DNA from: Methanobrevibacter gottschalkii DSM 11977
GTDB lineage: Archaea > Methanobacteriota > Methanobacteria > Methanobacteriales > Methanobacteriaceae
DNA: 64,000 nucleotides
Assembly (NCBI RefSeq): GCF_003814835.1
Contig: NZ_RKRG01000003.1
Location: 62,001-126,000 of the forward strand
Reading direction: 5' to 3'
In this document: positions 1 to 64,000 of the stretch, in pieces
Layout of the letters: each line of letters starts with the position of its first letter
Position numbering within the stretch: the stretch's first letter is position 1
The notes under the pieces: model-generated
Told to the model about the DNA's origin: nothing
The model's database searches: none
What the model saw: only the letters and a program-made list of their open reading frames with translations
Translations under genes and position numbers: made by a program

Positions 1-278
1 ATATTCAAAGATGTATGGATGAAATTGATTTGATTTAAATGTCTAATGTGTACGGTATGGTAGCACATCTGTTGGAAAAGTTTAGGGGAAGATGCATTAG
101 GGATAATTAAATTCAAAATATTTTTAAGGGAATGATTTTCACTTATTTTACGATACATTTATAAACATATAAAACAAATATTTTAATACTGTTATTTTTA
201 ACAGTAATTTAATTACTTTTTTCGGGACAAGTTCCCAAATGGATGTGGCCCCTGTGGCTGAACAAAAAGGTGTTATTT
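1..278. other. Upstream region of the L15e gene with hairpin and GC-rich leader
   Basis: No full gene is visible here. The first 40 bases may hold the 3' end of an upstream gene, but two frames both close there and cannot be told apart. A TATA-like stretch lies near 155-172. A perfect hairpin with a 7-bp stem (ACTGTTA, TTTT loop, TAACAGT) spans 188-205. Bases 223-262 are about 57% G+C (23 of 40), far above the surroundings, which in an AT-rich archaeon often marks structured RNA. That block ends just before the ribosome binding site of the L15e gene and may be a 5' leader structure. This is inference only. Confidence 0.35.
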
Positions 279-836
279 ATGTATAAATATATTAGAGATG
301 CATGGAAAAATCCGGATGAGTCTTACGTACGTGAACTCATGTGGCAAAGAGCTCCTAAATGGAGAAGACAAAAAGTAGTTCAAAGAATTGATAGGCCTAC
401 TAGACTCGACAGAGCTAGAAGCTTAGGTTACAGAGCTAAAAAAGGTTTCGTTTTAGTAAGAACCAGAGTAAGACGTGGTGGAAGAAGAAAAACTCGTCGT
501 TTCAACGGTCGTAAACCTAAAAGAATGGGTGTAAACAAAATTACCCAAGCAAAATCTCTTCAAAGAATTGCTGAAGAACGTGTAGCTAAAAAATACCCTA
601 ACTTAGAAGTATTAAACTCTTACTGGGTATGGGCTGACGGAAAATATAAATATTTCGAAGTTATTTTAGTAGATCCACAAAGTCCTTCTATTGTCAACGA
701 TAAAAAAATCAATTGGATTTGTTCTAAAAAACACACTAATAGAGCTCTCAGAGGTTTAACTAGTGCTGGTAACAAAGGACGTGGAATTAAATCTAAAGGA
801 AAAGGCTCAGAACAAGCTAGAAGAAGAAAATTATAA
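279..836 (+). CDS. rpl15e: 50S ribosomal protein L15e
   Basis: Protein of the large ribosomal subunit found in archaea and eukaryotes, not in bacteria. The N-terminus [12 protein letters not shown] is the family's conserved start. The body is rich in Arg and Lys, as expected for an rRNA-binding protein ([15 protein letters not shown]). An in-frame ATG exists at 243, but the ATG at 279 matches the family start and has AGGTG nine bases before it, giving 185 residues. The next gene begins 27 bases downstream and encodes an exosome-associated protein, so the two are probably co-transcribed. The identification is secure. Confidence 0.96.
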
Positions 837-863
837 TATTTTCTTCATTCCTTTTTGATTAAA

Positions 864-1286
864 ATGATTCATAATATCAAATTTAGAGCTTTCGTTTATG
901 AAAATGAAAGTGTTGATGAAATTTCTCAAGCTATTTTAAATTTACTTCCTGAAGCTGAAATTAATGTGGAGGAAGCTGAAGGGTTGCTGGAAGATAGGAT
1001 TCTTATTTTAACTGGTGTCGTATCTAAAAAAAGATACACAAAGACTTTTTTTAACAAACTTTTAGAATCTGCTGATTTGGATAAGTTAAACAATGATTTA
1101 GAGTGTAAAATGGATGAAAAAGGAAATTGGTTTTTAAGATTTGATAAAACTGATGCTCTAGATGAAAAATTAACCATTTTAGATAAAGGCGATTCGATTC
1201 ACTTAAAAATTAAAATTGCTGCTTTTCCAGCTAAAAAACAAATCGCAGTTGATAAAGTACGCAAAGCTATTTCAGGTTGTGTTTAA
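864..1286 (+). CDS. Exosome-associated RNA-binding protein, COG1325 family
   Basis: Small archaeal protein of the COG1325 family, long linked by gene context to the RNA exosome and to L15e. The pattern is an N-terminal beta-alpha region (NIKFRAFVYE), an acidic helix, then the KKRYTKTFFNKLL segment. The best start is ATG 864. A TTG nine bases earlier is possible, and neither start has a clear ribosome binding site. It follows L15e closely, as expected for the archaeal exosome superoperon, but RNase P p30, which often comes next, lies near 47 kb instead. The family assignment is good; the biochemical role is inferred from context. Confidence 0.8.
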   Translation: MIHNIKFRAFVYENESVDEISQAILNLLPEAEINVEEAEGLLEDRILILTGVVSKKRYTKTFFNKLLESADLDKLNNDLECKMDEKGNWFLRFDKTDALDEKLTILDKGDSIHLKIKIAAFPAKKQIAVDKVRKAISGCV

Positions 1287-1664
1287 ATGGAAAAACAAAG
1301 TAAAATTCTTATTGTTTTATTAATCGTTTTTTTAATATGTGTTGGTGTATTCTGGTTTCAGTTTAACAATAATGTTTCAACATTCATGATTGTCAATGAA
1401 ACTCATGTAACTGAAAACAGTTCGTTTTCTGGGATGTTAGTCGATTCTTATGGCAATGGCGTAGCGAATCAAACAATTGCCTATCACGAACCTGGAGGGA
1501 ATGTGGGAACTCTAACTACTGATGAAAATGGTGAGTTTACTGTTGAACTTGCCAAATATTTATCCAATTCAACAAGTGACAATTATTATGGTGATTTCAA
1601 ATTCTCTGGAAATGGCAAATATCAGGGATGCGCATATGAAGGTAATGTTACTGTAGGAATTTAA
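1287..1664 (+). CDS. Membrane-anchored Ig-like/carboxypeptidase-regulatory-like domain protein
   Basis: 125-residue protein whose ATG directly abuts the stop codon of the COG1325 gene, so it is probably read in the same transcript. Residues about 7-25 form one hydrophobic anchor or signal (ILIVLLIVFLICVGVFWF). The rest looks like one extracytoplasmic beta-sandwich domain: VDSYGNGVANQTI and LTTDENGEFTVEL are typical of the Ig-like/CarboxypepD_reg-like repeats in methanogen surface proteins. Several N-x-S/T sequons fit an exported protein. Specific function is unknown. It may be a small accessory to the surface adhesins, but nothing in the sequence proves this. Confidence 0.65.
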   Translation: MEKQSKILIVLLIVFLICVGVFWFQFNNNVSTFMIVNETHVTENSSFSGMLVDSYGNGVANQTIAYHEPGGNVGTLTTDENGEFTVELAKYLSNSTSDNYYGDFKFSGNGKYQGCAYEGNVTVGI

Positions 1665-1908
1665 CTGATTTATATTTTTTATTTTTTGAATAAATTTTAT
1701 CTGAATTTTATATAAGTCGGAATTAAACTATTCTTTGATTTCGATAAAACAGTTACTATTATGTAAATTCAAATTCAATAATTGTTAAAGGGATTTCAAG
1801 CTTTAAAATCTGATTTTGCATTATTAATCAAAAATATTGAAGATAAGGATGTTTTAAAGGGAATTATGGGGCTTAGTTATATTGAAGTTCAACAGAAGTT
1901 AATTTCAC

Positions 1909-1931
1909 ATGTACTAAATTTTTTAGTACAT
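1909..1931. repeat. Perfect 10-bp inverted repeat upstream of the AAA ATPase
   Basis: ATGTACTAAA, a TTT spacer, then TTTAGTACAT. All ten positions pair. It lies about 100 bases before the AAA ATPase start and eight bases before the first tandem repeat. It could be an operator or a terminator-like hairpin. There is no long T-run after it, which favours a protein-binding site. Confidence 0.6.
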
Positions 1932-1938
1932 TTAAAAT

Positions 1939-2010
1939 ATACTATAATTTATAATACATGCTAAAATTTATATTATACTTGGAACATACTATATTTTATA
2001 ATACATTGCT
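1939..2010 (+). repeat. Two near-identical 24-25 bp direct repeats in the AAA ATPase promoter
   Basis: Copy 1 at 1939-1962 and copy 2 at 1986-2010, offset by 47 bases. Both read ATACTATA(A/T)TTTATAATACAT and then GCT, differing by one substitution and one inserted T. Each copy includes a TATA-like element (TTTATAATA), so they may be duplicated promoters or repeated regulator sites. The second copy ends just before the ribosome binding site of the downstream gene. Confidence 0.65.
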
Positions 2011-2026
2011 TTAGGAGGATTTAGAA

Positions 2027-3217
2027 ATGACTGATTTGCCTTGGGGAAATAACCAGAATTTAACTGATGAAGAATTTTACAACAGAGAAAGCGAATTGAT
2101 AAACATCAAAAATATCTTGCATTCAACTGGTCAGGGCCATGCCCCGGATTTATTATTAACAGGTATAAGGGGAGTAGGTAAAACAGTCTTTCTCAAAAAA
2201 CTAAAAAGGGAACTTGATGGCGAATATTTGGTTGTATATATTGATTTTTCAAAATCCAAATGTTATCAAAAAAATCAGATGAGCATTATCGGATTGATGG
2301 GACATTTCTTCAAAGAATTGATTCTTGAATCAAAAAATAAAGGATTAAACACATTAGACAAGCAGATAGAAAAATATTTCAAATCCAATGATTTTAAAAT
2401 CAGAGAGTTTATACGGCTTGACAAAATACCTATACCAATATTCTCAAAAGAAACAAACGAAGAAAAACTTATTGATTTTGCATTAAATCTGCCTGAAAAA
2501 ATATATGATGAAAATCAAGATAAAATTAAAGGTGTTTTAATTTTCATTGACGAATTTCAAATTATAAAAGAACTAAACAATTACAAAGAATCGTTTTTAT
2601 GGAAAATTAGAAGCTACATTCAAAACCAGAGAAACATAGCATACATATTTTCAGGGTCAATGAGCCTACAAGACAAACTAATATCAGAAATTGCAAGCCA
2701 AAACGGGGCATTTGGCGGAAGAATGATTTCAATTAACATAAACCCCTTTGAAAAAGAAACAGTCAGGAATTATTTATCCAAAAAAACCCCGTATATCCAA
2801 TTCACTGATGACGGTTTTGATAGATTTTACAAATTCACCTCTGGAGTCCCGTCATATGTAAATATATTCGCATCACTGCTTCCGATAAACGAGCAACTGG
2901 ATGATGATGCAATAAAAATGTATTTTGATAAAAAAATCCAAGCTATAAGTTCTCATTTAATAAATATATGGGCAAGATTATCTTTTAGAGAACAAACCAT
3001 AATCATAACTCTACTTGAAAAACCGCTGAGAAGAATAGACATAGCAAATGAATTTGGAATATCCACAGGATCATTAAGCAATTATTTAAACAATCTTCAA
3101 AATCAAGGATTAATAAGTCTCAACAATGGTTTATACGAGATTGCTGAGCCTATTCTTAAAAGATGGTTGGAATTAGAATTTAAAGAAAAAGGAATTTATC
3201 CCTACAGAAATATATAA
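2027..3217 (+). CDS. Archaeal AAA-type ATPase with C-terminal winged helix
   Basis: 396-residue STAND/archaeal-ATPase-like protein. An N-terminal YNRESEL box precedes Walker A GIRGVGKT (about 46-53). Walker B GVLIFIDEFQ lies near residues 170-180, followed by a sensor-like YIFSGSMS near 210. Residues about 320-380 form a winged helix-turn-helix (RRIDIANEFGISTGSLSNYLNNLQNQGLI). This architecture is common in archaeal orphan ATPases often carried on accessory DNA. The start has an excellent Shine-Dalgarno (AGGAGG). No partner gene is adjacent. Its substrate is unknown. It may have spread with mobile DNA, and the next downstream gene is a pseudogene. Confidence 0.88.
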   Translation: MTDLPWGNNQNLTDEEFYNRESELINIKNILHSTGQGHAPDLLLTGIRGVGKTVFLKKLKRELDGEYLVVYIDFSKSKCYQKNQMSIIGLMGHFFKELILESKNKGLNTLDKQIEKYFKSNDFKIREFIRLDKIPIPIFSKETNEEKLIDFALNLPEKIYDENQDKIKGVLIFIDEFQIIKELNNYKESFLWKIRSYIQNQRNIAYIFSGSMSLQDKLISEIASQNGAFGGRMISININPFEKETVRNYLSKKTPYIQFTDDGFDRFYKFTSGVPSYVNIFASLLPINEQLDDDAIKMYFDKKIQAISSHLINIWARLSFREQTIIITLLEKPLRRIDIANEFGISTGSLSNYLNNLQNQGLISLNNGLYEIAEPILKRWLELEFKEKGIYPYRNI

Positions 3218-3241
3218 CTGCTGAACATTGAGTGATTTAAT

Positions 3242-3370
3242 ATGGCATCAAGTAAAGAATATTTGGAATATGTACTAGAGCAGCTGCCAGATTCGGATGA
3301 AATCTAGCGCAATGATGTGGGAATATATGATAGTGGCAGGATTGTTGGAGGTATTTAGGACAACCGTTTT
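3242..3370 (+). pseudogene. Degraded TfoX N-terminal-domain-like gene
   Basis: Frame 1 from ATG 3242 reads MASSKEYLEYVLEQLPDSDE, then a stop. Further on in the same frame come SGRIVGGI, another stop, and DNRF. The missing part AMM-EY-I appears in the next frame. Put together these match the opening of TfoX N-terminal-domain proteins (ASSKEYLEYVLEQL, then AMMGEY, then GKIVGGIYDNR). At least two frame or stop lesions separate the pieces and homology fades after DNRF, so the gene is truncated and dead. The family call is from motif recall, not from a search. Confidence 0.6.
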
Positions 3371-3590
3371 AGTTCTGCAAGTTTTTTATTTAAAAGATTT
3401 TCTTGATATTTGGAGTTATTTTTATAATTTAAAGCTAATTAATCCGTTATTTTGAAAAATTTAAATGAATTGATTAACCGAAAAATTAGTTATCACACAA
3501 GTTTTTGAAATAGCCAGTTTTTGAAAGAGCCCTAATTATATATAATTTAAAAAAGAAATAATAAATTAATTATATTTTGGAGAGAGTTGT
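3371..3590. other. Promoter region of the AhpD-like gene, with a short direct repeat
   Basis: AT-rich spacer. GTTTTTGAAATAGCC at 3501-3515 is repeated with one change as GTTTTTGAAAGAGCC at 3517-3531. The 19-mer ATCACACAAGTTTTTGAAA at 3492-3510 recurs exactly at 7680-7698. A TATA-like TTATATATAATTT lies near 3536-3548, about 45 bases before the next start codon. Confidence 0.5.
3492..3531 (+). repeat. Copy 1 of a dispersed intergenic motif (CACACAAGTTTTTGAAA)
   Basis: The 19 bases ATCACACAAGTTTTTGAAA occur here and identically at 7680-7698, both in intergenic DNA just upstream of a promoter. Here the GTTTTTGAAA-AGCC part is doubled 16 bases apart. Nature unknown: it may be a small dispersed repeat or a shared regulatory element. 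Confidence 0.5.
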
Positions 3591-3938
3591 ATGAAAGGTG
3601 AAGTATTTTATGGAAAAGGAATTAGAGAATTGGAAGGAGAATACCCTGATTTATATGAGTTAGTAACAGATATTAATGATACTGTTTGGAATGGTAAGGT
3701 ATTGGATTATAAAACTCAAAAATTGATTGCAATCGGTATTACTGCTTCTCGTGCTGATCCTAGAGCTATTAAAAAACAAATTAGAAGTGCTATTGAAGTA
3801 TTGGGAATTACCAAAGAGGAAATTGTGGATGTTTTAAGGGTTGTTTTATTAACATCTGGAATGCCGGCATTTTCCAAATCACTTCAAATATTAAACAGTG
3901 TTACAGCAGCTATTGAAGAAGAGAAACAAGAAGAATGA
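3591..3938 (+). CDS. Carboxymuconolactone decarboxylase (AhpD-like) family protein
   Basis: 115-residue all-helical protein of the CMD/AhpD superfamily. The recognisable core is DYKTQKLIAIGITASRADPRAIKKQIRSAIEVLGITKEEIVDVLRVV. The usual redox C-x-x-C of AhpD proteins is absent; the TASRADPRA region has no cysteine, so it is probably not a peroxidase partner. Start ATG 3591 follows GGAGAG. It is probably monocistronic, and a T-rich terminator separates it from the convergent protease gene. Substrate unknown. Confidence 0.85.
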   Translation: MKGEVFYGKGIRELEGEYPDLYELVTDINDTVWNGKVLDYKTQKLIAIGITASRADPRAIKKQIRSAIEVLGITKEEIVDVLRVVLLTSGMPAFSKSLQILNSVTAAIEEEKQEE

Positions 3939-3958
3939 TTCTTTTTCTCTTTTTTTAA
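3938..3958 (+). terminator. T-rich terminator between convergent genes
   Basis: CTTTTTCTCTTTTTTTAATT lies directly after the stop of the AhpD-like gene and before the stop of the minus-strand protease. Oligo-T tracts of this kind are the usual archaeal terminators. Confidence 0.55.
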
Positions 3959-4887
3959 TTTATCACTTGCAAGACCATTTTTATTGTAAAAAATATTATA
4001 AAACAGAACATTCCTAGATTTAGGAATATTGTTTTTAATGGTTTCTGTAATGATATTTCTGTTTTTTGTCCATTAAATTTTGCTTGTTTATAATTTAAAA
4101 GGTTAGTTAAACCAATTATTAATGTAATTATAAGTATTGCCAAGTACAAAAGTACAAAAATTAAATCAAATGGATTGATTGTACCGGTGATGAGGTTAGT
4201 CACACTACTGTTTAAAAATAAACTTACAACAGATCCCAGTAGGTTAATAATCATATGTAATAGTATTGTATAAGTTATCTTTCCGGTTTTAATATAAACA
4301 TATGCAAAAAATCCACCTATTAATGCAGAATAAAAGAACTGATTTAAATTTCCATGGAACAGTCCAAACATGACTGCAGATAAAACTATTGAAGTTCTTG
4401 CACCGTATTTAATTGTTCTGTCAATCAATAGCTTTCTAAAGAAAAATTCTTCAAAAACAGGTCCGATAATACTTATCAGCACGATATTCAACCAGATTCC
4501 AGTTGAATTAATCAGGTCCTGAATGGGATTTGATATGTCGCTTTGAATAGCTCCGCTAAGTGCGGTAGTTATTATAACTCCGATAATATTCCCAATCCAC
4601 ATCAATGTAAATGTAATGCAGAGATATTTTAAAAATGTTCTAGCATTTATTTTATGGATTTCTAGTTTTTTTGAATCTAATTTTCCCATTAAATATATGA
4701 AAACGGGTAATGGTAAAATATAATTGCATATAGCTGTTATTGTTGTTGATGTATTTATATTATTAAGGATTTCTGGACTTGTATATGCAATAATATTTGC
4801 TAAAATCATTGTAATTACTAATGAAAATACTGCATAAATTAAGTAATTAAATCCTATTCTTGAGAAAAATTTTTTGTTTGAATTCAT
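3955..4887 (-). CDS. CPBP family intramembrane glutamic endopeptidase
   Basis: 310-residue polytopic membrane protein of the CAAX protease/bacteriocin-processing (CPBP, Abi) family. Conserved motifs are present: E146-E147-x3-R151 (EEFFFR), F-x-x-x-H with H178 (FGLFH), and H211-x3-N215 (HMIIN). About eight hydrophobic segments surround them. It is transcribed away from the DUF6110/P-type ATPase operon and shares the intergenic control region with two palindromes. Substrate unknown; in other organisms the family is linked to prenyl-protein processing, bacteriocin self-immunity or stress signalling. Confidence 0.88.
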   Translation of the reverse strand: MNSNKKFFSRIGFNYLIYAVFSLVITMILANIIAYTSPEILNNINTSTTITAICNYILPLPVFIYLMGKLDSKKLEIHKINARTFLKYLCITFTLMWIGNIIGVIITTALSGAIQSDISNPIQDLINSTGIWLNIVLISIIGPVFEEFFFRKLLIDRTIKYGARTSIVLSAVMFGLFHGNLNQFFYSALIGGFFAYVYIKTGKITYTILLHMIINLLGSVVSLFLNSSVTNLITGTINPFDLIFVLLYLAILIITLIIGLTNLLNYKQAKFNGQKTEISLQKPLKTIFLNLGMFCFIIFFTIKMVLQVIN

Positions 4888-4899
4888 TTTATCATTATC

Positions 4900-4921
4900 A
4901 ATATATCTTTGTTGATATATT
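4900..4921. promoter_or_regulatory. 8-bp inverted repeat in the CPBP protease promoter
   Basis: AATATATC, six spacer bases, GATATATT. It starts 13 bases upstream of the minus-strand protease start and includes TATA-like sequence, so it may be promoter plus operator. The AT-only composition means it could also be chance. Confidence 0.35.
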
Positions 4922-4939
4922 TATAATGTGATTATGAAA

Positions 4940-4955
4940 TTAAGGTATACCTAAA
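4940..4955. promoter_or_regulatory. Palindromic operator, copy 1 (TTAAGGTATACCTAAA)
   Basis: The core AGGTATACCT (4943-4952) is a perfect palindrome, and the flanks approach TTTAGGTATACCTAAA. A second copy sits 61 bases away at 5001-5016, with the TATA-like TTTATATACTATATT (4957-4971) between them. The form resembles operators of DtxR/MntR-type metal regulators, and the downstream operon encodes a metal P-type ATPase. The regulator identity is inference. Confidence 0.6.
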
Positions 4956-5000
4956 CTTTATATACTATATTTTTCATAATATTTATTGTAATTAAAATAA

Positions 5001-5016
5001 TTTAGTTATACCTAAA
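5001..5016. promoter_or_regulatory. Palindromic operator, copy 2 (TTTAGTTATACCTAAA)
   Basis: Differs from the ideal palindrome TTTAGGTATACCTAAA at one position. It lies about 30-45 bases downstream of the TATA-like element and just before the Shine-Dalgarno (GGAGGA) of the DUF6110 gene, a position where a bound repressor would block transcription. Confidence 0.6.
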
Positions 5017-5038
5017 TTTAAATTGGAGGAAAAATAAT

Positions 5039-5305
5039 ATGGTACATAGAAATATTTTAAAAAAATGTGTTGAACATAAGCATGCGTTGCTCTTTGCAGC
5101 AGGTATTGCAACTGCAGTTGTTGGGAAAAAAGTCATTGAATCAAAATCTGTAAAAAATGCAGCAACAAAAGGCATGGCAAATGTAATGTCTATAAAAAAA
5201 GATGCTGAAGAATGTTTTCAAGATATGAAAGAAAATGCTGAAGATATTGTTGTAGATGCCCACAAGGAAGATAAAAAAGAAATTTATGATGAATCACAAG
5301 AATAA
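5039..5305 (+). CDS. DUF6110 family small membrane-associated protein
   Basis: 88-residue protein with a short hydrophobic segment near residues 15-30 (HALLFAAGIATAVVGKKVI) and a charged C-terminal helix (KKDAEECFQDMKENAEDIVVDAHKEDKKE). This layout matches DUF6110 proteins, which typically precede CtpC-like heavy-metal P-type ATPases. Here the ATPase starts 22 bases downstream. The Shine-Dalgarno GGAGGA is strong. Possible role: a small subunit or metal-handling partner of the ATPase. Function not established. Confidence 0.75.
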   Translation: MVHRNILKKCVEHKHALLFAAGIATAVVGKKVIESKSVKNAATKGMANVMSIKKDAEECFQDMKENAEDIVVDAHKEDKKEIYDESQE

Positions 5306-5327
5306 TTCTATTTTTTAAGGTTTTAAT

Positions 5328-7457
5328 ATGAAATATGAGGTGGTGTATGATAACGGATCTCGCCTAAGAGTTCGTTCTGGCCAATGGGCTTTCACTAAAG
5401 AGGAAGGTTATGGTCTTGCTTCATTACTGTTAAATCAAAATTTTATCCATGAGGTGCTGACTTCACATAGAAATGGTAGTATTTTAATGTATTATGATGA
5501 AGGCATTGATAATAAAGATAAAATTTTTGATATTTTGGATAAGATTGGTTTGGATGATTTATTTGAAGCTGAACCTACTCAAATTCAAATTTCTAAAGAA
5601 ATCAGTGAAGATTTTTATAAAAAAATAGCTAAAATGATTCTAAATAGGGGAATTTATAAGTTATTTTTACCAATTCCCGTAAGAAATGCTTTAACAGTAT
5701 ATCATGCCATGAAATATATATGGAATGGTTTTGATAGTTTAACTAGTTTTAATGTTGATGTGGCATTACTTGATGGTGCTGCTGTTGCTGGCGCATTATT
5801 AAATAAACATTACAAACCTGCAAGTTCAATGATGTTCTTATTGTCAATCTCCGATGCACTAGAGGACTACACATTACAAAAAGCTAAAAGCACTCTAAAA
5901 GATAGCTTAGCTTTAAATATTGATACAGTATGGGTAGTAGGAGAAGACGGTGAAGAAAAACAATGTTCAGCAGTAGAAATTAGTAAGGGGGATAAAATCA
6001 AAGTTCACATGGGGGATGTAATTCCAGTAGATGGAAAAGTAATCGAAGGTGAAGGTTTAGTCAATGAAGCTTCTATGACCGGTGAACCATTAGCTGTTCA
6101 TAAAATGAATGGGAAGACGGTTCATGCTGGAACTGTTGTTGAAGAAGGTAATCTGATTGTTGAAGTATATTCGATGAATAAAGAAACAAGATTAAATAAA
6201 ATTATTCATCTGATTGAAAATTCAGAAGAATTAAAAGCTGAAAGCCAAAGTAAAGCGGAAAAACTTGCAGATTCAATTGTTCCATACAGTTTTATTGCAA
6301 CTGCTTTAACTTACTTTATTACAGGAAGCCCAACAAAAGCATTGTCTGTTTTGATGGTTGATTTCTCATGTGCAATTAAATTAACAACACCACTATCTAT
6401 TATTTCAGCAATGCGTGAAGCATCTGATAATAGAATGATGGTTAAAGGTGGAAAATTCCTTGAAAATTATGCCAATGCAGATACTATTGTATTTGATAAA
6501 ACTGGAACTTTAACTAATGCTGCTCCTAAGGTTGTTGATGTAATTTCAATGTCTAAAAAATACGATTGTGACGAGATTTTAAGAATGGCTGCATGTATTG
6601 AGGAACACTTTGCACACAGTATTGCTACGGCGATTGTAAAGGAGGCTGAAAAACAAGGTTTAAAACATGAAGAAGATCACAGTGAAGTTGAATATATTGT
6701 AGCACACGGTATTGTAACTGAATATGAAGGTAAACGTGCAGTTATTGGTTCAAGACACTTTTTATTCGATGATGAGAAAGTCAAAGTGACTAAAAGTCAG
6801 GAAAAGAAAATCAATGAGAAAATTAAAGAACATTCTGTAGTTTACTTGGCCATTGATGGCAAACTTGAAGGTATTATCTGTATTGATGATCCTATACGCA
6901 AGGAAGCAAAATATGTTATAGAAGAACTTAAATCTTTAGGTATTGAAAATATTATAATGCTTACCGGTGACAGTGAAAGCGGGGCTCGTGCTGGAGCTAA
7001 TGCTTTGGGAATAACAGATTATAGATCACAAGTACTTCCTGAAGATAAATCAAGAATTGTTGAAGAATTAAAAGCAGAAGGCAGGATTGTAATAATGGTG
7101 GGGGATGGAATTAATGATTCTCCTGCTCTTGCAGCTGCGGATGTGTCTGTTTCAATGAAACATTCATCAGATATCGCTCGTGAAGTTGCAGATATTTCCT
7201 TATTGTCTGATGATTTATATGACCTTGTCACTCTTAGAAAACTAAGTACTGGAATGCTGGATAAAATTAATAATAACTATCATAATATTGTTGCAGTAAA
7301 TGGTTCTCTTTTAGTTTTAGGTGTTTTGGGAATAATCCCGCCAGCAACATCTTCAATGGTGCATAATTTATCCACGATGTTATTTGGACTTTTAAGTACA
7401 AGATCCGTTTTAACTGACGAGGAATATATTAAAGATATAGAAGTGAAAGCTATTTAA
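5328..7457 (+). CDS. Heavy-metal translocating P1B-type ATPase (CtpC-like)
   Basis: 709-residue cation pump. A degenerate HMA-like N-terminal region (1-90) precedes paired transmembrane helices. The actuator motif MTGEP is near residue 253, the phosphorylation site DKTGT starts near residue 390, and the hinge GDGINDS is near 593. The ion-site helix reads DFSCAIKLTTPLS instead of the CPC or TPC of copper and zinc pumps, similar to the SC-type motif of CtpC-like Mn or Fe exporters. Metal specificity therefore remains open. It is translated with the DUF6110 gene and probably controlled by the two palindromes upstream. Confidence 0.9.
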   Translation: MKYEVVYDNGSRLRVRSGQWAFTKEEGYGLASLLLNQNFIHEVLTSHRNGSILMYYDEGIDNKDKIFDILDKIGLDDLFEAEPTQIQISKEISEDFYKKIAKMILNRGIYKLFLPIPVRNALTVYHAMKYIWNGFDSLTSFNVDVALLDGAAVAGALLNKHYKPASSMMFLLSISDALEDYTLQKAKSTLKDSLALNIDTVWVVGEDGEEKQCSAVEISKGDKIKVHMGDVIPVDGKVIEGEGLVNEASMTGEPLAVHKMNGKTVHAGTVVEEGNLIVEVYSMNKETRLNKIIHLIENSEELKAESQSKAEKLADSIVPYSFIATALTYFITGSPTKALSVLMVDFSCAIKLTTPLSIISAMREASDNRMMVKGGKFLENYANADTIVFDKTGTLTNAAPKVVDVISMSKKYDCDEILRMAACIEEHFAHSIATAIVKEAEKQGLKHEEDHSEVEYIVAHGIVTEYEGKRAVIGSRHFLFDDEKVKVTKSQEKKINEKIKEHSVVYLAIDGKLEGIICIDDPIRKEAKYVIEELKSLGIENIIMLTGDSESGARAGANALGITDYRSQVLPEDKSRIVEELKAEGRIVIMVGDGINDSPALAAADVSVSMKHSSDIAREVADISLLSDDLYDLVTLRKLSTGMLDKINNNYHNIVAVNGSLLVLGVLGIIPPATSSMVHNLSTMLFGLLSTRSVLTDEEYIKDIEVKAI

Positions 7458-7773
7458 ATAGCTTATTCTTCTTAATTTTTTTCAAAAACATAAGTGATTT
7501 GATTTTTTGAATAGTTTTTTGGTTGCGAAATTTTTTTTATTTTTTTTCTTTTATGAGGAGTGTTCGCCAAAAGTAATTTTTTGATGCAAATTTTTTCTTT
7601 GTTTTTGAATTGAAGTATTCTTAATCAGTTTCAAAAATTAATTTTAGATTTTCGATGGACACCCAATAAAAAAGAAAAAATCACACAAGTTTTTGAAAGA
7701 GTTCATTTTTTTTAAAGTTTTTATATTATAAAAATTAAATTTAATACTGTATTAAATTTTAATTAGTGATGTA
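7458..7773. other. Intergenic region with a dispersed repeat copy and ABC operon promoter
   Basis: No gene seen. T-runs at about 7475-7485 and 7531-7550 probably terminate the ATPase operon. The 19-mer ATCACACAAGTTTTTGAAA recurs at 7680-7698 (first copy at 3492). TTTTTATATTATAAAAATTAAAT at about 7718-7740 is a good TATA element for the ABC permease gene. Confidence 0.5.
7680..7704 (+). repeat. Copy 2 of the dispersed intergenic motif
   Basis: ATCACACAAGTTTTTGAAA, identical over 19 bases to 3492-3510, followed by GAGTTC (GAGCCC follows the doubled part of copy 1). Both copies precede TATA-like sequence by a few tens of bases. Confidence 0.5.
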
Positions 7774-8523
7774 ATGTTAGATAATTATAAAAATAAATTT
7801 ATTCCATTGATTTTACCAGTAGTTTTAATATTTTTTTGGTATATTATAACTAATGCACTGGCATTGTTCTCTTCATATATTTTGCCCGGACCGCTTGATG
7901 TGGTAAATTCAGCATTAGTAGTAATAGAAAATGGTAAACTCTTGACAAATACTATTGATACATTATATAAAGTATTTGCTGGTTTGATTTTAGCATCCAT
8001 TGTAGCTATTCCTCTTGGAATTGTACTTGGATGGTATAAAACCTTAGAAGATATATGTACTTTCGTAATCAGCATTTTAAGACCAATTCCACCAGTTGCA
8101 TGGATTCCATTTTCCATCTTATGGTTTGGAATAGGTACTTTTCCAGCTGTATTCATTATATTTATGGGTTGCGTATTTCCAATTTTAGTATATACAATTG
8201 ATGGTGTTAAAAGAACAGACAAGGTTTTAGTTGAATCTGCTCAAACACTTGGTGCTAATGACTGGAATATTTTAAGAAGAGTAGTATTGCCTTCTACTAT
8301 ACCATATATCGTTTCCGGTTTGAAAGTTGGTATTGGTATTGCTTTAATGTGTACTATTTCAGCAGAGATGATTGGATCAAGTAGTGGTTTAGGTTATATG
8401 ATTTTAATTGCAACAAACCTTTTTGATACAGGTACAACTGTTGTTGGTATGGTTGTAATTGGTTTGATTGGACTTGTATTTGACTTTGTATTTAGCAGAG
8501 CTCAAGATAAAATCTTCTGGTAG
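7774..8523 (+). CDS. ABC transporter permease, nitrate/sulfonate/taurine-type
   Basis: 249-residue inner-membrane permease of the SsuC/TauC/NrtB family, with about six transmembrane segments. The EAA loop is clear: ESAQTLGANDWNILRRVVLPSTIPYIVSGLKVGIGIAL. The family imports sulfonates, taurine, nitrate or thiamine-precursor pyrimidines using a periplasmic binding protein. The partner ATPase gene follows at once. No substrate-binding protein gene lies on either side, so the ligand cannot be inferred from context. Confidence 0.9.
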   Translation: MLDNYKNKFIPLILPVVLIFFWYIITNALALFSSYILPGPLDVVNSALVVIENGKLLTNTIDTLYKVFAGLILASIVAIPLGIVLGWYKTLEDICTFVISILRPIPPVAWIPFSILWFGIGTFPAVFIIFMGCVFPILVYTIDGVKRTDKVLVESAQTLGANDWNILRRVVLPSTIPYIVSGLKVGIGIALMCTISAEMIGSSSGLGYMILIATNLFDTGTTVVGMVVIGLIGLVFDFVFSRAQDKIFW

Positions 8524-8532
8524 GTGTTTTGC

Positions 8533-9285
8533 ATGTCAATTGAAGTTAAGGATATTTATAAAAAATTTGAAACTAAAAAATCAGAAAATCTCTCTGTTTT
8601 GGAAAATATTAATTTAACTATTGATGATGGTGAATTAGTATGTCTTTTAGGGCCGTCTGGATGTGGTAAAACAACTCTTTTAAGATTGATTGCAGGTCTT
8701 GACACTCCAACTTCTGGTGAAATTGTTGCAAACGGTGAAGTTGTTAAAAAACCATCTGGTGATAGGGCGGTTATTTTCCAACAATATTCATTATTCCCAT
8801 GGTTAACAGTTCTTCAGAATGTAACTTTCGGTTTGGAGATGACAAAACCGGGTTCTAAAGAAGAAAATATTGCCGCCGCTGAAAGGTACTTGACAAGTGT
8901 TGGTTTAATTGACTTTAAAGATAGCTATCCTCATGAACTTTCTGGTGGTATGAAACAAAGAGTTGCAATTATCAGATCTTTGCTTAATCATTCACCTATC
9001 TTACTGATGGATGAACCGTTTTCTGCATTGGATATGCAAAATAGACATAGTCTTCAAGAACAGCTAATTGGTGTCTGGAAAAGATTTGAAAATACAATAG
9101 TTTTTGTAACTCACGACGTTGATGAAGCAATCTATTTAGCAGACAAAATTGTTATTTTAGACAAAAATCCCGGCAGGATTGCAAACATTGTTGAAGTGGA
9201 TTTGGAAAGGCCGAGAAAAAGAGAATCACAAGAATTCCTCGCTCTTCAAGAATCTATAGTTAGTCAATTAAATATGGATGAATGA
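8533..9285 (+). CDS. ABC transporter ATP-binding protein, nitrate/sulfonate/taurine-type
   Basis: 250-residue ATPase of the SsuB/TauB type. Walker A is GPSGCGKTT, the Q-loop is VIFQQYSLFPWL, the signature is LSGGMKQR, Walker B is ILLMDEPFSALD, and the H-loop is FVTHDVDEA. A GTG start at 8524 is open, but ATG 8533 has AGGTG at a good distance and starts MSIEVKDIYKKF, as usual for the family. It forms an operon with the permease. No binding protein is present. Confidence 0.92.
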   Translation: MSIEVKDIYKKFETKKSENLSVLENINLTIDDGELVCLLGPSGCGKTTLLRLIAGLDTPTSGEIVANGEVVKKPSGDRAVIFQQYSLFPWLTVLQNVTFGLEMTKPGSKEENIAAAERYLTSVGLIDFKDSYPHELSGGMKQRVAIIRSLLNHSPILLMDEPFSALDMQNRHSLQEQLIGVWKRFENTIVFVTHDVDEAIYLADKIVILDKNPGRIANIVEVDLERPRKRESQEFLALQESIVSQLNMDE

Positions 9286-9547
9286 TTTTAAATTCCAAAT
9301 TTTCTATTTTGATTGAATCAGGAATTATATTTTTATTAATGTCTAATTGTTTTAGATATTTCAACATATCCTTGGTTTGATTAATGCCAATAATCGTTTA
9401 ATAGGGTTATTGTTTAAATAACTCTCATTTTTCTCACAGTCACAGTTTAAATTATTCTTTAAATGCATATTTCATGAAACAGAAATTCCAGTCAAATATT
9501 TAAATTAAATAAAATCAGATATATCTTTTAGTGAAAGGGGATTAAGC
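9286..9547. other. Intergenic region, possible decayed coding scrap on the minus strand
   Basis: The minus strand contains a short open stretch around 9290-9390 reading KDMLKYLKQLDINKNIIPD, with no start signal and closed on both sides. It may be a gene scrap or chance. No structured RNA is seen. Promoter-like AT-rich sequence lies near 9500-9520 and GAAAGGGG precedes the next start. Confidence 0.3.
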
Positions 9548-9919
9548 ATGAATCGTGATGATTTAGAAGATTATATTGAAGATAACTATTCTGCAGAACC
9601 TGAATTTCCATGGCTGAAGTTCCCAAATTATGAAGTGTTCCGTCATGATGATAATCGGAAATGGTTTGCTCTGATTATGGATGTTTCTAAGAGTAAGCTG
9701 GGTTTGGATGGGGATGAAATTCTTGATGTTGTAAATTTCAAGTGTGATCAGATACTTATAGATTCTTTAACTACTGAACCGGGATTTTTCCCGGCATATC
9801 ATATGAATAAAGAAAACTGGATTACTGTTGCTCTTGATGGAAGCGTATCTGATGAAAAAATAATAATGTTGCTGGATATAAGCTTTGAGTTAACAGCATC
9901 TAATAAGAAAATAGATTAG
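9548..9919 (+). CDS. MmcQ/YjbR family DNA-binding-like protein
   Basis: 123-residue protein of the MmcQ/YjbR family (DUF419, CyaY-like fold). Hallmarks are PEFPWLKFPNYEVFRHDDNRKWFALIMDV near the N-terminus, VNFKCDQ, GFFPAYHMNKENWITVALDG, and a helical end. Members are small, widespread and of uncertain function; DNA binding has been proposed from the fold. Shine-Dalgarno GAAAGGGG precedes ATG 9548. It stands alone between two intergenic regions. Confidence 0.88.
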   Translation: MNRDDLEDYIEDNYSAEPEFPWLKFPNYEVFRHDDNRKWFALIMDVSKSKLGLDGDEILDVVNFKCDQILIDSLTTEPGFFPAYHMNKENWITVALDGSVSDEKIIMLLDISFELTASNKKID

Positions 9920-10043
9920 ATAATTGTTATTGTATAGGATTGTGTGTTTTTTCATAAAAGAAGATTAATTAATCTTTCTTTTAATTATAAATTTTAGGTT
10001 CTGCTAATTTTGTATTTGCTTAATGTTTCAAATTTGCTCCCAA

Positions 10044-11431
10044 TTATTGATTTGATTTCATAGTTTCAATTTGTTCATCACGACTTTTTAATTTTAAAGT
10101 AAACAAGAATGCGATAAGTCCAACAGAAGCTGCTAAAATTAAACTTATTTTATAACCGAATATTCCTGAAAAAGATGCAACTGTACCTCCAATCAGAGCT
10201 CCACCTATTAATTGGCCTGCAATTGACAACATATTAACAATAGCTTGACCAGCTCCTCTTTCAGTAGCTTTTGCTTCAGTTAAAACAATATACCTTAATG
10301 GAGCACCAATAATTGTCACCATGCCAATACCGATTAAACAACCAGCAATAAGGAATAAAATTAAATTATTGGGATAGGCTGCAATAGCAATTAAACCAAA
10401 ACTCATTATTAATGTCCCAATTGCCATAATCTTACGCGAACCTGCAGAATCTAAGATTTTACCAAGAATTGGTGCTGCAACAGCATTAGCTCCCAAGATT
10501 GGAATTAACATTAAACTTGCAGACTGATTGTTTAAACCCATTGAAAGAATCACTAGAGAAGGAATAAATATTGCTGAAGAGTAAACGATTCCATAACATA
10601 AAGTTTCAATGCATGCAATACTAATCTCTTTATTTCTTAACATATGTATTGGTACGATTGATTCTTGTGCTCTTTTTTCTATTATGAAGAAAATCGGAAT
10701 TAAAATAATGAAAATTATTAGGAATGGAAGTACATTAAAAGATAATATGCTGTTCATGAAATTACTTGAATCAATTTGATTTAATCCATAGGATAAAAAT
10801 ATTGCAAGCAAACTTAATAGTATAATTCCCGAATAATCTATTTTAAGTTTTCTTTGCTTTTCTAAATCTGGAAGAATATAATCAGCAAATATTATTAGAA
10901 ATATGCTATTGGAATGTTAATTGTAAAACACCAGTTCCAACCAAAAGGGATTAAAGCAGCTCCAACTAATGGCCCTCCAATTGCAGAAATTCCAAATACA
11001 CTACCAAGAATTCCCAATGCTTTTCCTCTCTCTTCCAATGGAAATCCATCACCAATAAATGCTCCAGCTACAGGAAATATTCCTCCACAACCAAAACCCT
11101 GTATAACTCTTCCTAATAATATTGATTCAATATTCATGGAAGATGCAATTAAAAATGATCCGATTCCAAATAAAAGAACATCTAAAATAAAAATCTTTTT
11201 TCTACCGTAAAAATCTGAAAATTTAGCCATGATTGGAGAACCGATCATAAATGCAATTACAAAAAGAGTAAATATCCAACTTGAATCTCTACTTGTAAGA
11301 TTGAAGCTTTGCTCAATAGATGGCAGTACCGGACCTATGATTCCAGTATCCAGGGATCCCATAAACACTCCTATTAAAAATAATATAAGTATTAAATTCC
11401 TTGTTTTCGTATCTAAAGTTTTTGTTGACAT
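10044..11431 (-). pseudogene. Frameshifted MFS drug:H+ antiporter (EmrB/QacA-like)
   Basis: Two minus-strand frames together make one major facilitator transporter of about 462 codons. The N-terminal part (11431-10895) has motif A KFSDFYGRKK and motif C-like GISAIGGPLVGAAL and stops after NIPIAYF. The C-terminal part continues in another frame as FLIIFADYILPDLEKQ and then further transmembrane helices to 10044. Reading GCA-TA-TTT as an original GCA-ATA-TTT (one lost A near 10900-10904) restores a continuous frame. It is probably inactive unless this is a sequencing error. Such pumps export drugs or toxic compounds. Confidence 0.85.
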
Positions 11432-11934
11432 AGTATTTCCTTATAATATTTATTTTAAACCATATTTCATTATTCTTAATTGTATTATTTAATCCTTTGT
11501 TTAATACATTATTTTGAGTAGCTTTTTTTGAAAAATATATTTTATTTGTTTGCTGCAAGTAATGTGGTGGACAGGATATGTGAAAGGGTAAGTGTAGAAG
11601 CCAAGATAAATTTAATGAATATTTTGAAACATCAAATGCTGAAACAGAAGCGGGGATTATGGGCTAGATCAAGCCATAACTGAAGCAGAACAACTGATAT
11701 TGACAAGAAATCGTGAACACATGATTGAATATGTTATATTTAGAGATTACAATGTTTCAACAAATCATGTTATCACTGTTAAAAAAACAGGTAAGCTGTT
11801 AGGGAAATCTTAAAGAAGAAATAGGTTGGAGAAAGTTACAGGTATATTAATTTAATAAGATGAAAACATTCAGTAAATATTCAAGTAATTTCATCAAATA
11901 CTTGCAGTATTTATCTGAATTATTTAAAATTCAA
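11432..11934. other. Gene-free region with a decayed coding remnant
   Basis: 11432-11560 holds the upstream region of the MFS gene. From about 11588 to 11810 the plus strand shows pieces of open frame: KFNEYFETSNAETEAG in one frame, then AITEAEQLILTRNREHMIEY and VIFRDYNVSTNHVITVKKTG in another, with stops between. This codon pattern suggests a dead gene of unrecognised family. The rest is AT-rich without visible structure. Confidence 0.35.
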
Positions 11935-12747
11935 TTACCAATTTAACTTTTTTGAGGTCATATTAACATTAAGGGGAGTTAGACTAGGACACTTCTCAAC
12001 AAGAAGAGCGTATCCATCACTGCCTTCCTCATATTCTTTGATTAAATCGGAAGCAATCATAATTAAATCATCACTTTCTTGATTTTCGTCTAAGGGATAG
12101 TTAAATAATTCCTTTTTTTCTTCATTGGTATTATCAATGACTTTTTTATCAATCATTTTATGTGATAAGTAAGTAATTTTAACCTCTTGGGATTTATAAT
12201 TGGTCGGTATGTTTAAGTTAAATAAGTCAACTCCTTTGGGAAATCCTTCATCGATTATTTTTAATACTAAATCATGCAAAACCTTTTTTGCAAAATTAAA
12301 ATCATAATCCATATACCATTCACCATTTTCATCCTGTTTATAGGAAGTTTTTGGATCAATAAACAATGAAACAGCTATTGCGGGAATGCCTAAACTAACT
12401 GCTTCCAAAGCGGCACAAACAGTACCTGACGAGGTTATATCACAACTGATATTCAGTCCTTGATTTATTCCAGTTATAACCAGATCCGGCTTTTCATCCA
12501 TTATATAATCTGCACCAACAATTACAGCATCAGCAGGACTGCCTGAAACAGAGCATGCTGGACTGCCGTCTTCAAGTTCACATGAATCAATTTTTAAATG
12601 TTTAAATAGTGAAATGCGACGGCCTACACTACTATTATTTTTATCTGGTGCTACAACATAAACATTGGCCAAATCCTCAACTGCCTGCTTGGCAGCTAAG
12701 ATTCCTGCTGCATTAACTCCATCATCATTAGATATTAGAATGTTCAT
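11935..12747 (-). CDS. surE: 5'/3'-nucleotidase SurE
   Basis: 270-residue metal-dependent phosphatase that removes phosphate from nucleoside monophosphates. The N-terminus MNILISNDDGVNAAGI carries the metal-binding Asp pair of the family. Further hallmarks are VVAPDKNNSSVGRRISL, SGSPADAVIVG, DLVITGINQGLNIS and SSGTVCAALEAVSLGIPAIAVS. It lies 119 bases downstream of thiD on the same strand and may be a separate unit. The assignment is secure. Confidence 0.95.
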   Translation of the reverse strand: MNILISNDDGVNAAGILAAKQAVEDLANVYVVAPDKNNSSVGRRISLFKHLKIDSCELEDGSPACSVSGSPADAVIVGADYIMDEKPDLVITGINQGLNISCDITSSGTVCAALEAVSLGIPAIAVSLFIDPKTSYKQDENGEWYMDYDFNFAKKVLHDLVLKIIDEGFPKGVDLFNLNIPTNYKSQEVKITYLSHKMIDKKVIDNTNEEKKELFNYPLDENQESDDLIMIASDLIKEYEEGSDGYALLVEKCPSLTPLNVNMTSKKLNW

Positions 12748-12866
12748 AATACCAACTAATTGTTTTAATTAATATTCTATTTAATTTTTTGATTAAAAAA
12801 CTTTCTCCATTACTATCTGATGTTATGGTAATGGGATGTCTGCTAGTTTAAAGAAAGTTTAGGAAA

Positions 12867-13601
12867 TTATATTTTAGCTATTAATGTTCCATAATTTCCA
12901 TTTTTTATTCCTTCATACACATAATTCAATGCTTTTATGATTGATGTGTCAAGTTCATTGTTTTTAGCGAGATATGCAACAATTGCTGATGATAAATTAC
13001 AACCTGTACCATGTAAATTGTCTGTTTTTATTAATTCTTGTTTTATAGTTGTAATTTCACCATCAATATTGATAGTATTTAGGCCGTCTAAATGACCTCC
13101 TGTAATAATGTTATTGCAAACTATCCTTTTTGAAGCTTTAAAAGCATCTTCTTTAGTTTTTATTTCAAATTTTGTTAGTTTTTCAGCTTCAGCTATGTTT
13201 GGTGTGGTTAATATTGAATTTGGAAGTAAATACTTATTAAATGCATCTGCAATGTCTTCTTTTGTTAGATTTCCACTTGATGTTGCAACCATTACAGGAT
13301 CAACTACTGCTTTCAGGTCATATTCCTTAATCTTTTTTGAAACTAATTTAATAATTTCTGGGGAATATAACATTCCAGTTTTGATAAATTCTACTTCATA
13401 TGAATCAAGCACTGAATCCATTTGTTCTTCAATGTATTCTGGTAAAACTGGTGAAGCTGAAAAGAATTTATATGGATTTTGTGCAGTAAGTGCTGTTACA
13501 ATTCCGGTTCCATAAACTCCAATAGCTTGAAATGTTTTTAAATCGGCATAGATACCTGCGCCAGCTGATGGATCAACACCTGCAATTGACATTACTATCA
13601 T
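12867..13601 (-). CDS. thiD: Hydroxymethylpyrimidine/phosphomethylpyrimidine kinase ThiD
   Basis: 244-residue ribokinase-fold enzyme that phosphorylates HMP and HMP-P in thiamine synthesis. Motifs: SIAGVDPSAGAGIYADLKTF at the N-terminus, VVDPVMVATSSG in the middle, TPNIAEAEKLTKFEI, and the anion hole LHGTGCNLSSAI near the C-terminus. Many archaeal ThiD proteins carry an extra ThiN domain of about 180 residues; this one does not. It begins three bases after cofC and is probably in the proS-cofC-thiD operon. Confidence 0.93.
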   Translation of the reverse strand: MIVMSIAGVDPSAGAGIYADLKTFQAIGVYGTGIVTALTAQNPYKFFSASPVLPEYIEEQMDSVLDSYEVEFIKTGMLYSPEIIKLVSKKIKEYDLKAVVDPVMVATSSGNLTKEDIADAFNKYLLPNSILTTPNIAEAEKLTKFEIKTKEDAFKASKRIVCNNIITGGHLDGLNTINIDGEITTIKQELIKTDNLHGTGCNLSSAIVAYLAKNNELDTSIIKALNYVYEGIKNGNYGTLIAKI

Positions 13602-13604
13602 AAA

Positions 13605-14276
13605 CTATCCTCTTGTTACTTTTAAACGTTCAGTTCCACGGTAAGGTTCTACTTTAACTTTAAGTTCTTTCAAGTATTTCCTGGTATGAGTATGTTCTCC
13701 ATGAATCATAATTTCACCTAAATCTTGCGCTGTATTAACATCTAATGCCATGAAAAATGAATCATGAACCTGCGGATTTAATTTTTTTCTCTCAGCAACA
13801 TTAACATGCTCTCTGTAACTGAATCCTTCAAATTTAGTAGGTATTGCCATAGGCTTCATTATAATCATATTGGTTCCACCACCTTTTGACGGAACAATAA
13901 TGAAATCTAAGTTTTTGGAAGCTTCAATTAAGATTGAAATATTTGTTTTTCCAATCAAAGGAACATCAGAAGGAACAATAATAACTTTCCTTACTTTTCC
14001 TTTGCATTCCTTCATAGCTTGTTTTAATGCTTTATTCAGGTTTGAATCTTTATTTTCCAGGATAGTATCTAAGTTTAAGCTTTTTGCATATTTTAAAACA
14101 TCTTCATCTCTGCTAATAATGAATATTTTATCTACATGCTTTTTTAAAGTGTCAGTTACATCCTGAAGCATTACCTTTAATAGTTTTTCCCTTTCTTCTT
14201 CTGATAAAAATGGGGAAAGTCTGGTTTTAGCATTTTTGAACTTACTGACTGGAATTATTGCATAGATATTATCCAT
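13605..14276 (-). CDS. cofC: 2-phospho-L-lactate guanylyltransferase CofC
   Basis: About 223 residues. Activates 2-phospho-L-lactate with GTP to make lactyl-diphospho-guanosine for coenzyme F420. Nucleotidyltransferase fold: YAIIPVSKFKNAKTRLSPFLS at the N-terminus, VIIVPSDVPLIGK near the centre, then SKGGGTNMIIMKP, all typical of CofC. GTG 14285 is open too, but ATG 14276 matches the family start and has AAGTGAT upstream. It follows proS closely and precedes thiD by three bases. F420 genes mark this as a methanogen. Confidence 0.93.
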   Translation of the reverse strand: MDNIYAIIPVSKFKNAKTRLSPFLSEEEREKLLKVMLQDVTDTLKKHVDKIFIISRDEDVLKYAKSLNLDTILENKDSNLNKALKQAMKECKGKVRKVIIVPSDVPLIGKTNISILIEASKNLDFIIVPSKGGGTNMIIMKPMAIPTKFEGFSYREHVNVAERKKLNPQVHDSFFMALDVNTAQDLGEIMIHGEHTHTRKYLKELKVKVEPYRGTERLKVTRG

Positions 14277-14285
14277 TTTAATCAC

Positions 14286-15689
14286 TTAGTATGTTTTAGC
14301 CATCAAAGCAATGTATTTTGCATTCCCTTTACCGGAGATGCATTCACCTTCGGATATTTCTTCCTGGATACCTAATATGTCATATCCTGTTTTTTCTTCA
14401 ATGTCTCTACCGATAGCTTCGTCTCCACACCAATGGAATTTAACAACATTGCCTGTTTCAACAAGATCTTTAATTTCATCTAACCTTTCTGTGAATTTAA
14501 CATGGGATTTTTGGAAGTTCCAAGCAGATTCAGATAAGTTTTCTTGGGTTTTATTTAATAGATCAATAACATTATCTGATAATGAGCTATCAAGAGCAAT
14601 TTCGATTTTTTTTCCTTCATCTCTTCTCATAGCTACTGTAATATTATTTTCCAAGTCTCTAGGTCCAAGTTCAAGTTTTAATGGTGTTCCTTTCAATTCC
14701 CAATCATGGAATTTTTTGCCGGGCCTTATGTCCCTATCATCGATATTTACTCTAAGTCCTGTTTCTTCTAATTGGGCTTTTATTTCAGCACATTTTGCTA
14801 AAACTTCTTCTTTTCCTTTTTTAAATAAGATTGGAATAATTGTAACCTGGTTTGGTGATACTTTAGGTGGTAAACGTAAACCGGTTTCATCTCCGTGAAT
14901 CCCGATTACGGAAGCGATTACTCTATCAGATACTCCTGCACAGGTTTGATATACAAGTTTGTGTTCTCCATCTTTATCTTCAAAGGTTATATCAAATGTT
15001 TTTGCAAAAGTCTGACCTAAGTTATGGATGGTGCCTATCTGTAAGGTTTTACCATTAGGCATAATTACATCAAAAGCCATTGTATAATCGGCACCCGGGA
15101 ATTTGTCCCATTCAGGTCTTTTGGAAATTAGGTATGGAATTCCTAATTCATCAAAAAATTCTTTATAAATTGCAATAAAGTCTTGAATTTGTTCATCTGA
15201 TTCTTCTTTAGTTGAATGAGCGGTATGAGCTTCTTTAAATGTTGTAATTTCTCTGACACGAATTAAAGGTCTTGTATGTTTTGTTTCATATCTGAATGTG
15301 TTTACAATTTGATAATATTTAATTGGAAGATCCATGTGGGTTCTAATCCATAATGAATACATTGGATAAATTGCAGTTTCACTGGTGGGTCTAAGTGCTA
15401 ATTGTTCGTTTAATTCTCTTTGACCACCTTTAGTTACCCAATATACTTCATCTTCGAATCCTTTTACATGAATTCCTTCTTTTGCAAGTTCACTTTCAGG
15501 AACAAGCATTGGAAAAAGTACTTCTTCATGATCTTTATCCAGTAGTTTTTTAATAATGTTCATTGAGTGTTTTCTAATTTGAAAACCGTATGGCATCCAA
15601 ATTGCCATTCCTTTAATAGGATATCTTGAATCAGTAATATTCGCATTTTCTAAAATATCATGAAACCATTCATCAAAATTTTCCACCAT
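14286..15689 (-). CDS. proS: Prolyl-tRNA synthetase, archaeal/eukaryotic type
   Basis: 467-residue class II aminoacyl-tRNA synthetase that charges tRNA-Pro. Motif 2 region RPTSETAIYPMYSLWIRTH and FRYETKHTRPLIRVREI, the class II core, and the C-terminal zinc-type domain ending in KYIALMAKTY (terminal Tyr) mark the archaeal/eukaryotic form, which lacks the bacterial editing insertion. It is first in an operon with cofC and thiD. AGGTGAT precedes the start closely, so the adjacent GTG is an alternative start by one codon. Confidence 0.96.
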   Translation of the reverse strand: MVENFDEWFHDILENANITDSRYPIKGMAIWMPYGFQIRKHSMNIIKKLLDKDHEEVLFPMLVPESELAKEGIHVKGFEDEVYWVTKGGQRELNEQLALRPTSETAIYPMYSLWIRTHMDLPIKYYQIVNTFRYETKHTRPLIRVREITTFKEAHTAHSTKEESDEQIQDFIAIYKEFFDELGIPYLISKRPEWDKFPGADYTMAFDVIMPNGKTLQIGTIHNLGQTFAKTFDITFEDKDGEHKLVYQTCAGVSDRVIASVIGIHGDETGLRLPPKVSPNQVTIIPILFKKGKEEVLAKCAEIKAQLEETGLRVNIDDRDIRPGKKFHDWELKGTPLKLELGPRDLENNITVAMRRDEGKKIEIALDSSLSDNVIDLLNKTQENLSESAWNFQKSHVKFTERLDEIKDLVETGNVVKFHWCGDEAIGRDIEEKTGYDILGIQEEISEGECISGKGNAKYIALMAKTY

Positions 15690-16114
15690 ATCACCTAAAA
15701 TAATTTTTATAACATTAAACTATCTGTTTTTAGTAATTATTAAGTTTATTTAATTTTTTGGCTATGCTGAACTCTTGTGTAATTTTGTTGATTTGTCCTT
15801 GTTGTTGAATAGTGGGGTCTTGTTTTCATATTTTGTTGTCATGAACTTTAATTTTTAGTTATTTAATCTGTATTTCATTTTTATTATATTGGATAGATTA
15901 TACATTCGCTGTTTACTTATTCATTTTCTGTTATTGATTTTTTTAAGTTAAATGATTTTTTATTTCTTTCTTAATACATTATAAGTTATAACTTATAACT
16001 TACAAATTATCGGTGATAAGAGGTGCATTTCAAGTGTAACTTTTAGAATAAGAAAGTTTTTTATAACTATTTTGTATATAAATAATATTGTATAATTTAT
16101 TTTTAGGAGATATT
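15690..16114. other. Divergent control region between proS and egsA
   Basis: About 425 bases without a gene. It contains the upstream region of proS, T-rich sequence, a 20-bp perfect palindrome at 15979-15998 and a TATA-like TTTTGTATATAAATAATATTG near 16070-16090 for the egsA operon. Confidence 0.6.
15979..15998. promoter_or_regulatory. Perfect 20-bp palindrome upstream of egsA
   Basis: TTATAAGTTATAACTTATAA reads identically on both strands. It lies about 135 bases before the egsA start and about 90 before the likely TATA element. It is followed by another half copy (CTTAC). Candidate operator for the egsA operon or for divergent proS; the regulator is unknown. Confidence 0.5.
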
Positions 16115-17158
16115 ATGACTAATAGGAAAATACAAATGCCTCGTGAAGTTTACATAGATCCGGGTATTGTACATGATACGGCTGAAATTTGTAATTCTTT
16201 ACATTTGGGTAATGATTTTTTAATAGTAACAGGTTCTCATACTTATGATATTGGTGCAAGACCTGTTATTGAAAGCTTAGAGAAAAATAATTTATCTTAT
16301 GATGTAATTAAGGTTGATGTTGCTTCTGAAGAATCCATTTCAGAAGTTGAAGAATTAATCACTCCAGAAACTACTGTTTTAGGTGTTGGTGGAGGAAAAG
16401 TTATTGATGTAGCTAAATTATCTTCATTCAATCAGGGTGTATACTTTGTATCTATGCCAACAACAGCCTCACATGACGGTATCGTATCTCCTTTAGCATC
16501 AATAAAGAATCCAAACACTTCAATATCTGCTACTGCACACTCCCCAATAGCAGTTATTGCTGATTCTGAGATTATTGCACAGTCTCCATTCAGATTACTT
16601 GCAGCAGGTTGTGCTGATTTAATAGCTAACTTTACAGCTATTAAAGATTGGGAATTGGCTCATCGTTTAAAAAATGAAGCATTTAGTGAATCTGCAGCTG
16701 CATTATCCATAATGTCAGCTCATTTAATCACTGATAATATAGCTAATATCAAACCTAATCTTGAACCCAGTGCACGTATTGTTATGAAATCTTTATTCAG
16801 TGGAGGAATGGCAATTAGTATTGCTGGTTCATCACGTCCCGCAAGTGGGTCTGAACATCTGTTTTCTCATGCATTGGATAAAATTCTTGATAAACCTGCT
16901 TTGCATGGTGAACAATGCGGTATTGGTACAATAATGATGATGTATTTACATGGTGGTGATTGGAGAGTTATTAAAAACGCATTGGAATCAGTTCAAGCTC
17001 CAACAACTGCTGTGGAAGTTGGTATTTCTGATGAAGAAATTATTGATGCATTAGTTATGGCGAATAAAATCAGGCCTGAAAGATACACTATTTTAGGGGA
17101 TAATGGTGTTTCTCGTGAAGCAGCCTATGAGCTTGCTTATAAAACTGAGGTGATTTAG
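16115..17158 (+). CDS. egsA: sn-glycerol-1-phosphate dehydrogenase
   Basis: 347-residue NAD(P)-dependent enzyme that reduces dihydroxyacetone phosphate to sn-glycerol-1-phosphate, the backbone of archaeal membrane lipids. Seen: VLGVGGGKVIDVAK (nucleotide binding), MPTTASHDGIVSPLAS (family signature), and zinc-ligand His residues in GSEHLFSHALD and ALHGEQCGIG. A TTG at 16088 is open, but ATG 16115 has AGGAGA at ideal spacing. UPF0179 begins directly after its stop, and rpiA follows. Confidence 0.96.
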   Translation: MTNRKIQMPREVYIDPGIVHDTAEICNSLHLGNDFLIVTGSHTYDIGARPVIESLEKNNLSYDVIKVDVASEESISEVEELITPETTVLGVGGGKVIDVAKLSSFNQGVYFVSMPTTASHDGIVSPLASIKNPNTSISATAHSPIAVIADSEIIAQSPFRLLAAGCADLIANFTAIKDWELAHRLKNEAFSESAAALSIMSAHLITDNIANIKPNLEPSARIVMKSLFSGGMAISIAGSSRPASGSEHLFSHALDKILDKPALHGEQCGIGTIMMMYLHGGDWRVIKNALESVQAPTTAVEVGISDEEIIDALVMANKIRPERYTILGDNGVSREAAYELAYKTEVI

Positions 17159-17596
17159 ATGATTACATTAATAGGTAAAGATTTGGCTAAAGAAGGTCAA
17201 GAATTTGTTTTTTTAGGTCCGGCTGATGAATGTGAAAATTGCAGATTTAAATCATCTTGTGTTGGAAACTTAGAATTAAACAGAAAATATGTTGTTGTAA
17301 ATGTTAAGGAAAATGAGCAAAAATGCCCGATTCACTCCAGTGGACTTGTAATTCCTGTTGAAATTGATAGGGCACAAATTGATGTATTGACTGCTTCTAA
17401 AAATATTTTTGAAGGATCAACATTTACATTTAATGCTCCTGATTGTGATGAGGTATGTGAATTCCATGATTTATGTTTCCCTGAGGGATTACAAGAAGAT
17501 GACAAATGTCTTGTCTTGAATAACAATGGCAAACATAATGGGGAATGCAAAAAAGGATTCAAACTCAATAAACTTACTTTAGGATTTGTGATATGA
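17159..17596 (+). CDS. UPF0179 family protein
   Basis: 145-residue archaeal protein rich in cysteines: [37 protein letters not shown] and ECKKG. The spacing suggests metal or Fe-S binding, but no activity is known for the family. The ATG directly follows the egsA stop, and its end overlaps rpiA by four bases (ATGA), indicating translational coupling within the operon. Confidence 0.88.
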
Positions 17597-18282
17597 TGAA
17601 AAATACTAGTGGTAACAGTTCCAGTAAAAAGAATGCAGGTTATAAAGCTGCAGAGTATGTAGAAGATGGAATGGTTTTAGGATTGGGAACTGGTTCAACA
17701 ACTCACTTTTTCATTGAAAAGGTGGGCATGAGAATCAAAGAGGAAGGAATAAGCATAAAAGGTATTCCAACTTCATTTCAGTCATTATTGATTGCAAAAC
17801 AATGGAATATTCCAATAACCACTTTGGAAGAAAATGATATTGATTTATCTGTTGATGGGGCAGATGAAGTGGACAGAGAATTTAATTTAATTAAAGGTGG
17901 GGGAGCAGCTCATACAAAAGAAAAGATAGTTGATTATGCTGCAAAACAATTCATTGTTATTGTGGATGAATCAAAATTTGTTGATAAATTAGGTGATTTT
18001 CCTGTACCTGTCGAAGTATTGCCTGATGCATCCCGTATGGCAATTAAAGAGTTAGAGGACATGGGGGCTGAATGTGAAATTAGAATGGCTCAAAGAAAAG
18101 ATGGTCCTGTAATCACAGATAATGGTAATTTTGTAATTGATGCTAAATTTGATAAAATAGAATCACCAAGACACCTTGAAATTGATATAAATACTATTCC
18201 TGGTGTTGTTGAAAACGGTATATTTACCCAAATGGTTGATAAAGTTATTATTGGTACTGATGAAGGTACTAAAGAATTGTAG
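17593..18282 (+). CDS. rpiA: Ribose-5-phosphate isomerase A
   Basis: 229-residue enzyme interconverting ribose-5-phosphate and ribulose-5-phosphate, supplying pentoses for nucleotides. Motifs: [31 protein letters not shown] and [16 protein letters not shown] with the catalytic Glu, then [12 protein letters not shown] and PVEVLP. Tandem ATGs at 17593 and 17596; the first overlaps the previous stop. Third gene of the egsA operon. Confidence 0.95.
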
Positions 18283-18290
18283 GTGATATG

Positions 18291-18512
18291 ATGCCTATTG
18301 GTGCTGGAATGCCATTTGATTTAAAAGATATGAGTTACAAAATAGCAATTATTTTCGGAGCTTTACTTGTAATTTATGGTGTTTTGTGGTTGCTTGCTGA
18401 GTTGAAAATAATTCCTGCAATATTATTTGTTATATTTCCTCAAATTGTATTGATTTTAATTGGAATTTGCATTATTTACTTTGCTTTCGATCGTAAGAAG
18501 AAATATTACTGA
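18291..18512 (+). CDS. Small two-helix membrane protein
   Basis: 73 residues (74 if the ATG at 18288 is used). AGGTGAT at 18281-18287 fits ATG 18291 better. Two hydrophobic helices: YKIAIIFGALLVIYGVLWLL and IPAILFVIFPQIVLILIGIC, then a basic tail DRKKKYY facing the cytoplasm. It follows rpiA by only eight bases and is probably the last gene of the egsA operon. No family recognised. Confidence 0.65.
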   Translation: MPIGAGMPFDLKDMSYKIAIIFGALLVIYGVLWLLAELKIIPAILFVIFPQIVLILIGICIIYFAFDRKKKYY

Positions 18513-18532
18513 TTTTTCAAAAATAAAAAAAT

Positions 18533-18554
18533 AAGAGATTTAAAAAAATCTCTT
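18533..18554. terminator. Bidirectional hairpin terminator
   Basis: AAGAGATTT, AAAA loop, AAATCTCTT: a perfect 9-bp stem between two convergent genes. T-rich sequence follows on one strand, and its complement on the other, so it can serve both the egsA operon and the large adhesin gene. Confidence 0.7.
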
Positions 18555-21538
18555 TATCTTCTTGTTCTTATTAATACTTGTTTACTGGTGGAACTGTAAT
18601 ATTTGTTCCCGTAATATTTGATGGTTGCAGTGAATTTACCTTTTTTAGTTAATTTGGTAATCTTAAATGTAGCTTTACCTTTAGAATTGGTAACTGCTTT
18701 ATAAGTTTTGCCTTTAACTTTAATATAAACAGTGCCTTTGTAAATTGCTTTACCTTTATTGTTTTTTAAAGTAATGGTGTATTTTTTAGTTTTTATTTTT
18801 ACTTTAAAAGTCTTTTTATAAGCGCTGATTTTGGATGATTGTTTTATAACTTTTACAGTTAAAGTTTTAGTGACTGGAGCATATTTATCATCACCCTTAA
18901 AGCTAATTGTTGCTTTTTTATTTCCAGTAGTTGTAGCTTTTATTTTAATATTAGCTATTCCAGTTGAAGAAGTAGTTGCACTATAGGTTTTACCATCAAT
19001 TTTAAAACTTATTTTTTTATTTGCAATTGCTTTTCCATTCATATCTTTAAATGTGACTTTGTATGAATATCCTTTAGAAATGATAGTTAAATAAAGGGTT
19101 TTACTAGTTGCAGATAAAATGGTTTTAATTCTGTCATCATTAACTGTAACAGTTTTAGTCACATTTATTGGTGCATAATTGTCATTACCTGCAAATTTAA
19201 TGGTCATATTATAAATTCCAGTTGTTAATGAAAGAGGAATAACTGCAATGCCCTTTTCATCGGTTTTAGCTGTGAAATTAGCACCATTAATAGATATGGA
19301 TAAATCTTCATATGATAATTTATCACCATTTTGTCCAATTAAAGTAATGTTGAATTCACCTTTTTTATATCCGACAGTTATGTCGTTAGCATCAACTGCT
19401 GCAGTTTCTTTATCGGAGTAAGTTCTAATGACATCATCTTCAGATTGATATTTATTATCCGCTCTTGCAAGATAAGTTACAAAAGTAGGTGGAAATGGTA
19501 ATGAATCTAACTTGAATGTATTTTTACCAATGGTTATATTGTAATATCCTCCTCCAAGCAAAATACCAAGTCTACTTCCAGAAATGGTATTGTTAAAAAG
19601 CACTTCATTTCCAGATCCGTAGGCTGTAATCCCACTGATTTTACAATTTAGAATCGTGTTATTGTATGCAGAGTGTCCTTTAGAGTGCATAAGATAAATT
19701 CCTTCTTTTGCACCTGAAATTGTGTTATTAAAGATAGTCACGTTCGGTCCTGTACCATGTCTTACATCGATACCATGATTGGCAGCATCAGTAACTGTAT
19801 TTCCGGCAATAATTCCATTAGGTGAACCAAAGTTCATAATGCCTGTAGTGTAAATGTCATGAATATTATTTCTGATAATGGTGCTATTTTTACAATACTG
19901 TTGGAAAATACCCCAAGAAGCACCGGTTACATCACAACCAGTAATTACTAATCCTGAATTGGAATCGGCATAAATCCCCACTGTCTTATACTCATTAGTA
20001 GTTGTTTCAACTTTGCTAGAATCATATTTAGGGTATTGTGCTTTAATATTTAAGTCACTTACAACAACATTGGTTGTATTCAATATGTATAATACTGCAT
20101 TGTATCCTATTGCATATCCACCCTCATTAGTTGATTTTCTAACTTTTTCAGCTACATTATCCAAGTAGTGGGTATTGTTAAAGTTAATTCCACTGCATCC
20201 GACTAAAGTGGCATTGTTACCTAATATTTTAATGTTTTTGTCTGTGTAGATTGAAATTTCATTGTAAATAGCATTTTGAGTGAAACTTAGAGTATCGCCA
20301 TTGTTCATATTATTAATCATATTTTGAATCTCAGAACTTGAAGCTCCTTCTGGAACTATCCATTCTGGTCCTGTTTTTTCTAAAATGGGATCATAATTAA
20401 TTCCAATATCTTTAGGGACGTCAATTCCAGTAAATGCTACAAAGTTAGGAGTATATAAAGAACTGTCACTAAAAGTACCCATTATATCTTCATCATTCTG
20501 GTATTCAGATTTTGCTTCTGCAATATAATATGCAAATGTTGGAGGATATGGTAAATTATCTAAAGTAAACATGTTTTCACCAACAGTGATGTTCTCGTAT
20601 CCTCCTCCGAGTAAAACGCCAATTCTAGATTTTTGCATTTTATTTCCATTTAATTTAATATTTTTAGAACCGTAACAACTAATTGAACTAATAGTGCAGT
20701 TTATTAAAGTGTTGTTAGCTGCAACATGTCCTGTAGAATGCATTAAATAGATTCCTTCTTTTGAACCAATTACTGTGTTATTAATAATTTTAACGTTTGG
20801 TCCTGTACCATGTCTTACATCGATGCCATGGTTTTTAGCATTGATTACTTTGTTGTTTTCAATTGAGGTTCTTGCAGATCCAAAGTTTAAAAATCCAGTC
20901 ACTGCCTGATTTTTAATGATGTTGTTTGTTACATGTCCGTCAGTGCAGTATTGGAAGTATAATCCCCAAGAAGATCCCTCTAAAACATTGCTTTTGAAAG
21001 TTAAATTTTTTGAGTTCATTGCATATATTAATGCATTAGAATAAGTGGAAGTACTATTTGCACCGCCGGTTATTTTCAAACCATTAATTACAACATTGTC
21101 AGCCTTAACAATGTATAAAGTAGCAAAATTTCCAATTGCATATCCTCCTTTACCGGTATCGTTGTAGATAATTTCAGGAGTGTTGCTTTTAGAAGGAGTG
21201 TCATATCCTATTAATTCCGCTCCATTACCATTTATTGTAATGCTTTTGTTTACATAAATACATATATCCTTGTAAGTTCCGGTTTCAAAATTAAGTATGT
21301 CTCCATCGTTCATACAATCAATTGTATTTTGGATGGAATCACTATCTGATCCAACTTTAACGGTATGTTGTGAATGTATTTGACTAACATTGCTATCGCC
21401 TTCATTTAATATAGTCACATCATTACTTTTTTCTAATGTATTTGCATTTAAATCTGTATCTTTGGCAGATACTGTACTTAAACAAAATAACATAATTAAA
21501 ACTAATGATATAACTAATATATATCCCTTTTTATTCAT
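18554..21538 (-). CDS. Large secreted adhesin-like protein (duplicated beta-helix plus Ig-like repeats)
   Basis: 994 residues. Signal peptide at 1-25 (KKGYILVISLVLIMLFCLSTVSA). Two related right-handed beta-helix units at about 70-350 and 395-690: each contains HGIDVRHGTGPNV, EGIYLMHS-GH and G(V/I)LLGGGY-NIT(V/I)G in the same order, so one arose by duplication. Three Ig-like beta-sandwich repeats follow (about 715-810, 815-900, 905-994), the last ones very basic and ending QVLIRTRR. This is the architecture of Methanobrevibacter adhesin-like proteins. No C-terminal anchor is seen, so attachment may be through the basic end, for instance to pseudomurein. Confidence 0.88.
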   Translation of the reverse strand: MNKKGYILVISLVLIMLFCLSTVSAKDTDLNANTLEKSNDVTILNEGDSNVSQIHSQHTVKVGSDSDSIQNTIDCMNDGDILNFETGTYKDICIYVNKSITINGNGAELIGYDTPSKSNTPEIIYNDTGKGGYAIGNFATLYIVKADNVVINGLKITGGANSTSTYSNALIYAMNSKNLTFKSNVLEGSSWGLYFQYCTDGHVTNNIIKNQAVTGFLNFGSARTSIENNKVINAKNHGIDVRHGTGPNVKIINNTVIGSKEGIYLMHSTGHVAANNTLINCTISSISCYGSKNIKLNGNKMQKSRIGVLLGGGYENITVGENMFTLDNLPYPPTFAYYIAEAKSEYQNDEDIMGTFSDSSLYTPNFVAFTGIDVPKDIGINYDPILEKTGPEWIVPEGASSSEIQNMINNMNNGDTLSFTQNAIYNEISIYTDKNIKILGNNATLVGCSGINFNNTHYLDNVAEKVRKSTNEGGYAIGYNAVLYILNTTNVVVSDLNIKAQYPKYDSSKVETTTNEYKTVGIYADSNSGLVITGCDVTGASWGIFQQYCKNSTIIRNNIHDIYTTGIMNFGSPNGIIAGNTVTDAANHGIDVRHGTGPNVTIFNNTISGAKEGIYLMHSKGHSAYNNTILNCKISGITAYGSGNEVLFNNTISGSRLGILLGGGYYNITIGKNTFKLDSLPFPPTFVTYLARADNKYQSEDDVIRTYSDKETAAVDANDITVGYKKGEFNITLIGQNGDKLSYEDLSISINGANFTAKTDEKGIAVIPLSLTTGIYNMTIKFAGNDNYAPINVTKTVTVNDDRIKTILSATSKTLYLTIISKGYSYKVTFKDMNGKAIANKKISFKIDGKTYSATTSSTGIANIKIKATTTGNKKATISFKGDDKYAPVTKTLTVKVIKQSSKISAYKKTFKVKIKTKKYTITLKNNKGKAIYKGTVYIKVKGKTYKAVTNSKGKATFKITKLTKKGKFTATIKYYGNKYYSSTSKQVLIRTRR

Positions 21539-21919
21539 TATATTTCCTCATTTCAATAAATAATATATTACTCAAAATTATTAAAAAATAGATAATTAAT
21601 CGATAAGTAATATAGTATATATTGTATTTTTCATCATATTTAAATTATAATAGATTTATTATAGTCTATAATTCTATCAATTTTATTTAAAAATATTATT
21701 ATGTAGTATTAACTTAATTTTTGATAAAATTTATATATTGATTAAAAATATATATTATTTTGTGAAATCAATATTAATATAAATATAATTCGACTTATTT
21801 AATCATAATTCTAAGTGTTTTTAACATTGAATTTTAATCAATATTAAAATAATTACATATCATTTAGCTACTTCATTAAATTTATTATATTGGTTTTAAG
21901 TTATAGCGGAGAGATTAGT
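21539..21919. other. Divergent promoter region between two surface-protein genes
   Basis: About 380 very AT-rich bases with many TATA-like stretches (for example near 21610-21625 and 21730-21785). No gene or clear palindrome stands out. The ribosome binding site GGAGAG at 21908-21913 serves the plus-strand gene. Its shared position suggests joint control of the two beta-helix proteins, but no operator can be named. Confidence 0.45.
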
Positions 21920-23635
21920 TTGAATAAATCTTTAAATATTTTATTCATATGTTTTGTTGCTTTATTGGTCATTTCATGTGTTAATGCGGCAAATGACAAT
22001 CCAAATAATTCTGATGATATTTCCAATTATCAAATAAGTTCTGATTTATCAAATACTGAAATTCAAACAATGTTGGATAATGCAAAAGAAGGAGATCAAT
22101 TTGAATTTACTGACAGGGAATATAAGAATATTTCTTTAGTTGTAGATAAAAAGTTGAATATTGTCTCTAAAAAGAATTCAAATATTCATACTTCAAATAA
22201 AATAGCTGATAAAGCAAGAAATTTGGGATTAAACAATTCTTTCGGATTTTATTTCACTTCTAATAGTGGTGGAAGTTTTTTATATGGGTTAACAATTATA
22301 TCTAATAGTGATTACGGTATCGTTGTTGATAAATCTGATAATACGACAATTAAAAATGTTGTTATAAAAAATGGGAATGTTGGTATTTTGGTTAAAAACT
22401 CCAATAATGCGGATATAATTCAGAATAATATTTCAAAAGCAAATTCCAATAGTATTCATTTAGAAAATGTATCTAAATCAATAATTTCAAAAAATACAAT
22501 TTCTTATAATGGGAGATCTGGAATCCATGCTTCAAATATATACTATTGTAATGTAACTAACAATACTGTTCATCATAATAAATTTAATGGAATTTCATTG
22601 TACAATAAAACAACTGGAAATATCATTAAATTCAATTTAGCTTATGAAAACCCTAATGGAATTTATATAAATTCACAGTCAGATTTTGATGTTGTTAATT
22701 CAAATACATTCACTAAAAATCGACGTAATACTGATTATGAATTAGGTGCTTTCGAATCAGGTAATGGACTGCTATTTGGTGCTGATTTTAAAACGGCAAA
22801 AGAGGGAAAGTCTTCAAGATTGGAAGTTAAATATAATGTTTTAACTCATAATGAGGGATACCAGGCTAAAAACAATCCGGATCTTCCAACATTTAAACTT
22901 GGGGATAACTGGTTTGACTCAACTGATGATGAGAATACTTTTGTTTGTCCAATGCTTCTTGCAGGTATTATGAAAATGGGAACTATATCTGTTAAAAACG
23001 GTTTTGGTCTTCAGATGTATGATACAAATGGTGAAGCAGTCACAGAATTTGGTACATTTGACACCACAGTTAATGTTAATGGAAACCAATATACAGCAAA
23101 ATTTGTAAATGGTAAAGCAATTATTGATGCCAATCTGGATCCGGATAAAGAATATGAAATTGAAGTAATTATTGGGGATAAACCAGTTAAATTTACTTAT
23201 AGAACCTCATCTGGTGATAAAAATGATGAATCAGATTCACAAACATCAACAGATGGTGACTTCGGAATAAATCATCATGATTTTATTGATGCTATGGGAA
23301 ATGATGCTTCAAAAGGTGTTGGGAACTCAGAAAATGGAACTTCAAGTGCTCATTTTGCAAATTCAGAACAATCTGGAGCTCATGGAACTAATGCTTCGGG
23401 TAATTTTCAAGATTCATCTGATAATGGTGATAGTGTATTAACTAATGGGAATGCTAATGCTGGAGATTCCAGTAAAGGTGAACAATCTGAAGAAGGAAAA
23501 GCATATGAAATAGTTCCTCAAAGCAAAATTTCAAAAGAAATCACTGATACTTCAGGTATTATTGTATTAAGTATTGTTTCTATTCTGGGAATGATTATTT
23601 ATGGGTACTGGAGGAAACCTGAAATAGAGAATTAA
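21920..23635 (+). CDS. Secreted beta-helix (NosD/pectate-lyase-like) protein with C-terminal membrane anchor
   Basis: About 571 residues, start TTG 21920, chosen because GGAGAG sits six bases before it and it puts the signal peptide (NKSLNILFICFVALLVISCVNA) at the very N-terminus. An upstream TTG at 21890 has no such site. Residues about 100-280 are right-handed beta-helix coils rich in N-N-T (NTTIKNVVIKNGNVGILVKN and similar). A small beta domain follows, then a Ser/Asn/Gly-rich low-complexity stalk, and one transmembrane helix near the end (GIIVLSIVSILGMIIYGYW) with a basic tail. Probably a surface adhesin-like protein. Confidence 0.82.
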   Translation: MNKSLNILFICFVALLVISCVNAANDNPNNSDDISNYQISSDLSNTEIQTMLDNAKEGDQFEFTDREYKNISLVVDKKLNIVSKKNSNIHTSNKIADKARNLGLNNSFGFYFTSNSGGSFLYGLTIISNSDYGIVVDKSDNTTIKNVVIKNGNVGILVKNSNNADIIQNNISKANSNSIHLENVSKSIISKNTISYNGRSGIHASNIYYCNVTNNTVHHNKFNGISLYNKTTGNIIKFNLAYENPNGIYINSQSDFDVVNSNTFTKNRRNTDYELGAFESGNGLLFGADFKTAKEGKSSRLEVKYNVLTHNEGYQAKNNPDLPTFKLGDNWFDSTDDENTFVCPMLLAGIMKMGTISVKNGFGLQMYDTNGEAVTEFGTFDTTVNVNGNQYTAKFVNGKAIIDANLDPDKEYEIEVIIGDKPVKFTYRTSSGDKNDESDSQTSTDGDFGINHHDFIDAMGNDASKGVGNSENGTSSAHFANSEQSGAHGTNASGNFQDSSDNGDSVLTNGNANAGDSSKGEQSEEGKAYEIVPQSKISKEITDTSGIIVLSIVSILGMIIYGYWRKPEIEN

Positions 23636-23639
23636 TATT

Positions 23640-23662
23640 CATTTTTTCTTTTTTTTATTTAT
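23640..23662 (+). terminator. T-rich terminator after the anchored beta-helix gene
   Basis: ATTTTTTCTTTTTTTTATTT directly after the stop codon: a typical archaeal oligo-T terminator. Confidence 0.5.
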
Positions 23663-23688
23663 TAATAAGTTTTTACAAATTATAGTTA

Positions 23689-24093
23689 ATGAAAGTTAAA
23701 TCTGTTTCTTTAAAAATAAGTAGTAATGAAAAATTTGAAATAATTGATATTACATCTAAAATTAATGAATTAATTGAAATCGATGAAGGCATTGTATCTA
23801 TTTTTTCAAAACATTCCACATCAGCTATTGTTGTTAATGAAAATGAGGATGGATTATTAAAAGATTTGGAAGTTAGTCTTGATGATATTATTTCAGATAA
23901 ATTTAGCTATTCCCATGATATGATTGACAATAATGCAAGATCACATTTAAAGTCTTTTTTATTGTCTTCAAGTGAAAATTTGCCTATAAAAAATGGCAGA
24001 CTGGATTTGGGTACTTGGCAATCAGTATTTTTTGTAGAATTGGATGGACCAAGATATGATAGGACAATAATTTTGACAATGGTTGGTGAATAA
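23689..24093 (+). CDS. YjbQ/UPF0047 family protein (secondary thiamine-phosphate synthase-type)
   Basis: 134-residue jelly-roll protein. Conserved motifs FSKHSTSAIVVNENEDGLLKD, FSYSHDMIDNNARSHLKSFLL, and GTWQSVFFVELDGPRYDR place it firmly in YjbQ. Some members complement loss of thiamine-phosphate synthase, so a thiamine link is possible but not shown. A 46-codon membrane protein starts immediately at its stop codon. Confidence 0.9.
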   Translation: MKVKSVSLKISSNEKFEIIDITSKINELIEIDEGIVSIFSKHSTSAIVVNENEDGLLKDLEVSLDDIISDKFSYSHDMIDNNARSHLKSFLLSSSENLPIKNGRLDLGTWQSVFFVELDGPRYDRTIILTMVGE

Positions 24094-24234
24094 TTGAATA
24101 AATGGTTAATTATTTTAATAATGATTATAATTATTTTGTTTATTTTTATGGTGATTTTTAATAATTATGGTGCTGCACCTGAAATGAGTAATTATTCTCA
24201 AATGGAAATCCAAATGAGAAAATTATGGTATTAA
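24094..24234 (+). CDS. Very small single-helix membrane protein (46 aa)
   Basis: TTG start immediately after the YjbQ stop (TAATTG). The translation begins MNKWLIILIMIIIILFIFMV, a clear transmembrane helix, and ends with a short polar tail MSNYSQMEIQMRKLWY. It stops four bases before the 3' end of pheT on the other strand. Hydrophobic pattern and tight coupling support a real gene; no family known. Confidence 0.5.
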   Translation: MNKWLIILIMIIIILFIFMVIFNNYGAAPEMSNYSQMEIQMRKLWY

Positions 24235-24238
24235 GAAT

Positions 24239-25897
24239 TTATTTGTTAATAAATTCAATTTCAAACCCGATTACTGGATAGTCCAATGTAAAATTTGTAA
24301 TGACTTCGGGTGATACTTCACCAAAGAATCCTTTGATTATACCTTTTTGAGCCTCACCAACCACATCAGCTGCCCTTCCTTCAATGAAGGTCTTATTCTC
24401 ACTATCACTAATATCCATAGTGTATCCTAGATTTGATAAAACACTGCTCATAATTGATTTTATTTCACTGAAGTTAGCAGTGGAGTGACAAACGAGTGCA
24501 GCTAATTTTTTAGAAGAAACAGTTTTATTTTCCTTAGTTTCATCTAAGTATAAAACATCTCCGATTTCAAATATCTTTTGAGGTAAATCTTCGTGTTTGT
24601 TGTCTTCTAAAAACTCCATAAGTGAATTAATTAAGCTGGTTCTAATCATGGTTCTATCAATTGTAATAGGTCTTGCAACTTGAACATGAGGCTTTTCTTC
24701 TTGGTTCATTTTCTTGTAATGTGCCTCTTCGTTAGTAAGCATTAAACTCATCACTTCTTGGAATCCCATTGCAATCATTACTTCACGAATGGTCGCTTCT
24801 GATTTAAACCAGTTATTTTCATAAGCTACAGTATTGATATCTGGAAGTTCAGCTATCACATCGTTAATATGGTATTGTACAGCGATATTTTCAATGATAT
24901 CTACTTCATGTAAAATGTCTACTCTGTAAGAGGGGATAATAGTTTTTATTTCGTTTTCACTAATAATTTCAGCATCAAAACGTGCTTTTAATAATAATTC
25001 TCTAATATCTTCTGCAGTTAAATCGGTTCCACCAATTAACTCATTAGCAGTATCTACATGAACATTCATTTCTTGTGGAGTTAAATCAGGAGTTACGAGA
25101 GTTTTATCTTCATATTTAACTTCCATGGATTTAATTTGACCCCCAACTTCTGCAAATGAGGAACAGATAATATTCAATGTTTGGTTAACTGCTTTTGCAT
25201 CAGTACCAGTTACATCAACAATAATGTTATGTGTGTCTTCTTTAAGTTTAGTTAACTCTCCATTAATAATTGGTGGCATAGACAACACATTATTATTTTT
25301 ATCAAGAATCAATGGGTATTTATCAAAATTTCGGATTAAATGAGCATAATCTTTACCTTTTTCATGTTCGGTTAAGATTTCATCAGGAGTCATTTCAATA
25401 TCTTTTTCAAGTGGAACGAAAGCATTTGCATCTTTTGGAGTTGCAATATATTTAAATGGACCATTTACGGCATCTGCATTGTGAATACCTATAGCTACTT
25501 TTTTTCTGTCTCTTCCAATTACCCAGTGGAGGTTTTCTTGGAAATCCATAATATATTTTAATTTATCTCCAGAAAAATCAACATTATTAATTTTAGCAAA
25601 TCCAATGTATGGTCTGATTGCTGCAACATCTTTATCCACGATAACATATTCTCCAGATTCTTCAATTTTATAGTCTGGAAAACCCACTTCCTGACCAATA
25701 AACCCTTTAAATGATCTGGCCACCCCTTCAACAGATAAGTTGTCTGGTCTGTTGGGGAAGAATTCTACTTTAATTTCTTCATCATTAAAGTCTTCAATAT
25801 CACTAGACATCATTGGTAAAGTGTCTATTAGTTCATTTTTTTCCATATTGATTCCTAAATCTTTTAAATCTTGATATTTAAATGTTATAACTGGCAT
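24239..25897 (-). CDS. pheT: Phenylalanyl-tRNA synthetase beta subunit
   Basis: 552-residue subunit of the alpha2-beta2 class II synthetase for tRNA-Phe, of the shorter archaeal/eukaryotic type. Typical segments are MPVITFKYQDLKDLG at the start, VEFFPNRPDNLSVEGVARSFKGF (B1/B3 region), IIPSYRVDILHEVDIIENIA (B5), and FQEVMSLMLTN with the C-terminal catalytic-like domain. The alpha subunit gene pheS is not in this window. The gene upstream on the same strand begins 22 bases away. Confidence 0.96.
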   Translation of the reverse strand: MPVITFKYQDLKDLGINMEKNELIDTLPMMSSDIEDFNDEEIKVEFFPNRPDNLSVEGVARSFKGFIGQEVGFPDYKIEESGEYVIVDKDVAAIRPYIGFAKINNVDFSGDKLKYIMDFQENLHWVIGRDRKKVAIGIHNADAVNGPFKYIATPKDANAFVPLEKDIEMTPDEILTEHEKGKDYAHLIRNFDKYPLILDKNNNVLSMPPIINGELTKLKEDTHNIIVDVTGTDAKAVNQTLNIICSSFAEVGGQIKSMEVKYEDKTLVTPDLTPQEMNVHVDTANELIGGTDLTAEDIRELLLKARFDAEIISENEIKTIIPSYRVDILHEVDIIENIAVQYHINDVIAELPDINTVAYENNWFKSEATIREVMIAMGFQEVMSLMLTNEEAHYKKMNQEEKPHVQVARPITIDRTMIRTSLINSLMEFLEDNKHEDLPQKIFEIGDVLYLDETKENKTVSSKKLAALVCHSTANFSEIKSIMSSVLSNLGYTMDISDSENKTFIEGRAADVVGEAQKGIIKGFFGEVSPEVITNFTLDYPVIGFEIEFINK

Positions 25898-25919
25898 TTA
25901 ATAACTCCATTATTTAATT

Positions 25920-26276
25920 CTATAATCCATAGATTAATATGAAGAATAGAGATTCAACAACAAAATGAAGAGCTCTATGTTCTAATTCACCCATATTACG
26001 TATTAATACTGTATGGGATACATCTATTACAAAATGAATTAGGGCTGCTAGCAGTCCAATAGTTGGATTTAAGAAAACTATTGATAAAATGATAAAATGA
26101 AATGCAGCTTCCATTATTTCATGTATTACCCAAGTCTGCCATGTAGAATGTGTAGATTGTTGAATAAAAACACCCAATAATATATAAAAGTTATTTAAAA
26201 CTTTCCACATGAGTGTGGTGTGTAATATATCACTTATAGCTAAAACAATAGCAACATAAAACCATATCATTTGCAT
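25920..26276 (-). CDS. Small polytopic membrane protein, conserved unknown
   Basis: 118 residues with about four hydrophobic segments. Unusually many His residues sit in or next to the helices (DILHTTLMW, THSTWQTWVIHEIMEAAFHF, LIHFVIDVSHTVLI, LEHRALHF). Such intramembrane His can bind heme or metal, but no family is recognised. It lies just upstream of pheT on the same strand (22 bases) and may share its transcript. Its own promoter region holds the palindrome at 26331. Confidence 0.7.
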   Translation of the reverse strand: MQMIWFYVAIVLAISDILHTTLMWKVLNNFYILLGVFIQQSTHSTWQTWVIHEIMEAAFHFIILSIVFLNPTIGLLAALIHFVIDVSHTVLIRNMGELEHRALHFVVESLFFILIYGL

Positions 26277-26576
26277 TTTTTCACAGTCCTTTTAATTGAT
26301 AATATTAACATTTTAGTTTTATTATATAATATAGTTAACTATTATTCATATATAAGCATGGATTTTTAATTAATTGCATTAAAATAAGAGTTTTGAGTCT
26401 TTATTATGATATTTTATATTGGGATTTTCAGACGGAAAATTTGATTCATGTTAACTATTAAATTTCAAATAATCCTCTTTTTTATTTAATTTACATTATT
26501 TCATGAAAGTTTTTTAAATAATAAACTACATAGTTAACAATATTATTATTATCTAATATTTATTAGGAGAAAATAT
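26277..26576. promoter_or_regulatory. Divergent promoter region with three GTTAAC-centred motifs
   Basis: ATAGTTAACTAT at 26331-26342 is a perfect 12-bp palindrome. GTTAACTAT recurs at 26450-26458, and ATAGTTAAC at 26530-26538, about 40 bases before valS. The three copies between the membrane-protein/pheT unit and valS may be sites for one regulator. No gene is present. Confidence 0.45.
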
Positions 26577-29288
26577 ATGTCAAATGAAGAAATTCCTAAA
26601 GACTATGATTTTAAAAAAGAGAAGTTTTGGGAGAAAAAATGGGAAGATGAAGATATCTACAGATATATTGGAGATGGATCTCGTCCCAGATACATAATTG
26701 ATACTCCCCCACCATACCCAACAGGACTTATTCACTTAGGTCATGTTTTAAATTGGGTTTATATTGATATGAATGCAAGATATAGAAGATTGAAAGGACA
26801 TGATGTATTATTCCCACAAGGATGGGATTGTCATGGTCTTCCAACTGAAGTGAAAGTTGAAGAAACTCATGGTATTAAAAAAAATGATGTTTCCAGAGCT
26901 CAATTCCGAGAATATTGTGTCGATTTAACTACAAAAAATATTGCTAGTATGAAATCTCAAATGAAAGCAATGGGATTTTCACAAGATTGGAATCGTGAAT
27001 TTATTACCATGACTCCCGAATACAGAAAAAGAACCCAATATTCTTTTTTAAAAATGTATGAGGAAGGATTAATCTATCAAGGCATTCACCCGGTAAATTG
27101 GTGTCCTCGTTGTGAAACAGCTATTGCTTTTGCGGAAGTAGAATATAGTGATAATACTACATTTTTAAACTATGTTAACTTCCCGCCTGCAGTAGATGAT
27201 TCATATGATGATATTGTATCTTCACAATCATCTGGTAAACAGGCTAGTCCGAATGATGAAGGTATTTTGATTGCAACTACAAGACCTGAATTAATGGCTG
27301 CTTGTGTAGCAGTTGTAATTCATCCAGAAGATGAAAGATACACTCATCTTTTAGGTAAATATGTTGAAGTTCCTTTATCACATCAAAAAGTAAAGATCAT
27401 TGCAGATGAAGAGGTGGATCCTGAATTCGGTACAGGTGCAGTAATGATTTGTACCTTTGGTGATAAAACTGATGTAAGCTGGGTAAATAAATATGATTTA
27501 GAAATCATTGATATTATGGATGAGACAGGCATTTTGACCGAAGCTGCTGGAAGATATGCTGGAATGGATTTGCCAAGTGCTAAAAAACAAACAATTGAAG
27601 ACTTGGATGCTGAAGGTTACTTATTAAAACAAGAACAAGTAGACCAAAATGTCGGGCAATGTTGGAGATGCAAAACTCCTATTGAAATTCTTGTTAAAAA
27701 ACAATGGTTCGTTGCTGTAAGGGAATTAATCAAAAAGACCAAGGATGCAGCAGAAGAAATGAACTGGGTACCGGAACACATGAAATCTCGTATGGTAAAC
27801 TGGGCAGATTCTATGGAATGGGATTGGTGTATTTCAAGACAAAGAATTTTTGCAACTCCAATTCCTGTATGGTATTGTAAAGACTGTGGTAAAGTCATTT
27901 TGCCGGATGTGGAAGATCTGCCAATTGATCCAACTCAAGATAAACCTAAACATGCATGTGAATGCGGATGCGAAGAATTTATCCCTGAAGAAGATGTACT
28001 TGATACTTGGATGGATTCCTCTATTTCACCATTATCTATTGCAGGATGGCCTAATGAAGACTATATTAACCACTTCCCAGCGGATATTCGTCCGCAGGGG
28101 CATGATATTATTCGTACTTGGGCGTTCTACACAACACTTAGATGCTTAGCTCTCACAGGTCAAAAACCGTTTTCGGATATTGTAATTAATGGTATGGTAT
28201 TTGGTGAAGATGGATATAAAATGAGTAAATCCAGAGGAAATGTAATTGGTCCGGAAGAAGTCATTGAACAATATGGTGCAGATGCACTTAGAACTTGGGC
28301 TGCAAACAGTGTACCGGGATCTGATGTAATATTTGATTGGAAAGATATTAAACACGGGTATCGTTTCTTAAGAAAATTCTGGAATGCATTCAGATTTATC
28401 AGCATGCAAATTTTTGATGAAAAGGTATCCTATGATGAAATTAAAGATGATTTAGGGCCTCTAGATTTATGGATTTTATCTAAACTCAACAACTTAAATA
28501 AAAATGTCGACAAGGCATTTGCCGAATACAACTTTGCAGATACAATTAGCTCAATTGAAGGATTTTTCTGGCATGATTTCTGTGATGAATATATTGAAGC
28601 TGTAAAATACAGACTATACACTGATGTATCAGATGAATCTAAAAGAGCAGCTAAATACACTTTAAGATGTGTAGTTGAAACATCCTTAAAATTGCTTGCT
28701 CCAATTGTTCCATTCTTTGTTGAAGAAGTATATCAATACTTCGATAATCAATCTATCCATACCACTTCATGGCCGGAAGTAATTGAAGAGTTAATCAGTG
28801 AAGAAATGGAAGTTAAAGGTGAAACTACAGTTGAATTAATTGATGAAGTAAGAAGATTTAAATCAGCATCAAAAATTCCATTAAATGCAGAACTCTCAGA
28901 AGTCAATGTATACACATCCAACAACGATTTAATTGATGTATTTAATCAGTTTGATGATGATATTAAAGGTACTTTAAAAATTAACAATCTAGAAATTAGT
29001 TCTGGAAAACCAGAAGTTCATGAAAAAACAATTGAAGTTGAGCCGGATATGTCTCAAATCGGACCTAAATTCAAAGGAGATGCTGGTAAAATTATTGGAT
29101 ATTTAAAGTCTACCGACATTGAAGAAATTGCCAATGTTTTAGATGAATCTCATGAACTTACTATTGGTGAAATTGTTGTTCCTGAAGACATGTTAAATAT
29201 CAAAAAAGAGATTGTTGGAGCATCAGGTAAAAAGGTTGATATCCTACAGTCTGAAAACTTAGACATGATTGTTGAAGTAATTAGATAA
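26577..29288 (+). CDS. valS: Valyl-tRNA synthetase
   Basis: 903-residue class I synthetase that charges tRNA-Val. HIGH-type motif [12 protein letters not shown] near residue 50, [18 protein letters not shown], the editing domain region with [14 protein letters not shown], the KMSKS motif [15 protein letters not shown] near 548, and the anticodon-binding helical domain. The zinc-type [10 protein letters not shown] and CECGCEEF knuckles are intact. Shine-Dalgarno AGGAGA precedes ATG 26577. Full length. Confidence 0.97.
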
Positions 29289-29349
29289 TTACTTCTCACA
29301 CTTTTTTAGCTTATTTTATTTAGGTTTTTCTTGCTATTGGGTAGATAAT

Positions 29350-29979
29350 ATGAGATATCTAGTACATGTTCAAGAAGCAGTTTCTGAAAATAAGAAATTA
29401 ATATTGCTTATGTCAGTTATTTTTATCATATCTGTTGCGGTAGGCTTTATTTTTCAAGACATTATTTATAAAGAAATATCACCAATTTTTGAAAAGATGG
29501 TTAGAGAGTTTGTTAATGATCCTAATAGTAATTTAGGATTTGAAATATTCATTAATAATATCAGAGCATCCCTACTTACATATGTTCTATCAGTATTTTT
29601 TGCTTTAATGGCAGTTTTTTCGTTAATATTAAATGGAATTATCCTTGGTGCTGTAGGTGGAGCATACATGTCCGCAGATCCAGTTTACAATGGGATAATG
29701 TTTTTGGCTTTAATTCTTCCTCATGGAATTTTTGAGATTCCTGCATTAATTTTCTCATCTGTTGCAGGAATTCTTTTATTCAAATTCATATTCAAATATC
29801 TCAAAACATTTGTCAAAAGGGATGATTTGAGTTTAAAAGAGATATTGGATATGCATAAAGTTATCATTAAACATTCAATCATTTTATTGATTCTGTCTTT
29901 TGTTTTATTTGTTATTGCAGCAGCTATTGAAGGAAATTTCACTGGTGCTTTTGCTAAATGGATTCAAACTTTATTTTAA
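29350..29979 (+). CDS. Stage II sporulation protein M-like (SpoIIM/COG1300) membrane protein
   Basis: 209 residues with about five transmembrane helices. Features of the SpoIIM family: F-INNIRASLLTYVLSVFFAL, NGIILGAVGGAY, and ILPHGIFEIPALIFSSVAGILLF (the PHG-E-PA motif). The archaeal members have nothing to do with spores; roles in membrane shaping or transport are suggested but unproven. It stands alone 60 bases after valS and may share its transcript. Confidence 0.85.
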   Translation: MRYLVHVQEAVSENKKLILLMSVIFIISVAVGFIFQDIIYKEISPIFEKMVREFVNDPNSNLGFEIFINNIRASLLTYVLSVFFALMAVFSLILNGIILGAVGGAYMSADPVYNGIMFLALILPHGIFEIPALIFSSVAGILLFKFIFKYLKTFVKRDDLSLKEILDMHKVIIKHSIILLILSFVLFVIAAAIEGNFTGAFAKWIQTLF

Positions 29980-30118
29980 TATTTCTATTATGTATAATAT
30001 CACCTATTTTTTTACATTCTGTTGTTTTTTGATTCAGTTCCGGATAAAAATGAACACATAAATCCAGTAAACCTAAATTTCTAACAATACCAAATAATCT
30101 TATTTTAATCTTAGTCAT
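29954..30118 (-). CDS. Possible short protein (54 aa), unverified
   Basis: Open frame from ATG 30118, beginning MTKIKIRLFGIVRNLGLLDL and ending in a Lys-rich tail. It overlaps the last 26 bases of the SpoIIM-like gene on the opposite strand. Amino-acid make-up looks coding-like, but there is no ribosome binding site. It could be a remnant of a longer gene. Confidence 0.25.
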   Translation of the reverse strand: MTKIKIRLFGIVRNLGLLDLCVHFYPELNQKTTECKKIGDIIHNRNIKIKFESI

Positions 30119-30269
30119 GGTACTGTTTTTATTTATAATTTCATTAAATCTATGAAAAATTGGTTTTTATTCTACTTTTTTAAAATGATACTGTCTAATA
30201 AGAATACAATAATCTTGAAGATAATTTATATGCTGTATATTATTAAAAAAATGAATATAAGCTAATAGC

Positions 30270-30674
30270 TTATAATAAGTAATGTTCTTTTACTAAGTGT
30301 ATGATTTGTTTTGCTTCTTCAGCTTGTGCTTTTGGAACTTTGAATGAGATTGGCATATTCATTGCTCCGCCTTCCATTAAAACAACTGGATTGTTACTTA
30401 CTCCGATTTTGATATCAACATCAAAATCAAAAGAGCCTGCACTTTCAAACGAAATTGTTTTAATTGTTTTTTTAGGATAAAATTTAACTTGCACTTTTTT
30501 ACCACTTAATCCCTGTACATCAATGTCATATATTCCATAATTAGTCAATATAACTGCATCTCTTAGGAAATGGAATGATTGGATAATTTCTTCACCTGGA
30601 GCGAGATATTCTTCTACAATTTGGGTGTCTCCACCTACTTCTGCATGACCTACTACTTTATCGAGTAATCCCAT
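30270..30674 (-). CDS. Bacterial-type PH domain protein
   Basis: 134-residue single-domain protein like the bacterial PH-domain family (DUF1696/bPH). Key features: MGLLDKVVGHAE start, LAPGEEIIQSFHFLRDAVILTNYGIYDIDVQG, and GKKVQVKFYPKKTIKTISFESAG, with the beta-barrel strands followed by a C-terminal helix (AQAEEAKQIIHLVKEH). The ligand is unknown. GGTGAT lies just before the start. Monocistronic. Confidence 0.85.
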   Translation of the reverse strand: MGLLDKVVGHAEVGGDTQIVEEYLAPGEEIIQSFHFLRDAVILTNYGIYDIDVQGLSGKKVQVKFYPKKTIKTISFESAGSFDFDVDIKIGVSNNPVVLMEGGAMNMPISFKVPKAQAEEAKQIIHLVKEHYLL

Positions 30675-31155
30675 ATAATCACCTTTTTGAATTTTATTAA
30701 TGATTTATTTCATTTAGTTAATATTATTTTCTAATTATTTAATACTATTCAAATTTAATTTTCCAGTAAAATTATATCATGTGAAAATGTTTTTTCCATT
30801 ATATATTGCATTAATATACCTTGAACCGTACTCTCCACACTCAAATCCAATAAAAAAAATAGGAATATAAATAAAAAGAAAAATAGAATATTATTACCTG
30901 CAATCAAGGAATTTCTAAAAGAATTAACTATAACGGACTGACTTTAGAAACAAAAATTTATGACAATTGACTCGAAACATTTATAACAGAAGTTTGGTAA
31001 TTAACTATAATCAACTTTTTCATTGAACTAATTAATTTTTTTGGTTAACTGTTTTGAATATATTTCCAAAAATTTAATTAAGTATCTTGTTTAAATTTTA
31101 TATTAGTAAAGTTATGAGTTAAATTAATAAGTTTAATATCTTTTTGGTCGATAAA
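30675..31155. other. Long intergenic region with a minus-strand coding scrap
   Basis: The minus strand around 30777-30860 reads FIGFECGEYGSRYINAIYNG in one frame and ends in a stop at 30777. It has no start or upstream continuation, so it may be the tail of a dead gene. Elsewhere only AT-rich sequence is seen, with TTAACTATAA-type motifs near 30925 and 30998 and a TATA-like TTTTATATTAG near 31096 before aroA. Confidence 0.35.
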
Positions 31156-32472
31156 ATGATTCTTAAGGTAAAAAATATTTCAAATATTGGTGGTGAGGTT
31201 AAGGCACCTCCATCTAAAAGTTATTCTCACAGGGCAGTTATATTAGCTTCATTAGCTAAAGGCACCTCTAAACTTTATGATATGCTATTTTCTGAAGATA
31301 CTTTAGCATCTATTAGAGTGTGTAAGGCATTGGGTGCTCAAATTAATAAGAAAGATGGTTATTTGGAAGTTATAGGAACTAATGGCAGGCTTCATAATTC
31401 CTGTGATGGGCCAATTGACCTTGCAAATTCAGGAACTACTCTCAGATTGATGACATCTGTATCTGCATTAAGTGATAATGAAGTTATTTTAACCGGTGAT
31501 GAATCTCTTAAGACAAGACCGATGGGTCTTTTGATGGATGCTTTAAAACCATTGGGAGTCGAAACCGAATCATTGAATGGTGATGATAAAGCACCAATAT
31601 TGATTAAACCGGGTTATCTTGGTGGTGAAACTAATATCATGGGTAATGTTAGCTCACAGTTCATCTCATCAATTTTAATATCTGCACCATTGTCTAAATG
31701 TGGTGTTAATCTATATGTGCTGCCCGAATTTAAGTCAAAACCTTATGTTTATATGACTTGGGACATCATGAGAAAATTCGGCATTAGATCAGTTAAGGCT
31801 TATTATTTAAAGCATGATTCTTGTAATCAGGAACACCAAAGCTGCAGAATTGATGAATTTAAAATCAAAAAACAGGAGTATATTGCTTGTGATTATACTG
31901 TTGAAGGAGATTATTCCTCTGCATCTTATTTGCTTGCATTGATTGCCATTAATGGTGGCAGTGCCAGAGTTAAAAATTTATTCAGGACATCAAAACAAGG
32001 TGATAAATTTATTTTAGATATTCTTCAAAGAATGGGTGCAACCATTGTACGTGGTGATGATTATGTTGAAATTACATCAAAGGGTAATTTAAAGGCGATT
32101 GATGTTGATTTATCCAATGCTCCTGATTTATTGATTACTGTTGCAGTTCTGGCGGCAATGGCCGAAGGAACAACAAATATTACAGGTGTTGCTCATGCAA
32201 GAGTAAAGGAAACGGATAGAATTGATACTACTTGCAGGGAGCTGGAAAAACTTGGATGTTGCTTGGAGGAACATGAAGATGGGATGAGCATAACTGGTGG
32301 TGTATCATCAGGTGTTGTTGATTCTCATGGAGACCACAGGCTCGCAATGGCTTTTTCCCTAATTGGCCTTAAACATGACATTAAAATTACAAATGGGGAA
32401 ATATTTGATGTTTCATTCCCTGATTTCATAGAAACAATGGCGAAACTTGGATTTGAATTGGAGTTGGTATGA
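31156..32472 (+). CDS. aroA: 3-phosphoshikimate 1-carboxyvinyltransferase (EPSP synthase)
   Basis: About 438 residues. Transfers enolpyruvyl from PEP to shikimate-3-phosphate, the sixth shikimate step. Motifs: [67 protein letters not shown] and [17 protein letters not shown] short Cys-rich segment near residue 225 (SCNQEHQSC) looks like a local insertion. A TTG at 31144 is open, but ATG 31156 gives the family-like start. It overlaps nth by four bases. A second shikimate gene, aroD, lies near 59 kb. Confidence 0.95.
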
Positions 32473-33101
32473 TGAATAAGGAAGAAAGGATAATTAGATT
32501 AGTTGAATGTTTGGACAATACTTTTGAGATAAGGACATTTCAGAATCATGATCCCTATCAGGTGTTAATTAGAACTATTCTCTCTCAGAGAACTCGTGAT
32601 GAAAACACAGATCAGGCTACTAATAATCTATTTTCTAAATATAAAGATATTTATGAAGTTGCAGAGGCACCGATTGATGATGTAAAGGAATTGATCAGGC
32701 CTGCGGGATTTTATAATGTAAAGGCCGCAAGAATTCAGGAGGTTTCACAAATTTTAATTGACCAGTATGGTGGTGAAGTTCCAAATACTGTTGAAGAAAT
32801 GATAAAACTTCCTGGTGTGGGTAGAAAAACTGCTAATTGTGTAATGGTTTTTGCTTTTGAACTTCCTGCAATTCCGGTTGATACTCATGTTCATAGAATT
32901 TCAAATAGATTGGGTTTGGTTGATACTAAAAATCCTGAAGATACTGAAGTTGAACTTACTAAAATTGCTCCTAAAGATTTGTGGATCAAGTTAAATGATT
33001 TGATGGTGCAGTTTGGTCAAAATATCTGCAAGCCAATGTCTCCTCAATGTGAGATTTGTCCTTGTAGTGAAATTTGCGATTATTTTAAGGAAAATATTTG
33101 A
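32469..33101 (+). CDS. nth: Endonuclease III (DNA glycosylase/AP lyase)
   Basis: 210-residue base-excision repair enzyme. Helix-hairpin-helix [15 protein letters not shown] with the catalytic Lys, [14 protein letters not shown] with the catalytic Asp, and a C-terminal [4Fe-4S] cluster motif [17 protein letters not shown] (C-x6-C-x2-C-x5 region). The start ATGATG overlaps the aroA stop by four bases, suggesting co-translation. A T-rich terminator follows. Confidence 0.95.
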
Positions 33102-33121
33102 TTTTTTTCTTTTTTTTATTT
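33101..33121 (+). terminator. T-rich terminator after nth
   Basis: ATTTTTTTCTTTTTTTTATT follows the nth stop codon directly and ends the aroA-nth unit before the cysK promoter region. Confidence 0.55.
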
Positions 33122-33184
33122 TAAAACTGTTTTTTAGGCATCACTAAATTTTTCCAAAACATTTATATGATAAAACAGTGTTAT

Positions 33185-33213
33185 ATATCAATAGTTATTA
33201 TAACAATAGTTAT
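33185..33213. promoter_or_regulatory. Two tandem ATAAC-N4-GTTAT operators upstream of cysK
   Basis: Copy a, ATATCAATAGTTAT at 33185-33198 (one half-site mismatch); copy b, ATAACAATAGTTAT at 33200-33213 (perfect half-sites), 15 bases apart. The same 14-mer form occurs upstream of the sulfhydrylase gene at 37.5-37.7 kb and once between cysK and cysE. The likely promoter AAGATAACCCTTTTAATATACC follows at 33223-33244. Confidence 0.7.
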
Positions 33214-33278
33214 ATAACTTTTAAGATAACCCTTTTAATATACCATTAAAAACAAATAATTTATTAGGTGAATAAAAT

Positions 33279-34226
33279 ATGGTAAATGTTCCAGAATTAA
33301 AAAGAGGAGTACTTGACAGTGTTGTTGATGCGATTGGAAACACACCAATCATAAAATTGAACAATTTGACTAAGGATTTGGATGCAGAAATTGATGTAAA
33401 GATGGAAGCATTCAACCCAACAGGCAGTGTAAAGGATCGTGTTGCTGTTGCAATGATTGAAGATGCAGAGGAAAAAGGATTGCTTAAAGATGATTCTGTA
33501 ATTATTGAACCAACTAGTGGAAATACTGGTATTGGAATAGGTTTTGCCGCCGCTGCAAAAGGTTATAATGTAATATTGACTATGCCTGAAACCATGTCTG
33601 TTGAAAGAAGAAAGCTTTTAGCTATCTATGGTGCTGAAATTGTATTGACTCCAGGTTCGGAAGGTATGGATGGAGCTATTGCAAAGGCAGAAGAATTACA
33701 CAGAGAAAATCCCAACTCAGTTATTTTAGGTCAATTTGATAATGAAGCTAATGTGGCCATACACTACAAAACAACTGGCCAGGAAATTTTAAGAGATACT
33801 GAAGGAAATGTTGATTATGTTGTTGCAGGGGTAGGTACTGGAGGTACTGTTACCGGCATTGGTAAAGCATTAAAAGAAGTTCTTCCTGATGTTAAGATTG
33901 TCGCTGTGGAACCTGAAGAATCACAAACATTGGCCAAGGGTGCAAAAGGACCTCATAAGATCCAGGGAATTGGTGCAGGATTTGTTCCGTCAATTTATGA
34001 TTCAGATGTTATTGATGAGATTATTCCAGTACCTAGTGATGAAGCAGGAAAAACTTTAATTGCTCTTGCTAAAGAAGAAGGTATCTTTGCAGGTATTTCT
34101 TCAGGAGCTGCTACTTGGGCTGCTTTACAATTGGCTATGCGTAAAGAAAATAAAGGTAAAAGAATTATTGCTATCTTACCGGATAATGGTGAAAGATATC
34201 TCTCTGTAGAATGGTTATTTGAATAA
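33279..34226 (+). CDS. cysK: Cysteine synthase (O-acetylserine sulfhydrylase)
   Basis: 315-residue PLP enzyme that makes cysteine from O-acetylserine and sulfide. PLP-lysine site NPTGSVKDRVAVAMIE, substrate loop PTSGNTGIGIGFAAAAKGY, phosphate-binding GVGTGGTVTGIGKAL, and GISSGAATWAALQLA at the C-terminus. Length and motifs match bacterial CysK. Followed by cysE, it gives a serine-to-cysteine route. Probably regulated by the ATAAC-N4-GTTAT sites in its promoter. Confidence 0.96.
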   Translation: MVNVPELKRGVLDSVVDAIGNTPIIKLNNLTKDLDAEIDVKMEAFNPTGSVKDRVAVAMIEDAEEKGLLKDDSVIIEPTSGNTGIGIGFAAAAKGYNVILTMPETMSVERRKLLAIYGAEIVLTPGSEGMDGAIAKAEELHRENPNSVILGQFDNEANVAIHYKTTGQEILRDTEGNVDYVVAGVGTGGTVTGIGKALKEVLPDVKIVAVEPEESQTLAKGAKGPHKIQGIGAGFVPSIYDSDVIDEIIPVPSDEAGKTLIALAKEEGIFAGISSGAATWAALQLAMRKENKGKRIIAILPDNGERYLSVEWLFE

Positions 34227-34238
34227 GATAACCTTTAT

Positions 34239-34252
34239 ATACCATATGTTAT
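34239..34252. promoter_or_regulatory. ATAAC-N4-GTTAT-like site between cysK and cysE
   Basis: ATACCATATGTTAT, one mismatch from the consensus. It overlaps AGATAACCTTTATATACCAT, which closely resembles the cysK promoter (AGATAACCCTTTTAATATACCAT). cysE may therefore have its own promoter with a similar operator, although only 63 bases separate the two genes. Confidence 0.55.
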
Positions 34253-34289
34253 ATAATTAGATGTATTAATTTATATTTGAGGTTTGCCG

Positions 34290-35003
34290 ATGTTTAATAA
34301 TTTGAGGGCTGAGATTAAAGCTATTAAGGAAAAGGATCCGGCGGCAAGGTCAACATTAGAAATTTTCTTATGTTACCCTGGATTTTATGCTTTATTGATG
34401 CATAGGATTAGTCATTGGCTTTGGAATCGTTCTTTAAAACTTCTCGCTCGTATGAATTCTAATTTAGCTAGATTTATAACGGGCATTGAAATTCACCCTG
34501 GTGCAACATTTGGTAAACGGGTGTTCATTGATCATGGTATGGGTGTTGTTGTTGGAGAAACAGCAATTGTAGGTGATGATGTATTGATTTATCAGGGAGT
34601 AATTCTTGGTGGAACCAGTACGGAAAAAACTAAAAGACATCCTACTGTTGAAAAAGGAGTTATTATTGGTGCTGGTGCTAAAGTAATGGGCAATATTACT
34701 ATTGGGGAATATTCTAAAATTGGTACTGGTGCTGTTGTTTTAAAGGATGTTCCTCCTGAATCTACTTGTGTCGGTGTTCCTGGTCGTATTGTGAAACGTA
34801 AAGGCGTACCTCATGAAAAAGTTGATTTAGATCACAATAAACTTCCAGACCCTGTTGCAGATGCGATTATTACTATTAATAAGCATCTTCAAGAAAATGA
34901 TGAGCATATTAAAATTTTGTTTGACAAAAATGAAATCTGTTTAACTGATGATATTAGGGATGAACAAGAAACCCTAGAAGATTTATTTAAAAGAGAGGAG
35001 TGA
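34290..35003 (+). CDS. cysE: Serine O-acetyltransferase
   Basis: 237-residue left-handed beta-helix acetyltransferase that makes O-acetylserine for CysK. Seen: the helical N-terminal part, [25 protein letters not shown] (catalytic His and hexapeptide repeats), [18 protein letters not shown], and [28 protein letters not shown] 34290 chosen over TTG 34284 because GAGGT lies six bases upstream. Longer C-terminal tail than usual. The next gene, a regulator, begins four bases downstream. Confidence 0.95.
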
Positions 35004-35007
35004 TTGT

Positions 35008-35382
35008 ATGAAACCGCCTTGTGAAATTGTAGTCTGGTATGTAATACCTGCTATTAGATCAGAATTAGCGAAAGAATTATTGAATTTAGGAATGAAACAA
35101 AAAGATGTTTCAGAACTTATGGATATTACTCAGCCAGCTGTATCCCAATATATTACTGACAAACGTGGCAGTGGAATTAAACTAGATGATAATGTTAGGG
35201 ACATGATTAAAAATTTTGCTCGCCAATTGTCTGTAGGTGAAGCTACTAAAGCTGATTTGATTTCAACAACATGTAAAATTTGTAATCATGTTAAATTATC
35301 TGACGTTTTAGATCAGCTTAATATTGACAAGTCTGAGCTTGGTGAAGATTGTCAATCTTGTTTGGGTTCTGAAGTAAATTAG
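35008..35382 (+). CDS. HTH regulator with C-terminal Cys motifs (COG2522-like)
   Basis: 124 residues. Helix-turn-helix: LGMKQKDVSELMDITQPAVSQYITDKRGSG (about 30-60). The C-terminus has two Cys pairs, CKIC and CQSC (about 90-117), suitable for an Fe-S cluster or metal sensor. Starts MKPPCEIVVWYVIPAIRSELAKEL, as in archaeal COG2522 proteins. Encoded directly after cysE with a Shine-Dalgarno GGAG, within the cysteine island. It is the natural candidate to read the ATAAC-N4-GTTAT sites and to sense sulfide, cysteine or Fe-S state. That link is inference. Confidence 0.8.
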   Translation: MKPPCEIVVWYVIPAIRSELAKELLNLGMKQKDVSELMDITQPAVSQYITDKRGSGIKLDDNVRDMIKNFARQLSVGEATKADLISTTCKICNHVKLSDVLDQLNIDKSELGEDCQSCLGSEVN

Positions 35383-35454
35383 GGAAATCAGGTAAAAAAT
35401 AGTAAAGTATTTATACAGTCAATTACTAATACTTTATTATACTTTAATTTTAAT

Positions 35455-35526
35455 GGCAAGTTTACCGAGTGGCTTAGGTGTGTGGCTGCAGACCATAATA
35501 CGGGGGTTCAAATCCCTCACTTGCCT
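35455..35526 (+). tRNA. tRNA-Cys (anticodon GCA)
   Basis: 72 bases. Acceptor stem GGCAAGT pairs with ACTTGCC. D-arm ACC-loop-GGT. Anticodon arm TGTGG CTGCAGA CCATA with anticodon GCA. The T-arm contains GGGTTCAAATCCC. Discriminator U73, as required for tRNA-Cys, with CCA not encoded. A TATA-like AGTATTTATACAG lies about 45 bases upstream. The gene for its own synthetase, cysS, starts 31 bases downstream. Confidence 0.97.
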
Positions 35527-35557
35527 TTTTTAAGTACTATTTTTGAGGTTATTTTTT

Positions 35558-36904
35558 ATGGATGTCTATTCAACTTTAACTCGTAGTAAGGAGAATTTTG
35601 TAACTATTAATAAAAATAGGGTTAACTTATTTGTATGCGGTCCAACTGTTTATGATGATGCTCATATTGGTCATGGAAGAACATACATTTCTTTTGATAC
35701 AATAAAAAGATATTTGGAATACAAGGGTTATGCAGTATTTTATATTCAAAATATTACAGATATTGATGATAAAATCATTAACAGATCAAAAGAAAGTGGA
35801 ATTCCAGCAAGCATCCTAGCTCGTAAATTCGAAAAAAGATACATTGAAGACATGCACAAATTAAATGTCAATGGTGTTAATTTATTTGCAAGAGCAACTG
35901 ATCATGTTGATGAAATATTGGATCAAATACAAAGATTAATTGATAAGGGATTTGCTTATGAAACTGAAGATGGGGTTTACTTTGAAATTGATAAATTCCC
36001 TGAATTTGGTAAACTTTCAAACAGAAACGTTGAAGAATTAGAATCACACAGAGATATTGTAGAAACTACTAAAAAGAATCCTCAAGATTTTGCACTTTGG
36101 AAAAAACGTATTGATGTAGATGAACCAACTTGGCCATCTCCATGGGGTGAAGGAAGACCTGGATGGCATATTGAAGATACTGCAATCACTGAATATTACT
36201 TTGGCTCTCAATATGATGCGCATGGTGGAGGATTAGATTTGATTTTCCCACATCACGAAGCTGAAATTACTCAAATGGAAGCAGTAAGCGGAAAAGCTCC
36301 AATGGTAAAATTCTGGTTACACACCGGATTTTTAAATGTTAATGGCGAAAAAATGTCAAAATCATTAAATAACTTCATTACCATACGTGAATTACTTGAA
36401 GATTATGAACCAGATACTTTCAGATTCTTCGTACTTTCAACTCATTATAGGAGTCCCATTGATTTTTCAAAAGAGTCACTTCACCAATCTGAAAAAAGCT
36501 TAGATAGAATTAGAAAATACTATGAACTTTTAGATGTTGAAGTTGATGAAAATAAATATGAATGTGATGTTTTAGCTCCTCACATGGAAGAATTTTTTAA
36601 TAGTATGGATGATGACTTTAACACTCCAAAAGCTATTGCAGCTATTTTTGGATTAATAAATGATACTAAAAAAGAATTATCTGAATTTTCTAGTGAAGAT
36701 AAGAGAGCTATTAAATCATTTTTAGATGATGCATCCCATATTTTTGGTGTTAGCTTTGAAGCTGAAGAAGTAAATGCTGGATTGGATGATTTGCTTAATG
36801 TAATTTCTGAAGTCAGATCAGAGTTAAGGGCAAGCAAACAGTATGATTTATCTGATAAAATTAGAGATGAGCTGCAAAAATTAGGTTATGAAATAAATGA
36901 TTAA
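35558..36904 (+). CDS. cysS: Cysteinyl-tRNA synthetase
   Basis: 448-residue class I enzyme that charges tRNA-Cys. HIGH motif GPTVYDDAHIGHGRTYIS, zinc-site Cys28-type CGPTVYD and HHEAE region, KMSKS motif NGEKMSKSLNNFIT, and PGWHIEDTAI. ATG 35558 is preferred over TTG 35543 because GAGGT lies eight bases before it. It lies directly downstream of the tRNA-Cys gene. The presence of CysS indicates direct charging rather than the SepRS/SepCysS route of many methanogens. Confidence 0.95.
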   Translation: MDVYSTLTRSKENFVTINKNRVNLFVCGPTVYDDAHIGHGRTYISFDTIKRYLEYKGYAVFYIQNITDIDDKIINRSKESGIPASILARKFEKRYIEDMHKLNVNGVNLFARATDHVDEILDQIQRLIDKGFAYETEDGVYFEIDKFPEFGKLSNRNVEELESHRDIVETTKKNPQDFALWKKRIDVDEPTWPSPWGEGRPGWHIEDTAITEYYFGSQYDAHGGGLDLIFPHHEAEITQMEAVSGKAPMVKFWLHTGFLNVNGEKMSKSLNNFITIRELLEDYEPDTFRFFVLSTHYRSPIDFSKESLHQSEKSLDRIRKYYELLDVEVDENKYECDVLAPHMEEFFNSMDDDFNTPKAIAAIFGLINDTKKELSEFSSEDKRAIKSFLDDASHIFGVSFEAEEVNAGLDDLLNVISEVRSELRASKQYDLSDKIRDELQKLGYEIND

Positions 36905-36930
36905 GAGAATTAATTTTTCTCTTTTCTTTT
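36904..36930 (+). terminator. Hairpin plus T-run terminator after cysS
   Basis: AGAGAA, TTAATTT loop, TTCTCT, followed by TTTTCTTTTTTA. A short stem with T-run right after the stop codon. Confidence 0.6.
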
Positions 36931-37704
36931 TTATCATGATTTTTCCAATATCTGACTGATATACCTGTACTGCATATATCTTTCTTTAATTTACTATAAT
37001 GCTTGTATTTATTTTAATAACTCCTATTTGATAGTATAAATGGTTATTTTATAATTTTAATTTGTTGGTTTTTTAATTCATGTAATTATTAATCATTATT
37101 TCTACAGTTTTAATTCTTCGCTTGCATTTTTTTAATTCAATATTTATCTAATTTTCACTGATCAAGTTTATAATGAAATCATTTGAAGACATATTATCGT
37201 TAAAACAAATTTTGGAAATTTAAAAAAGGATTTGTTTAGATTAGAGAAATAATGTTGAAAGTTCGGATATGGAAATTATTATTAGGTGTCCTGATTTTAT
37301 CCAAATCTTTTGAAAAAGAGATTATTTCAGAAGATACTGCAAATTCATTATGGATTGCTATGGTAAATAATGGTATACATTTGCCTAAAGATTTGTTTTT
37401 GGATTATTGTAGTAGACTTTATGAAATTGATTGTGAAAAGTTCTTAATGGATTATTTTTAATGATTTGTGTTATTTTAACAGATTATTAATTGTATATTA
37501 TTTTCACTTCTATTTTTTAGGTTAATAAAAACATTTATATATTCTAATAACACATGTTATATGTATATAACAATGGTTATAATTATTTTGGAATCCTTTA
37601 ATTTAGGTAAACCAAAACTTTTATATACTAAAAATAACTATTGTTATATAATAAATATAACACGTGACATATTTATGAAAATTAGATTATAAAGGTGATG
37701 ATTA
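36931..37704. other. Long spacer with decayed small gene and sulfhydrylase control region
   Basis: About 770 bases. 37173-37461 carries scraps of coding sequence: ATG 37173 MKSFEDILSLKQILEI then a stop, later frame pieces DMEIIIRCPDFIQIF, and in another frame SFEKEIISEDTANSLWIAMV to a stop at 37461. The last piece is a 69-codon open frame from 37252 but looks like one half of a broken gene. Bases 37540-37704 are the promoter region with four palindromes (next entry). Confidence 0.4.
37547..37670. promoter_or_regulatory. Four ATAAC-N4-GTTAT operators upstream of the sulfhydrylase gene
   Basis: ATAACACATGTTAT (37547-37560), ATAACAATGGTTAT (37567-37580), ATAACTATTGTTAT (37634-37647) and the weaker ATAACACGTGACAT (37657-37670). 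The first three have perfect half-sites. Copies 1 and 2 are 20 bases apart, about two helical turns. The TATA-like TTTATATACTAAAA at 37619-37632 lies between the pairs, so copies 3 and 4 sit near the transcription start. Confidence 0.75.
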
Positions 37705-39003
37705 ATGAATAATAAAGATTATGGTTTAGCAACATTAGGTGTACGTGCAGGTCAACAACCAGATCCTGCAACTGGGGCTCAAGCAGTTCCTATTTATCAG
37801 ACAACTTCATATGTATTTAAAGATGCAAGTGAAGCTGCTAGGAGATTCGCCCTTCAAGAGTTTGGTCAAATTTATTCCAGACTTACTAATCCTACCAGCG
37901 ATGTATTTGAAGCAAGAATAGCTGCTATTGAAGGTGGTAATTCAGGTCTTTCAACATCAAGTGGTCTTGCAGCAATTTCATATGCAATTTTAAATGTAAC
38001 TGGTCCTGGAGACAACATTGTTTCTGCCGACAACCTTTACGGCGGTACTTACCAATTATTTAACTATACTTTCAAAGATTTAGCACGTGAAGTCAAATTT
38101 GTAAATTCACAGGATTTGCAAGCTTTCGAAGATGCAATTGATGAAAAAACAAAAGCAATTTATGTGGAATCTATTGGTAATCCAAAATTAGATGTACCTG
38201 ACTTTGAAGCATTAGCAGAAATTGCACATTCTCATGATATTCCATTGATTGTGGATAACACGGTGGGTGTTGGATTAGTTAGGCCATTATTACACGGAGC
38301 TGATGTAATTGCTGCTTCTGCAACTAAATATGTTGGCGGTCATGGAACTGCTGTTGGAGGATATATTGTTGACTCCGGTAAATTTAACTGGGGTAATGGC
38401 AAGTTCGATAATTTCACAAAAGCAGATCCAAGTTATCATGGATTAGTATTTTGGGATGCATTTGGTGATGTTCCAGAATTGGGAAACATTGCATTTACTG
38501 TAAGAGCAAGGGCAAGACTTTTAAGAGATCTGGGAGCAACTCAAGCACCGGTACATAGCTTCATTTTCTTACAGGGACTTGAAAGTTTAGATGTACGTGT
38601 AAAAAGACATTCTGAAAATGCACTCAAAGTAGCTAAATTTTTAGAATCACATCCTAAAGTTAACTGGGTAAATTATCCTGGATTGGAATCTCATGCAACT
38701 TATGAAAATAATAAAAAATACTTAAAAAATCATTTTGCAGGTATCTTAGGATTTGGTGTTAAAGGTGGAGAGGAAGCAGGTAAAAAGGTCATTGAAAACT
38801 TAAAATTGTTCTCCATACTTGCAAACATTGGTGATGCAAAAAGTCTTGCAATACATCCTGCAAGTACAACACACCAGCAATTAACTCCTGAGGAACAGGA
38901 AGCAACAGGTGTAACACCTGATTTTATTAGGCTTTCTATTGGTTTGGAAGATGCTGATGATTTAATTGAAGATTTAAGTCAAGCTTTAGATTGTATTGAC
39001 TGA
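37705..39003 (+). CDS. O-acetylhomoserine sulfhydrylase-type PLP enzyme
   Basis: 432-residue Cys/Met metabolism PLP protein. Motifs: [36 protein letters not shown]-like segment, [21 protein letters not shown], and the PLP lysine in [17 protein letters not shown]. Length and the conserved C-terminus ([17 protein letters not shown]) match O-acetylhomoserine aminocarboxypropyltransferases (MetY/Met17), which make homocysteine from sulfide and an activated homoserine. Cystathionine gamma-synthase is less likely given the length. Four operator copies precede it. nifS/iscS follows by 46 bases. Confidence 0.9.
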
Positions 39004-39049
39004 TATCATAAGATAAAATTTAATTTATAAATATATTGGGAGATAAAGT

Positions 39050-40255
39050 ATGTATTTAGACAACTCAGCTACTACACAAGTTAGCAAAGAAGTTTTTGAA
39101 GAAATGAAACCATATTTCAGAGAAGAGTTTGGAAATCCTTCAACTCTTTATAAACTTGGTCGTGAATCTAAAAAAGCGTTAGATCAAGCTCGTCAAAGAG
39201 TGGCGAATGCCATTAATGCAAAGCCTGAGGAAATCTATTTCACCAGTGGTGGATCAGAGTCAGATAATTTGGCAATTAAAGGGATTGTTTTTAAATTAGC
39301 AAAAAAAGGTAAACATATAATCACAACTGAAATCGAACATCCTGCTGTCAAAAGGACTTTACAATTCTTGGAGTCTTTGGATTTTAAAGTCACTTATCTG
39401 CCGGTTTATGAAAATGGCATTATTAAAATTGACGACTTGAAGGAAGCTATTACTGATGAAACTATTTTAATTAGTGTCATGCATGGTAATAATGAACTCG
39501 GCACCATACAGCCAATTGAAGAAATCGGTAAGGTTGCTCGTGAAAAAGGAATTAATTTTCATACCGATGCAGTTCAAACTTTCGGTAAAATTGAAGTTGA
39601 TGTTGAAAAATTAAATGTGGATTTGCTTGCTTTATCTTCTCATAAAATCAATGGACCAAAAGGTGTCGGAGCATTATATATCAAAAAAGGAACTCGTTTA
39701 GAACCGTTAATTCATGGTGGAGGTCAGGAAAAAGGAATTCGCTCCGGTACTGAAAATGTCCCTGGAATTGTTGGATTTGGAAAAGCATGTGAATTAGCAG
39801 CAGATCAACTTGATGAACACTATGAAAAGTTAACATCAATCAGAAATGAAATCTCTGATAAAATATTAAATACTATTCCTGAAGCTTATTTAAATGGTGA
39901 TGCAGAAAAAAGATTGCCGAATCTACTTAATTTCAGATTTAAAGCTATTGAAGGTGAATCTTTAATTTTACTGCTTGATGCAAAAGGTTATCAGGCTTCA
40001 ACTGGATCTGCATGTTCTTCTAATACATTAGAAGCATCCCCAGTTTTAACAGCATTAGGATTGGATCCTGTTGATGTACATGGATCACTTAGAATATCCC
40101 TTGCTCCTGAAAGTGAAGAATTTGATGTAGATGATTTTGTTAATACTGTTGCCGAATCAGTTGCAAGATTAAGAGAAATGTCACCACTCTGGAATCAGGA
40201 AATTGATTATGATGGTGTAATGTGTAGAAAAAATGATAATTGTAAAAGGTGTTAA
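39050..40255 (+). CDS. Cysteine desulfurase (NifS/IscS type)
   Basis: 401-residue PLP enzyme that takes sulfur from cysteine for Fe-S cluster assembly. MYLDNSATTQVSKEV at the start, FTSGGSESDNLAIKG, PLP lysine in LLALSSHKINGPKG, GGGQEKGIRSGTENVPGI, and the sulfur-accepting Cys in STGSACSSNTLEASPVL. The C-terminus is unusual, ending with four Cys (VMCRKNDNCKRC), reminiscent of a small metal or persulfide site. Its stop is one base before the iscU start, so the pair is co-translated. Confidence 0.93.
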   Translation: MYLDNSATTQVSKEVFEEMKPYFREEFGNPSTLYKLGRESKKALDQARQRVANAINAKPEEIYFTSGGSESDNLAIKGIVFKLAKKGKHIITTEIEHPAVKRTLQFLESLDFKVTYLPVYENGIIKIDDLKEAITDETILISVMHGNNELGTIQPIEEIGKVAREKGINFHTDAVQTFGKIEVDVEKLNVDLLALSSHKINGPKGVGALYIKKGTRLEPLIHGGGQEKGIRSGTENVPGIVGFGKACELAADQLDEHYEKLTSIRNEISDKILNTIPEAYLNGDAEKRLPNLLNFRFKAIEGESLILLLDAKGYQASTGSACSSNTLEASPVLTALGLDPVDVHGSLRISLAPESEEFDVDDFVNTVAESVARLREMSPLWNQEIDYDGVMCRKNDNCKRC

Positions 40256-40256
40256 T

Positions 40257-40628
40257 ATGGATTATTCAGAAAAAGTAATGGATCATTTCGCAAATCCAAG
40301 AAATAGTAGGAAAATGGAAGATGCAAATGGGGTTGGAACTGTTGGAAACCCGACATGTGGAGACTTAATGACAATTTATATTAAAGTTGAAGATAACATT
40401 ATTAAAGATATTTCATTCCAAACATTTGGTTGCGGTGCAGCAATTGCAACAAGTAGTATGATTACTGAAATTGCTGTTGGAAAAACATTAGAGGAAGCAT
40501 TAAAAATCTCAAGAAATGATGTTGCAGAAGAATTGGATGGGCTTCCACCAGTTAAAATGCACTGTTCAAACCTTGCTGCTGATGGTCTTCAAGCTGCTAT
40601 CGAAAACTATTATGAAAACAATCAATAA
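40257..40628 (+). CDS. iscU: Iron-sulfur cluster scaffold protein IscU/NifU-N
   Basis: 123-residue scaffold on which Fe-S clusters are built. Three conserved Cys: NPTCGD, FGCGAA and MHCSNLA. The start MDYSEKVMDHFANPRNSRKM is typical. ATG 40257 chosen because AGGTG precedes it at five bases; the in-frame ATG at 40233 lies inside nifS. Partner of the upstream desulfurase. Confidence 0.95.
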   Translation: MDYSEKVMDHFANPRNSRKMEDANGVGTVGNPTCGDLMTIYIKVEDNIIKDISFQTFGCGAAIATSSMITEIAVGKTLEEALKISRNDVAEELDGLPPVKMHCSNLAADGLQAAIENYYENNQ

Positions 40629-40689
40629 GAATATATATGTTATGATATAAATATAATAAACAGAATATTTTTATTGGAGATGTTTATAT

Positions 40690-41061
40690 ATGGCAAATTT
40701 TGTAAAATGTGATAAATGTGGAAGTATTTTAGGTATGTTTGTTAAAGGTGAAGGAGAAGTCTGCAGTCCAGATTTACTTGAAATTCCTGTACAAACCGAA
40801 GGAGACAAAGCTCCTAAACACAAACCTGTTGTTGAAGTTGACGGAGACAAATTAACTGTAAAAGTTGGAGAAGTTGCTCATCCTATGGATGATGATCATT
40901 ATATCCAATTTGTTGCTGTTGAAATTGGTTCTGAATTATATGCAAAATGCTTCAAACCAGGGGATGTTGCAGAAGCAACTTTCACTATTGGTGCAGACAA
41001 ATCTGCTGATGCTGTAGCATATGCATTCTGTAATTTACACGGACTTTGGTCCAGTGAATAA
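40690..41061 (+). CDS. Superoxide reductase (desulfoferrodoxin-like)
   Basis: 123 residues. The catalytic [Fe(His)4Cys] centre is complete: H44 (PKHKPVVEV), H64 and H70 (EVAHPMDDDHYIQFVAVEIG), C114 and H117 (CNLHGLW). The N-terminal desulforedoxin-like part keeps C7 and C10 (KCDKCG) and has C25, but lacks the Cys-Cys pair, so centre I is probably lost or altered. Reduces superoxide to peroxide with rubredoxin as usual donor. The position after IscS/IscU fits oxygen protection of Fe-S metabolism in an anaerobe. Confidence 0.88.
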   Translation: MANFVKCDKCGSILGMFVKGEGEVCSPDLLEIPVQTEGDKAPKHKPVVEVDGDKLTVKVGEVAHPMDDDHYIQFVAVEIGSELYAKCFKPGDVAEATFTIGADKSADAVAYAFCNLHGLWSSE

Positions 41062-41171
41062 GTTTAAAAATTATTTTTAAACTTCTCTTTTTATTTTTTA
41101 AAATTGCTTGATTTTTTTGATTTATATTTTCATGAAAAATTTTAATAATATCTTTTTATATACTAAATATT

Positions 41172-41690
41172 GTGTCTAGTTATAGTAAATTAATAATTTT
41201 TATTTTAGTTTTATTATTTATTTCTGCAGCTATTTTCTTTATTGATAGTTCAATGGATAGTATTAATAGAACCATGCCTGGTGTTAGTGATTCTATTGTT
41301 AACGGGGATAAAGAGTATAATGAAGCTGTTCAATTAGTCAATGATAAAAGTTTTGATGAAGCAAAGACTAAAGCAGTATCTGCAGAGAATAACTATAATA
41401 ATAGTTTAATTAAATTAAATGGTATACGAAATAATTTTTCTTCTGATATAAATGAAGTTCAAGAAGAATATATTGGCACTGTTATTAAAGAATTGGAATT
41501 AAAAATTAATGCTGTCAATAATCTAAAAGAAGCTATTGACTGTTTTAAAATCAATTCAAATTACACAGGTACGAATTATGCTTCAAAAGCTAATGATCTA
41601 ATGTATGAGGCTACAGAGTACCAGCATGAACGTAATTCAATAGTAAAAAATAATTCAAATTTATTCAAACAACAAAATTTTGTTATATGA
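41172..41690 (+). CDS. Membrane-anchored coiled-coil protein of unknown function
   Basis: 172 residues, GTG start. Hydrophobic anchor at about 6-24 (KLIIFILVLLFISAAIFFID), then a long charged helical region (SFDEAKTKAVSAENNYNNSLIKLNG, VIKELELKINAVNNLKEAIDC) outside the membrane, likely coiled coil. It overlaps the RecJ-like gene by four bases (ATGA), so they are translationally coupled. No family recognised. No Shine-Dalgarno is clear. Confidence 0.65.
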   Translation: MSSYSKLIIFILVLLFISAAIFFIDSSMDSINRTMPGVSDSIVNGDKEYNEAVQLVNDKSFDEAKTKAVSAENNYNNSLIKLNGIRNNFSSDINEVQEEYIGTVIKELELKINAVNNLKEAIDCFKINSNYTGTNYASKANDLMYEATEYQHERNSIVKNNSNLFKQQNFVI

Positions 41691-43969
41691 CCAAGGAGTT
41701 TTTAAAGTTGAAAACAAAGTGTCCAAAATGTAAAGGAATTGGTTCAGTAGTTGTGGACTATAAAGAATGTAAAGCCTGTGGTGGAACTGGCTATGAAGAT
41801 GATGCTTTTAATATTGGTAATCATTTTAAAGGTGTAAACAGTAATGCAAAAGCGAAATTTGACTTAGGCGGAGAAGAAGATATTCCATGTGAAGCATGCA
41901 ATGGAAAAGGTCAAATCGAAGTTTTTGAAGAATGTTCTCATTGTCATGGAACTGGTCAGATTAATGTATGTAGAGATTGCGGGAAATCAATTGGAGATCA
42001 ACATGATTTATGTGCTGAGTGCGAGGAGAAAAGAAAATTGGAAAAAGCTAAGCACGATAAATTTGAAGCTCGTAGAAGTGCGGCCCGTGATGTTTACATC
42101 TTAGATTCATTATGTAAAATGAGTGATATTGACAAAGACAAATTATACAAAGGAAGAATTACAAGGGTTGAAAAATATGGTGCTTTTGTTACTCTAAACA
42201 ATAATGTTTGGGGACTTATGAGGGGTGACAACTTTGGTTATAATGTTGGAGATGATGTAATTGTATATGTTACTGCAATTAAATCTAGAGAAAGAAAAAT
42301 AGACTTAGCTCCAGCTCATGTTGAATCTTATAATATTAAAAAATTAACTAAAACATTCCCAAGGACTTTAATAGGTAAACTCGAAGAGAAAAAAGGTAGG
42401 ATGGTTAGAATTGATGGGGAGGTTCAACAGATCCAACAAACTTCCGGTCCAACTATATTCATAATTAGTGATGAAACTGGTTCTAGTGAAATTGCAGCGT
42501 TTGATAAAGCAGGTGAGAGATCATATCCGGAAATCGAACTGGGTGATGCAGTGCAAGTTGTCGGTGAAGTTAATGAACATGGTGGAAAGACACAAATTGA
42601 GTCATCTTCAATGGTAAAACTCAACGAAGAAAATACTGCAAAATTACATAAATTAATTGACGATGCATTAAACAAGAAAGCTGAACCACAACATGTTGAT
42701 TTCTTAGTTGAAAGTGATATTTTAAACAGACTTAAACCTAAGATGAGGGAAGCTGCACAAAAAATCAGAAGAGCAATACTTGATGGTAGGACAATTTTAC
42801 TCAGACACCATAATGATGCAGATGGTATTTGTTCAGGTGTTGCAATGGAAAAAGCTATTATTCCATTAATAGAGAAAGTAAATCCTAGCAATGATGCTCA
42901 ATATTATTATTTCAAAAGATCTCCTAGTAAAGCTCCATTTTATGAACTTGAGGATGTTGTTAAAGATTTATCTTTTGCACTGGAGGATCAAGAAAGGCAT
43001 GGTCAAAAATTGCCATTAATTGTTCTTTTAGATAATGGATCAACTGAAGAGGATATTGTTGCTTTGATGCAAGCCAAAATTTATGATATCGAAGTTGTTG
43101 TTATTGACCATCATTCTCCCGGTGAATTACTTACTAAAAATATTCAAGATGGAAAAATATATGGAGCTACAGTTGCAGTTGATGAATATGTTGACTGTCA
43201 TGTAAATCCTTATTTGGTTGGTGGAGATTCACAGCTTACTGCAGGAGCTCTTGCAACAGAAGTTGCACACTTAATTAATCCGGATGTAAAAGAAGTAATC
43301 AAACATCTGCCGGCTGTTGCAGCATTAGGAGATAAGGCTGAATGCAGCGAGGCTGACCAATATTTGGAAATTGCTAATCAGAAAGGTTTTGAAAGAGAAC
43401 ATTTAGCTAAAATTGCAGAATGTGTTGACTTTGAAGCATTTTTCTTAAGATTTATGAATGGCCGAGGAATAATGGATACAATTCTTGCTGTTGATAATAT
43501 TGATAAACATGAAAAGATGATTGATGCATTATATAAGGAATATCAAAAAAGAGTTGACACTCAACTTAAAGCAACACTTCCGAATATTAAAAGAACTCAA
43601 TTTGAAAACGGAATTTACTTTAATCTCATTGATGTTGAAAAATATGCACATAAGTTTACATTCCCTGCTCCAGGTAAAACTTGCGGTTTTGTCCATGATA
43701 ATGTAAAACAGGAGTTAGGTGAAGATAAACCTATTGTAACATTAGGGCATGGTCCTGATTTTGGAGTGTTCAGAGCTACTGATGCTGTTAATGAACAATA
43801 TGGATTTAATGTAAATGAAATTGTATCTAAAATGATGGATTCAGTGCCTCAAGCAGGTATTGATGGAGGAGGTCATGAATGTGCCGGATCCATCAAATAT
43901 ATTGAGGGATTAGGGGAAGAAGTTTTATCAAAAGTTATTGGAGAAATCCAATCCTTATCTAAAAACTAA
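41687..43969 (+). CDS. Archaea-specific RecJ-like DHH phosphoesterase with DnaJ-type zinc finger (COG1107)
   Basis: 760 residues. Domains in order: DnaJ-like cysteine-rich region (C-P-K-C-K-G, CKACGGTG, CEACNGKG, CSHCHGTG, about 12-85), CRDCG and CAEC knuckles, an S1 RNA-binding fold (YKGRITRVEKYGAFVTL, about 150-215), an OB fold (about 230-315), the DHH core (RHHNDADGICSG near 375 and VVIDHHSPG near 474), and DHHA1 (GIDGGGHECAGSIKYIEG near 730). Role: nuclease-type phosphoesterase in DNA repair or nucleotide turnover; specificity not shown. It is coupled to the membrane gene upstream. Confidence 0.9.
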   Translation: MTKEFLKLKTKCPKCKGIGSVVVDYKECKACGGTGYEDDAFNIGNHFKGVNSNAKAKFDLGGEEDIPCEACNGKGQIEVFEECSHCHGTGQINVCRDCGKSIGDQHDLCAECEEKRKLEKAKHDKFEARRSAARDVYILDSLCKMSDIDKDKLYKGRITRVEKYGAFVTLNNNVWGLMRGDNFGYNVGDDVIVYVTAIKSRERKIDLAPAHVESYNIKKLTKTFPRTLIGKLEEKKGRMVRIDGEVQQIQQTSGPTIFIISDETGSSEIAAFDKAGERSYPEIELGDAVQVVGEVNEHGGKTQIESSSMVKLNEENTAKLHKLIDDALNKKAEPQHVDFLVESDILNRLKPKMREAAQKIRRAILDGRTILLRHHNDADGICSGVAMEKAIIPLIEKVNPSNDAQYYYFKRSPSKAPFYELEDVVKDLSFALEDQERHGQKLPLIVLLDNGSTEEDIVALMQAKIYDIEVVVIDHHSPGELLTKNIQDGKIYGATVAVDEYVDCHVNPYLVGGDSQLTAGALATEVAHLINPDVKEVIKHLPAVAALGDKAECSEADQYLEIANQKGFEREHLAKIAECVDFEAFFLRFMNGRGIMDTILAVDNIDKHEKMIDALYKEYQKRVDTQLKATLPNIKRTQFENGIYFNLIDVEKYAHKFTFPAPGKTCGFVHDNVKQELGEDKPIVTLGHGPDFGVFRATDAVNEQYGFNVNEIVSKMMDSVPQAGIDGGGHECAGSIKYIEGLGEEVLSKVIGEIQSLSKN

Positions 43970-43977
43970 GATATAAC

Positions 43978-44871
43978 ATGACTTTAGAGAATTATTGTAA
44001 AAAATGCGGCCATAGGATTCTTCCAAATAATCCATATTGTCCCGGATGCGGATGTAAAACAATTTACACAGAAAATGACGAATCTTATGTTTTTACACCA
44101 CCGGTACATGATATTGGATTTTTTAATTTTTCAATTGATTTTTCTCCATATATTATGAGTAATCGGGATGATTTCAAATATGATATATGTCATTGCGGAT
44201 ACCTAAATGATGTAACCAATGAATTTTGTTATATGTGTGGTGCAAAAAGATTCCATAGTAAACTAGCTAGATTTTTAAAAAACAGATCCAAACCAAAATT
44301 TAATTTGGATAATGTTTTATGTGAATGCGGTGCTGTTAACTCTAAAGAGAATTCCTTTTGTGAAATGTGTGGAAAACAGCTGCATGAACATGAAACTAAA
44401 ATATACAAAAGTAATAATTACAGTAATTTTAATTTGGAATTTAAGAATTCTGTTTTCTGCTTTTGCGGTGAAGAAAACGAAGAATCTTCTCAATTCTGTA
44501 GAAACTGCGGATTGCCGTTGATAAATTATGGTCATTTATCTGACATGGCATTATTATGTGTTTGTTCTACTTTAAATGATATTAACTCTTCTTTTTGTAT
44601 TGAATGTGGATTAAACTTAAAAAAAGAGAATTCTCTTATTGTTTGTGTTTGTGGACATAAAAATCCTATTTCGGCTAAATTTTGTCAAAATTGTGAAAGG
44701 CCATTAAATCCTAAAAGATTAATTAACTCAAAAATCCTTTGTTCATGTGGGGAAATTCTTGACTGGAATACAGAGTTCTGCCCTAATTGTGGCAAAAATA
44801 TTAAAAATAGGATGATTATAAGGAATTCTATTAACAATACAGTAAAGAGTCTTAAAAGTATATTTAGGTAG
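43978..44871 (+). CDS. Protein with seven zinc ribbons in tandem
   Basis: 297 residues and no transmembrane segment. First ribbon CKKCG-CPGCG (7-24). Then six ribbons with the same spacing, C-x-C-x10-C-x2-C: CHCGYLNDVTNEFCYMC, CECG...CEMC, CFCG...CRNC, CVCS...CIEC, CVCG...CQNC and CSCG...CPNC. The usual zinc-ribbon first knuckle is C-x-x-C, so the repeated C-x-C is distinctive. Linkers are short and variable. It begins eight bases after the RecJ-like gene, and a zinc-ribbon/HExxH gene follows. Likely metal-dependent binding of nucleic acid or protein; function unknown. Confidence 0.8.
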   Translation: MTLENYCKKCGHRILPNNPYCPGCGCKTIYTENDESYVFTPPVHDIGFFNFSIDFSPYIMSNRDDFKYDICHCGYLNDVTNEFCYMCGAKRFHSKLARFLKNRSKPKFNLDNVLCECGAVNSKENSFCEMCGKQLHEHETKIYKSNNYSNFNLEFKNSVFCFCGEENEESSQFCRNCGLPLINYGHLSDMALLCVCSTLNDINSSFCIECGLNLKKENSLIVCVCGHKNPISAKFCQNCERPLNPKRLINSKILCSCGEILDWNTEFCPNCGKNIKNRMIIRNSINNTVKSLKSIFR

Positions 44872-44878
44872 TGATTGT

Positions 44879-45856
44879 TTGAAAAAATGTGATGTTTGCG
44901 GAACTTTAAATTTTAAAGATAATAATTACTGTACTCATTGTGGCAATAAATTTATTTTTGAGCATGTCTGTCCTTATTGTGGTTCAATTAATGAGGATTA
45001 TGCGAATTTCTGTGCTAATTGTAATGGGCAAATCAATCCAATTTCTATTAATGATTTCGATATATTATTTAGTGAATTTAATGAAAATTGTTTATTAAAT
45101 GCTAAAATAAGTGATGAAAAATATAATGATTTATTAAGAAATATTTTTTTAAGAGCAGATTTTACAGAAATTCATGGCAATACCATAAAAGATAAAATTC
45201 TAAACTTAGCTAGTATTTTCACGCAATGTAAACCTAAATCAAGAGGCTATGAAAGAGGATTTATATTTTTAGGCAATTATATTTATTATGATGATAGATT
45301 AGACGAATCTGTTCAAATTGCAACTATTATTCATGAATTAGCACATTATTTAATATTCAGTATTATTGAATCCTTATTGTGTGATATATTTAATGTAAAA
45401 ACATCAACAACATTACAAAGCTTCATATGGTATTTTTTAATGATTCCTGAATTTAAAATCATGAATGAATACTGTGCACATACTGTTGAAGGCAGATTCA
45501 TTCCATATGGATATCAGAATTATGGTTCTTTTAATCTATTGGTAAAAAACACATCTTTTGATGAAGATTCTATAAAAACCATGGAAATGTTCGGTAATTC
45601 ATTTGCAAATGAAATAATCATTTATCTGGAAAAATATATTGGAAATGATTTAAGACAGGAAATAAAATTACAATATAAAATGGATTTAAAAAGTCCGAGT
45701 TATGATTCAATATTAATGGAAACTGATGAGTGTTTTAATTTAAATGATAAAAATAGGATGTTATTGAAAATTTTGTATGATGTTTTTAAGGAAGCTTCAA
45801 ATCCAAATGTTATATGTGAGTTAAAAAATATTAAAGAGGGGATTGATTTAAATTAA
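44879..45856 (+). CDS. Zinc-ribbon protein with HExxH metallopeptidase-like motif
   Basis: 325 residues, start TTG. Two N-terminal zinc ribbons (CDVCGTLNFKDNNYCTHCG, CPYCGSINEDYANFCANC). Middle region has IATIIHELAHYLIFSII near residues 140-155, an HExxH motif typical of zinc metallopeptidases; a third ligand candidate (for example Glu in NEYCAHTVEGRF near 200) follows. It is not a recognised peptidase family. It follows the seven-ribbon gene by seven bases and converges with a winged-helix gene. Confidence 0.72.
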   Translation: MKKCDVCGTLNFKDNNYCTHCGNKFIFEHVCPYCGSINEDYANFCANCNGQINPISINDFDILFSEFNENCLLNAKISDEKYNDLLRNIFLRADFTEIHGNTIKDKILNLASIFTQCKPKSRGYERGFIFLGNYIYYDDRLDESVQIATIIHELAHYLIFSIIESLLCDIFNVKTSTTLQSFIWYFLMIPEFKIMNEYCAHTVEGRFIPYGYQNYGSFNLLVKNTSFDEDSIKTMEMFGNSFANEIIIYLEKYIGNDLRQEIKLQYKMDLKSPSYDSILMETDECFNLNDKNRMLLKILYDVFKEASNPNVICELKNIKEGIDLN

Positions 45857-46149
45857 TCCTTATTTTCTTTTTCCTCTTTTACTTTAATAGTTTCTAATAC
45901 GTCCTTTCCAGTATCTGTTAATCTGTATAATCTTCCTTTACGAGCTTCTTCATTTATACATTCAACAATTTCTTTGCTTTTTAATTCACTTAGAACCTTT
46001 GAAATATGATTAGTTCTAATTCCACTATCTTTTGCGATGTTAGTGGGTATTTTTACATCATCACCAATGGATTTGAGTGTTTTTTCTCTATATTTAGAAA
46101 TTTGAACATATGAAGTTAATTTCAAAAGTTCGTCTTTTTCATTTCCCAT
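45853..46149 (-). CDS. Winged-helix transcriptional regulator
   Basis: 98 residues. SYVQISKYREKTLKSIG leads into a winged helix: TNIAKDSGIRTNHISKVLSELKSKEIVECINEEARKGRLYRLTDTGKDVLETI. No sensing domain. The charged tail KVKEEKENKD overlaps the neighbouring gene's end by four bases. Probably regulates itself and the nearby zinc-ribbon genes; that is inference. Confidence 0.8.
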   Translation of the reverse strand: MGNEKDELLKLTSYVQISKYREKTLKSIGDDVKIPTNIAKDSGIRTNHISKVLSELKSKEIVECINEEARKGRLYRLTDTGKDVLETIKVKEEKENKD

Positions 46150-46288
46150 ATTTTAGTATTTTATTTTCGTACTATAAAAAATTTTATAACATATTATACA
46201 CTAATTTAATTATTGTTCATATTTCAATTAATTTATTAATGTATAACTTTAAAAATTATATCAAATAATTTGTGTGTACTTGATTTAT

Positions 46289-46900
46289 ATGAAATGTAAG
46301 TATTGTGGTATTGAGAATAAGAAAAGTGCTAAATTTTGTACAAGTTGTGGTAAACCACTAAATGAAAGTCCCGAACCTACCGGAGGGAACTCTAAACTTA
46401 TCATAATTGCATTAATTGCTATTATAATAATTCTTGTTGGAACTATTGGATTTTTTGTATTGAACAATAATTTTAATAGTCATGATAGTGAGATTCCAAA
46501 TAATACAGTTTCTTCTCAGGAAAGTAACTCTGCAAATATTCAAGATTCCGATAATGGTGGGGATGTCAAAACTCAGGTGACATCATCTCAGACAACTAAC
46601 TCTAAATCATGGGAGCCGATTGGAAGTTATTCAGGTTCAGGTTCAGGTTCTAAAACAATTACGGTACCTGAAGGTAAAATAAAAGTGGAATTTTCTGCAT
46701 ATCCTATTAAAAATTATGCTACTAATTATTTAACAGTTTCCGGATCTAATGGTGAGTCTGGTGGAGTAGATTGGGGTTCTCATAGTGCTGTTAAGACTAA
46801 ATCTGATTCATTTATCTATACTTCCAGCTCTTCTGAGACATTTACTATTGATTATTATGAAACTGTAAGTTGGGAAGTTCATTTTTACAGGTATCAGTAA
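46289..46900 (+). CDS. Zinc-ribbon membrane protein with extracytoplasmic domain
   Basis: 203 residues. Cytoplasmic zinc ribbon CKYCGIENKKSAKFCTSCG (about 3-21), a transmembrane helix near 35-55 (LIIIALIAIIIILVGTIGFFVL), a Ser/Asn-rich linker, then a beta-rich outer domain with a GSGSGS stretch. GTG 46274 is open upstream, but ATG 46289 starts at the ribbon. This zinc_ribbon_2-TM layout is common in Methanobrevibacter and usually of unknown role. Confidence 0.75.
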   Translation: MKCKYCGIENKKSAKFCTSCGKPLNESPEPTGGNSKLIIIALIAIIIILVGTIGFFVLNNNFNSHDSEIPNNTVSSQESNSANIQDSDNGGDVKTQVTSSQTTNSKSWEPIGSYSGSGSGSKTITVPEGKIKVEFSAYPIKNYATNYLTVSGSNGESGGVDWGSHSAVKTKSDSFIYTSSSSETFTIDYYETVSWEVHFYRYQ

Positions 46901-46910
46901 TATTTTACAC

Positions 46911-46930
46911 CTCTTTTTTTTAAAAGGGGA
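46911..46930 (+). terminator. T-rich hairpin-like terminator
   Basis: CCTCTTTT, T-rich loop, AAAAGGGG: one mismatch in an 8-bp stem, directly after the zinc-ribbon membrane gene. Confidence 0.45.
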
Positions 46931-47049
46931 TGTGTCATAACCATAAAATTAAAATTTTGTCTAAATTTAAATATCCTTATTATTAAACATGAAATCATTG
47001 TGGCCCATCCTCAAAAATTATTTAATTGATAAAATTATAAATAAGTATT

Positions 47050-47760
47050 ATGTTTTTTGATCTGAATATTAAAGGGAGTACATTAGAAAATAATATCAAA
47101 TTAGCTAAAGAAGCTTCTTTTTATGGTTGGAATCATATTAATTTTTCATATAATGCAAACAACTTTTTAAATGCATTAAATTTTAAAGATGAGTTGAATA
47201 AGGCATTGGGAGATATCATTGACTTTGATTATACTTTAGAAATCAAATCGTCAAACATTAATGATATTCGGAAGTCTGTTAATAAATTTAGGAATAGGTC
47301 CTCATGTATCTCCGTTGTTGGCGGTGATTTAAAGGTCAATAGAGCCACATTAGAAAATATAAAAATAGATGTTTTATCAAGACCATATCTTAGAAGATAT
47401 GATTGTGGTTTAAATCATGTACTTGCAAAGGAAGCAGAAAAGAATAATGTAGCAGTCGAGTTATGTTTTAAGGATGTATTGAAAAGCTATTTGTCTTATA
47501 GATCAAAAATTCTTTCTAATTTTAAAGATATTTATACATTGTATAGAAAATTTGACTTTCCTTTGGTGCTGTCTTCAAGAGCGGAATCTGTATTTGATAT
47601 TAGAACTACTCATGATTTTATTACTTTTTTTAAACAAACCGGTTTAACAGATGCAGAAATTAATAAATCCTTTAAAACAGCAGATAATATTTTAAAATAC
47701 AATAAGAATAGGGAAAATTTAATTTTGAAGGGTGTTATGAGGGTTACAGATGAAACTTAA
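47050..47760 (+). CDS. rnp3: Ribonuclease P protein subunit Rpp30 (component 3)
   Basis: 236-residue PHP-like barrel subunit of archaeal RNase P, which trims the 5' end of pre-tRNA. Start MFFDLNIKGSTLENNIKLAKEASFYGW and KVNRATLENIKIDVLSRPYLRRYDCGLNHVLAKEA are characteristic. Overlaps rnp2 by eleven bases. Usually adjacent to the L15e/COG1325 genes, which lie at the start of this window instead. Confidence 0.92.
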   Translation: MFFDLNIKGSTLENNIKLAKEASFYGWNHINFSYNANNFLNALNFKDELNKALGDIIDFDYTLEIKSSNINDIRKSVNKFRNRSSCISVVGGDLKVNRATLENIKIDVLSRPYLRRYDCGLNHVLAKEAEKNNVAVELCFKDVLKSYLSYRSKILSNFKDIYTLYRKFDFPLVLSSRAESVFDIRTTHDFITFFKQTGLTDAEINKSFKTADNILKYNKNRENLILKGVMRVTDET

Positions 47761-48106
47761 GGTATTGCCACCTACACTTAGGAAAAATAATAGGTATCTT
47801 ACTGTAGATGTTAAGGTTACCTGTCAAATTACAAAAGATGATTTAGTTGCAATTGTCTGGGATGCATGTATCCGTTTTCAGGGGGAACTTAACACTGCTA
47901 ATTTTAATTTATGGGTTATGAAATTCTTTGAAATTGAAAAACGTGATGATTATTATAGGTATAGATCAATTATCAGATGTCAACGGGATTATGTTGATGA
48001 AGTAAGGTCTTCTTTTGCTTTGACCAATAGATATGGTAATAATATGATTTCAATTACTACTATTGGATTGTCGGGTACTATAAAATCATCTGGAAAATAC
48101 ATTTAG
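47750..48106 (+). CDS. rnp2: Ribonuclease P protein subunit Rnp2 (Pop5)
   Basis: 118 residues. Pop5 homologue that pairs with Rpp30 in archaeal RNase P. Typical: MKLKVLPPTLRKNNRYLTVDV at the start, NLWVMKFFEIEKRDDYYRYRSIIRCQRDYVDEVRSSFALT. Its start overlaps rnp3, so the two subunits are translated together. psmA follows after a promoter-containing gap of 212 bases. Confidence 0.9.
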   Translation: MKLKVLPPTLRKNNRYLTVDVKVTCQITKDDLVAIVWDACIRFQGELNTANFNLWVMKFFEIEKRDDYYRYRSIIRCQRDYVDEVRSSFALTNRYGNNMISITTIGLSGTIKSSGKYI

Positions 48107-48318
48107 TTACTTTTTGTTATTTTAAAATAGAAAACTATATAAATAATTTATTGATATAAATATCAAATGGATTTATGGAAAAAGAATAAAAATATTTTAA
48201 TTTTCTACAACTGGGAAGTTAAAATTAAAATTTACCTTTTCATGGAGATTTGGTTTTATTTTTTTATGTAGTTGAACTTAAAATTTATAAAATATTTATT
48301 AAAATGTGAGGTATAAAA

Positions 48319-49086
48319 ATGCAACCTTTACAAAATGCTGGATATGATAGAGCAATTACTGTATTTAGCCCAGATGGAAGACTTTTCCAAGTAGAATATG
48401 CAAGAGAAGCTGTTAAAAGAGGAACTACATCTATAGGTGTAAAAAGTTCTGAAGGTATTGTTTTAGCTGTTGATAAAAGAACTACTTCTAAATTAGTTGA
48501 AGCATCATCTATTGAAAAAATATTCAAAATTGATGATCACATTGGAGCAGCTACTTCAGGTCTTGTTGCTGATGCAAGAGCTTTAGTTGAAAGAGCAAGA
48601 GTTGAAGCACAAATAAATAAAATAACTTATAGTGAACCTATTCGCGTAACTAGCTTATCTAAAAAATTATGTGACATGTTACAATTATACACTCAAAATG
48701 GTGGAGTAAGACCATTTGGTTCTGCTTTAATCATTGGTGGAGTATATGATGGTGTATGTAAATTATTCGAAACTGACCCAAGCGGAGCATTAATTGAATA
48801 CAAAGCTACAGCTATTGGTTCAGGCAGATCTGCAGCTATGGAAATCTTTGAAGAAAAATACGAAGATGATTTAACATTAGATGAAGCTATTGAATTAGCA
48901 TTAACTGCTATTAATGAAGCTACTGATCATGATACTGTATCTAATAATGTAGAAATAGCCGTTATTAAAGTCGATGGCGAAAAATATGTAAAACTTTCTC
49001 AAGATGAAGTACAGAAATACATTGATGAAGTACTTGTTGAAGAAGAGGAAGAAGAGTCTGCTGATTCTCAAGAAGATGAAGAATAA
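48319..49086 (+). CDS. psmA: Proteasome alpha subunit
   Basis: 255 residues. Alpha subunit of the 20S proteasome, forming the outer rings and gate. [42 protein letters not shown] carries the family signature. The acidic C-terminal tail [15 protein letters not shown] is common in archaea. Start ATG 48319 after GAGGT. Followed by the SBDS and exosome genes, the usual archaeal order. Confidence 0.97.
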
Positions 49087-49120
49087 TACTTTTCTTAATA
49101 ATTAGTTAGGGGATACTTTA

Positions 49121-49822
49121 ATGGTAAATATTGATGAAGCTATTATCGCTAAATATGAATACTGTGGTGAACATTTTGAGATATTGGTTGACCCTGATTT
49201 AGCAGCTGATTTTAGAAATCCTGATGGCCCAGATGTTGCCATTGAAGATCTTTTAGCTGTTGAAGAAATTTTTAAAGACTCCAAAAAAGGGGATAAAGCT
49301 TCTGATGAAGCTATGAATAAAATATTTGAAACTACTGATCCTATTGAAGTTTCTAAAATTATACTTGAAAAAGGGACTGTACAATTAACTGCTGACCAAA
49401 AAAGGAAAATGCAAGAAGACAAAAGAAAATTAGTTATTAATAAAATTGCTAAGGAAGCAGTTAATCCTCAAAATGGTTTACCTCATCCTGTCCAGAGAAT
49501 TGAAAATGCATGTGATGAGGCCCGAGTTAAATTTGATCCTTTCACTTCTGTTGACCAGCAAGTACAAACTGCTCTTAAAGCTATCAAACCACTTATTCCA
49601 ATTAGATTTGAAAGAGTTAAAGTTGCTGTTAGATTACCTGGAGCATCTGCTGGAAGTGCTTATTCCATTATTCATGGATTTGGTGAAATTATTAATGAAG
49701 AATGGCAACAAGATGGCTCATGGATTGGTATTATTGAAATGCCGGGTGGTCTTCAAGATAAGTTTTCTGCAAAAATGGCCGAAATTTCAGGTGGAAATGC
49801 AGAAACTAAAACTATTAAATAA
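49121..49822 (+). CDS. Ribosome maturation protein SDO1/SBDS homologue
   Basis: 233 residues. Removes the anti-association factor aIF6 from new 60S-type subunits. N-terminal [23 protein letters not shown], the Lys-rich middle [43 protein letters not shown], and the ferredoxin-like C-terminal domain. 20 bases separate it from rrp4. Confidence 0.94.
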
Positions 49823-49842
49823 TTTATGTTTATGGGATTATT

Positions 49843-50763
49843 ATGATATATGTGGAAAATAAAGATTTAGTTATTCCTGGTCAGATATTAGCTGACGATG
49901 AATACTATTCTGGAAGAGGTACCTTTAAAGAGAATGGTAAGGTTTGTTCTTCTTTAATGGGACTTGTTTCTTTGAGGAATAAAAAACTTAGAGTTATTCC
50001 TCTTAAAAGTAAATATGTTCCTAAAAAAGGAGATGTTGTAATAGGTAAGATTAGTGATGTTAGATTCTCAATGTGGAATGTAGACATTAATTCACCTTAT
50101 TCTGGAATTTTACCTGCTTTTGAAGTGTTCGGTCGTGAAAAAAAAGAACTCAATAAAGTCTATGATATTGGGGATGTTCTATTTTTAAGAGTTGTCGATG
50201 TTGATGAAATCAAAAAGGCAAAACTCGGTTTGAAAGGAAGAGGAATGGGTAAATTTAAAGGAGGAATCATCGTAGATATTGCTCCAACTAAAGTTCCTAG
50301 ATTGATTGGTAAAAAAGGTTCTATGATCAACATGATTAAGGATAAAACTAATTGTAAAATTGTCGTTGGTCAAAATGGTCTTGTCTGGGTAAAAGGTGAC
50401 AAGGACATGGAACAGCTTACCAAAAATATAATTCATTTAATTGAAGCTGAAGCTCATACTTCTGGTTTGACCAATAAGATTAAAAACAAATTATATTTAG
50501 CTATTGATGGGGAACTGCCTCCTGAAGAAGCTGAAGAAGAGCAAGATTTTGTTTTGGAAAAACCTAAACTTCAAGATTTTAAAGAAGAATTAGAACAAGA
50601 AGAACGCGCAAAACATGAAGCAAAAGAAATAAAAGAAAAAGGAGATAAGCCTAATATTGCTGAAGTTATCGAGGAGTTAAAAAGAAAAAATAAAAGTAAA
50701 AAAGATAATGGATTATCTTATGGAGATAACTCAAATAATTCTTTTATATTGAATAATAAATAA
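49843..50763 (+). CDS. rrp4: Exosome complex RNA-binding protein Rrp4
   Basis: 306 residues. Cap subunit of the archaeal exosome. N-terminal domain, then S1 ([35 protein letters not shown]), then KH ([32 protein letters not shown]). The long charged C-terminal tail (about 240-306, rich in E and K) is an archaeal extra. Its gene precedes the catalytic ring genes. Confidence 0.95.
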
Positions 50764-50787
50764 TTCTTCGCAGATTAAGAGGTTGAT

Positions 50788-51486
50788 ATGATGTCAGAGT
50801 TTATTAGAAAGGATGGTAGGAAATATGATGAATTACGTCCTATTAAAATTGAAGCAGGTGTACTTGAACGTGCAGATGGTTCAGCTTACTTGGAATTTGG
50901 TGGAAATAAAATTTTAGTAGCTGTTTATGGTCCTAGAGAATCTTATATTAGAAGATTGCTTAAACCAAATACTGGAGTAATTAGATGCAGGTATAATATG
51001 GCTCCATTCTCAGTAGATGACAGAAAAAGGCCAGGACCAGATAGAAGATCATCTGAAATTTCTAAAATTACAGCGGATGCATTAAGGCCAGCTTTAATGT
51101 TGGAAAATTATCCTCGTTCAATGATTGATGTTTATATAGAAGTAATAGAAGCTGAAGGTGGAACTCGTTGTGCTGGAATTACAGCTGCTTCTGTTGCACT
51201 TGTTGATGCAGGAATTCCTATGAAGGATATTGTTGTAGGTTGTGCTGCAGGTAAAGTTGATGATGAAGTTGTACTTGATTTATCTGAATATGAGGATAAA
51301 GAAGGTCAAGCGGATATCCCAATTGCTATAATGCCAAGAACTGGGGAAATTACTTTATTACAAAGTGATGGTGACTTAACTGAAGAAGAATTCCAAAAGG
51401 CTATAGATTTAGCTATGGAAGGGTGTCTTAAAGTTAGTGAACTTCAAAAAGAAGCTTTAATGAAAAAGTATTCTACAGAACAGTGA
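50788..51486 (+). CDS. rrp41: Exosome complex exonuclease Rrp41
   Basis: 232-residue RNase PH-like subunit that carries the phosphorolytic active site of the archaeal exosome. [86 protein letters not shown] with catalytic Asp, typical of Rrp41. Partner Rrp42 starts nine bases downstream. Confidence 0.96.
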
Positions 51487-51495
51487 GGGGATAAT

Positions 51496-52281
51496 ATGGA
51501 TATAGTACCAGAAATTACAAGACAAAGTATTGCTGACCTTATCAAAAATGATAAAAGGGAAGATGGTAGGGATTTAACTGAATATAGGGATATTACTATT
51601 GAAACTGATGTTATCTCTAAAGCTGAAGGTTCTGCTCGTGTAAAACTTGGTGGAACTCAAGTCATTGTTGGTATTAAACCACAGCTTGGAACTCCATTCC
51701 CTGATACTCCGGATTTGGGAGTTTTAATGACTAATTGTGAAATGTTACCAATGGCTGATCCTTGTTTTGAACCGGGACCTCCTAGTGAAGATTCTATTGA
51801 ACTTGCACGTGTGGTTGATAGGGGTATTCGTGAAAGTCAGTTAATTGATTTGGATAAGTTATGTGTTGAAGAAGGAAAGCATGTATGGATGTTGTTTGTA
51901 GATTTACATATTATTGATAACTGCGGAAATCTTTTTGATGCATGTGAATTAGCAGTCATGGCTGCTTTAAAATCTACTAAATTGCCTGTTGCAAATATTG
52001 TTGATGATGAGGTAGTTATTAGTGATGATGAAACTTTTGATTTACCAATTAATAATGAATTAGCATTATGCACTTTTGTTAAAATTGCTGATAAAATGGT
52101 AATTGATCCAACATTAGATGAACAAAGAGTTGCATGTGCTCGTTTGAATGTTGGTGTTACTAAAGATGGTCACATCTGTTCAATGCAGAAAGGTGGCGAA
52201 GAACCTTTAACTAAGGATGAAATTTTCTATTGTGTAAATACTGCAATGGGAAAAGTTAATGAATTAATTGAAAATCTTTAA
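51496..52281 (+). CDS. rrp42: Exosome complex protein Rrp42
   Basis: 261-residue non-catalytic RNase PH-like subunit that forms the hexameric ring with Rrp41. RQSIADLIKNDKREDGRDLTEYRDITIETDVISKAEGSARVKLGGTQVIVGIKP, LARVVDRGIRESQLIDLDKLCVEEGKHVWMLFVDLHIID are typical. Overlaps the 3' end of convergent mobA by four bases. L37Ae, which often follows rrp42, is absent here. Confidence 0.95.
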   Translation: MDIVPEITRQSIADLIKNDKREDGRDLTEYRDITIETDVISKAEGSARVKLGGTQVIVGIKPQLGTPFPDTPDLGVLMTNCEMLPMADPCFEPGPPSEDSIELARVVDRGIRESQLIDLDKLCVEEGKHVWMLFVDLHIIDNCGNLFDACELAVMAALKSTKLPVANIVDDEVVISDDETFDLPINNELALCTFVKIADKMVIDPTLDEQRVACARLNVGVTKDGHICSMQKGGEEPLTKDEIFYCVNTAMGKVNELIENL

Positions 52282-52907
52282 ATGTCTTCTGGACGATTAA
52301 GATTTCTAAATTCTTTTTTTTCTATTTTTTTATTATCAATTAAAATAAACTTTGTTGTTATCTTTTCTATTAATCCTTTAATATGTAATACATCTTCATT
52401 AACTAGTTTTTCAATTTCGGTAATGGTATCTTTTTTATAGATTGAATGAAGAGGCTCTGATGTTTTCAATTTATTATTTTCATCATGATAAGGAACAATA
52501 GCTTGATAATCACTATCTATCTGTGAAAAAATAGTTTGAATATAATCTTCTGAAACATATGGGCTGTCGCATGGTAAAATTAAAGCGTAATCACTTTTTA
52601 TTTCACCAAGCCCAGTCATAATTCCGGACAGTGGTCCTTTACTTTTAATTTTATCTTTTAGGAATGTGATGGAATAGGTGTATTCTTCAGGATTGATAAA
52701 TTTAGCATATTTATCAACTCTTACTTGGTCATTTAAAACAATTATTACTTCATCGATATGCTTGTTTAAAGTAGAAAGTATGTGTTTTATCATAGGTTTA
52801 TTTTGAATAATCATCGAACCTTTGTCTTGACCCATTCTTCTACTTTGCCCACCACATAAAATGATGCAAGATTTAATATTTTCATCATTTTTAATTGTAT
52901 TACTCAT
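52278..52907 (-). CDS. mobA: Molybdenum cofactor guanylyltransferase
   Basis: 209 residues. Adds GMP to molybdopterin; needed for molybdo- or tungsto-enzymes such as formylmethanofuran and formate dehydrogenases. SCIILCGGQSRRMGQDKGSMIIQNKPMIKHI at the N-terminus and YALILPCDSPYVSEDYI are characteristic. ATG 52907 is chosen over the upstream ATG 52922 because GGAGAGG precedes it at good spacing. Last gene of a minus-strand operon. Confidence 0.92.
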   Translation of the reverse strand: MSNTIKNDENIKSCIILCGGQSRRMGQDKGSMIIQNKPMIKHILSTLNKHIDEVIIVLNDQVRVDKYAKFINPEEYTYSITFLKDKIKSKGPLSGIMTGLGEIKSDYALILPCDSPYVSEDYIQTIFSQIDSDYQAIVPYHDENNKLKTSEPLHSIYKKDTITEIEKLVNEDVLHIKGLIEKITTKFILIDNKKIEKKEFRNLNRPEDI

Positions 52908-52925
52908 ATTAAACCTCTCCATTAT

Positions 52926-53687
52926 TTATTCTGTAACATATACACTTGCATCTTCGTCAAATGGGTTAGTACGTATCATTAATGCAATCATGTATGGGTG
53001 ATGTTTGTTAAGATATTTTAAATAATAAACCCATTCATGTACTAGAATATTGTATACTCTGTTCATATCTCCATTTAAATGTCCAAAGTCAATATCATTT
53101 ACTAAAGCTAAATCTTTTCTGTGCTCTAATTCTTCATCTAAGTGAAGAATAGCATTAATCAAACTAGTAAATTCTTCTTTTTCAAGTAGATTTGGGTTAT
53201 TTATTAAATTAAGGATAAATTCTCTTTTGTTAACAAGCAATTCTCTTAAATCCTCTAAAAACTTCTCTCTATTTTCTGGTGCAATATTTGCTGTGAATTC
53301 AATTGGGGAATTTTTAAGTTCTTCAAGTTTATCTTCATAATCTTCGTCATCCCAATTTTTAATTGATTTTAAACTGGCAGTACTTGCTTTATGTCTGTTA
53401 GCAGTACTTAATTGAGTTATTAAATCATTACCTAATTCAGAGAAGAAAGTACTCATGAGCATGTCTAATTTTTCAAGCATTGCTTCTTTTTCTTTTCTTT
53501 CGATAATTCCTTCAAGTAAGAATGCTACAACGAGAATATCTACAGGAATAAAACCTAAGTGTGTCCAAACATATGAAATAATATGTTCTCCGTCTCCTAG
53601 TACGAGGTAATTTGATCCATAAATAATGATTATTAAAACAACCATTAAAAGTGAAAATTTAATTTTCCATTTCTCATGTTCATCCAT
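52926..53687 (-). CDS. Membrane protein of unknown function, two TM helices
   Basis: 253 residues from ATG 53687 (GGGAG lies eight bases upstream; the ATG at 53702 overlaps that site). Helices KFSLLMVVLIIIIYGSNYLVLG and VDILVVAFLLEGIIE are near the N-terminus, then a cytoplasmic, highly charged alpha-helical region with Glu/Lys and Leu. No family recognised. Lies between mobA and cbiT in the operon. Confidence 0.7.
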   Translation of the reverse strand: MDEHEKWKIKFSLLMVVLIIIIYGSNYLVLGDGEHIISYVWTHLGFIPVDILVVAFLLEGIIERKEKEAMLEKLDMLMSTFFSELGNDLITQLSTANRHKASTASLKSIKNWDDEDYEDKLEELKNSPIEFTANIAPENREKFLEDLRELLVNKREFILNLINNPNLLEKEEFTSLINAILHLDEELEHRKDLALVNDIDFGHLNGDMNRVYNILVHEWVYYLKYLNKHHPYMIALMIRTNPFDEDASVYVTE

Positions 53688-53716
53688 TTTATAATCTCCC
53701 ATATTTTTAATAATTT

Positions 53717-54280
53717 TTATCTTTTTTTAGCAGTAATAATTGCTATTGGGTTTTCACTAATCATTAAAACACCACGATCAAGAACTCTTCCATTAGAAAC
53801 ATTAACTTCCATTATTTTTGGATTATATCCTAAATCTTTGAGTTTATTAATTGCTTCAACCTTTGTATCAACTAAAATAGCTGTAATAATTATTCTACCT
53901 TTTGAATTTAAGTTTTCATTAATGATATCTAAGATATTTTCAAGTTGTCTGCCGCTGCCTCCCACAATGGCAATATCAATATCTTTAATATTTTTTAATG
54001 CTTTTGAGCCATTATCATTAATTAAAGTGACATTATCTCCAAGACCAAATTTTTTAAGGTTTTTTGAAGTCACATCAATTGCTTCTGGGTCTGTATCAAT
54101 TGATATTACTTCACCGGCTCTTTGGGAAAATTCACAAGTAATTCCTCCAGTTCCGCATCCGCAATCGACGACTTTGTCTTTAGATGTTACTTCTGATTTA
54201 TATAAAATTATAGCCCTAATAGCTTCTTTTGTAGGTCCCGGCACATCACAGGATTTAATAAAATCCTTATCATCTAACAT
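53717..54280 (-). CDS. cbiT: Cobalt-precorrin-6B C15-methyltransferase (decarboxylating), CbiT
   Basis: 187-residue SAM-dependent enzyme of anaerobic cobalamin/corrinoid synthesis. VVDCGCGTGGITCEFSQRAGEVISIDTDPEAIDVT is the SAM-binding region; IAIVGGSGRQLENIL and IITAILVDTKVEAINKL follow. The start abuts the ubiX stop with AAAGGTGGG upstream. Corrinoids are essential for methanogenesis via the Mtr complex. Confidence 0.93.
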   Translation of the reverse strand: MLDDKDFIKSCDVPGPTKEAIRAIILYKSEVTSKDKVVDCGCGTGGITCEFSQRAGEVISIDTDPEAIDVTSKNLKKFGLGDNVTLINDNGSKALKNIKDIDIAIVGGSGRQLENILDIINENLNSKGRIIITAILVDTKVEAINKLKDLGYNPKIMEVNVSNGRVLDRGVLMISENPIAIITAKKR

Positions 54281-54829
54281 TTATTCCCACCTTTTAAATA
54301 AATTATTTTCAATTTTTAACGAGTCTAAAATTTTTCCAACAACAAAATTGATCTGATCATCAATCGTTTTAGGATTTGAGTAAAATCCGGGCATTGCTGG
54401 TAAAATTGTTGCTCCTTCTTGTGATAATGTTAGCATATTTTGTAAGTGAATGCTTCTAAGTGGAGTTTCACGAGGGACAATAATAGTTGGTCTTTTTTCT
54501 TTTAAACTGACATCTGCCACTCTAGTTATTGTATTTGCCCCATATCCATTAGCTATTGATGATAAAGTTTTCATTGTGCATGGTACTATGACTAGGCCAT
54601 CTGTTTTAAATGATCCGCTATTTATAGATGCAGTTAAATCATGAAAATCAAAATATGTGTTTGATAATTTTATTACGTCCTCAAATGTATAATCTGTTTC
54701 TGATTCAATAACAACTTTAGCTAAATCACTTATCACTAATGCACTTTCAATATTTAATTCTTTTAGAGCTTCAAGGAGTTTTATTCCATATATTACTCCA
54801 CTTGCTCCAGTAATTCCGACAACTATCAT
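54281..54829 (-). CDS. ubiX: Flavin prenyltransferase UbiX
   Basis: 182-residue enzyme that makes prenylated FMN, the cofactor of UbiD-family decarboxylases. VVGITGASGVIYGIKLLEAL at the N-terminus, GLVIVPCTMKTLSSIANGYG, and RETPLRSIHLQNMLTLSQEGATILPAMPGFY are diagnostic. Operon with cbiT and the HD gene. No ubiD in the window. Confidence 0.95.
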   Translation of the reverse strand: MIVVGITGASGVIYGIKLLEALKELNIESALVISDLAKVVIESETDYTFEDVIKLSNTYFDFHDLTASINSGSFKTDGLVIVPCTMKTLSSIANGYGANTITRVADVSLKEKRPTIIVPRETPLRSIHLQNMLTLSQEGATILPAMPGFYSNPKTIDDQINFVVGKILDSLKIENNLFKRWE

Positions 54830-54837
54830 ATTTTTCC

Positions 54838-56064
54838 CTATATTAATTTAATCTGGTCATAATGAATTCCATGGAACTTTTCTCTGTCAATCTCAGGTAA
54901 TTCTAAGTAATTTTCTAATTTGAATTTATCAAACTTGGATCTTTCGCTATTGTCTACATAAACACTTATGTCAGGTATATTAAATCTTGCTTTACTTAAT
55001 GCACCAATAATATTTGATATTTTTGTCAATGGATATAATTTTCCATCTACATTAACTTGTGTTTTCATTTCATCAAAACGAGGGTATTCAGCAATATTTA
55101 TAAAAACATAATCTTTATCAAGACCATAATCTTCAGCAATTTCTTCTTCAGCTTTTCTTAATGTTTTTGCTTTGATTTTATACATTTTTTCAGGAAATTT
55201 GAAATTATTGAGCCTTATTGTTTTCACTCTTTTCATTATGCGTCTATTGTCTAATCTGTTCATAATGTCATTTGCAAATGTATTGTCGCAATGTCTAAAT
55301 ATGCTAATCATGTCGGTATCGTCATATTTGTAAATATCCTTTTCATTGATTATTTTCTCATCAATAATCTTTTTTAAAGCTCTTCTAAACATTGAATTGA
55401 CGATTCTAGTTGTGTGGTGTTGGTAAACACTAGGGTACATGAAGTATCTTGAAACAAGAGCTCCTTCAGCAGCTTGAACTCCTTTAATATCTAATATTAA
55501 TCCATTTTCTAATTTCAAATTGGATATAATCCTTTCATAGTCTATAATGCCATATGCAACACCGGTATTATGTGAATCTCTTAAAAGATAATCCATTCTA
55601 TCAACATCCAGTTCACCAGAAACGATCGGGCCAAGATATCCTTTTCCATTAACAATATCTACAATTTCATTAACATCGAATTTTTCTTCAAGTAATTCTC
55701 TCATGGATGTCTTAGTGACAACAAATTTTGTTAATTCTTCATGAGGAACCGATAGAACTCCTTCGGATACATGTGAAAACGGACCGTGGCCAATGTCATG
55801 TAATAATGATGAAGATCTGATTAATTCTATCTCATCTTTTTTCAAATCAAGTTCTTCTGCAAGTTTTGATCCTAAATTCATTGTTCCAATTGAATGCTCA
55901 AATCTAGTATGGGTTGCACCGGGATAAATTAAGCTAATCAATCCCAACTGTTTAATTCGTCTTAGGCGTTGGAATTGCGGCATATCCATAATTTTTACTT
56001 CAAAATCGTTTAGGTTAATATCTCCATAGACACTATCTCTGATAAATTTCTTTTTTTCACTCAT
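54838..56064 (-). CDS. HD-domain phosphohydrolase (dGTPase/SAMHD1-like, COG1078)
   Basis: 408 residues from ATG 56064 (AGAGGA lies eight bases upstream). HD motif and ligands: GATHTRFEHSIGTMNLG, SLLHDIGHGPFSHVSEG, and later VDRMDYLLRDSHNTGVAYG, the arrangement of SAMHD1-like dNTP triphosphohydrolases. Substrate not shown. An upstream ATG at 56097 overlaps the neighbour. Confidence 0.9.
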   Translation of the reverse strand: MSEKKKFIRDSVYGDINLNDFEVKIMDMPQFQRLRRIKQLGLISLIYPGATHTRFEHSIGTMNLGSKLAEELDLKKDEIELIRSSSLLHDIGHGPFSHVSEGVLSVPHEELTKFVVTKTSMRELLEEKFDVNEIVDIVNGKGYLGPIVSGELDVDRMDYLLRDSHNTGVAYGIIDYERIISNLKLENGLILDIKGVQAAEGALVSRYFMYPSVYQHHTTRIVNSMFRRALKKIIDEKIINEKDIYKYDDTDMISIFRHCDNTFANDIMNRLDNRRIMKRVKTIRLNNFKFPEKMYKIKAKTLRKAEEEIAEDYGLDKDYVFINIAEYPRFDEMKTQVNVDGKLYPLTKISNIIGALSKARFNIPDISVYVDNSERSKFDKFKLENYLELPEIDREKFHGIHYDQIKLI

Positions 56065-56077
56065 TTTATCAGTCCTC

Positions 56078-56365
56078 TTAATTTTCGTATGTTTCAACCC
56101 ACTGATTTGTATAATTCAAATTGGTCATGTTATAATTAGTTTTATTTGTAGTAATATTTGTAGTGTTATTTGTTTCAACTTTCGGAAGAATAGTCGGGAC
56201 TTTATTAATGTAGTTCGGTTCAAATGAATCATTTTTGATGGGAATCAATTTGTATGAATCAGGCGAATCACTTATTATTAGACTAGCAAATGCAGAACTA
56301 ATACCGAATGCAAGTAGTGCAATAACCATAAATACAATTAATTTCGCTTTAACTGAGCCTTTCAT
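56078..56365 (-). CDS. Small secreted or anchored protein of unknown function
   Basis: 95 residues. N-terminal hydrophobic segment KAKLIVFMVIALLAFGISSAFASLII; the rest is polar with many N-x-T sequons (TNNTTNITTNKTNYNMTN), as in exported archaeal glycoproteins. First gene of the HD/ubiX/cbiT/mobA operon; ends 13 bases before the HD gene. Confidence 0.6.
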   Translation of the reverse strand: MKGSVKAKLIVFMVIALLAFGISSAFASLIISDSPDSYKLIPIKNDSFEPNYINKVPTILPKVETNNTTNITTNKTNYNMTNLNYTNQWVETYEN

Positions 56366-56693
56366 AATAACACTTTTTTTTAATTTTAGTTAGTATTTTG
56401 TTTATACTAGTATTATCTTTTTAAAAAGCTTATATTTAATATTTTCTTAAAATATTAATTTTTAAACTTATAATTCCATTAATTTGGAGCGAATTTATAT
56501 TATTTTTACTAATCACTCTTTGAGTTAGCAATTTTATTTTTTTGTATTTGATATCCAGGTTATACAAAGGTTTATATACGATGTGGTTCAATAGTCTTAT
56601 GTAGGAATAATACTTCCGACATATTACTTCCGATAATATAGTTGAAATGAATATCGGATAAAATTTATAATTTAATTTAAGAGATTTGATATA
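56366..56693. promoter_or_regulatory. Divergent promoter region before amt, with NrpR-type operator
   Basis: No gene. TATA-like AAAGGTTTATATACG near 56565-56580. The operator is listed next. Another inverted repeat, CCGATA near 56630 and TATCGG near 56654, lies between operator and amt. Confidence 0.6.
56604..56617. promoter_or_regulatory. NrpR operator (GGAA-N6-TTCC)
   Basis: GGAATAATACTTCC matches the operator of the methanogen nitrogen repressor NrpR. It sits about 27 bases downstream of the TATA element, over the expected start site. NrpR represses nitrogen genes when ammonium is plentiful and 2-oxoglutarate is low. Confidence 0.75.
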
Positions 56694-57911
56694 ATGGTTA
56701 TGTTTAGTGCGGGTGACACTGCTTGGGTTCTTGTTTGTACACTTCTTGTACTTTTGATGAGTATTCCGGCAGTAGCATTCTTTTATGGAGGATTAAGCAA
56801 AAGAAAAAATGTTCTTAATACAATTTTTTTAACTTTTATTGCATTTTCAATAATTAGTGTAATATGGGTTATTTTTGGTTATCAATTTGCATTTGGATCA
56901 GATATTAATGGATTAATAGGTTCACCAACTAATTTCTTCTTACAAGGAATTGGAATTGATGACTTAAGTGGATCAATTCCAACATTATTATTTGTCATGT
57001 TCCAATGTGCATTTGCAGGATTAACTTGTGCAATTATGTCTGGAGCTTTGGTTGGAAGAATGAAAACAAAAGCTTGGGTTATTTTCACTGTATTGTGGGT
57101 ATGTCTTGTTTATGTCCCTATTGCTCATTGGGTATGGGGAGGAGGATGGCTAATGCAGATGGGTGCACTTGACTTTGCAGGTGGTGCGGTAGTTCACATT
57201 AACTCAGGTATTTCAGCATTGGCTGTTGCATTAGTATTAGGAAGAAGAAAAAACACATCATTAATTCCACATAACTTAGGATATGCTGTTTTAGGTGCAG
57301 CACTACTCTGGTTTGGATGGATGGGATTCAATGGAGGATCAGGCTTAGCAGCAAATGGACTTGCAGCAAATGCAATAATAGTATCTAATGTTGCAGCAGC
57401 AACTGGTCTTATTGTTTGGACAATTATTGATACATATCTTGTTGGAAAACCAACAGTTTTAGGTGCAATCTCTGGTGCGGTTGCGGGACTTGTAGGTATC
57501 ACTCCGGCAGCAGGATTTGTTGATGTATATGGAGCATTAATTATTGGTGCTGTAGCTCCATTAGTATCTTACTTTGCAGTATATTACTTAAAACCAAAAC
57601 TTGGTTATGACGATGCATTAGATGTATGGGGAATACATGGTATGTCTGGTGTGTGGGGTGCAGTTGCAACTGGTATATTTGCAGTGCCTGCAGTAAATGA
57701 AGCAGCAGGATTGATTGCTGGAAACGCAAATCAGGTTGTGATTCAAGTGATGAGTGTTGTAGCTACAATTGTTTATGCATTTACAATAAGTTTTATTCTT
57801 GCTAAAGTGTTAGATAAAGCTATGGATGGAATTAGAGTTGAAGAAAGTGATGAAATTGGTGGATTAGACAATAATCTTCATAAAGAATCTGCATATAATT
57901 TCAATTCATAA
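56694..57911 (+). CDS. amt: Ammonium transporter Amt
   Basis: 405-residue, eleven-helix channel for ammonium. [59 protein letters not shown] with the pore His, [19 protein letters not shown], and [21 protein letters not shown] with the second pore His. Followed eleven bases later by glnK, its regulator. NrpR operator upstream. Confidence 0.97.
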
Positions 57912-57921
57912 GGTGGTTTAA

Positions 57922-58260
57922 ATGAAACGTATCGTTGCAATTATAAGACCTGAAAAATTTGAAGATGTTAAAAGAGAATTAATCGAAGTCGGCTGTGAGG
58001 GAATGACAGTTTCAGAGGTAAAAGGAAGAGGAAGTCAAAAAGGCATAAGGGAATCCTACAGAGGTTCAAATTTTTGCATTGACCTAATTCCAAAAACACG
58101 TATTGAAATTGTTGTCAATGATGACAGATTAGATTTAATTGTTGATAAGATTATTGAAGGAGCTTATACAGGAAACATTGGGGATGGAAAAATTTTCATA
58201 CAATCTGTTGATAATGTAATTAGAATTAGAACAAATGAACATGGGGATGAAGCTGTGTAG
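57922..58260 (+). CDS. glnK: Nitrogen regulatory PII protein GlnK
   Basis: 112-residue PII protein that plugs Amt when nitrogen is abundant. MKRIVAIIRPEKFEDVKREL, T-loop GRGSQKGIRESYRGS with Tyr46, and the C-terminal signature DGKIFIQSVDNVIRIRTNEHGDEAV are all present. Co-transcribed with amt. Confidence 0.96.
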   Translation: MKRIVAIIRPEKFEDVKRELIEVGCEGMTVSEVKGRGSQKGIRESYRGSNFCIDLIPKTRIEIVVNDDRLDLIVDKIIEGAYTGNIGDGKIFIQSVDNVIRIRTNEHGDEAV

Positions 58261-58300
58261 TTCAATTGAATTTAACTAAAAATATTTTATCCACTTTCTG

Positions 58301-58335
58301 GGAAATAATTTTTTTAAATTATTTTCCTTTTTTTA
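58301..58335 (+). terminator. Hairpin terminator after glnK
   Basis: GGAAATAATTT and AAATTATTTTCC form an 11-bp stem with one bulged T, followed by TTTTTTTAT. It lies 40 bases past the glnK stop. Confidence 0.6.
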
Positions 58336-58450
58336 TGAATGCTGCTTTCAAAATTAAATTCATTCATGCAAATGTTTATTTATTTTTCAATCGAATCATT
58401 GTTCGATTTTATTAAAAATCGATTTTGGAATTTTGGCTGACACTTAAAAA

Positions 58451-59062
58451 TTAATAATCAATAACCACACCGTTGACATCAGAAATATCTACCCATGTTG
58501 TTATACCTTTGATTTGATATAGTGCTCCATCAATATACTCATATGAAATATTTTTGTTGTCACTTATTAAATGAACTTTATTTTCATCAATTTTGTCAAC
58601 CCTTTTAATAATTCCACCATATTCCTTAGATTCTGCAACAACAATATCACCAACTTCAAAATCATGAGTTTTATTTACTAAAACTGTTTGTCCGTTTTGT
58701 AATGTTGGAAGCATTGATGTTCCGTCAACATGGACAATAATTGGGATCTGATCATGTCCTAAACTTGAATCAATGTTTATTTCAGCATCTTCAAGACCAT
58801 GTTGATAACAAAGCTTTTCTACTCCATTTTTTAAAGTTTCCACATCGGATGTTGTATTATTCATAACATTTAATGTATAACTACAGATATCTTTGTTTAA
58901 ACTGTTAGAATCGATATCTTCAAAAGTTTGTGTTTCAACACTTACATTTTCCCCATCAAGATAGATGTTTACAGTATTATTAAACAGATTCATTCCAAAA
59001 ATAATGATAATCAGAATAAGTATTATTAAAGCTAAAATATTTTTTTTAGCCATTTGAATCAT
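58451..59062 (-). CDS. S26 family signal peptidase-like protein
   Basis: 203 residues. N-terminal transmembrane helix (ILALIILILIIIIFGMNLF), then an extracellular region and an S26-like catalytic core: Ser116 in HVDGTSMLPTLQNG and Lys153 in GGIIKRVDKIDEN. Could process signal peptides or another secreted substrate. ATG 59062 overlaps the aroD stop by four bases (ATGA); ATG 59053 is an alternative. Confidence 0.82.
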   Translation of the reverse strand: MIQMAKKNILALIILILIIIIFGMNLFNNTVNIYLDGENVSVETQTFEDIDSNSLNKDICSYTLNVMNNTTSDVETLKNGVEKLCYQHGLEDAEINIDSSLGHDQIPIIVHVDGTSMLPTLQNGQTVLVNKTHDFEVGDIVVAESKEYGGIIKRVDKIDENKVHLISDNKNISYEYIDGALYQIKGITTWVDISDVNGVVIDY

Positions 59063-59736
59063 TCATCCATTATATTTAAATTCATATTGAGTAATGCTTT
59101 CATAGTTTCGATGTCAATTTGTCCTGGGGCTGTAACATCACTCCCGGCTGCAAATGTAATTGGTGAATCAAATTTTGAAGCCATAATGCGAGTATAGCTT
59201 CCCAATTCACCCATAGAAATGGCAATTGTATCTTTACAATGGGAAAGAACGGCTAAGATTGTTAAAGTGTCATCAAGGTTTTGTGGCATAAATGCAACTT
59301 TGGCAATATCTCCCAATTCCTGTTCTTTTTCAACAATATATGTTATTTCACTTAATTTGGGTGTTTTTTCAAAATCATGATAAGAAATTATGGTTGTAAC
59401 TCCAGTGTCATGAATTTTATTAATGTATTCGTCGTTACTTTGAAGTTCAATGTCCACATAATCAACTAAATCACAACATTCATATAATATGTTAAATCTT
59501 TCTTCCTCTGTTCCTTTAAAAAATCCACCTTCTGTAATTATTCTGTTAGTAGCAATAATTGGAAAATTAATTTCTTCAATTGTTTGTTTTATTTCACGAA
59601 TATTTGGATTTTCAAGAGCATCAATTCTGAATTCTAAAACATCTGCTCCCTTTTTGATACAGTCATTAGCTACTTCAATTACATTTTTATAATCATTTTG
59701 AAAAATTGGAATTGCGATTTTTGTCTGAGAATACAT
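59059..59736 (-). CDS. aroD: 3-dehydroquinate dehydratase, type I
   Basis: 225-residue shikimate enzyme. Catalytic residues of the type I barrel: E35-F-R37 (DVLEFRIDAL), H120 (ISYHDF) and Schiff-base K146 (KVAFMP), then SMGELGSYTRIMASKF and the C-terminal APGQIDIETM with the conserved Gln. Lies with an S26 peptidase; aroA is near 31 kb. Confidence 0.95.
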   Translation of the reverse strand: MYSQTKIAIPIFQNDYKNVIEVANDCIKKGADVLEFRIDALENPNIREIKQTIEEINFPIIATNRIITEGGFFKGTEEERFNILYECCDLVDYVDIELQSNDEYINKIHDTGVTTIISYHDFEKTPKLSEITYIVEKEQELGDIAKVAFMPQNLDDTLTILAVLSHCKDTIAISMGELGSYTRIMASKFDSPITFAAGSDVTAPGQIDIETMKALLNMNLNIMDE

Positions 59737-60121
59737 TAATTATTTATAACTTATTTCTATTAATTAAAGTTTATTGTAGATTATTGCTTTTTTAAAAACT
59801 TGCAGGATATTTTTCTGATATTCAGCTTGTTTTAATTTCATTATGAGCATTTGTTTAAAATATTAATTAGTTTTTTATATTTTTATTTAAATATTATATT
59901 CTATAATGGGCATTAAATGCATCATTAAGCTATTTTTTTTAAACATGGAATTTTTAAATCTAATTCATGATGTGCTGGTTATATAAAATTTAAATCAGAC
60001 AATTTTTTTTTAAATTAGCTCAAATTGATAAATAATACTTAAATAAATTAAATAACAAATAATATATCAATAAAATTTAATATTTTATTTATTTCAAAAA
60101 TCAATTATTCAAGGTGTTAAT
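59737..60121. other. Gene-free divergent region upstream of the sucD operon
   Basis: Very AT-rich, about 385 bases. Nothing structured is seen beyond candidate TATA elements (TTTTTTATATTTTTATTTAAATATTATATTC near 59870-59902 and TTATATAAAATTTAAATC near 59979-59996). AAGGTG at 60111-60116 is the ribosome binding site of the next gene. Confidence 0.4.
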
Positions 60122-60847
60122 TTGAAAATTACTGCAATAGGTGCAGATATATCAAAAAACGATGTATCTTGCAGTACTATGCTAGTAGAAAATATTGAAA
60201 AAAGCCTTTATAAAGTTAAAAAATTAGGTGCAAGAGATGTTGCTTTAACTAATGTCACAGGTGATGATGTTGTTGTAAGCGCATTTGTTGAAGATGATTT
60301 GCTTGAAATTGTAAATGAAGGTATTGTTAATGTTTTAAAAGAAAGTGCAGAGAACTTAGGGGATTTATCTGGAATTTCACAAACTCCTGAAGGTGCTGGT
60401 GAAGGAATTTCATATGCCGAATCAACTGTTAGAAAAGATAGATATCCTGATGCTATTGTTTTAGGTTTTGATACATATGGGGGGGAACCATTTGTTGCAG
60501 ATGTTGCTAATTCAACCATCGATGCTGCAAAAGGCATGAAAAATTTAACTGATGTTTCGGATTACATCGAATCTAAAATAAGAAAAATACCTGGTGTCGG
60601 TTATGTTTCACCAGAAACCGATGATCCTGTTGTTGTAGCTACCGTTGAAAATATAGAATCTGTTGGTGTAATAGCTAGTGCAATGATTGGGGCTGCACTC
60701 GGAAATAAAAATGTGTATTTAGTTAAAAGAGGAACAACTTGTAATGTATTACCAGGTAGTGTAATATTTTCAGCTACTGCATTTATGAATGGGAATATAA
60801 TTGATTTGGCTGTTCCATTTGAAAATAAAACTAGGATATTAAGATAG
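60122..60847 (+). CDS. Conserved protein of unknown function upstream of sucD
   Basis: 241 residues, TTG start with AAGGTG five bases before. Pattern MKITAIGADISKNDVSCSTMLVENI, GARDVALTNVTGDDVVVSAFVEDD, ISQTPEGAGEGISYAES, AIVLGFDTYGGEPFVADVANSTIDAAKGMKN, and VKRGTTCNVLPGSVIFSATAFMNG. No transmembrane segment; mixed alpha/beta. No family recognised from memory. Twelve bases before sucD, so in one operon with sucD and hmgA. Role unknown. Confidence 0.75.
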   Translation: MKITAIGADISKNDVSCSTMLVENIEKSLYKVKKLGARDVALTNVTGDDVVVSAFVEDDLLEIVNEGIVNVLKESAENLGDLSGISQTPEGAGEGISYAESTVRKDRYPDAIVLGFDTYGGEPFVADVANSTIDAAKGMKNLTDVSDYIESKIRKIPGVGYVSPETDDPVVVATVENIESVGVIASAMIGAALGNKNVYLVKRGTTCNVLPGSVIFSATAFMNGNIIDLAVPFENKTRILR

Positions 60848-60859
60848 GAGCTATTAATC

Positions 60860-61723
60860 ATGATTTTATTAAATAAAGATACAAAATGTTTAGTTCAAGG
60901 AATAACTGGCAAACAAGGTTCATTCCATACAGAACAAATGTTAAATTATAATACTAATATTGTTGCAGGAATTACTCCTGGTAAGGGCGGACGAATGTTT
61001 TTGGACCAGATTCCAATTTTTAACTCAATAGAAGAAGCAAAAGAAGAAACTGACATTAATGCTTCAATTATTTTTGTTCCTGCAAAATTTGCAAAAGATG
61101 CTGCATTTGAAGCAATAAGACACTTGGATTTAGTTGTTATTATTTCAGAACACATTCCAGTTCATGACAGTATGCAGATTATGGCATATGCAAAACAAAT
61201 GGGAACAACCATTATTGGTCCAAATACTCCGGGAATTATATCTCCGGGAATTGGCAAATTAGGAATCATGCCTACTCATATCTTTAAAAAAGGTAATGTC
61301 GGCTTAATTTCAAGAAGTGGTACATTAACATATGAAATTGCTAATGAACTTACTAATGCTGGAATCGGTCAGAGTACAGCAGTAGGTATTGGTGGGGATC
61401 CGGTAACTGGGGATAATTATGTGGATATTTTAAAAAGATTTGATGAAGATAAGGATACTGATGCTGTTGTTTTAATTGGTGAGATTGGAGGAACAGCAGA
61501 AGAAAGAGCTGGAAAATTCATTGCTGAAGAAATGACCAAACCTGTTGTATCTTACATAGCAGGAAGAACTGCACCTCCAGGTAAAAGAATGGGGCATGCT
61601 GGAGCTATTATCCAAGGGAATTCTGGTACTGTTGAAAGCAAGACCAGAGCTTTAAATGAAGCTGGTGTTGAAGTAGCAGCAAAACCGTCTGAAATTGTAA
61701 ATTTACTTAAAAAGGTTATGTGA
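60860..61723 (+). CDS. sucD: Succinyl-CoA synthetase alpha subunit (ADP-forming)
   Basis: 287 residues. Rossmann start NKDTKCLVQGITGKQGSFHTEQM, VFVPAKFAKDAAFEAI, GPNTPGIISPG, and the phosphohistidine region GKRMGHAGAIIQGNSGTVESK. In methanogens it works in the incomplete reductive TCA path. The beta subunit sucC is not in this window. It overlaps hmgA's start. Confidence 0.95.
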   Translation: MILLNKDTKCLVQGITGKQGSFHTEQMLNYNTNIVAGITPGKGGRMFLDQIPIFNSIEEAKEETDINASIIFVPAKFAKDAAFEAIRHLDLVVIISEHIPVHDSMQIMAYAKQMGTTIIGPNTPGIISPGIGKLGIMPTHIFKKGNVGLISRSGTLTYEIANELTNAGIGQSTAVGIGGDPVTGDNYVDILKRFDEDKDTDAVVLIGEIGGTAEERAGKFIAEEMTKPVVSYIAGRTAPPGKRMGHAGAIIQGNSGTVESKTRALNEAGVEVAAKPSEIVNLLKKVM

Positions 61724-62925
61724 TGTCAAATCAGGAAATTATTGATAAATTATTAAATGGTGAAATGAAACTTTATCAGGTGGATAGGGAAGTTTCAGCA
61801 AAAGAGGCAACAGATATTAGAAGAGAATTTTTAGAACAAAAATATTCTATTAAATTAGATAATATCTCAAATTATACTCTTGATATGGAAAGAGCATCTG
61901 CTCGTAATATTGAAAATTCCATTGGAGTATTACAACTTCCAATGGGTATAGCAGGACCATTAAAAATCAATGGTGAATGCTGCAGTCGTGAAGTATTTGT
62001 ACCCCTCGCTACATCTGAAGGAGCACTTGTAGCTTCTATTAATAGGGGTGCATCAACTATTACTGCGTCTGGTGGTGCAAATGTAAGAATAACCTCAGAT
62101 ATTATGACTCGTGCACCAGTAATTAAGTGTGAAGGTGTGGGTGATGCATTAAAAATTAAACAATGGTTTATTGATAATTTTGATGAATTAAAATCTATTG
62201 CGGAAAGCACAACTTCTCATGGTAAATTAATCAAAATTGATCCTATTTTAATAGTTGGAAGTTATGTTTATCCAAGATTTGTTTTTTCAACTGGGGACAG
62301 TATGGGAATGAATATGGTAACAATAGCTTCTGAAAAAATTTTAGATAAACTGGCACAAGATACTAGTGCAGTTCATGTGGCATTAAGTGGTAATGTTTGT
62401 GTTGATAAGAAACCTGCTGCGATAAACATTGTTGAAGGAAGAGGAAAAAGTGTTATAGCAGATATATTGGTGCCAAAAGATATAGTGTTAAAAAAGCTTA
62501 AAACAACTGCTGAAGCAATTGTTGAAGTGAACATGGCTAAAAATTTAATTGGTTCGGCAGCAGCTGGAAGTATGGGATTTAATGCACATTATGCAAACAT
62601 GGTTGCAGCAATATTTTTGGCAACTGGTCAGGATCCTGCTCATGTTGCTGAAGGTTCATTAGGTATTACAACAGCAGAAGATAGGGATGGAGATTTATAT
62701 TTTTCTGTTAATCTGCCGGATTTGCCAGTAGCTACTGTTGGTGGAGGAACAAGTCTTGAAGTTGCTCATGAGGGATTGGAGATTCTTGGTGTTGCAGGTT
62801 CTGATAAAGCACGTGAATTTGCAGAGATTGTTGCATGTACTGTACTTGCAGGTGAATTATCTCTTGTTGGAGCATTAGCTGCAGGACACCTTGCAAGAGC
62901 TCATCAGGAACTTGGAAGAGGATAA
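61723..62925 (+). CDS. hmgA: 3-hydroxy-3-methylglutaryl-CoA reductase
   Basis: 400-residue NADPH enzyme making mevalonate for archaeal isoprenoid lipids. Catalytic residues: Glu in ATSEGALVASINRG, Lys in SGNVCVDKKPAAIN, Asp in ATGQDPAHVAEGS and His in HLARAHQELGRG. ATG 61723 (overlapping the sucD TGA) preferred over GTG 61720. Length and motifs match the archaeal class I enzyme. A 68-codon gene begins one base after its stop. Confidence 0.96.
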   Translation: MSNQEIIDKLLNGEMKLYQVDREVSAKEATDIRREFLEQKYSIKLDNISNYTLDMERASARNIENSIGVLQLPMGIAGPLKINGECCSREVFVPLATSEGALVASINRGASTITASGGANVRITSDIMTRAPVIKCEGVGDALKIKQWFIDNFDELKSIAESTTSHGKLIKIDPILIVGSYVYPRFVFSTGDSMGMNMVTIASEKILDKLAQDTSAVHVALSGNVCVDKKPAAINIVEGRGKSVIADILVPKDIVLKKLKTTAEAIVEVNMAKNLIGSAAAGSMGFNAHYANMVAAIFLATGQDPAHVAEGSLGITTAEDRDGDLYFSVNLPDLPVATVGGGTSLEVAHEGLEILGVAGSDKAREFAEIVACTVLAGELSLVGALAAGHLARAHQELGRG

Positions 62926-62926
62926 T

Positions 62927-63133
62927 ATGGATGATTTTCTTGATGAATTATATCCGGAAATCACTCTTGAAACTGAGGATATTGTAATGACAATATCATT
63001 AAAAAAAGATTATTCTCAGACTAAAGATGTTAATGTGAGAAAAAAGGAATTTATAAAGGATTTAAATGATTTTATAAAAGAATTTGAAGAGACTTCGGAA
63101 TCATTGGAGTTTATGAGATATTTTGATGATTAG
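62927..63133 (+). CDS. Small charged protein of unknown function
   Basis: 68 residues from ATG 62927 (AGAGGAT upstream, one base after the hmgA stop). DDFLDELYPEITLETEDIVMTISLKKDYSQTKDVNVRKKEFIKDL: acidic, no membrane segment. Overlaps the 3' end of the convergent DUF116 gene by four bases. Fourth gene of the sucD operon. No family recognised. Confidence 0.6.
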   Translation: MDDFLDELYPEITLETEDIVMTISLKKDYSQTKDVNVRKKEFIKDLNDFIKEFEETSESLEFMRYFDD

Positions 63134-63768
63134 TATTTTGAGTCTAATTTTTCGAATATTTTCTTAATATTTACTTTTGTTTCAAAACAACCTGTTTTTT
63201 CAAGCAAAACTCCTTGAGGGCAAAAATCAGATAATAACATCATCATCTGGTTCAAATCTTCATGACAAGCCACTCCAAGCACGGCTTTGAACTTGTTTTC
63301 TTTAACTATTTTTTTAACAAAACTGGATCCTGGAACAATATACATTTTATATCCCATTGGTTCGGCTTTTTTCTTAACGACACCAATTGAACATAATCCG
63401 CATTCAGTACAGTTTAATCCTTCTTTTTGGAGTGTTGCAGGACAATTTTTATGTCTTAAACAGTGGGGTAGGAATATTAATGTTTTTTCAGAGGGTATTG
63501 ATCTAAATTTTTCTTTGTTCAATTCATCTCTTACTTTAATTGAGATATCATCAATCAAGTATTCATCAAGTTTTAAAAAGTTTGCTATTGATTTGAACGG
63601 GAAGTATAGGGAATCAACAACAAATAAAATAAATCTTGGAAATTTAATTTCATTTTTCCTAGCTATTAAAACTCCTAAAACTAATATGACAATGAATAAT
63701 ATTATAATGAGGATTGCTAAAAAAACTACAAGCTGTCCTAAGAATGTATAGAATGAATCAAAAATCAT
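63130..63768 (-). CDS. DUF116 family membrane protein
   Basis: 212 residues. N-terminal transmembrane helix (QLVVFLAILIIILFIVILVLGVLIA). C-terminal part has Cys motifs CLRHKNCPATLQKEGLNCTECGLCSIG and GVACHEDL, FCPQGVLLEKTGCFET, typical of DUF116, perhaps Fe-S binding. Starts eight bases after the partial gene upstream. Confidence 0.85.
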   Translation of the reverse strand: MIFDSFYTFLGQLVVFLAILIIILFIVILVLGVLIARKNEIKFPRFILFVVDSLYFPFKSIANFLKLDEYLIDDISIKVRDELNKEKFRSIPSEKTLIFLPHCLRHKNCPATLQKEGLNCTECGLCSIGVVKKKAEPMGYKMYIVPGSSFVKKIVKENKFKAVLGVACHEDLNQMMMLLSDFCPQGVLLEKTGCFETKVNIKKIFEKLDSKY

Positions 63769-63776
63769 ATTTTAAC

Positions 63777-64000
63777 CTAAAATTTTTCGATTGTAAAATT
63801 ATCAAATTCTTTATTTAATTTGATCCCAGTTGGGGTTTTTATTATTTTAAGTCCAGATAAACTGTCACATGAACATAAAACATTTTGTTCAGGATGGGTT
63901 CCGGGGATAATATTACAATTTAGGTTAACTTCATCACCAATTGATATAACAGTTTCTAAACGTTTAGTTGAAGGATGGTCTTTGTTTAAAATGATAAGTG
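63777..64000 (-). CDS. Partial gene, C-terminal fragment, unknown family
   Basis: Open on the minus strand from the window end to TAG 63777, at least 73 residues. Contains GTHPEQNVLCSCDSLSGLK and ends FDNFTIEKF. The next gene, DUF116, begins eight bases after its stop, so they share an operon. Too little is visible to name it. Confidence 0.6.
   Translation of the reverse strand, partial: LIILNKDHPSTKRLETVISIGDEVNLNCNIIPGTHPEQNVLCSCDSLSGLKIIKTPTGIKLNKEFDNFTIEKF

Follow-up and report, generated by a model that had tools for sequence, protein, structure and literature searches.

SurR of the Thermococcales is an ArsR-like protein that recognizes GTTTn3AAC and regulates energy metabolism based on hydrogen and elemental sulfur rather than sulfur assimilation, and MsvR carries a V4R domain and binds a TTCG-type site. 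SurR has been described as an archaeal, sulfur-responsive, cysteine-based transcription regulator, and MsvR as a methanogen regulator featuring cysteine-dependent DNA binding and involved in redox and oxidative-stress regulation (PMC7278568). The candidate regulator of this study, a short helix-turn-helix (HTH) protein, resembles SurR in being archaeal and cysteine-bearing, its response to sulfur being deduced from its targets. However, SurR is ArsR-like and the candidate is probably of the HTH_3 type (an ArsR-type HTH_5 domain scored only 14.2 bits, below the cut-off of 22, and HTH_3 is preferred), and the operator proposed here, TAACnATnGTTA, differs from GTTTn3AAC. In contrast to MsvR, the candidate has no V4R match in Pfam, and a ThiR-type C-terminal ThiN domain was not matched within its total length of 124 aa. 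The bacterial regulons of CymR, CysB, and CmbR, which are of the Rrf2 or LysR type, follow the same logic, with a single regulator governing the genes for cysteine, methionine, and sulfur sources, but the proteins are unrelated to the candidate and their operators and transcription machinery are different. The iron–sulfur repressors IscR and SufR, belonging to HTH families other than that of the candidate, offer a possible analogy in their cluster-ligating cysteines and nifS-type targets, a cluster in the candidate being only a guess. Searches of open-access papers revealed no sulfur-assimilation regulator described for methanogenic archaea, and shared sulfur control in gut methanogens, which dominate methane production in the rumen and the human gut, has apparently been undescribed so far.

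The locus is located in a 64-kb stretch of DNA, the whole of which was analysed and is referred to as the window. The genes cysK, cysE, HTH, tRNA-Cys, cysS, metY, nifS, and nifU form one cysteine/sulfur island (window positions 33279-40628), followed by a desulfoferrodoxin gene. The following members were characterized:

33279..34226, + strand: cysK, cysteine synthase A (TIGR01139, 429 bits, above cut-off)
34290..35003, + strand: cysE, serine O-acetyltransferase (TIGR01172, 246 bits, above cut-off)
35008..35382, + strand: candidate regulator of 124 aa with an HTH_3-type helix-turn-helix (Pfam HTH_3) around residues 21-53
35455..35526, + strand: tRNA-Cys, anticodon gca (ARAGORN; Rfam RF00005)
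35558..36904, + strand: cysS, cysteinyl-tRNA synthetase (assigned by inspection from sequence and synteny)
37705..39003, + strand: metY, O-acetylhomoserine sulfhydrylase (TIGR01326, 625 bits, above cut-off)

The tRNA-Cys gene between the HTH gene and cysS was absent from the earlier, sequence-only reading of this DNA. A small ORF (37252-37461, 69 aa) located between cysS and metY had no match in Pfam or NCBIfam.

The sequence-only reading had listed seven copies of the palindrome ATAAC-N4-GTTAT in this region, each of which was found in place by direct reading of the window. As it had also reported, four of the seven have perfect half-sites (33200, 37547, 37567, and 37634); one mismatch is present at 33185 and 34239, and two at 37657. 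These four are the only exact copies within the window, all located upstream of cysK or metY, compared to an expectation of 0.22 per 64 kb and, at the base composition of the local intergenic DNA, of approximately 0.002 within it. On the same basis, the chance of finding four exact copies in this AT-rich intergenic DNA (829 bp) is approximately 8e-13. When two mismatches were allowed, the window count was only mildly enriched (92 vs. 68.7 +/- 7.6), indicating that loose matches carry little meaning. All window positions were ranked by means of a scoring matrix built from 187 intergenic sites of the family, with the following results:

33185..33198, no strand: operator ATATCAATAGTTAT of cysK, one mismatch, matrix rank 4 in 64 kb
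33200..33213, no strand: operator ATAACAATAGTTAT of cysK, exact, matrix rank 1, conserved upstream of cysK across genera
34239..34252, no strand: possible operator ATACCATATGTTAT, weak, matrix rank 13, overlaps the TATA box of cysE
37547..37560, no strand: operator ATAACACATGTTAT, exact half-sites, atypical spacer, matrix rank 6
37567..37580, no strand: operator ATAACAATGGTTAT, exact, matrix rank 3
37634..37647, no strand: operator ATAACTATTGTTAT, exact, matrix rank 2

The sites at 33185, 33200, 37567, and 37634 are strong, the one at 37547 is moderate, and the one at 34239 is weak, although roughly half of the loci from the same genus have a similar sequence at this position. The operators at 33185 and 33200 form a 15 bp direct repeat. 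The remaining palindrome (37657-37670) was unsupported as a copy of the motif and was dropped as an operator, because its matrix rank was only 117 among the window positions.

Genome-wide counts were obtained by pattern searches of genomes plus targeted stretches. In the window's own genome, the exact motif occurs 13 times, including the four copies in the window; further intergenic copies precede feoB, an ABC binding protein gene, comA, and moaE, another one precedes an adhesin-like gene, and the four coding copies are all devoid of the nATn spacer described below. The genome scan with one mismatch allowed, as suggested by the sequence-only reading, revealed no enrichment of the unrefined motif in this genome (203 vs. 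366), so that global enrichment of the loose form was rejected there; the refined form, however, is enriched in relatives. Since WTAACnATnGTTAW is likewise not enriched in the window's genome (9 vs. 8), the case for this genome rests on location and conservation.

Comparison with relatives fixed the spacer, leading to the refined operator WTAACnATnGTTAW. The constraint of the spacer to nATn and the placement of the sites just downstream of TATA boxes are features absent from the sequence-only reading. Positions 7-8 of the operator were set by the search pattern and hence are not independent evidence, as opposed to the flanking preferences, which are independent; the refinement data included the window's family, whereas the figures for enrichment, location, and targets in other genera were obtained only once the pattern had been refined. 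Enumeration in 13 genomes representing six genera yielded 206 sites, 187 of them (91%) being intergenic, compared to 2 out of 17 sampled sites of a reversed-pattern control (Fisher p ~3e-12), and no sulfur genes were found among the neighbours of these 17 control sites. Within 112 genomes encoding the HTH gene (≥80% complete), 897 sites of ATAACnATnGTTAT were counted vs. 137 reversed-pattern controls, with counts above the control in 107 genomes. Among the loci of the genome collection, the refined operator was located at most 360 bp upstream of 46 out of 49 cysK genes having at least 200 bp of upstream sequence, so the motif is conserved in relatives, and exact sites upstream of cysK were also detected in other genera. 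The sites are not scattered at random over AT-rich intergenic DNA, as orthologous sulfur genes recur downstream of them. We consider it rather likely that a sulfur regulon of the Methanobrevibacter/Methanosphaera family uses WTAACnATnGTTAW as its operator and the HTH protein as its repressor, the operator, its targets, its conservation, and its position relative to the TATA box being direct observations.

The HTH protein occurs family-wide and reaches 23.5 bits for Pfam HTH_3 (cut-off 23), while two distant orthologues score 19.2 and 18.7 bits, below the cut-off; none of the NCBIfam models matched the protein. Cysteines 5, 89, 92, 115, and 118 are invariant (alignment A1), as are the recognition-helix residues TQPAVSQY, and the operator is likewise invariant. 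The predicted model is all helical (mean pLDDT 82, pTM 0.78); a Foldseek search with this model gave no match at E ≤ 0.001, with many of the weak best hits being XRE-type, and no significant solved relatives were obtained by sequence or by fold. A possible name for the family is COG2522, for which no pertinent paper was found in the open-access literature. In G117, the HTH gene is present twice; the additional copy (L059 8505-8885, - strand; 60% identical to the window protein) is distant from cysKE and has no operator nearby.

The HTH gene adjoins cysE or cysK in 62 out of 80 loci, and in G004 and three g6 genomes it has operators of its own upstream. Based on this linkage and on co-occurrence, the HTH protein is probably the regulator acting on the operator. 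Alternatively, operator and regulon may be real while a different family-wide transcription factor binds, the HTH protein being a neighbour with another target. This would fit the observation that most HTH genes have no operator directly upstream (although in the window's arrangement the gene follows cysK-cysE), and that operators persist in several genera in which HTH gene and cysKE are not linked; in the Methanosphaera-type genomes (g12), for example, the operator is found beside cysKE and the HTH gene is not. Some genomes also possess the HTH gene without operators. G086 encodes HTH and cysK and has no operator, one cysK of G051 is without operator, and no enrichment was detected in G081, G012, G102, and G106. 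Across the phylum (genomes ≥80% complete), the 20 genomes without a detected HTH gene harbour 35 sites vs. 10 controls, but 31 of these sites belong to four family members with incomplete assemblies (G024, G067, G042, and G054; 81-87% complete). Missing contigs may explain these operators as well as the one site retained in G001, which lies between fdhD and a divergently oriented GMC oxidoreductase gene. HTH gene and operator enrichment are jointly absent in G113 (a family member, 91% complete; 0 sites vs. 3 controls) and in the sister families f2 and f3 (12 genomes with a single site in all), which, together with the linkage to cysE or cysK and the operators ahead of the HTH gene itself, makes binding by another factor unlikely. 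However, no cysK orthologue was found where sought in genomes without HTH gene (G113, G121, G129, and G131), and since both genes are absent together, co-occurrence cannot separate regulator from target.

Target genes, i.e., the genes behind the sites, were grouped by orthology in the 13 genomes from six genera; because genomes from the same genus are not independent of each other, counting genera is safer than counting genomes. Pyridoxal-phosphate (PLP) enzymes of cysteine and methionine metabolism, mainly metY, are targets in all 13 genomes, followed by cysK (12/13), an SsuA-type binding protein gene (9/13), moaE and fdhD (7/13 each), a MoeB/ThiF-like adenylyltransferase and a GMC oxidoreductase (6/13 each), cysE, nifS, and a class II glutamine amidotransferase (5/13 each), larE and a ThiS-like carrier (4/13 each), pyridoxamine kinase (3/13), and thiI (2/13). 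These groups recur between genera, as does a methylthio-alkane-reductase-like operon, and feoB (four genomes) and comA (three genomes) recur within the window's genus. After comA, the window's genome encodes a match to marker 16 (TIGR03287, 295 bits, a score that covers a partial sequence and is below the full-length cut-off of 364), marker 16 being the main coenzyme M synthase reported in Methanosarcina (PMC12068725). The regulon is wider than the sequence-only reading proposed: besides the sulfide-fixing enzymes, it comprises sulfur trafficking and the synthesis of coenzyme M, with sulfonate uptake as a probable further part. In this way, coenzyme M synthesis, a sulfonate-type transporter, and the cysteine pathway are tied to one control, and operator sites provide functional predictions for the uncharacterized genes behind them.

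One of the genes behind an operator encodes an SsuA-family binding protein of the aliphatic sulfonate type (L004 1593-2564, above cut-off), a possible importer of coenzyme M or taurine. GMC-type FAD oxidoreductases featuring a 4Fe-4S motif were identified at L069 1565-2770 and in L089, L113, and L282. Nitrogenase-like operons were also located behind sulfur operators (L102 157-1827, - strand; L245 436-1995, - strand; L113 4694-6599, + strand). The NifD-like protein of L102 scored only 150 bits against the nitrogenase cut-off of 486, and its best solved relatives are methylthio-alkane reductase MarD (PDB 9FMG) and 9D9U (239.5 bits each), the next nitrogenase chain reaching 106 bits. These scores suggest that methanogens may possess a C-S lyase for sulfur salvage.

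The composition of the target set suggests that the signal is likely sulfur status. An unlikely alternative is iron or iron–sulfur status, redox, or molybdenum-cofactor demand in place of sulfur supply, as could be proposed from the presence of feoB, nifS, fdhD, moaE, and the GMC oxidoreductase with its 4Fe-4S motif among the targets. The commonest targets, however, are sulfide-fixing enzymes, and coenzyme M synthesis, the SsuA-type protein, and the methylthio-alkane-reductase-like operon are targets as well, sulfur being common to all of them.

The arrangement of the promoters bears on the mode of control. Archaeal TATA boxes are located approximately 25-30 bp before the transcription start. 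Within 13-24 bp upstream of the operator, TTTATATA was observed 22 times vs. 2.0 expected, with exactly 14 bp being the commonest offset. The following TATA boxes were assigned in the window:

33162..33169, + strand: TATA box TTTATATG of the cysK promoter, starting 23 bp before operator 33185
37534..37541, + strand: metY TATA box 1, TTTATATA, 13 bp before operator 37547, within the enriched offset range
37620..37627, + strand: metY TATA box 2, TTTATATA, 14 bp before operator 37634, the commonest family-wide offset

Accordingly, metY features two TATA/operator promoters, and the 23-bp offset of cysK is one of the offset classes found family-wide. Because the operator occupies the region between TATA box and start, repression is favoured, and the mode of control is probably repression. 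Some operators are located far upstream of, or before, the TATA-like sequence, as would be expected if the protein were an activator, or an activator or repressor depending on site position; this is quite improbable, since a protein bound to the main operator class, 13-24 bp past the TATA start, would prevent the transcription complex from assembling. In close operator pairs, the most frequent distances between the two starts are 14-15 and 19-21 bp, as would suit two adjacent dimers. Bacterial sigma-70 promoters were rejected (26 vs. 27 expected), also not being the archaeal promoter type, and a known RNA element was dismissed as Rfam finds tRNA only.

In the repressor model, the 124-aa HTH protein would bind the palindrome in dimeric form, in many cases occupying two or more sites, and, positioned between TATA box and transcription start, would repress when sulfur is plentiful. 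C89, C92, C115, and C118, together with C5, might hold a metal or an iron–sulfur cluster or react with sulfur species, a metal or iron–sulfur site at the first four being the simplest guess; sensing through the cysteine cluster is conceivable, albeit tentative. Sulfur shortage would release the protein from DNA and switch on its targets: cysK, cysE, and metY for sulfide fixation, comA and marker 16 for coenzyme M synthesis, the sulfonate-type binding protein, and nifS, moaE, the MoeB/ThiF-like protein, fdhD, larE, and thiI for sulfur delivery. It is possible, but somewhat speculative, that an undescribed archaeal regulator family with a short HTH and a four-cysteine sensor governs the whole sulfur supply of gut methanogens, from sulfide fixation, coenzyme M synthesis, and sulfonate uptake to the nitrogenase-like C-S lyase and sulfur delivery. 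Together with the operator, the candidate protein and the list of targets from six genera lend themselves to quick testing.

That the sites are chance AT-rich palindromes or extended TATA elements serving no regulator is extremely improbable: the motif is AT-rich and its loose versions are common, but this reading is contradicted by the reversed-pattern control, the intergenic bias, the low chance expectation, and the recurrence of orthologous targets across genera.

Just upstream of cysK in G086, a repeat-rich stretch was observed (L280 1-1750), with repeated peptides such as SRNPYFIGILSA and SQSLFYWNPFCNK encoded in its reading frames; this stretch may represent a CRISPR array.

Follow-up and report, generated by a model that had tools for sequence, protein, structure and literature searches.

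A conserved seven-zinc-ribbon protein of Methanobrevibacter as a candidate partner of a putative metallopeptidase

Introduction

Two-gene modules combining a peptidase with a partner protein have been described, namely ImmR/ImmA, CapH/CapP and DdrO/IrrE (PMC10233336). A locus of Methanobrevibacter gottschalkii DSM 11977 was compared with these systems. It lies in a stretch of 64,000 nucleotides (NCBI RefSeq assembly GCF_003814835.1, contig NZ_RKRG01000003.1, positions 62,001 to 126,000 of the forward strand), hereafter called the window, and consists of a gene for a seven-zinc-ribbon protein (P1) followed by a gene for a putative metallopeptidase (P2). Since Pfam and NCBIfam gave no match to an HTH repressor domain in P1, unlike in an ImmA/ImmR-type module, only the layout is comparable with ImmR/ImmA, CapH/CapP and DdrO/IrrE.

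Archaea have many small zinc-ribbon proteins, few of which have been explained. P1 had been singled out for its ribbon array in an earlier note made from the sequence. The pairing of P1 with P2 and the recurrence of this pairing at other loci are new; the partner gene had been missed.

Results

The Ribbon Array of P1

The open reading frame of P1 and its ribbons are located in the window as follows. Ribbon 1 was assigned by motif reading and ribbons 2 to 7 by motif reading and a DNA pattern, supported for ribbon 5 by conservation.

43978..44871 (including stop), + strand: P1, seven-zinc-ribbon protein, 297 aa, with orthologues in 64/67 congeneric genomes
43996..44049, + strand: ribbon 1, CKKC-x10-CPGC, CxxC type
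44188..44238, + strand: ribbon 2, CHC-x10-CYMC
44320..44370, + strand: ribbon 3, CEC-x10-CEMC
44458..44508, + strand: ribbon 4, CFC-x10-CRNC
44557..44607, + strand: ribbon 5, CVC-x10-CIEC
44644..44694, + strand: ribbon 6, CVC-x10-CQNC
44740..44790, + strand: ribbon 7, CSC-x10-CPNC

The Cys4 motifs start at residues 7, 71, 115, 161, 194, 223 and 255. One is of the type CxxC-x10-CxxC and six are of the type CxC-x10-CxxC, which amounts to 28 ribbon cysteines in 297 aa. Thus, the earlier count of seven ribbons in 297 residues, six of them with a CxC knuckle and x10 spacing, was borne out, and the coordinates and length of the open reading frame were exact. The array had also been called regular; this holds for the x10 spacing within the six ribbons, but not for the spacing between ribbons, which is uneven (successive ribbons start 29 to 64 residues apart). 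In ribbon 5, about 95% of the orthologues have Ser in place of the Gly that follows the knuckle.

The CxC-x10-CxxC codon pattern was matched seven times in the window, whereas shuffles predict 0.11 matches; P1 accounts for six of the seven. Genome-wide ribbon counts were obtained from DNA patterns and reading by eye. Among 37 CxC-x10-CxxC matches in the whole genome, seven appeared ribbon-like, namely the six of P1 and one at C2:345219, whereas the CxxC version of the search returned ribbon-like matches by the dozen. Thus, the CxC knuckle is unusual within this genome. A second ribbon-array protein of the same genome is encoded outside the window, where three ribbon genes adjoin (L126:2284-4905, on G000:C3); it comprises five CxxC ribbons in 250 aa.

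P1 scored above the cut-offs of two generic Pfam models: Zn_Ribbon_1 (PF13240; 75.2 bits, cut-off 25, six matched stretches) and DZR (PF12773; 74.1 bits, cut-off 27.3, five matched stretches). It differs from both in that the canonical CxxC...CxxC arrangement occurs in ribbon 1 only, ribbons 2-7 being CxC...CxxC, and in carrying seven ribbons per chain with no other annotated domain. Four stretches also matched NCBIfam NF045510, a 4-Cys prefix domain of kinases (31.9, domain cut-off 24); since P1 has no kinase domain, this likeness is one of ribbon type only. Beyond such generic ribbon models, no Pfam or NCBIfam model spans the whole of P1, there is no NCBIfam equivalog, and a literature search found no paper on P1. 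By these profile comparisons, no named family covers P1 or P2 as a whole. The suggestion that P1 may define a new family is in line with this result and with its occurrence in a single genus.

P1 Is Conserved throughout One Genus

Of 67 genomes in the Methanobrevibacter group (same GTDB genus), 64 encode a full-length orthologue of P1, with 45-79% identity; the 84 genomes from the remaining 18 genera of the order encode none (E up to 1e-15). A phylum-wide profile search gave the same genus restriction, and the named orthologue records are all from species of Methanobrevibacter, among them M. thaueri and M. millerae. Three genomes lacked a P1 match; in G032 the site is present on a contig, and in the other two the contigs end near the gene of the upstream DHH phosphoesterase.

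Across 64 distinct orthologues, 26 of the 28 ribbon cysteine columns are invariant and the remaining two are conserved at 98%. A ribbon of P1 matched best to the ribbon at its own position in other species in 444 of 448 cases. At non-cysteine positions, orthologous ribbons are 43-69% identical, compared to 13-39% for different ribbons. Therefore, the array is old and its ribbons are not interchangeable; a recent tandem duplication of the ribbons was ruled out by the same values. Either knuckle length is tolerated, since ribbons 2 and 3 are of the CxxC form in the divergent orthologues L036 and L045. An eighth ribbon has been acquired in one species (L035). As judged from the alignments, P1 is an ancient, constrained gene. 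A viral or mobile origin was rejected, since IMG/VR contained no relatives of P1 or P2, phage records none of P1 and plasmid records none of P2.

P2 and the Predicted Contact Sites of P1

The gene downstream of P1 has the following features, of which the metal site and the third ligand were assigned by invariance.

44879..45856, + strand: P2, TTG start, 325 aa; two CxxC ribbons at the N-terminus and a putative metallopeptidase domain (helical, HExxH)
44888..44941, + strand: P2 ribbon 1, residues 4-21
44969..45022, + strand: P2 ribbon 2, residues 31-48
45332..45346, + strand: P2 HELAH (residues 152-156), which would supply the zinc site and the catalytic Glu
45467..45469, + strand: P2 E197, putative third metal ligand

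H152, E153, H156 and E197 are invariant in 63/63 orthologues, and in the paralogue alignment 39 of 42 rows retain E197. Genome G011 has fragments of P2 on a different contig. The P2 of the window scored 17.8 bits against Pfam Peptidase_M78 (cut-off 22). Strand-helix matches to M78 were obtained for 41 of 44 P2 members at E up to 0.1, the best being L115 with 25.2 bits and the others shown being lower. The match covers about positions 17-58 of the 123 profile positions and leaves the region of the third ligand unmatched. Similarly, an hhalign comparison of the P2 profile with local M78 proteins was weak, with a probability of 46% and a local match ending after HExxH. Since the match is mostly below the cut-off and confined to the HExxH half, P2 is called an M78-like putative metallopeptidase rather than a member of M78. 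It would presumably act as a protease.

Two segments of P1 outside the ribbons stood out, the first by conservation and modelling and the second by modelling.

44095..44157, + strand: P1 residues 40-60 (TPPVHDIGFFNFSIDFSPYIM), candidate partner-binding motif
44800..44865, + strand: P1 C-terminal basic amphipathic helix, residues 275-296 (modelled)

Residues 40-60 are situated between ribbons 1 and 2 and follow the consensus PPIHNIGFFNFxIDFSPYI, in which G47, F48, F49, F55 and P57 are invariant in 64/64 orthologues. Despite this strong conservation, residues 38-63 were modelled with pLDDT below 50. A conserved linker that is predicted to be disordered is typical of a motif folding on a partner. 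Ribbons 4-7 were modelled with pLDDT of about 80-94. The last 25 residues contain seven K/R and no D/E, with a hydrophobic moment of 0.67. The linker motif and the basic C-terminal helix are named here as candidate contact sites. The isoelectric points are opposite, with 8.2 for P1 and 4.9 for P2. A PDB fold search with the models of P1 and P2 gave no match at or below E 0.001.

P2 Homologues at Other Loci

Four genera of the family have P2 homologues at further loci. Those bearing ribbons adjoin another ribbon gene in 25 of 28 cases, compared to 0 of 13 for ribbon-less homologues (Fisher 3e-8, uncorrected for kinship among the loci, which are not phylogenetically independent); the background is 15/215 ORFs. 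The partner genes are often convergent, and their products are larger, mostly single-ribbon proteins, several with a SAP domain. Beyond the ribbons they share no clear homology with P1, so a common arrangement need not reflect a common mechanism.

Two ribbon-less homologues, at L136:4548-6146 and L137:12793-14292, carry an N-terminal MrcB_N domain besides the P2-like HExxH domain and possibly form a conflict-related branch. PADLOC defence models gave no match. Large proteins of about 850 and 1167 aa with a P2-like domain are encoded at L181:2345-4897, L182:2947-5496, L183:2098-5601 and L184:4220-7720.

The Methanobacteriaceae may tentatively be credited with an undescribed family of two-gene modules, although we hold this proposal with clearly less than even confidence. 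A ribbon-tagged HExxH peptidase would be matched via its ribbons to a ribbon-tagged partner; P1 and P2 would be the fixed, genus-core version, and other versions would have SAP partners or, when ribbon-less, fused domains such as MrcB_N.

Neighbourhood and Co-Inheritance of P1 and P2

The gene upstream of P1 belongs to the same run.

41687..43969, + strand: DHH phosphoesterase matching S1, OB and DnaJ-type Zn finger domains

P1 begins 8 bp past the end of this gene, and the order DHH-P1-P2 is conserved. Since the DHH gene is conserved across the order, including where P1 is absent, it is regarded as a neighbour and not as a part of the module. In genus g26 (L155-L157), the DHH match begins only at about residue 131, and the N-terminal zinc region is apparently missing.

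Genes for desulfoferrodoxin, NifS and NifU lie near P1 in most synteny loci. The gene at 46274-46900 (+ strand), encoding a ribbon, a hydrophobic segment and a Ser/Thr-rich region, is near P1 in 39 loci and showed no co-evolution with P1 or P2. Two genes at 47050-48106 (+ strand), which we take to encode the RNase P protein subunits p30 and Pop5, lie directly upstream of a proteasome-like gene at 48319, and the order following P1-P2 is kept in most synteny loci.

P1 and P2 lie side by side in the same orientation in 24/24 synteny loci. They are separated by -4 to +10 bp at 62 of 63 loci; only L045 departs from this, with an 80-N assembly gap. An apparent P1-P2 fusion in L045 (a 615-aa open frame) was rejected, since the frame crosses this scaffold gap. 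In G032, the spanning contig has neither gene, and the DHH gene is followed about 190 bp on by a wHTH gene. Since G032 nests in the DHH tree with G108 and G098, both of which carry P1 and P2, the two genes were lost together. The mirror-tree distance correlation of P1 and P2 was 0.90, with a partial r of 0.70 after removal of the DHH (species) signal; this value was reached in 0 of 2000 permutations and was 0.64 within the main clade. With other neighbours, the partial r ranged from 0.05 to 0.26 for P1 and from -0.11 to 0.04 for P2. Being inherited, lost and evolving together suggests a pair working together; adjacency and correlated rates can also stem from co-regulation or from transfer as one unit.

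The same neighbourhood may be read differently. P1 could act with the upstream DHH phosphoesterase as a nucleic-acid binder, its array and basic tail gripping RNA or single-stranded DNA. The closeness and conserved order of the two genes, the S1, OB and Zn finger matches of the DHH protein and the basic C-terminal helix speak for this, as do the SAP domains of several paralogue partners, which are usually nucleic-acid binding. However, the DHH gene occurs order-wide without P1 and was kept in G032 when P1 and P2 were lost, P1 matched no nucleic-acid-specific family, and with DHH controlled P1 tracks P2 and not its other neighbours. This reading is considered unlikely.

P1 might also be an ordinary, lineage-specific long ribbon protein linked to P2 by co-transcription only. 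Methanogens carry many ribbon genes, this genome has its dozens of CxxC ribbons including the five-ribbon protein, and generic Pfam models cover the array of P1. Such a protein would not be expected to co-vary with P2 so much more strongly than the other genes of the run (at most 0.26), to disappear jointly with it in G032, or to belong with a peptidase-like gene whose paralogues elsewhere pair with ribbon genes too; we regard this account as very doubtful. Likewise very doubtful, finally, is a zinc store or a redox/zinc sensor with labile CxC sites releasing zinc or forming disulfides under stress: the density of ribbon cysteines, the CxC knuckle unusual in this genome and the nearby desulfoferrodoxin, NifS and NifU genes would suit it, but the ribbons are individually distinct and conserved, unlike an interchangeable store, zinc ribbons are normally tight structural sites, a metal transport gene never travels with P1, and dfx co-varies weakly with it (partial r 0.21). 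The joint loss without DHH, the ribbon identities and the P2-specific co-variation weigh against all three alternatives.

Discussion

We favour, with somewhat better than even confidence, the view that P1 is a multi-ribbon partner of P2, i.e., a scaffold, regulator or substrate with seven non-equivalent structural zinc ribbons. P1 would be produced and passed on jointly with P2, a ribbon-bearing protein resembling HExxH metallopeptidases. The rigid C-terminal block of ribbons 4-7, the disordered conserved linker motif and the basic amphipathic tail would dock P2, and the same parts would also dock a third partner or site, be it protein, nucleic acid or membrane. The activity of P2 may thereby be directed, restrained or turned on P1 itself, in broad analogy to ImmA/ImmR and IrrE/DdrO. 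On this view, P1 and P2 would be in physical contact, the ribbons of P1 would presumably bind zinc, and P1 might serve as scaffold, inhibitor or substrate.

The retention of individual ribbon identity argues for distinct surfaces on P1. Multivalent binding, as proposed in the earlier note, fits an array kept ribbon by ribbon next to a P2 that also has ribbons. The metal-loading role proposed alongside it found no support: the cysteines form structural-type Cys4 sites, the ribbons are non-equivalent, and the companion is peptidase-like, with no transporter or metallochaperone.

P1 represents an archaeal ribbon protein with a specific candidate partner and a statistical signature, i.e., ribbon peptidase genes adjoin ribbon genes and their ribbon-less homologues do not. 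If ribbons pair P1 with P2, a class of orphan ribbon proteins would gain a function. Gut methanogens, of which some are perhaps culturable, would be seen to have a peptidase system in the genus core, and the short CxC knuckle would be able to persist as a stable ribbon variant.

Among known proteins, DZANK1 (PDB 11xu) was the sole PDB sequence match of the P1 profile (E 0.028) and likewise has several ribbons in series. Unlike P1, it is eukaryotic and has CxxC ribbons and ankyrin repeats, so that the likeness is one of generic ribbon features. Compared with ImmA/IrrE, P2 leaves the second half of the M78 model unmatched, but shares the HExxH motif and the M78-like strand-helix match, and P1 and P2 together share the two-gene layout of peptidase and partner.
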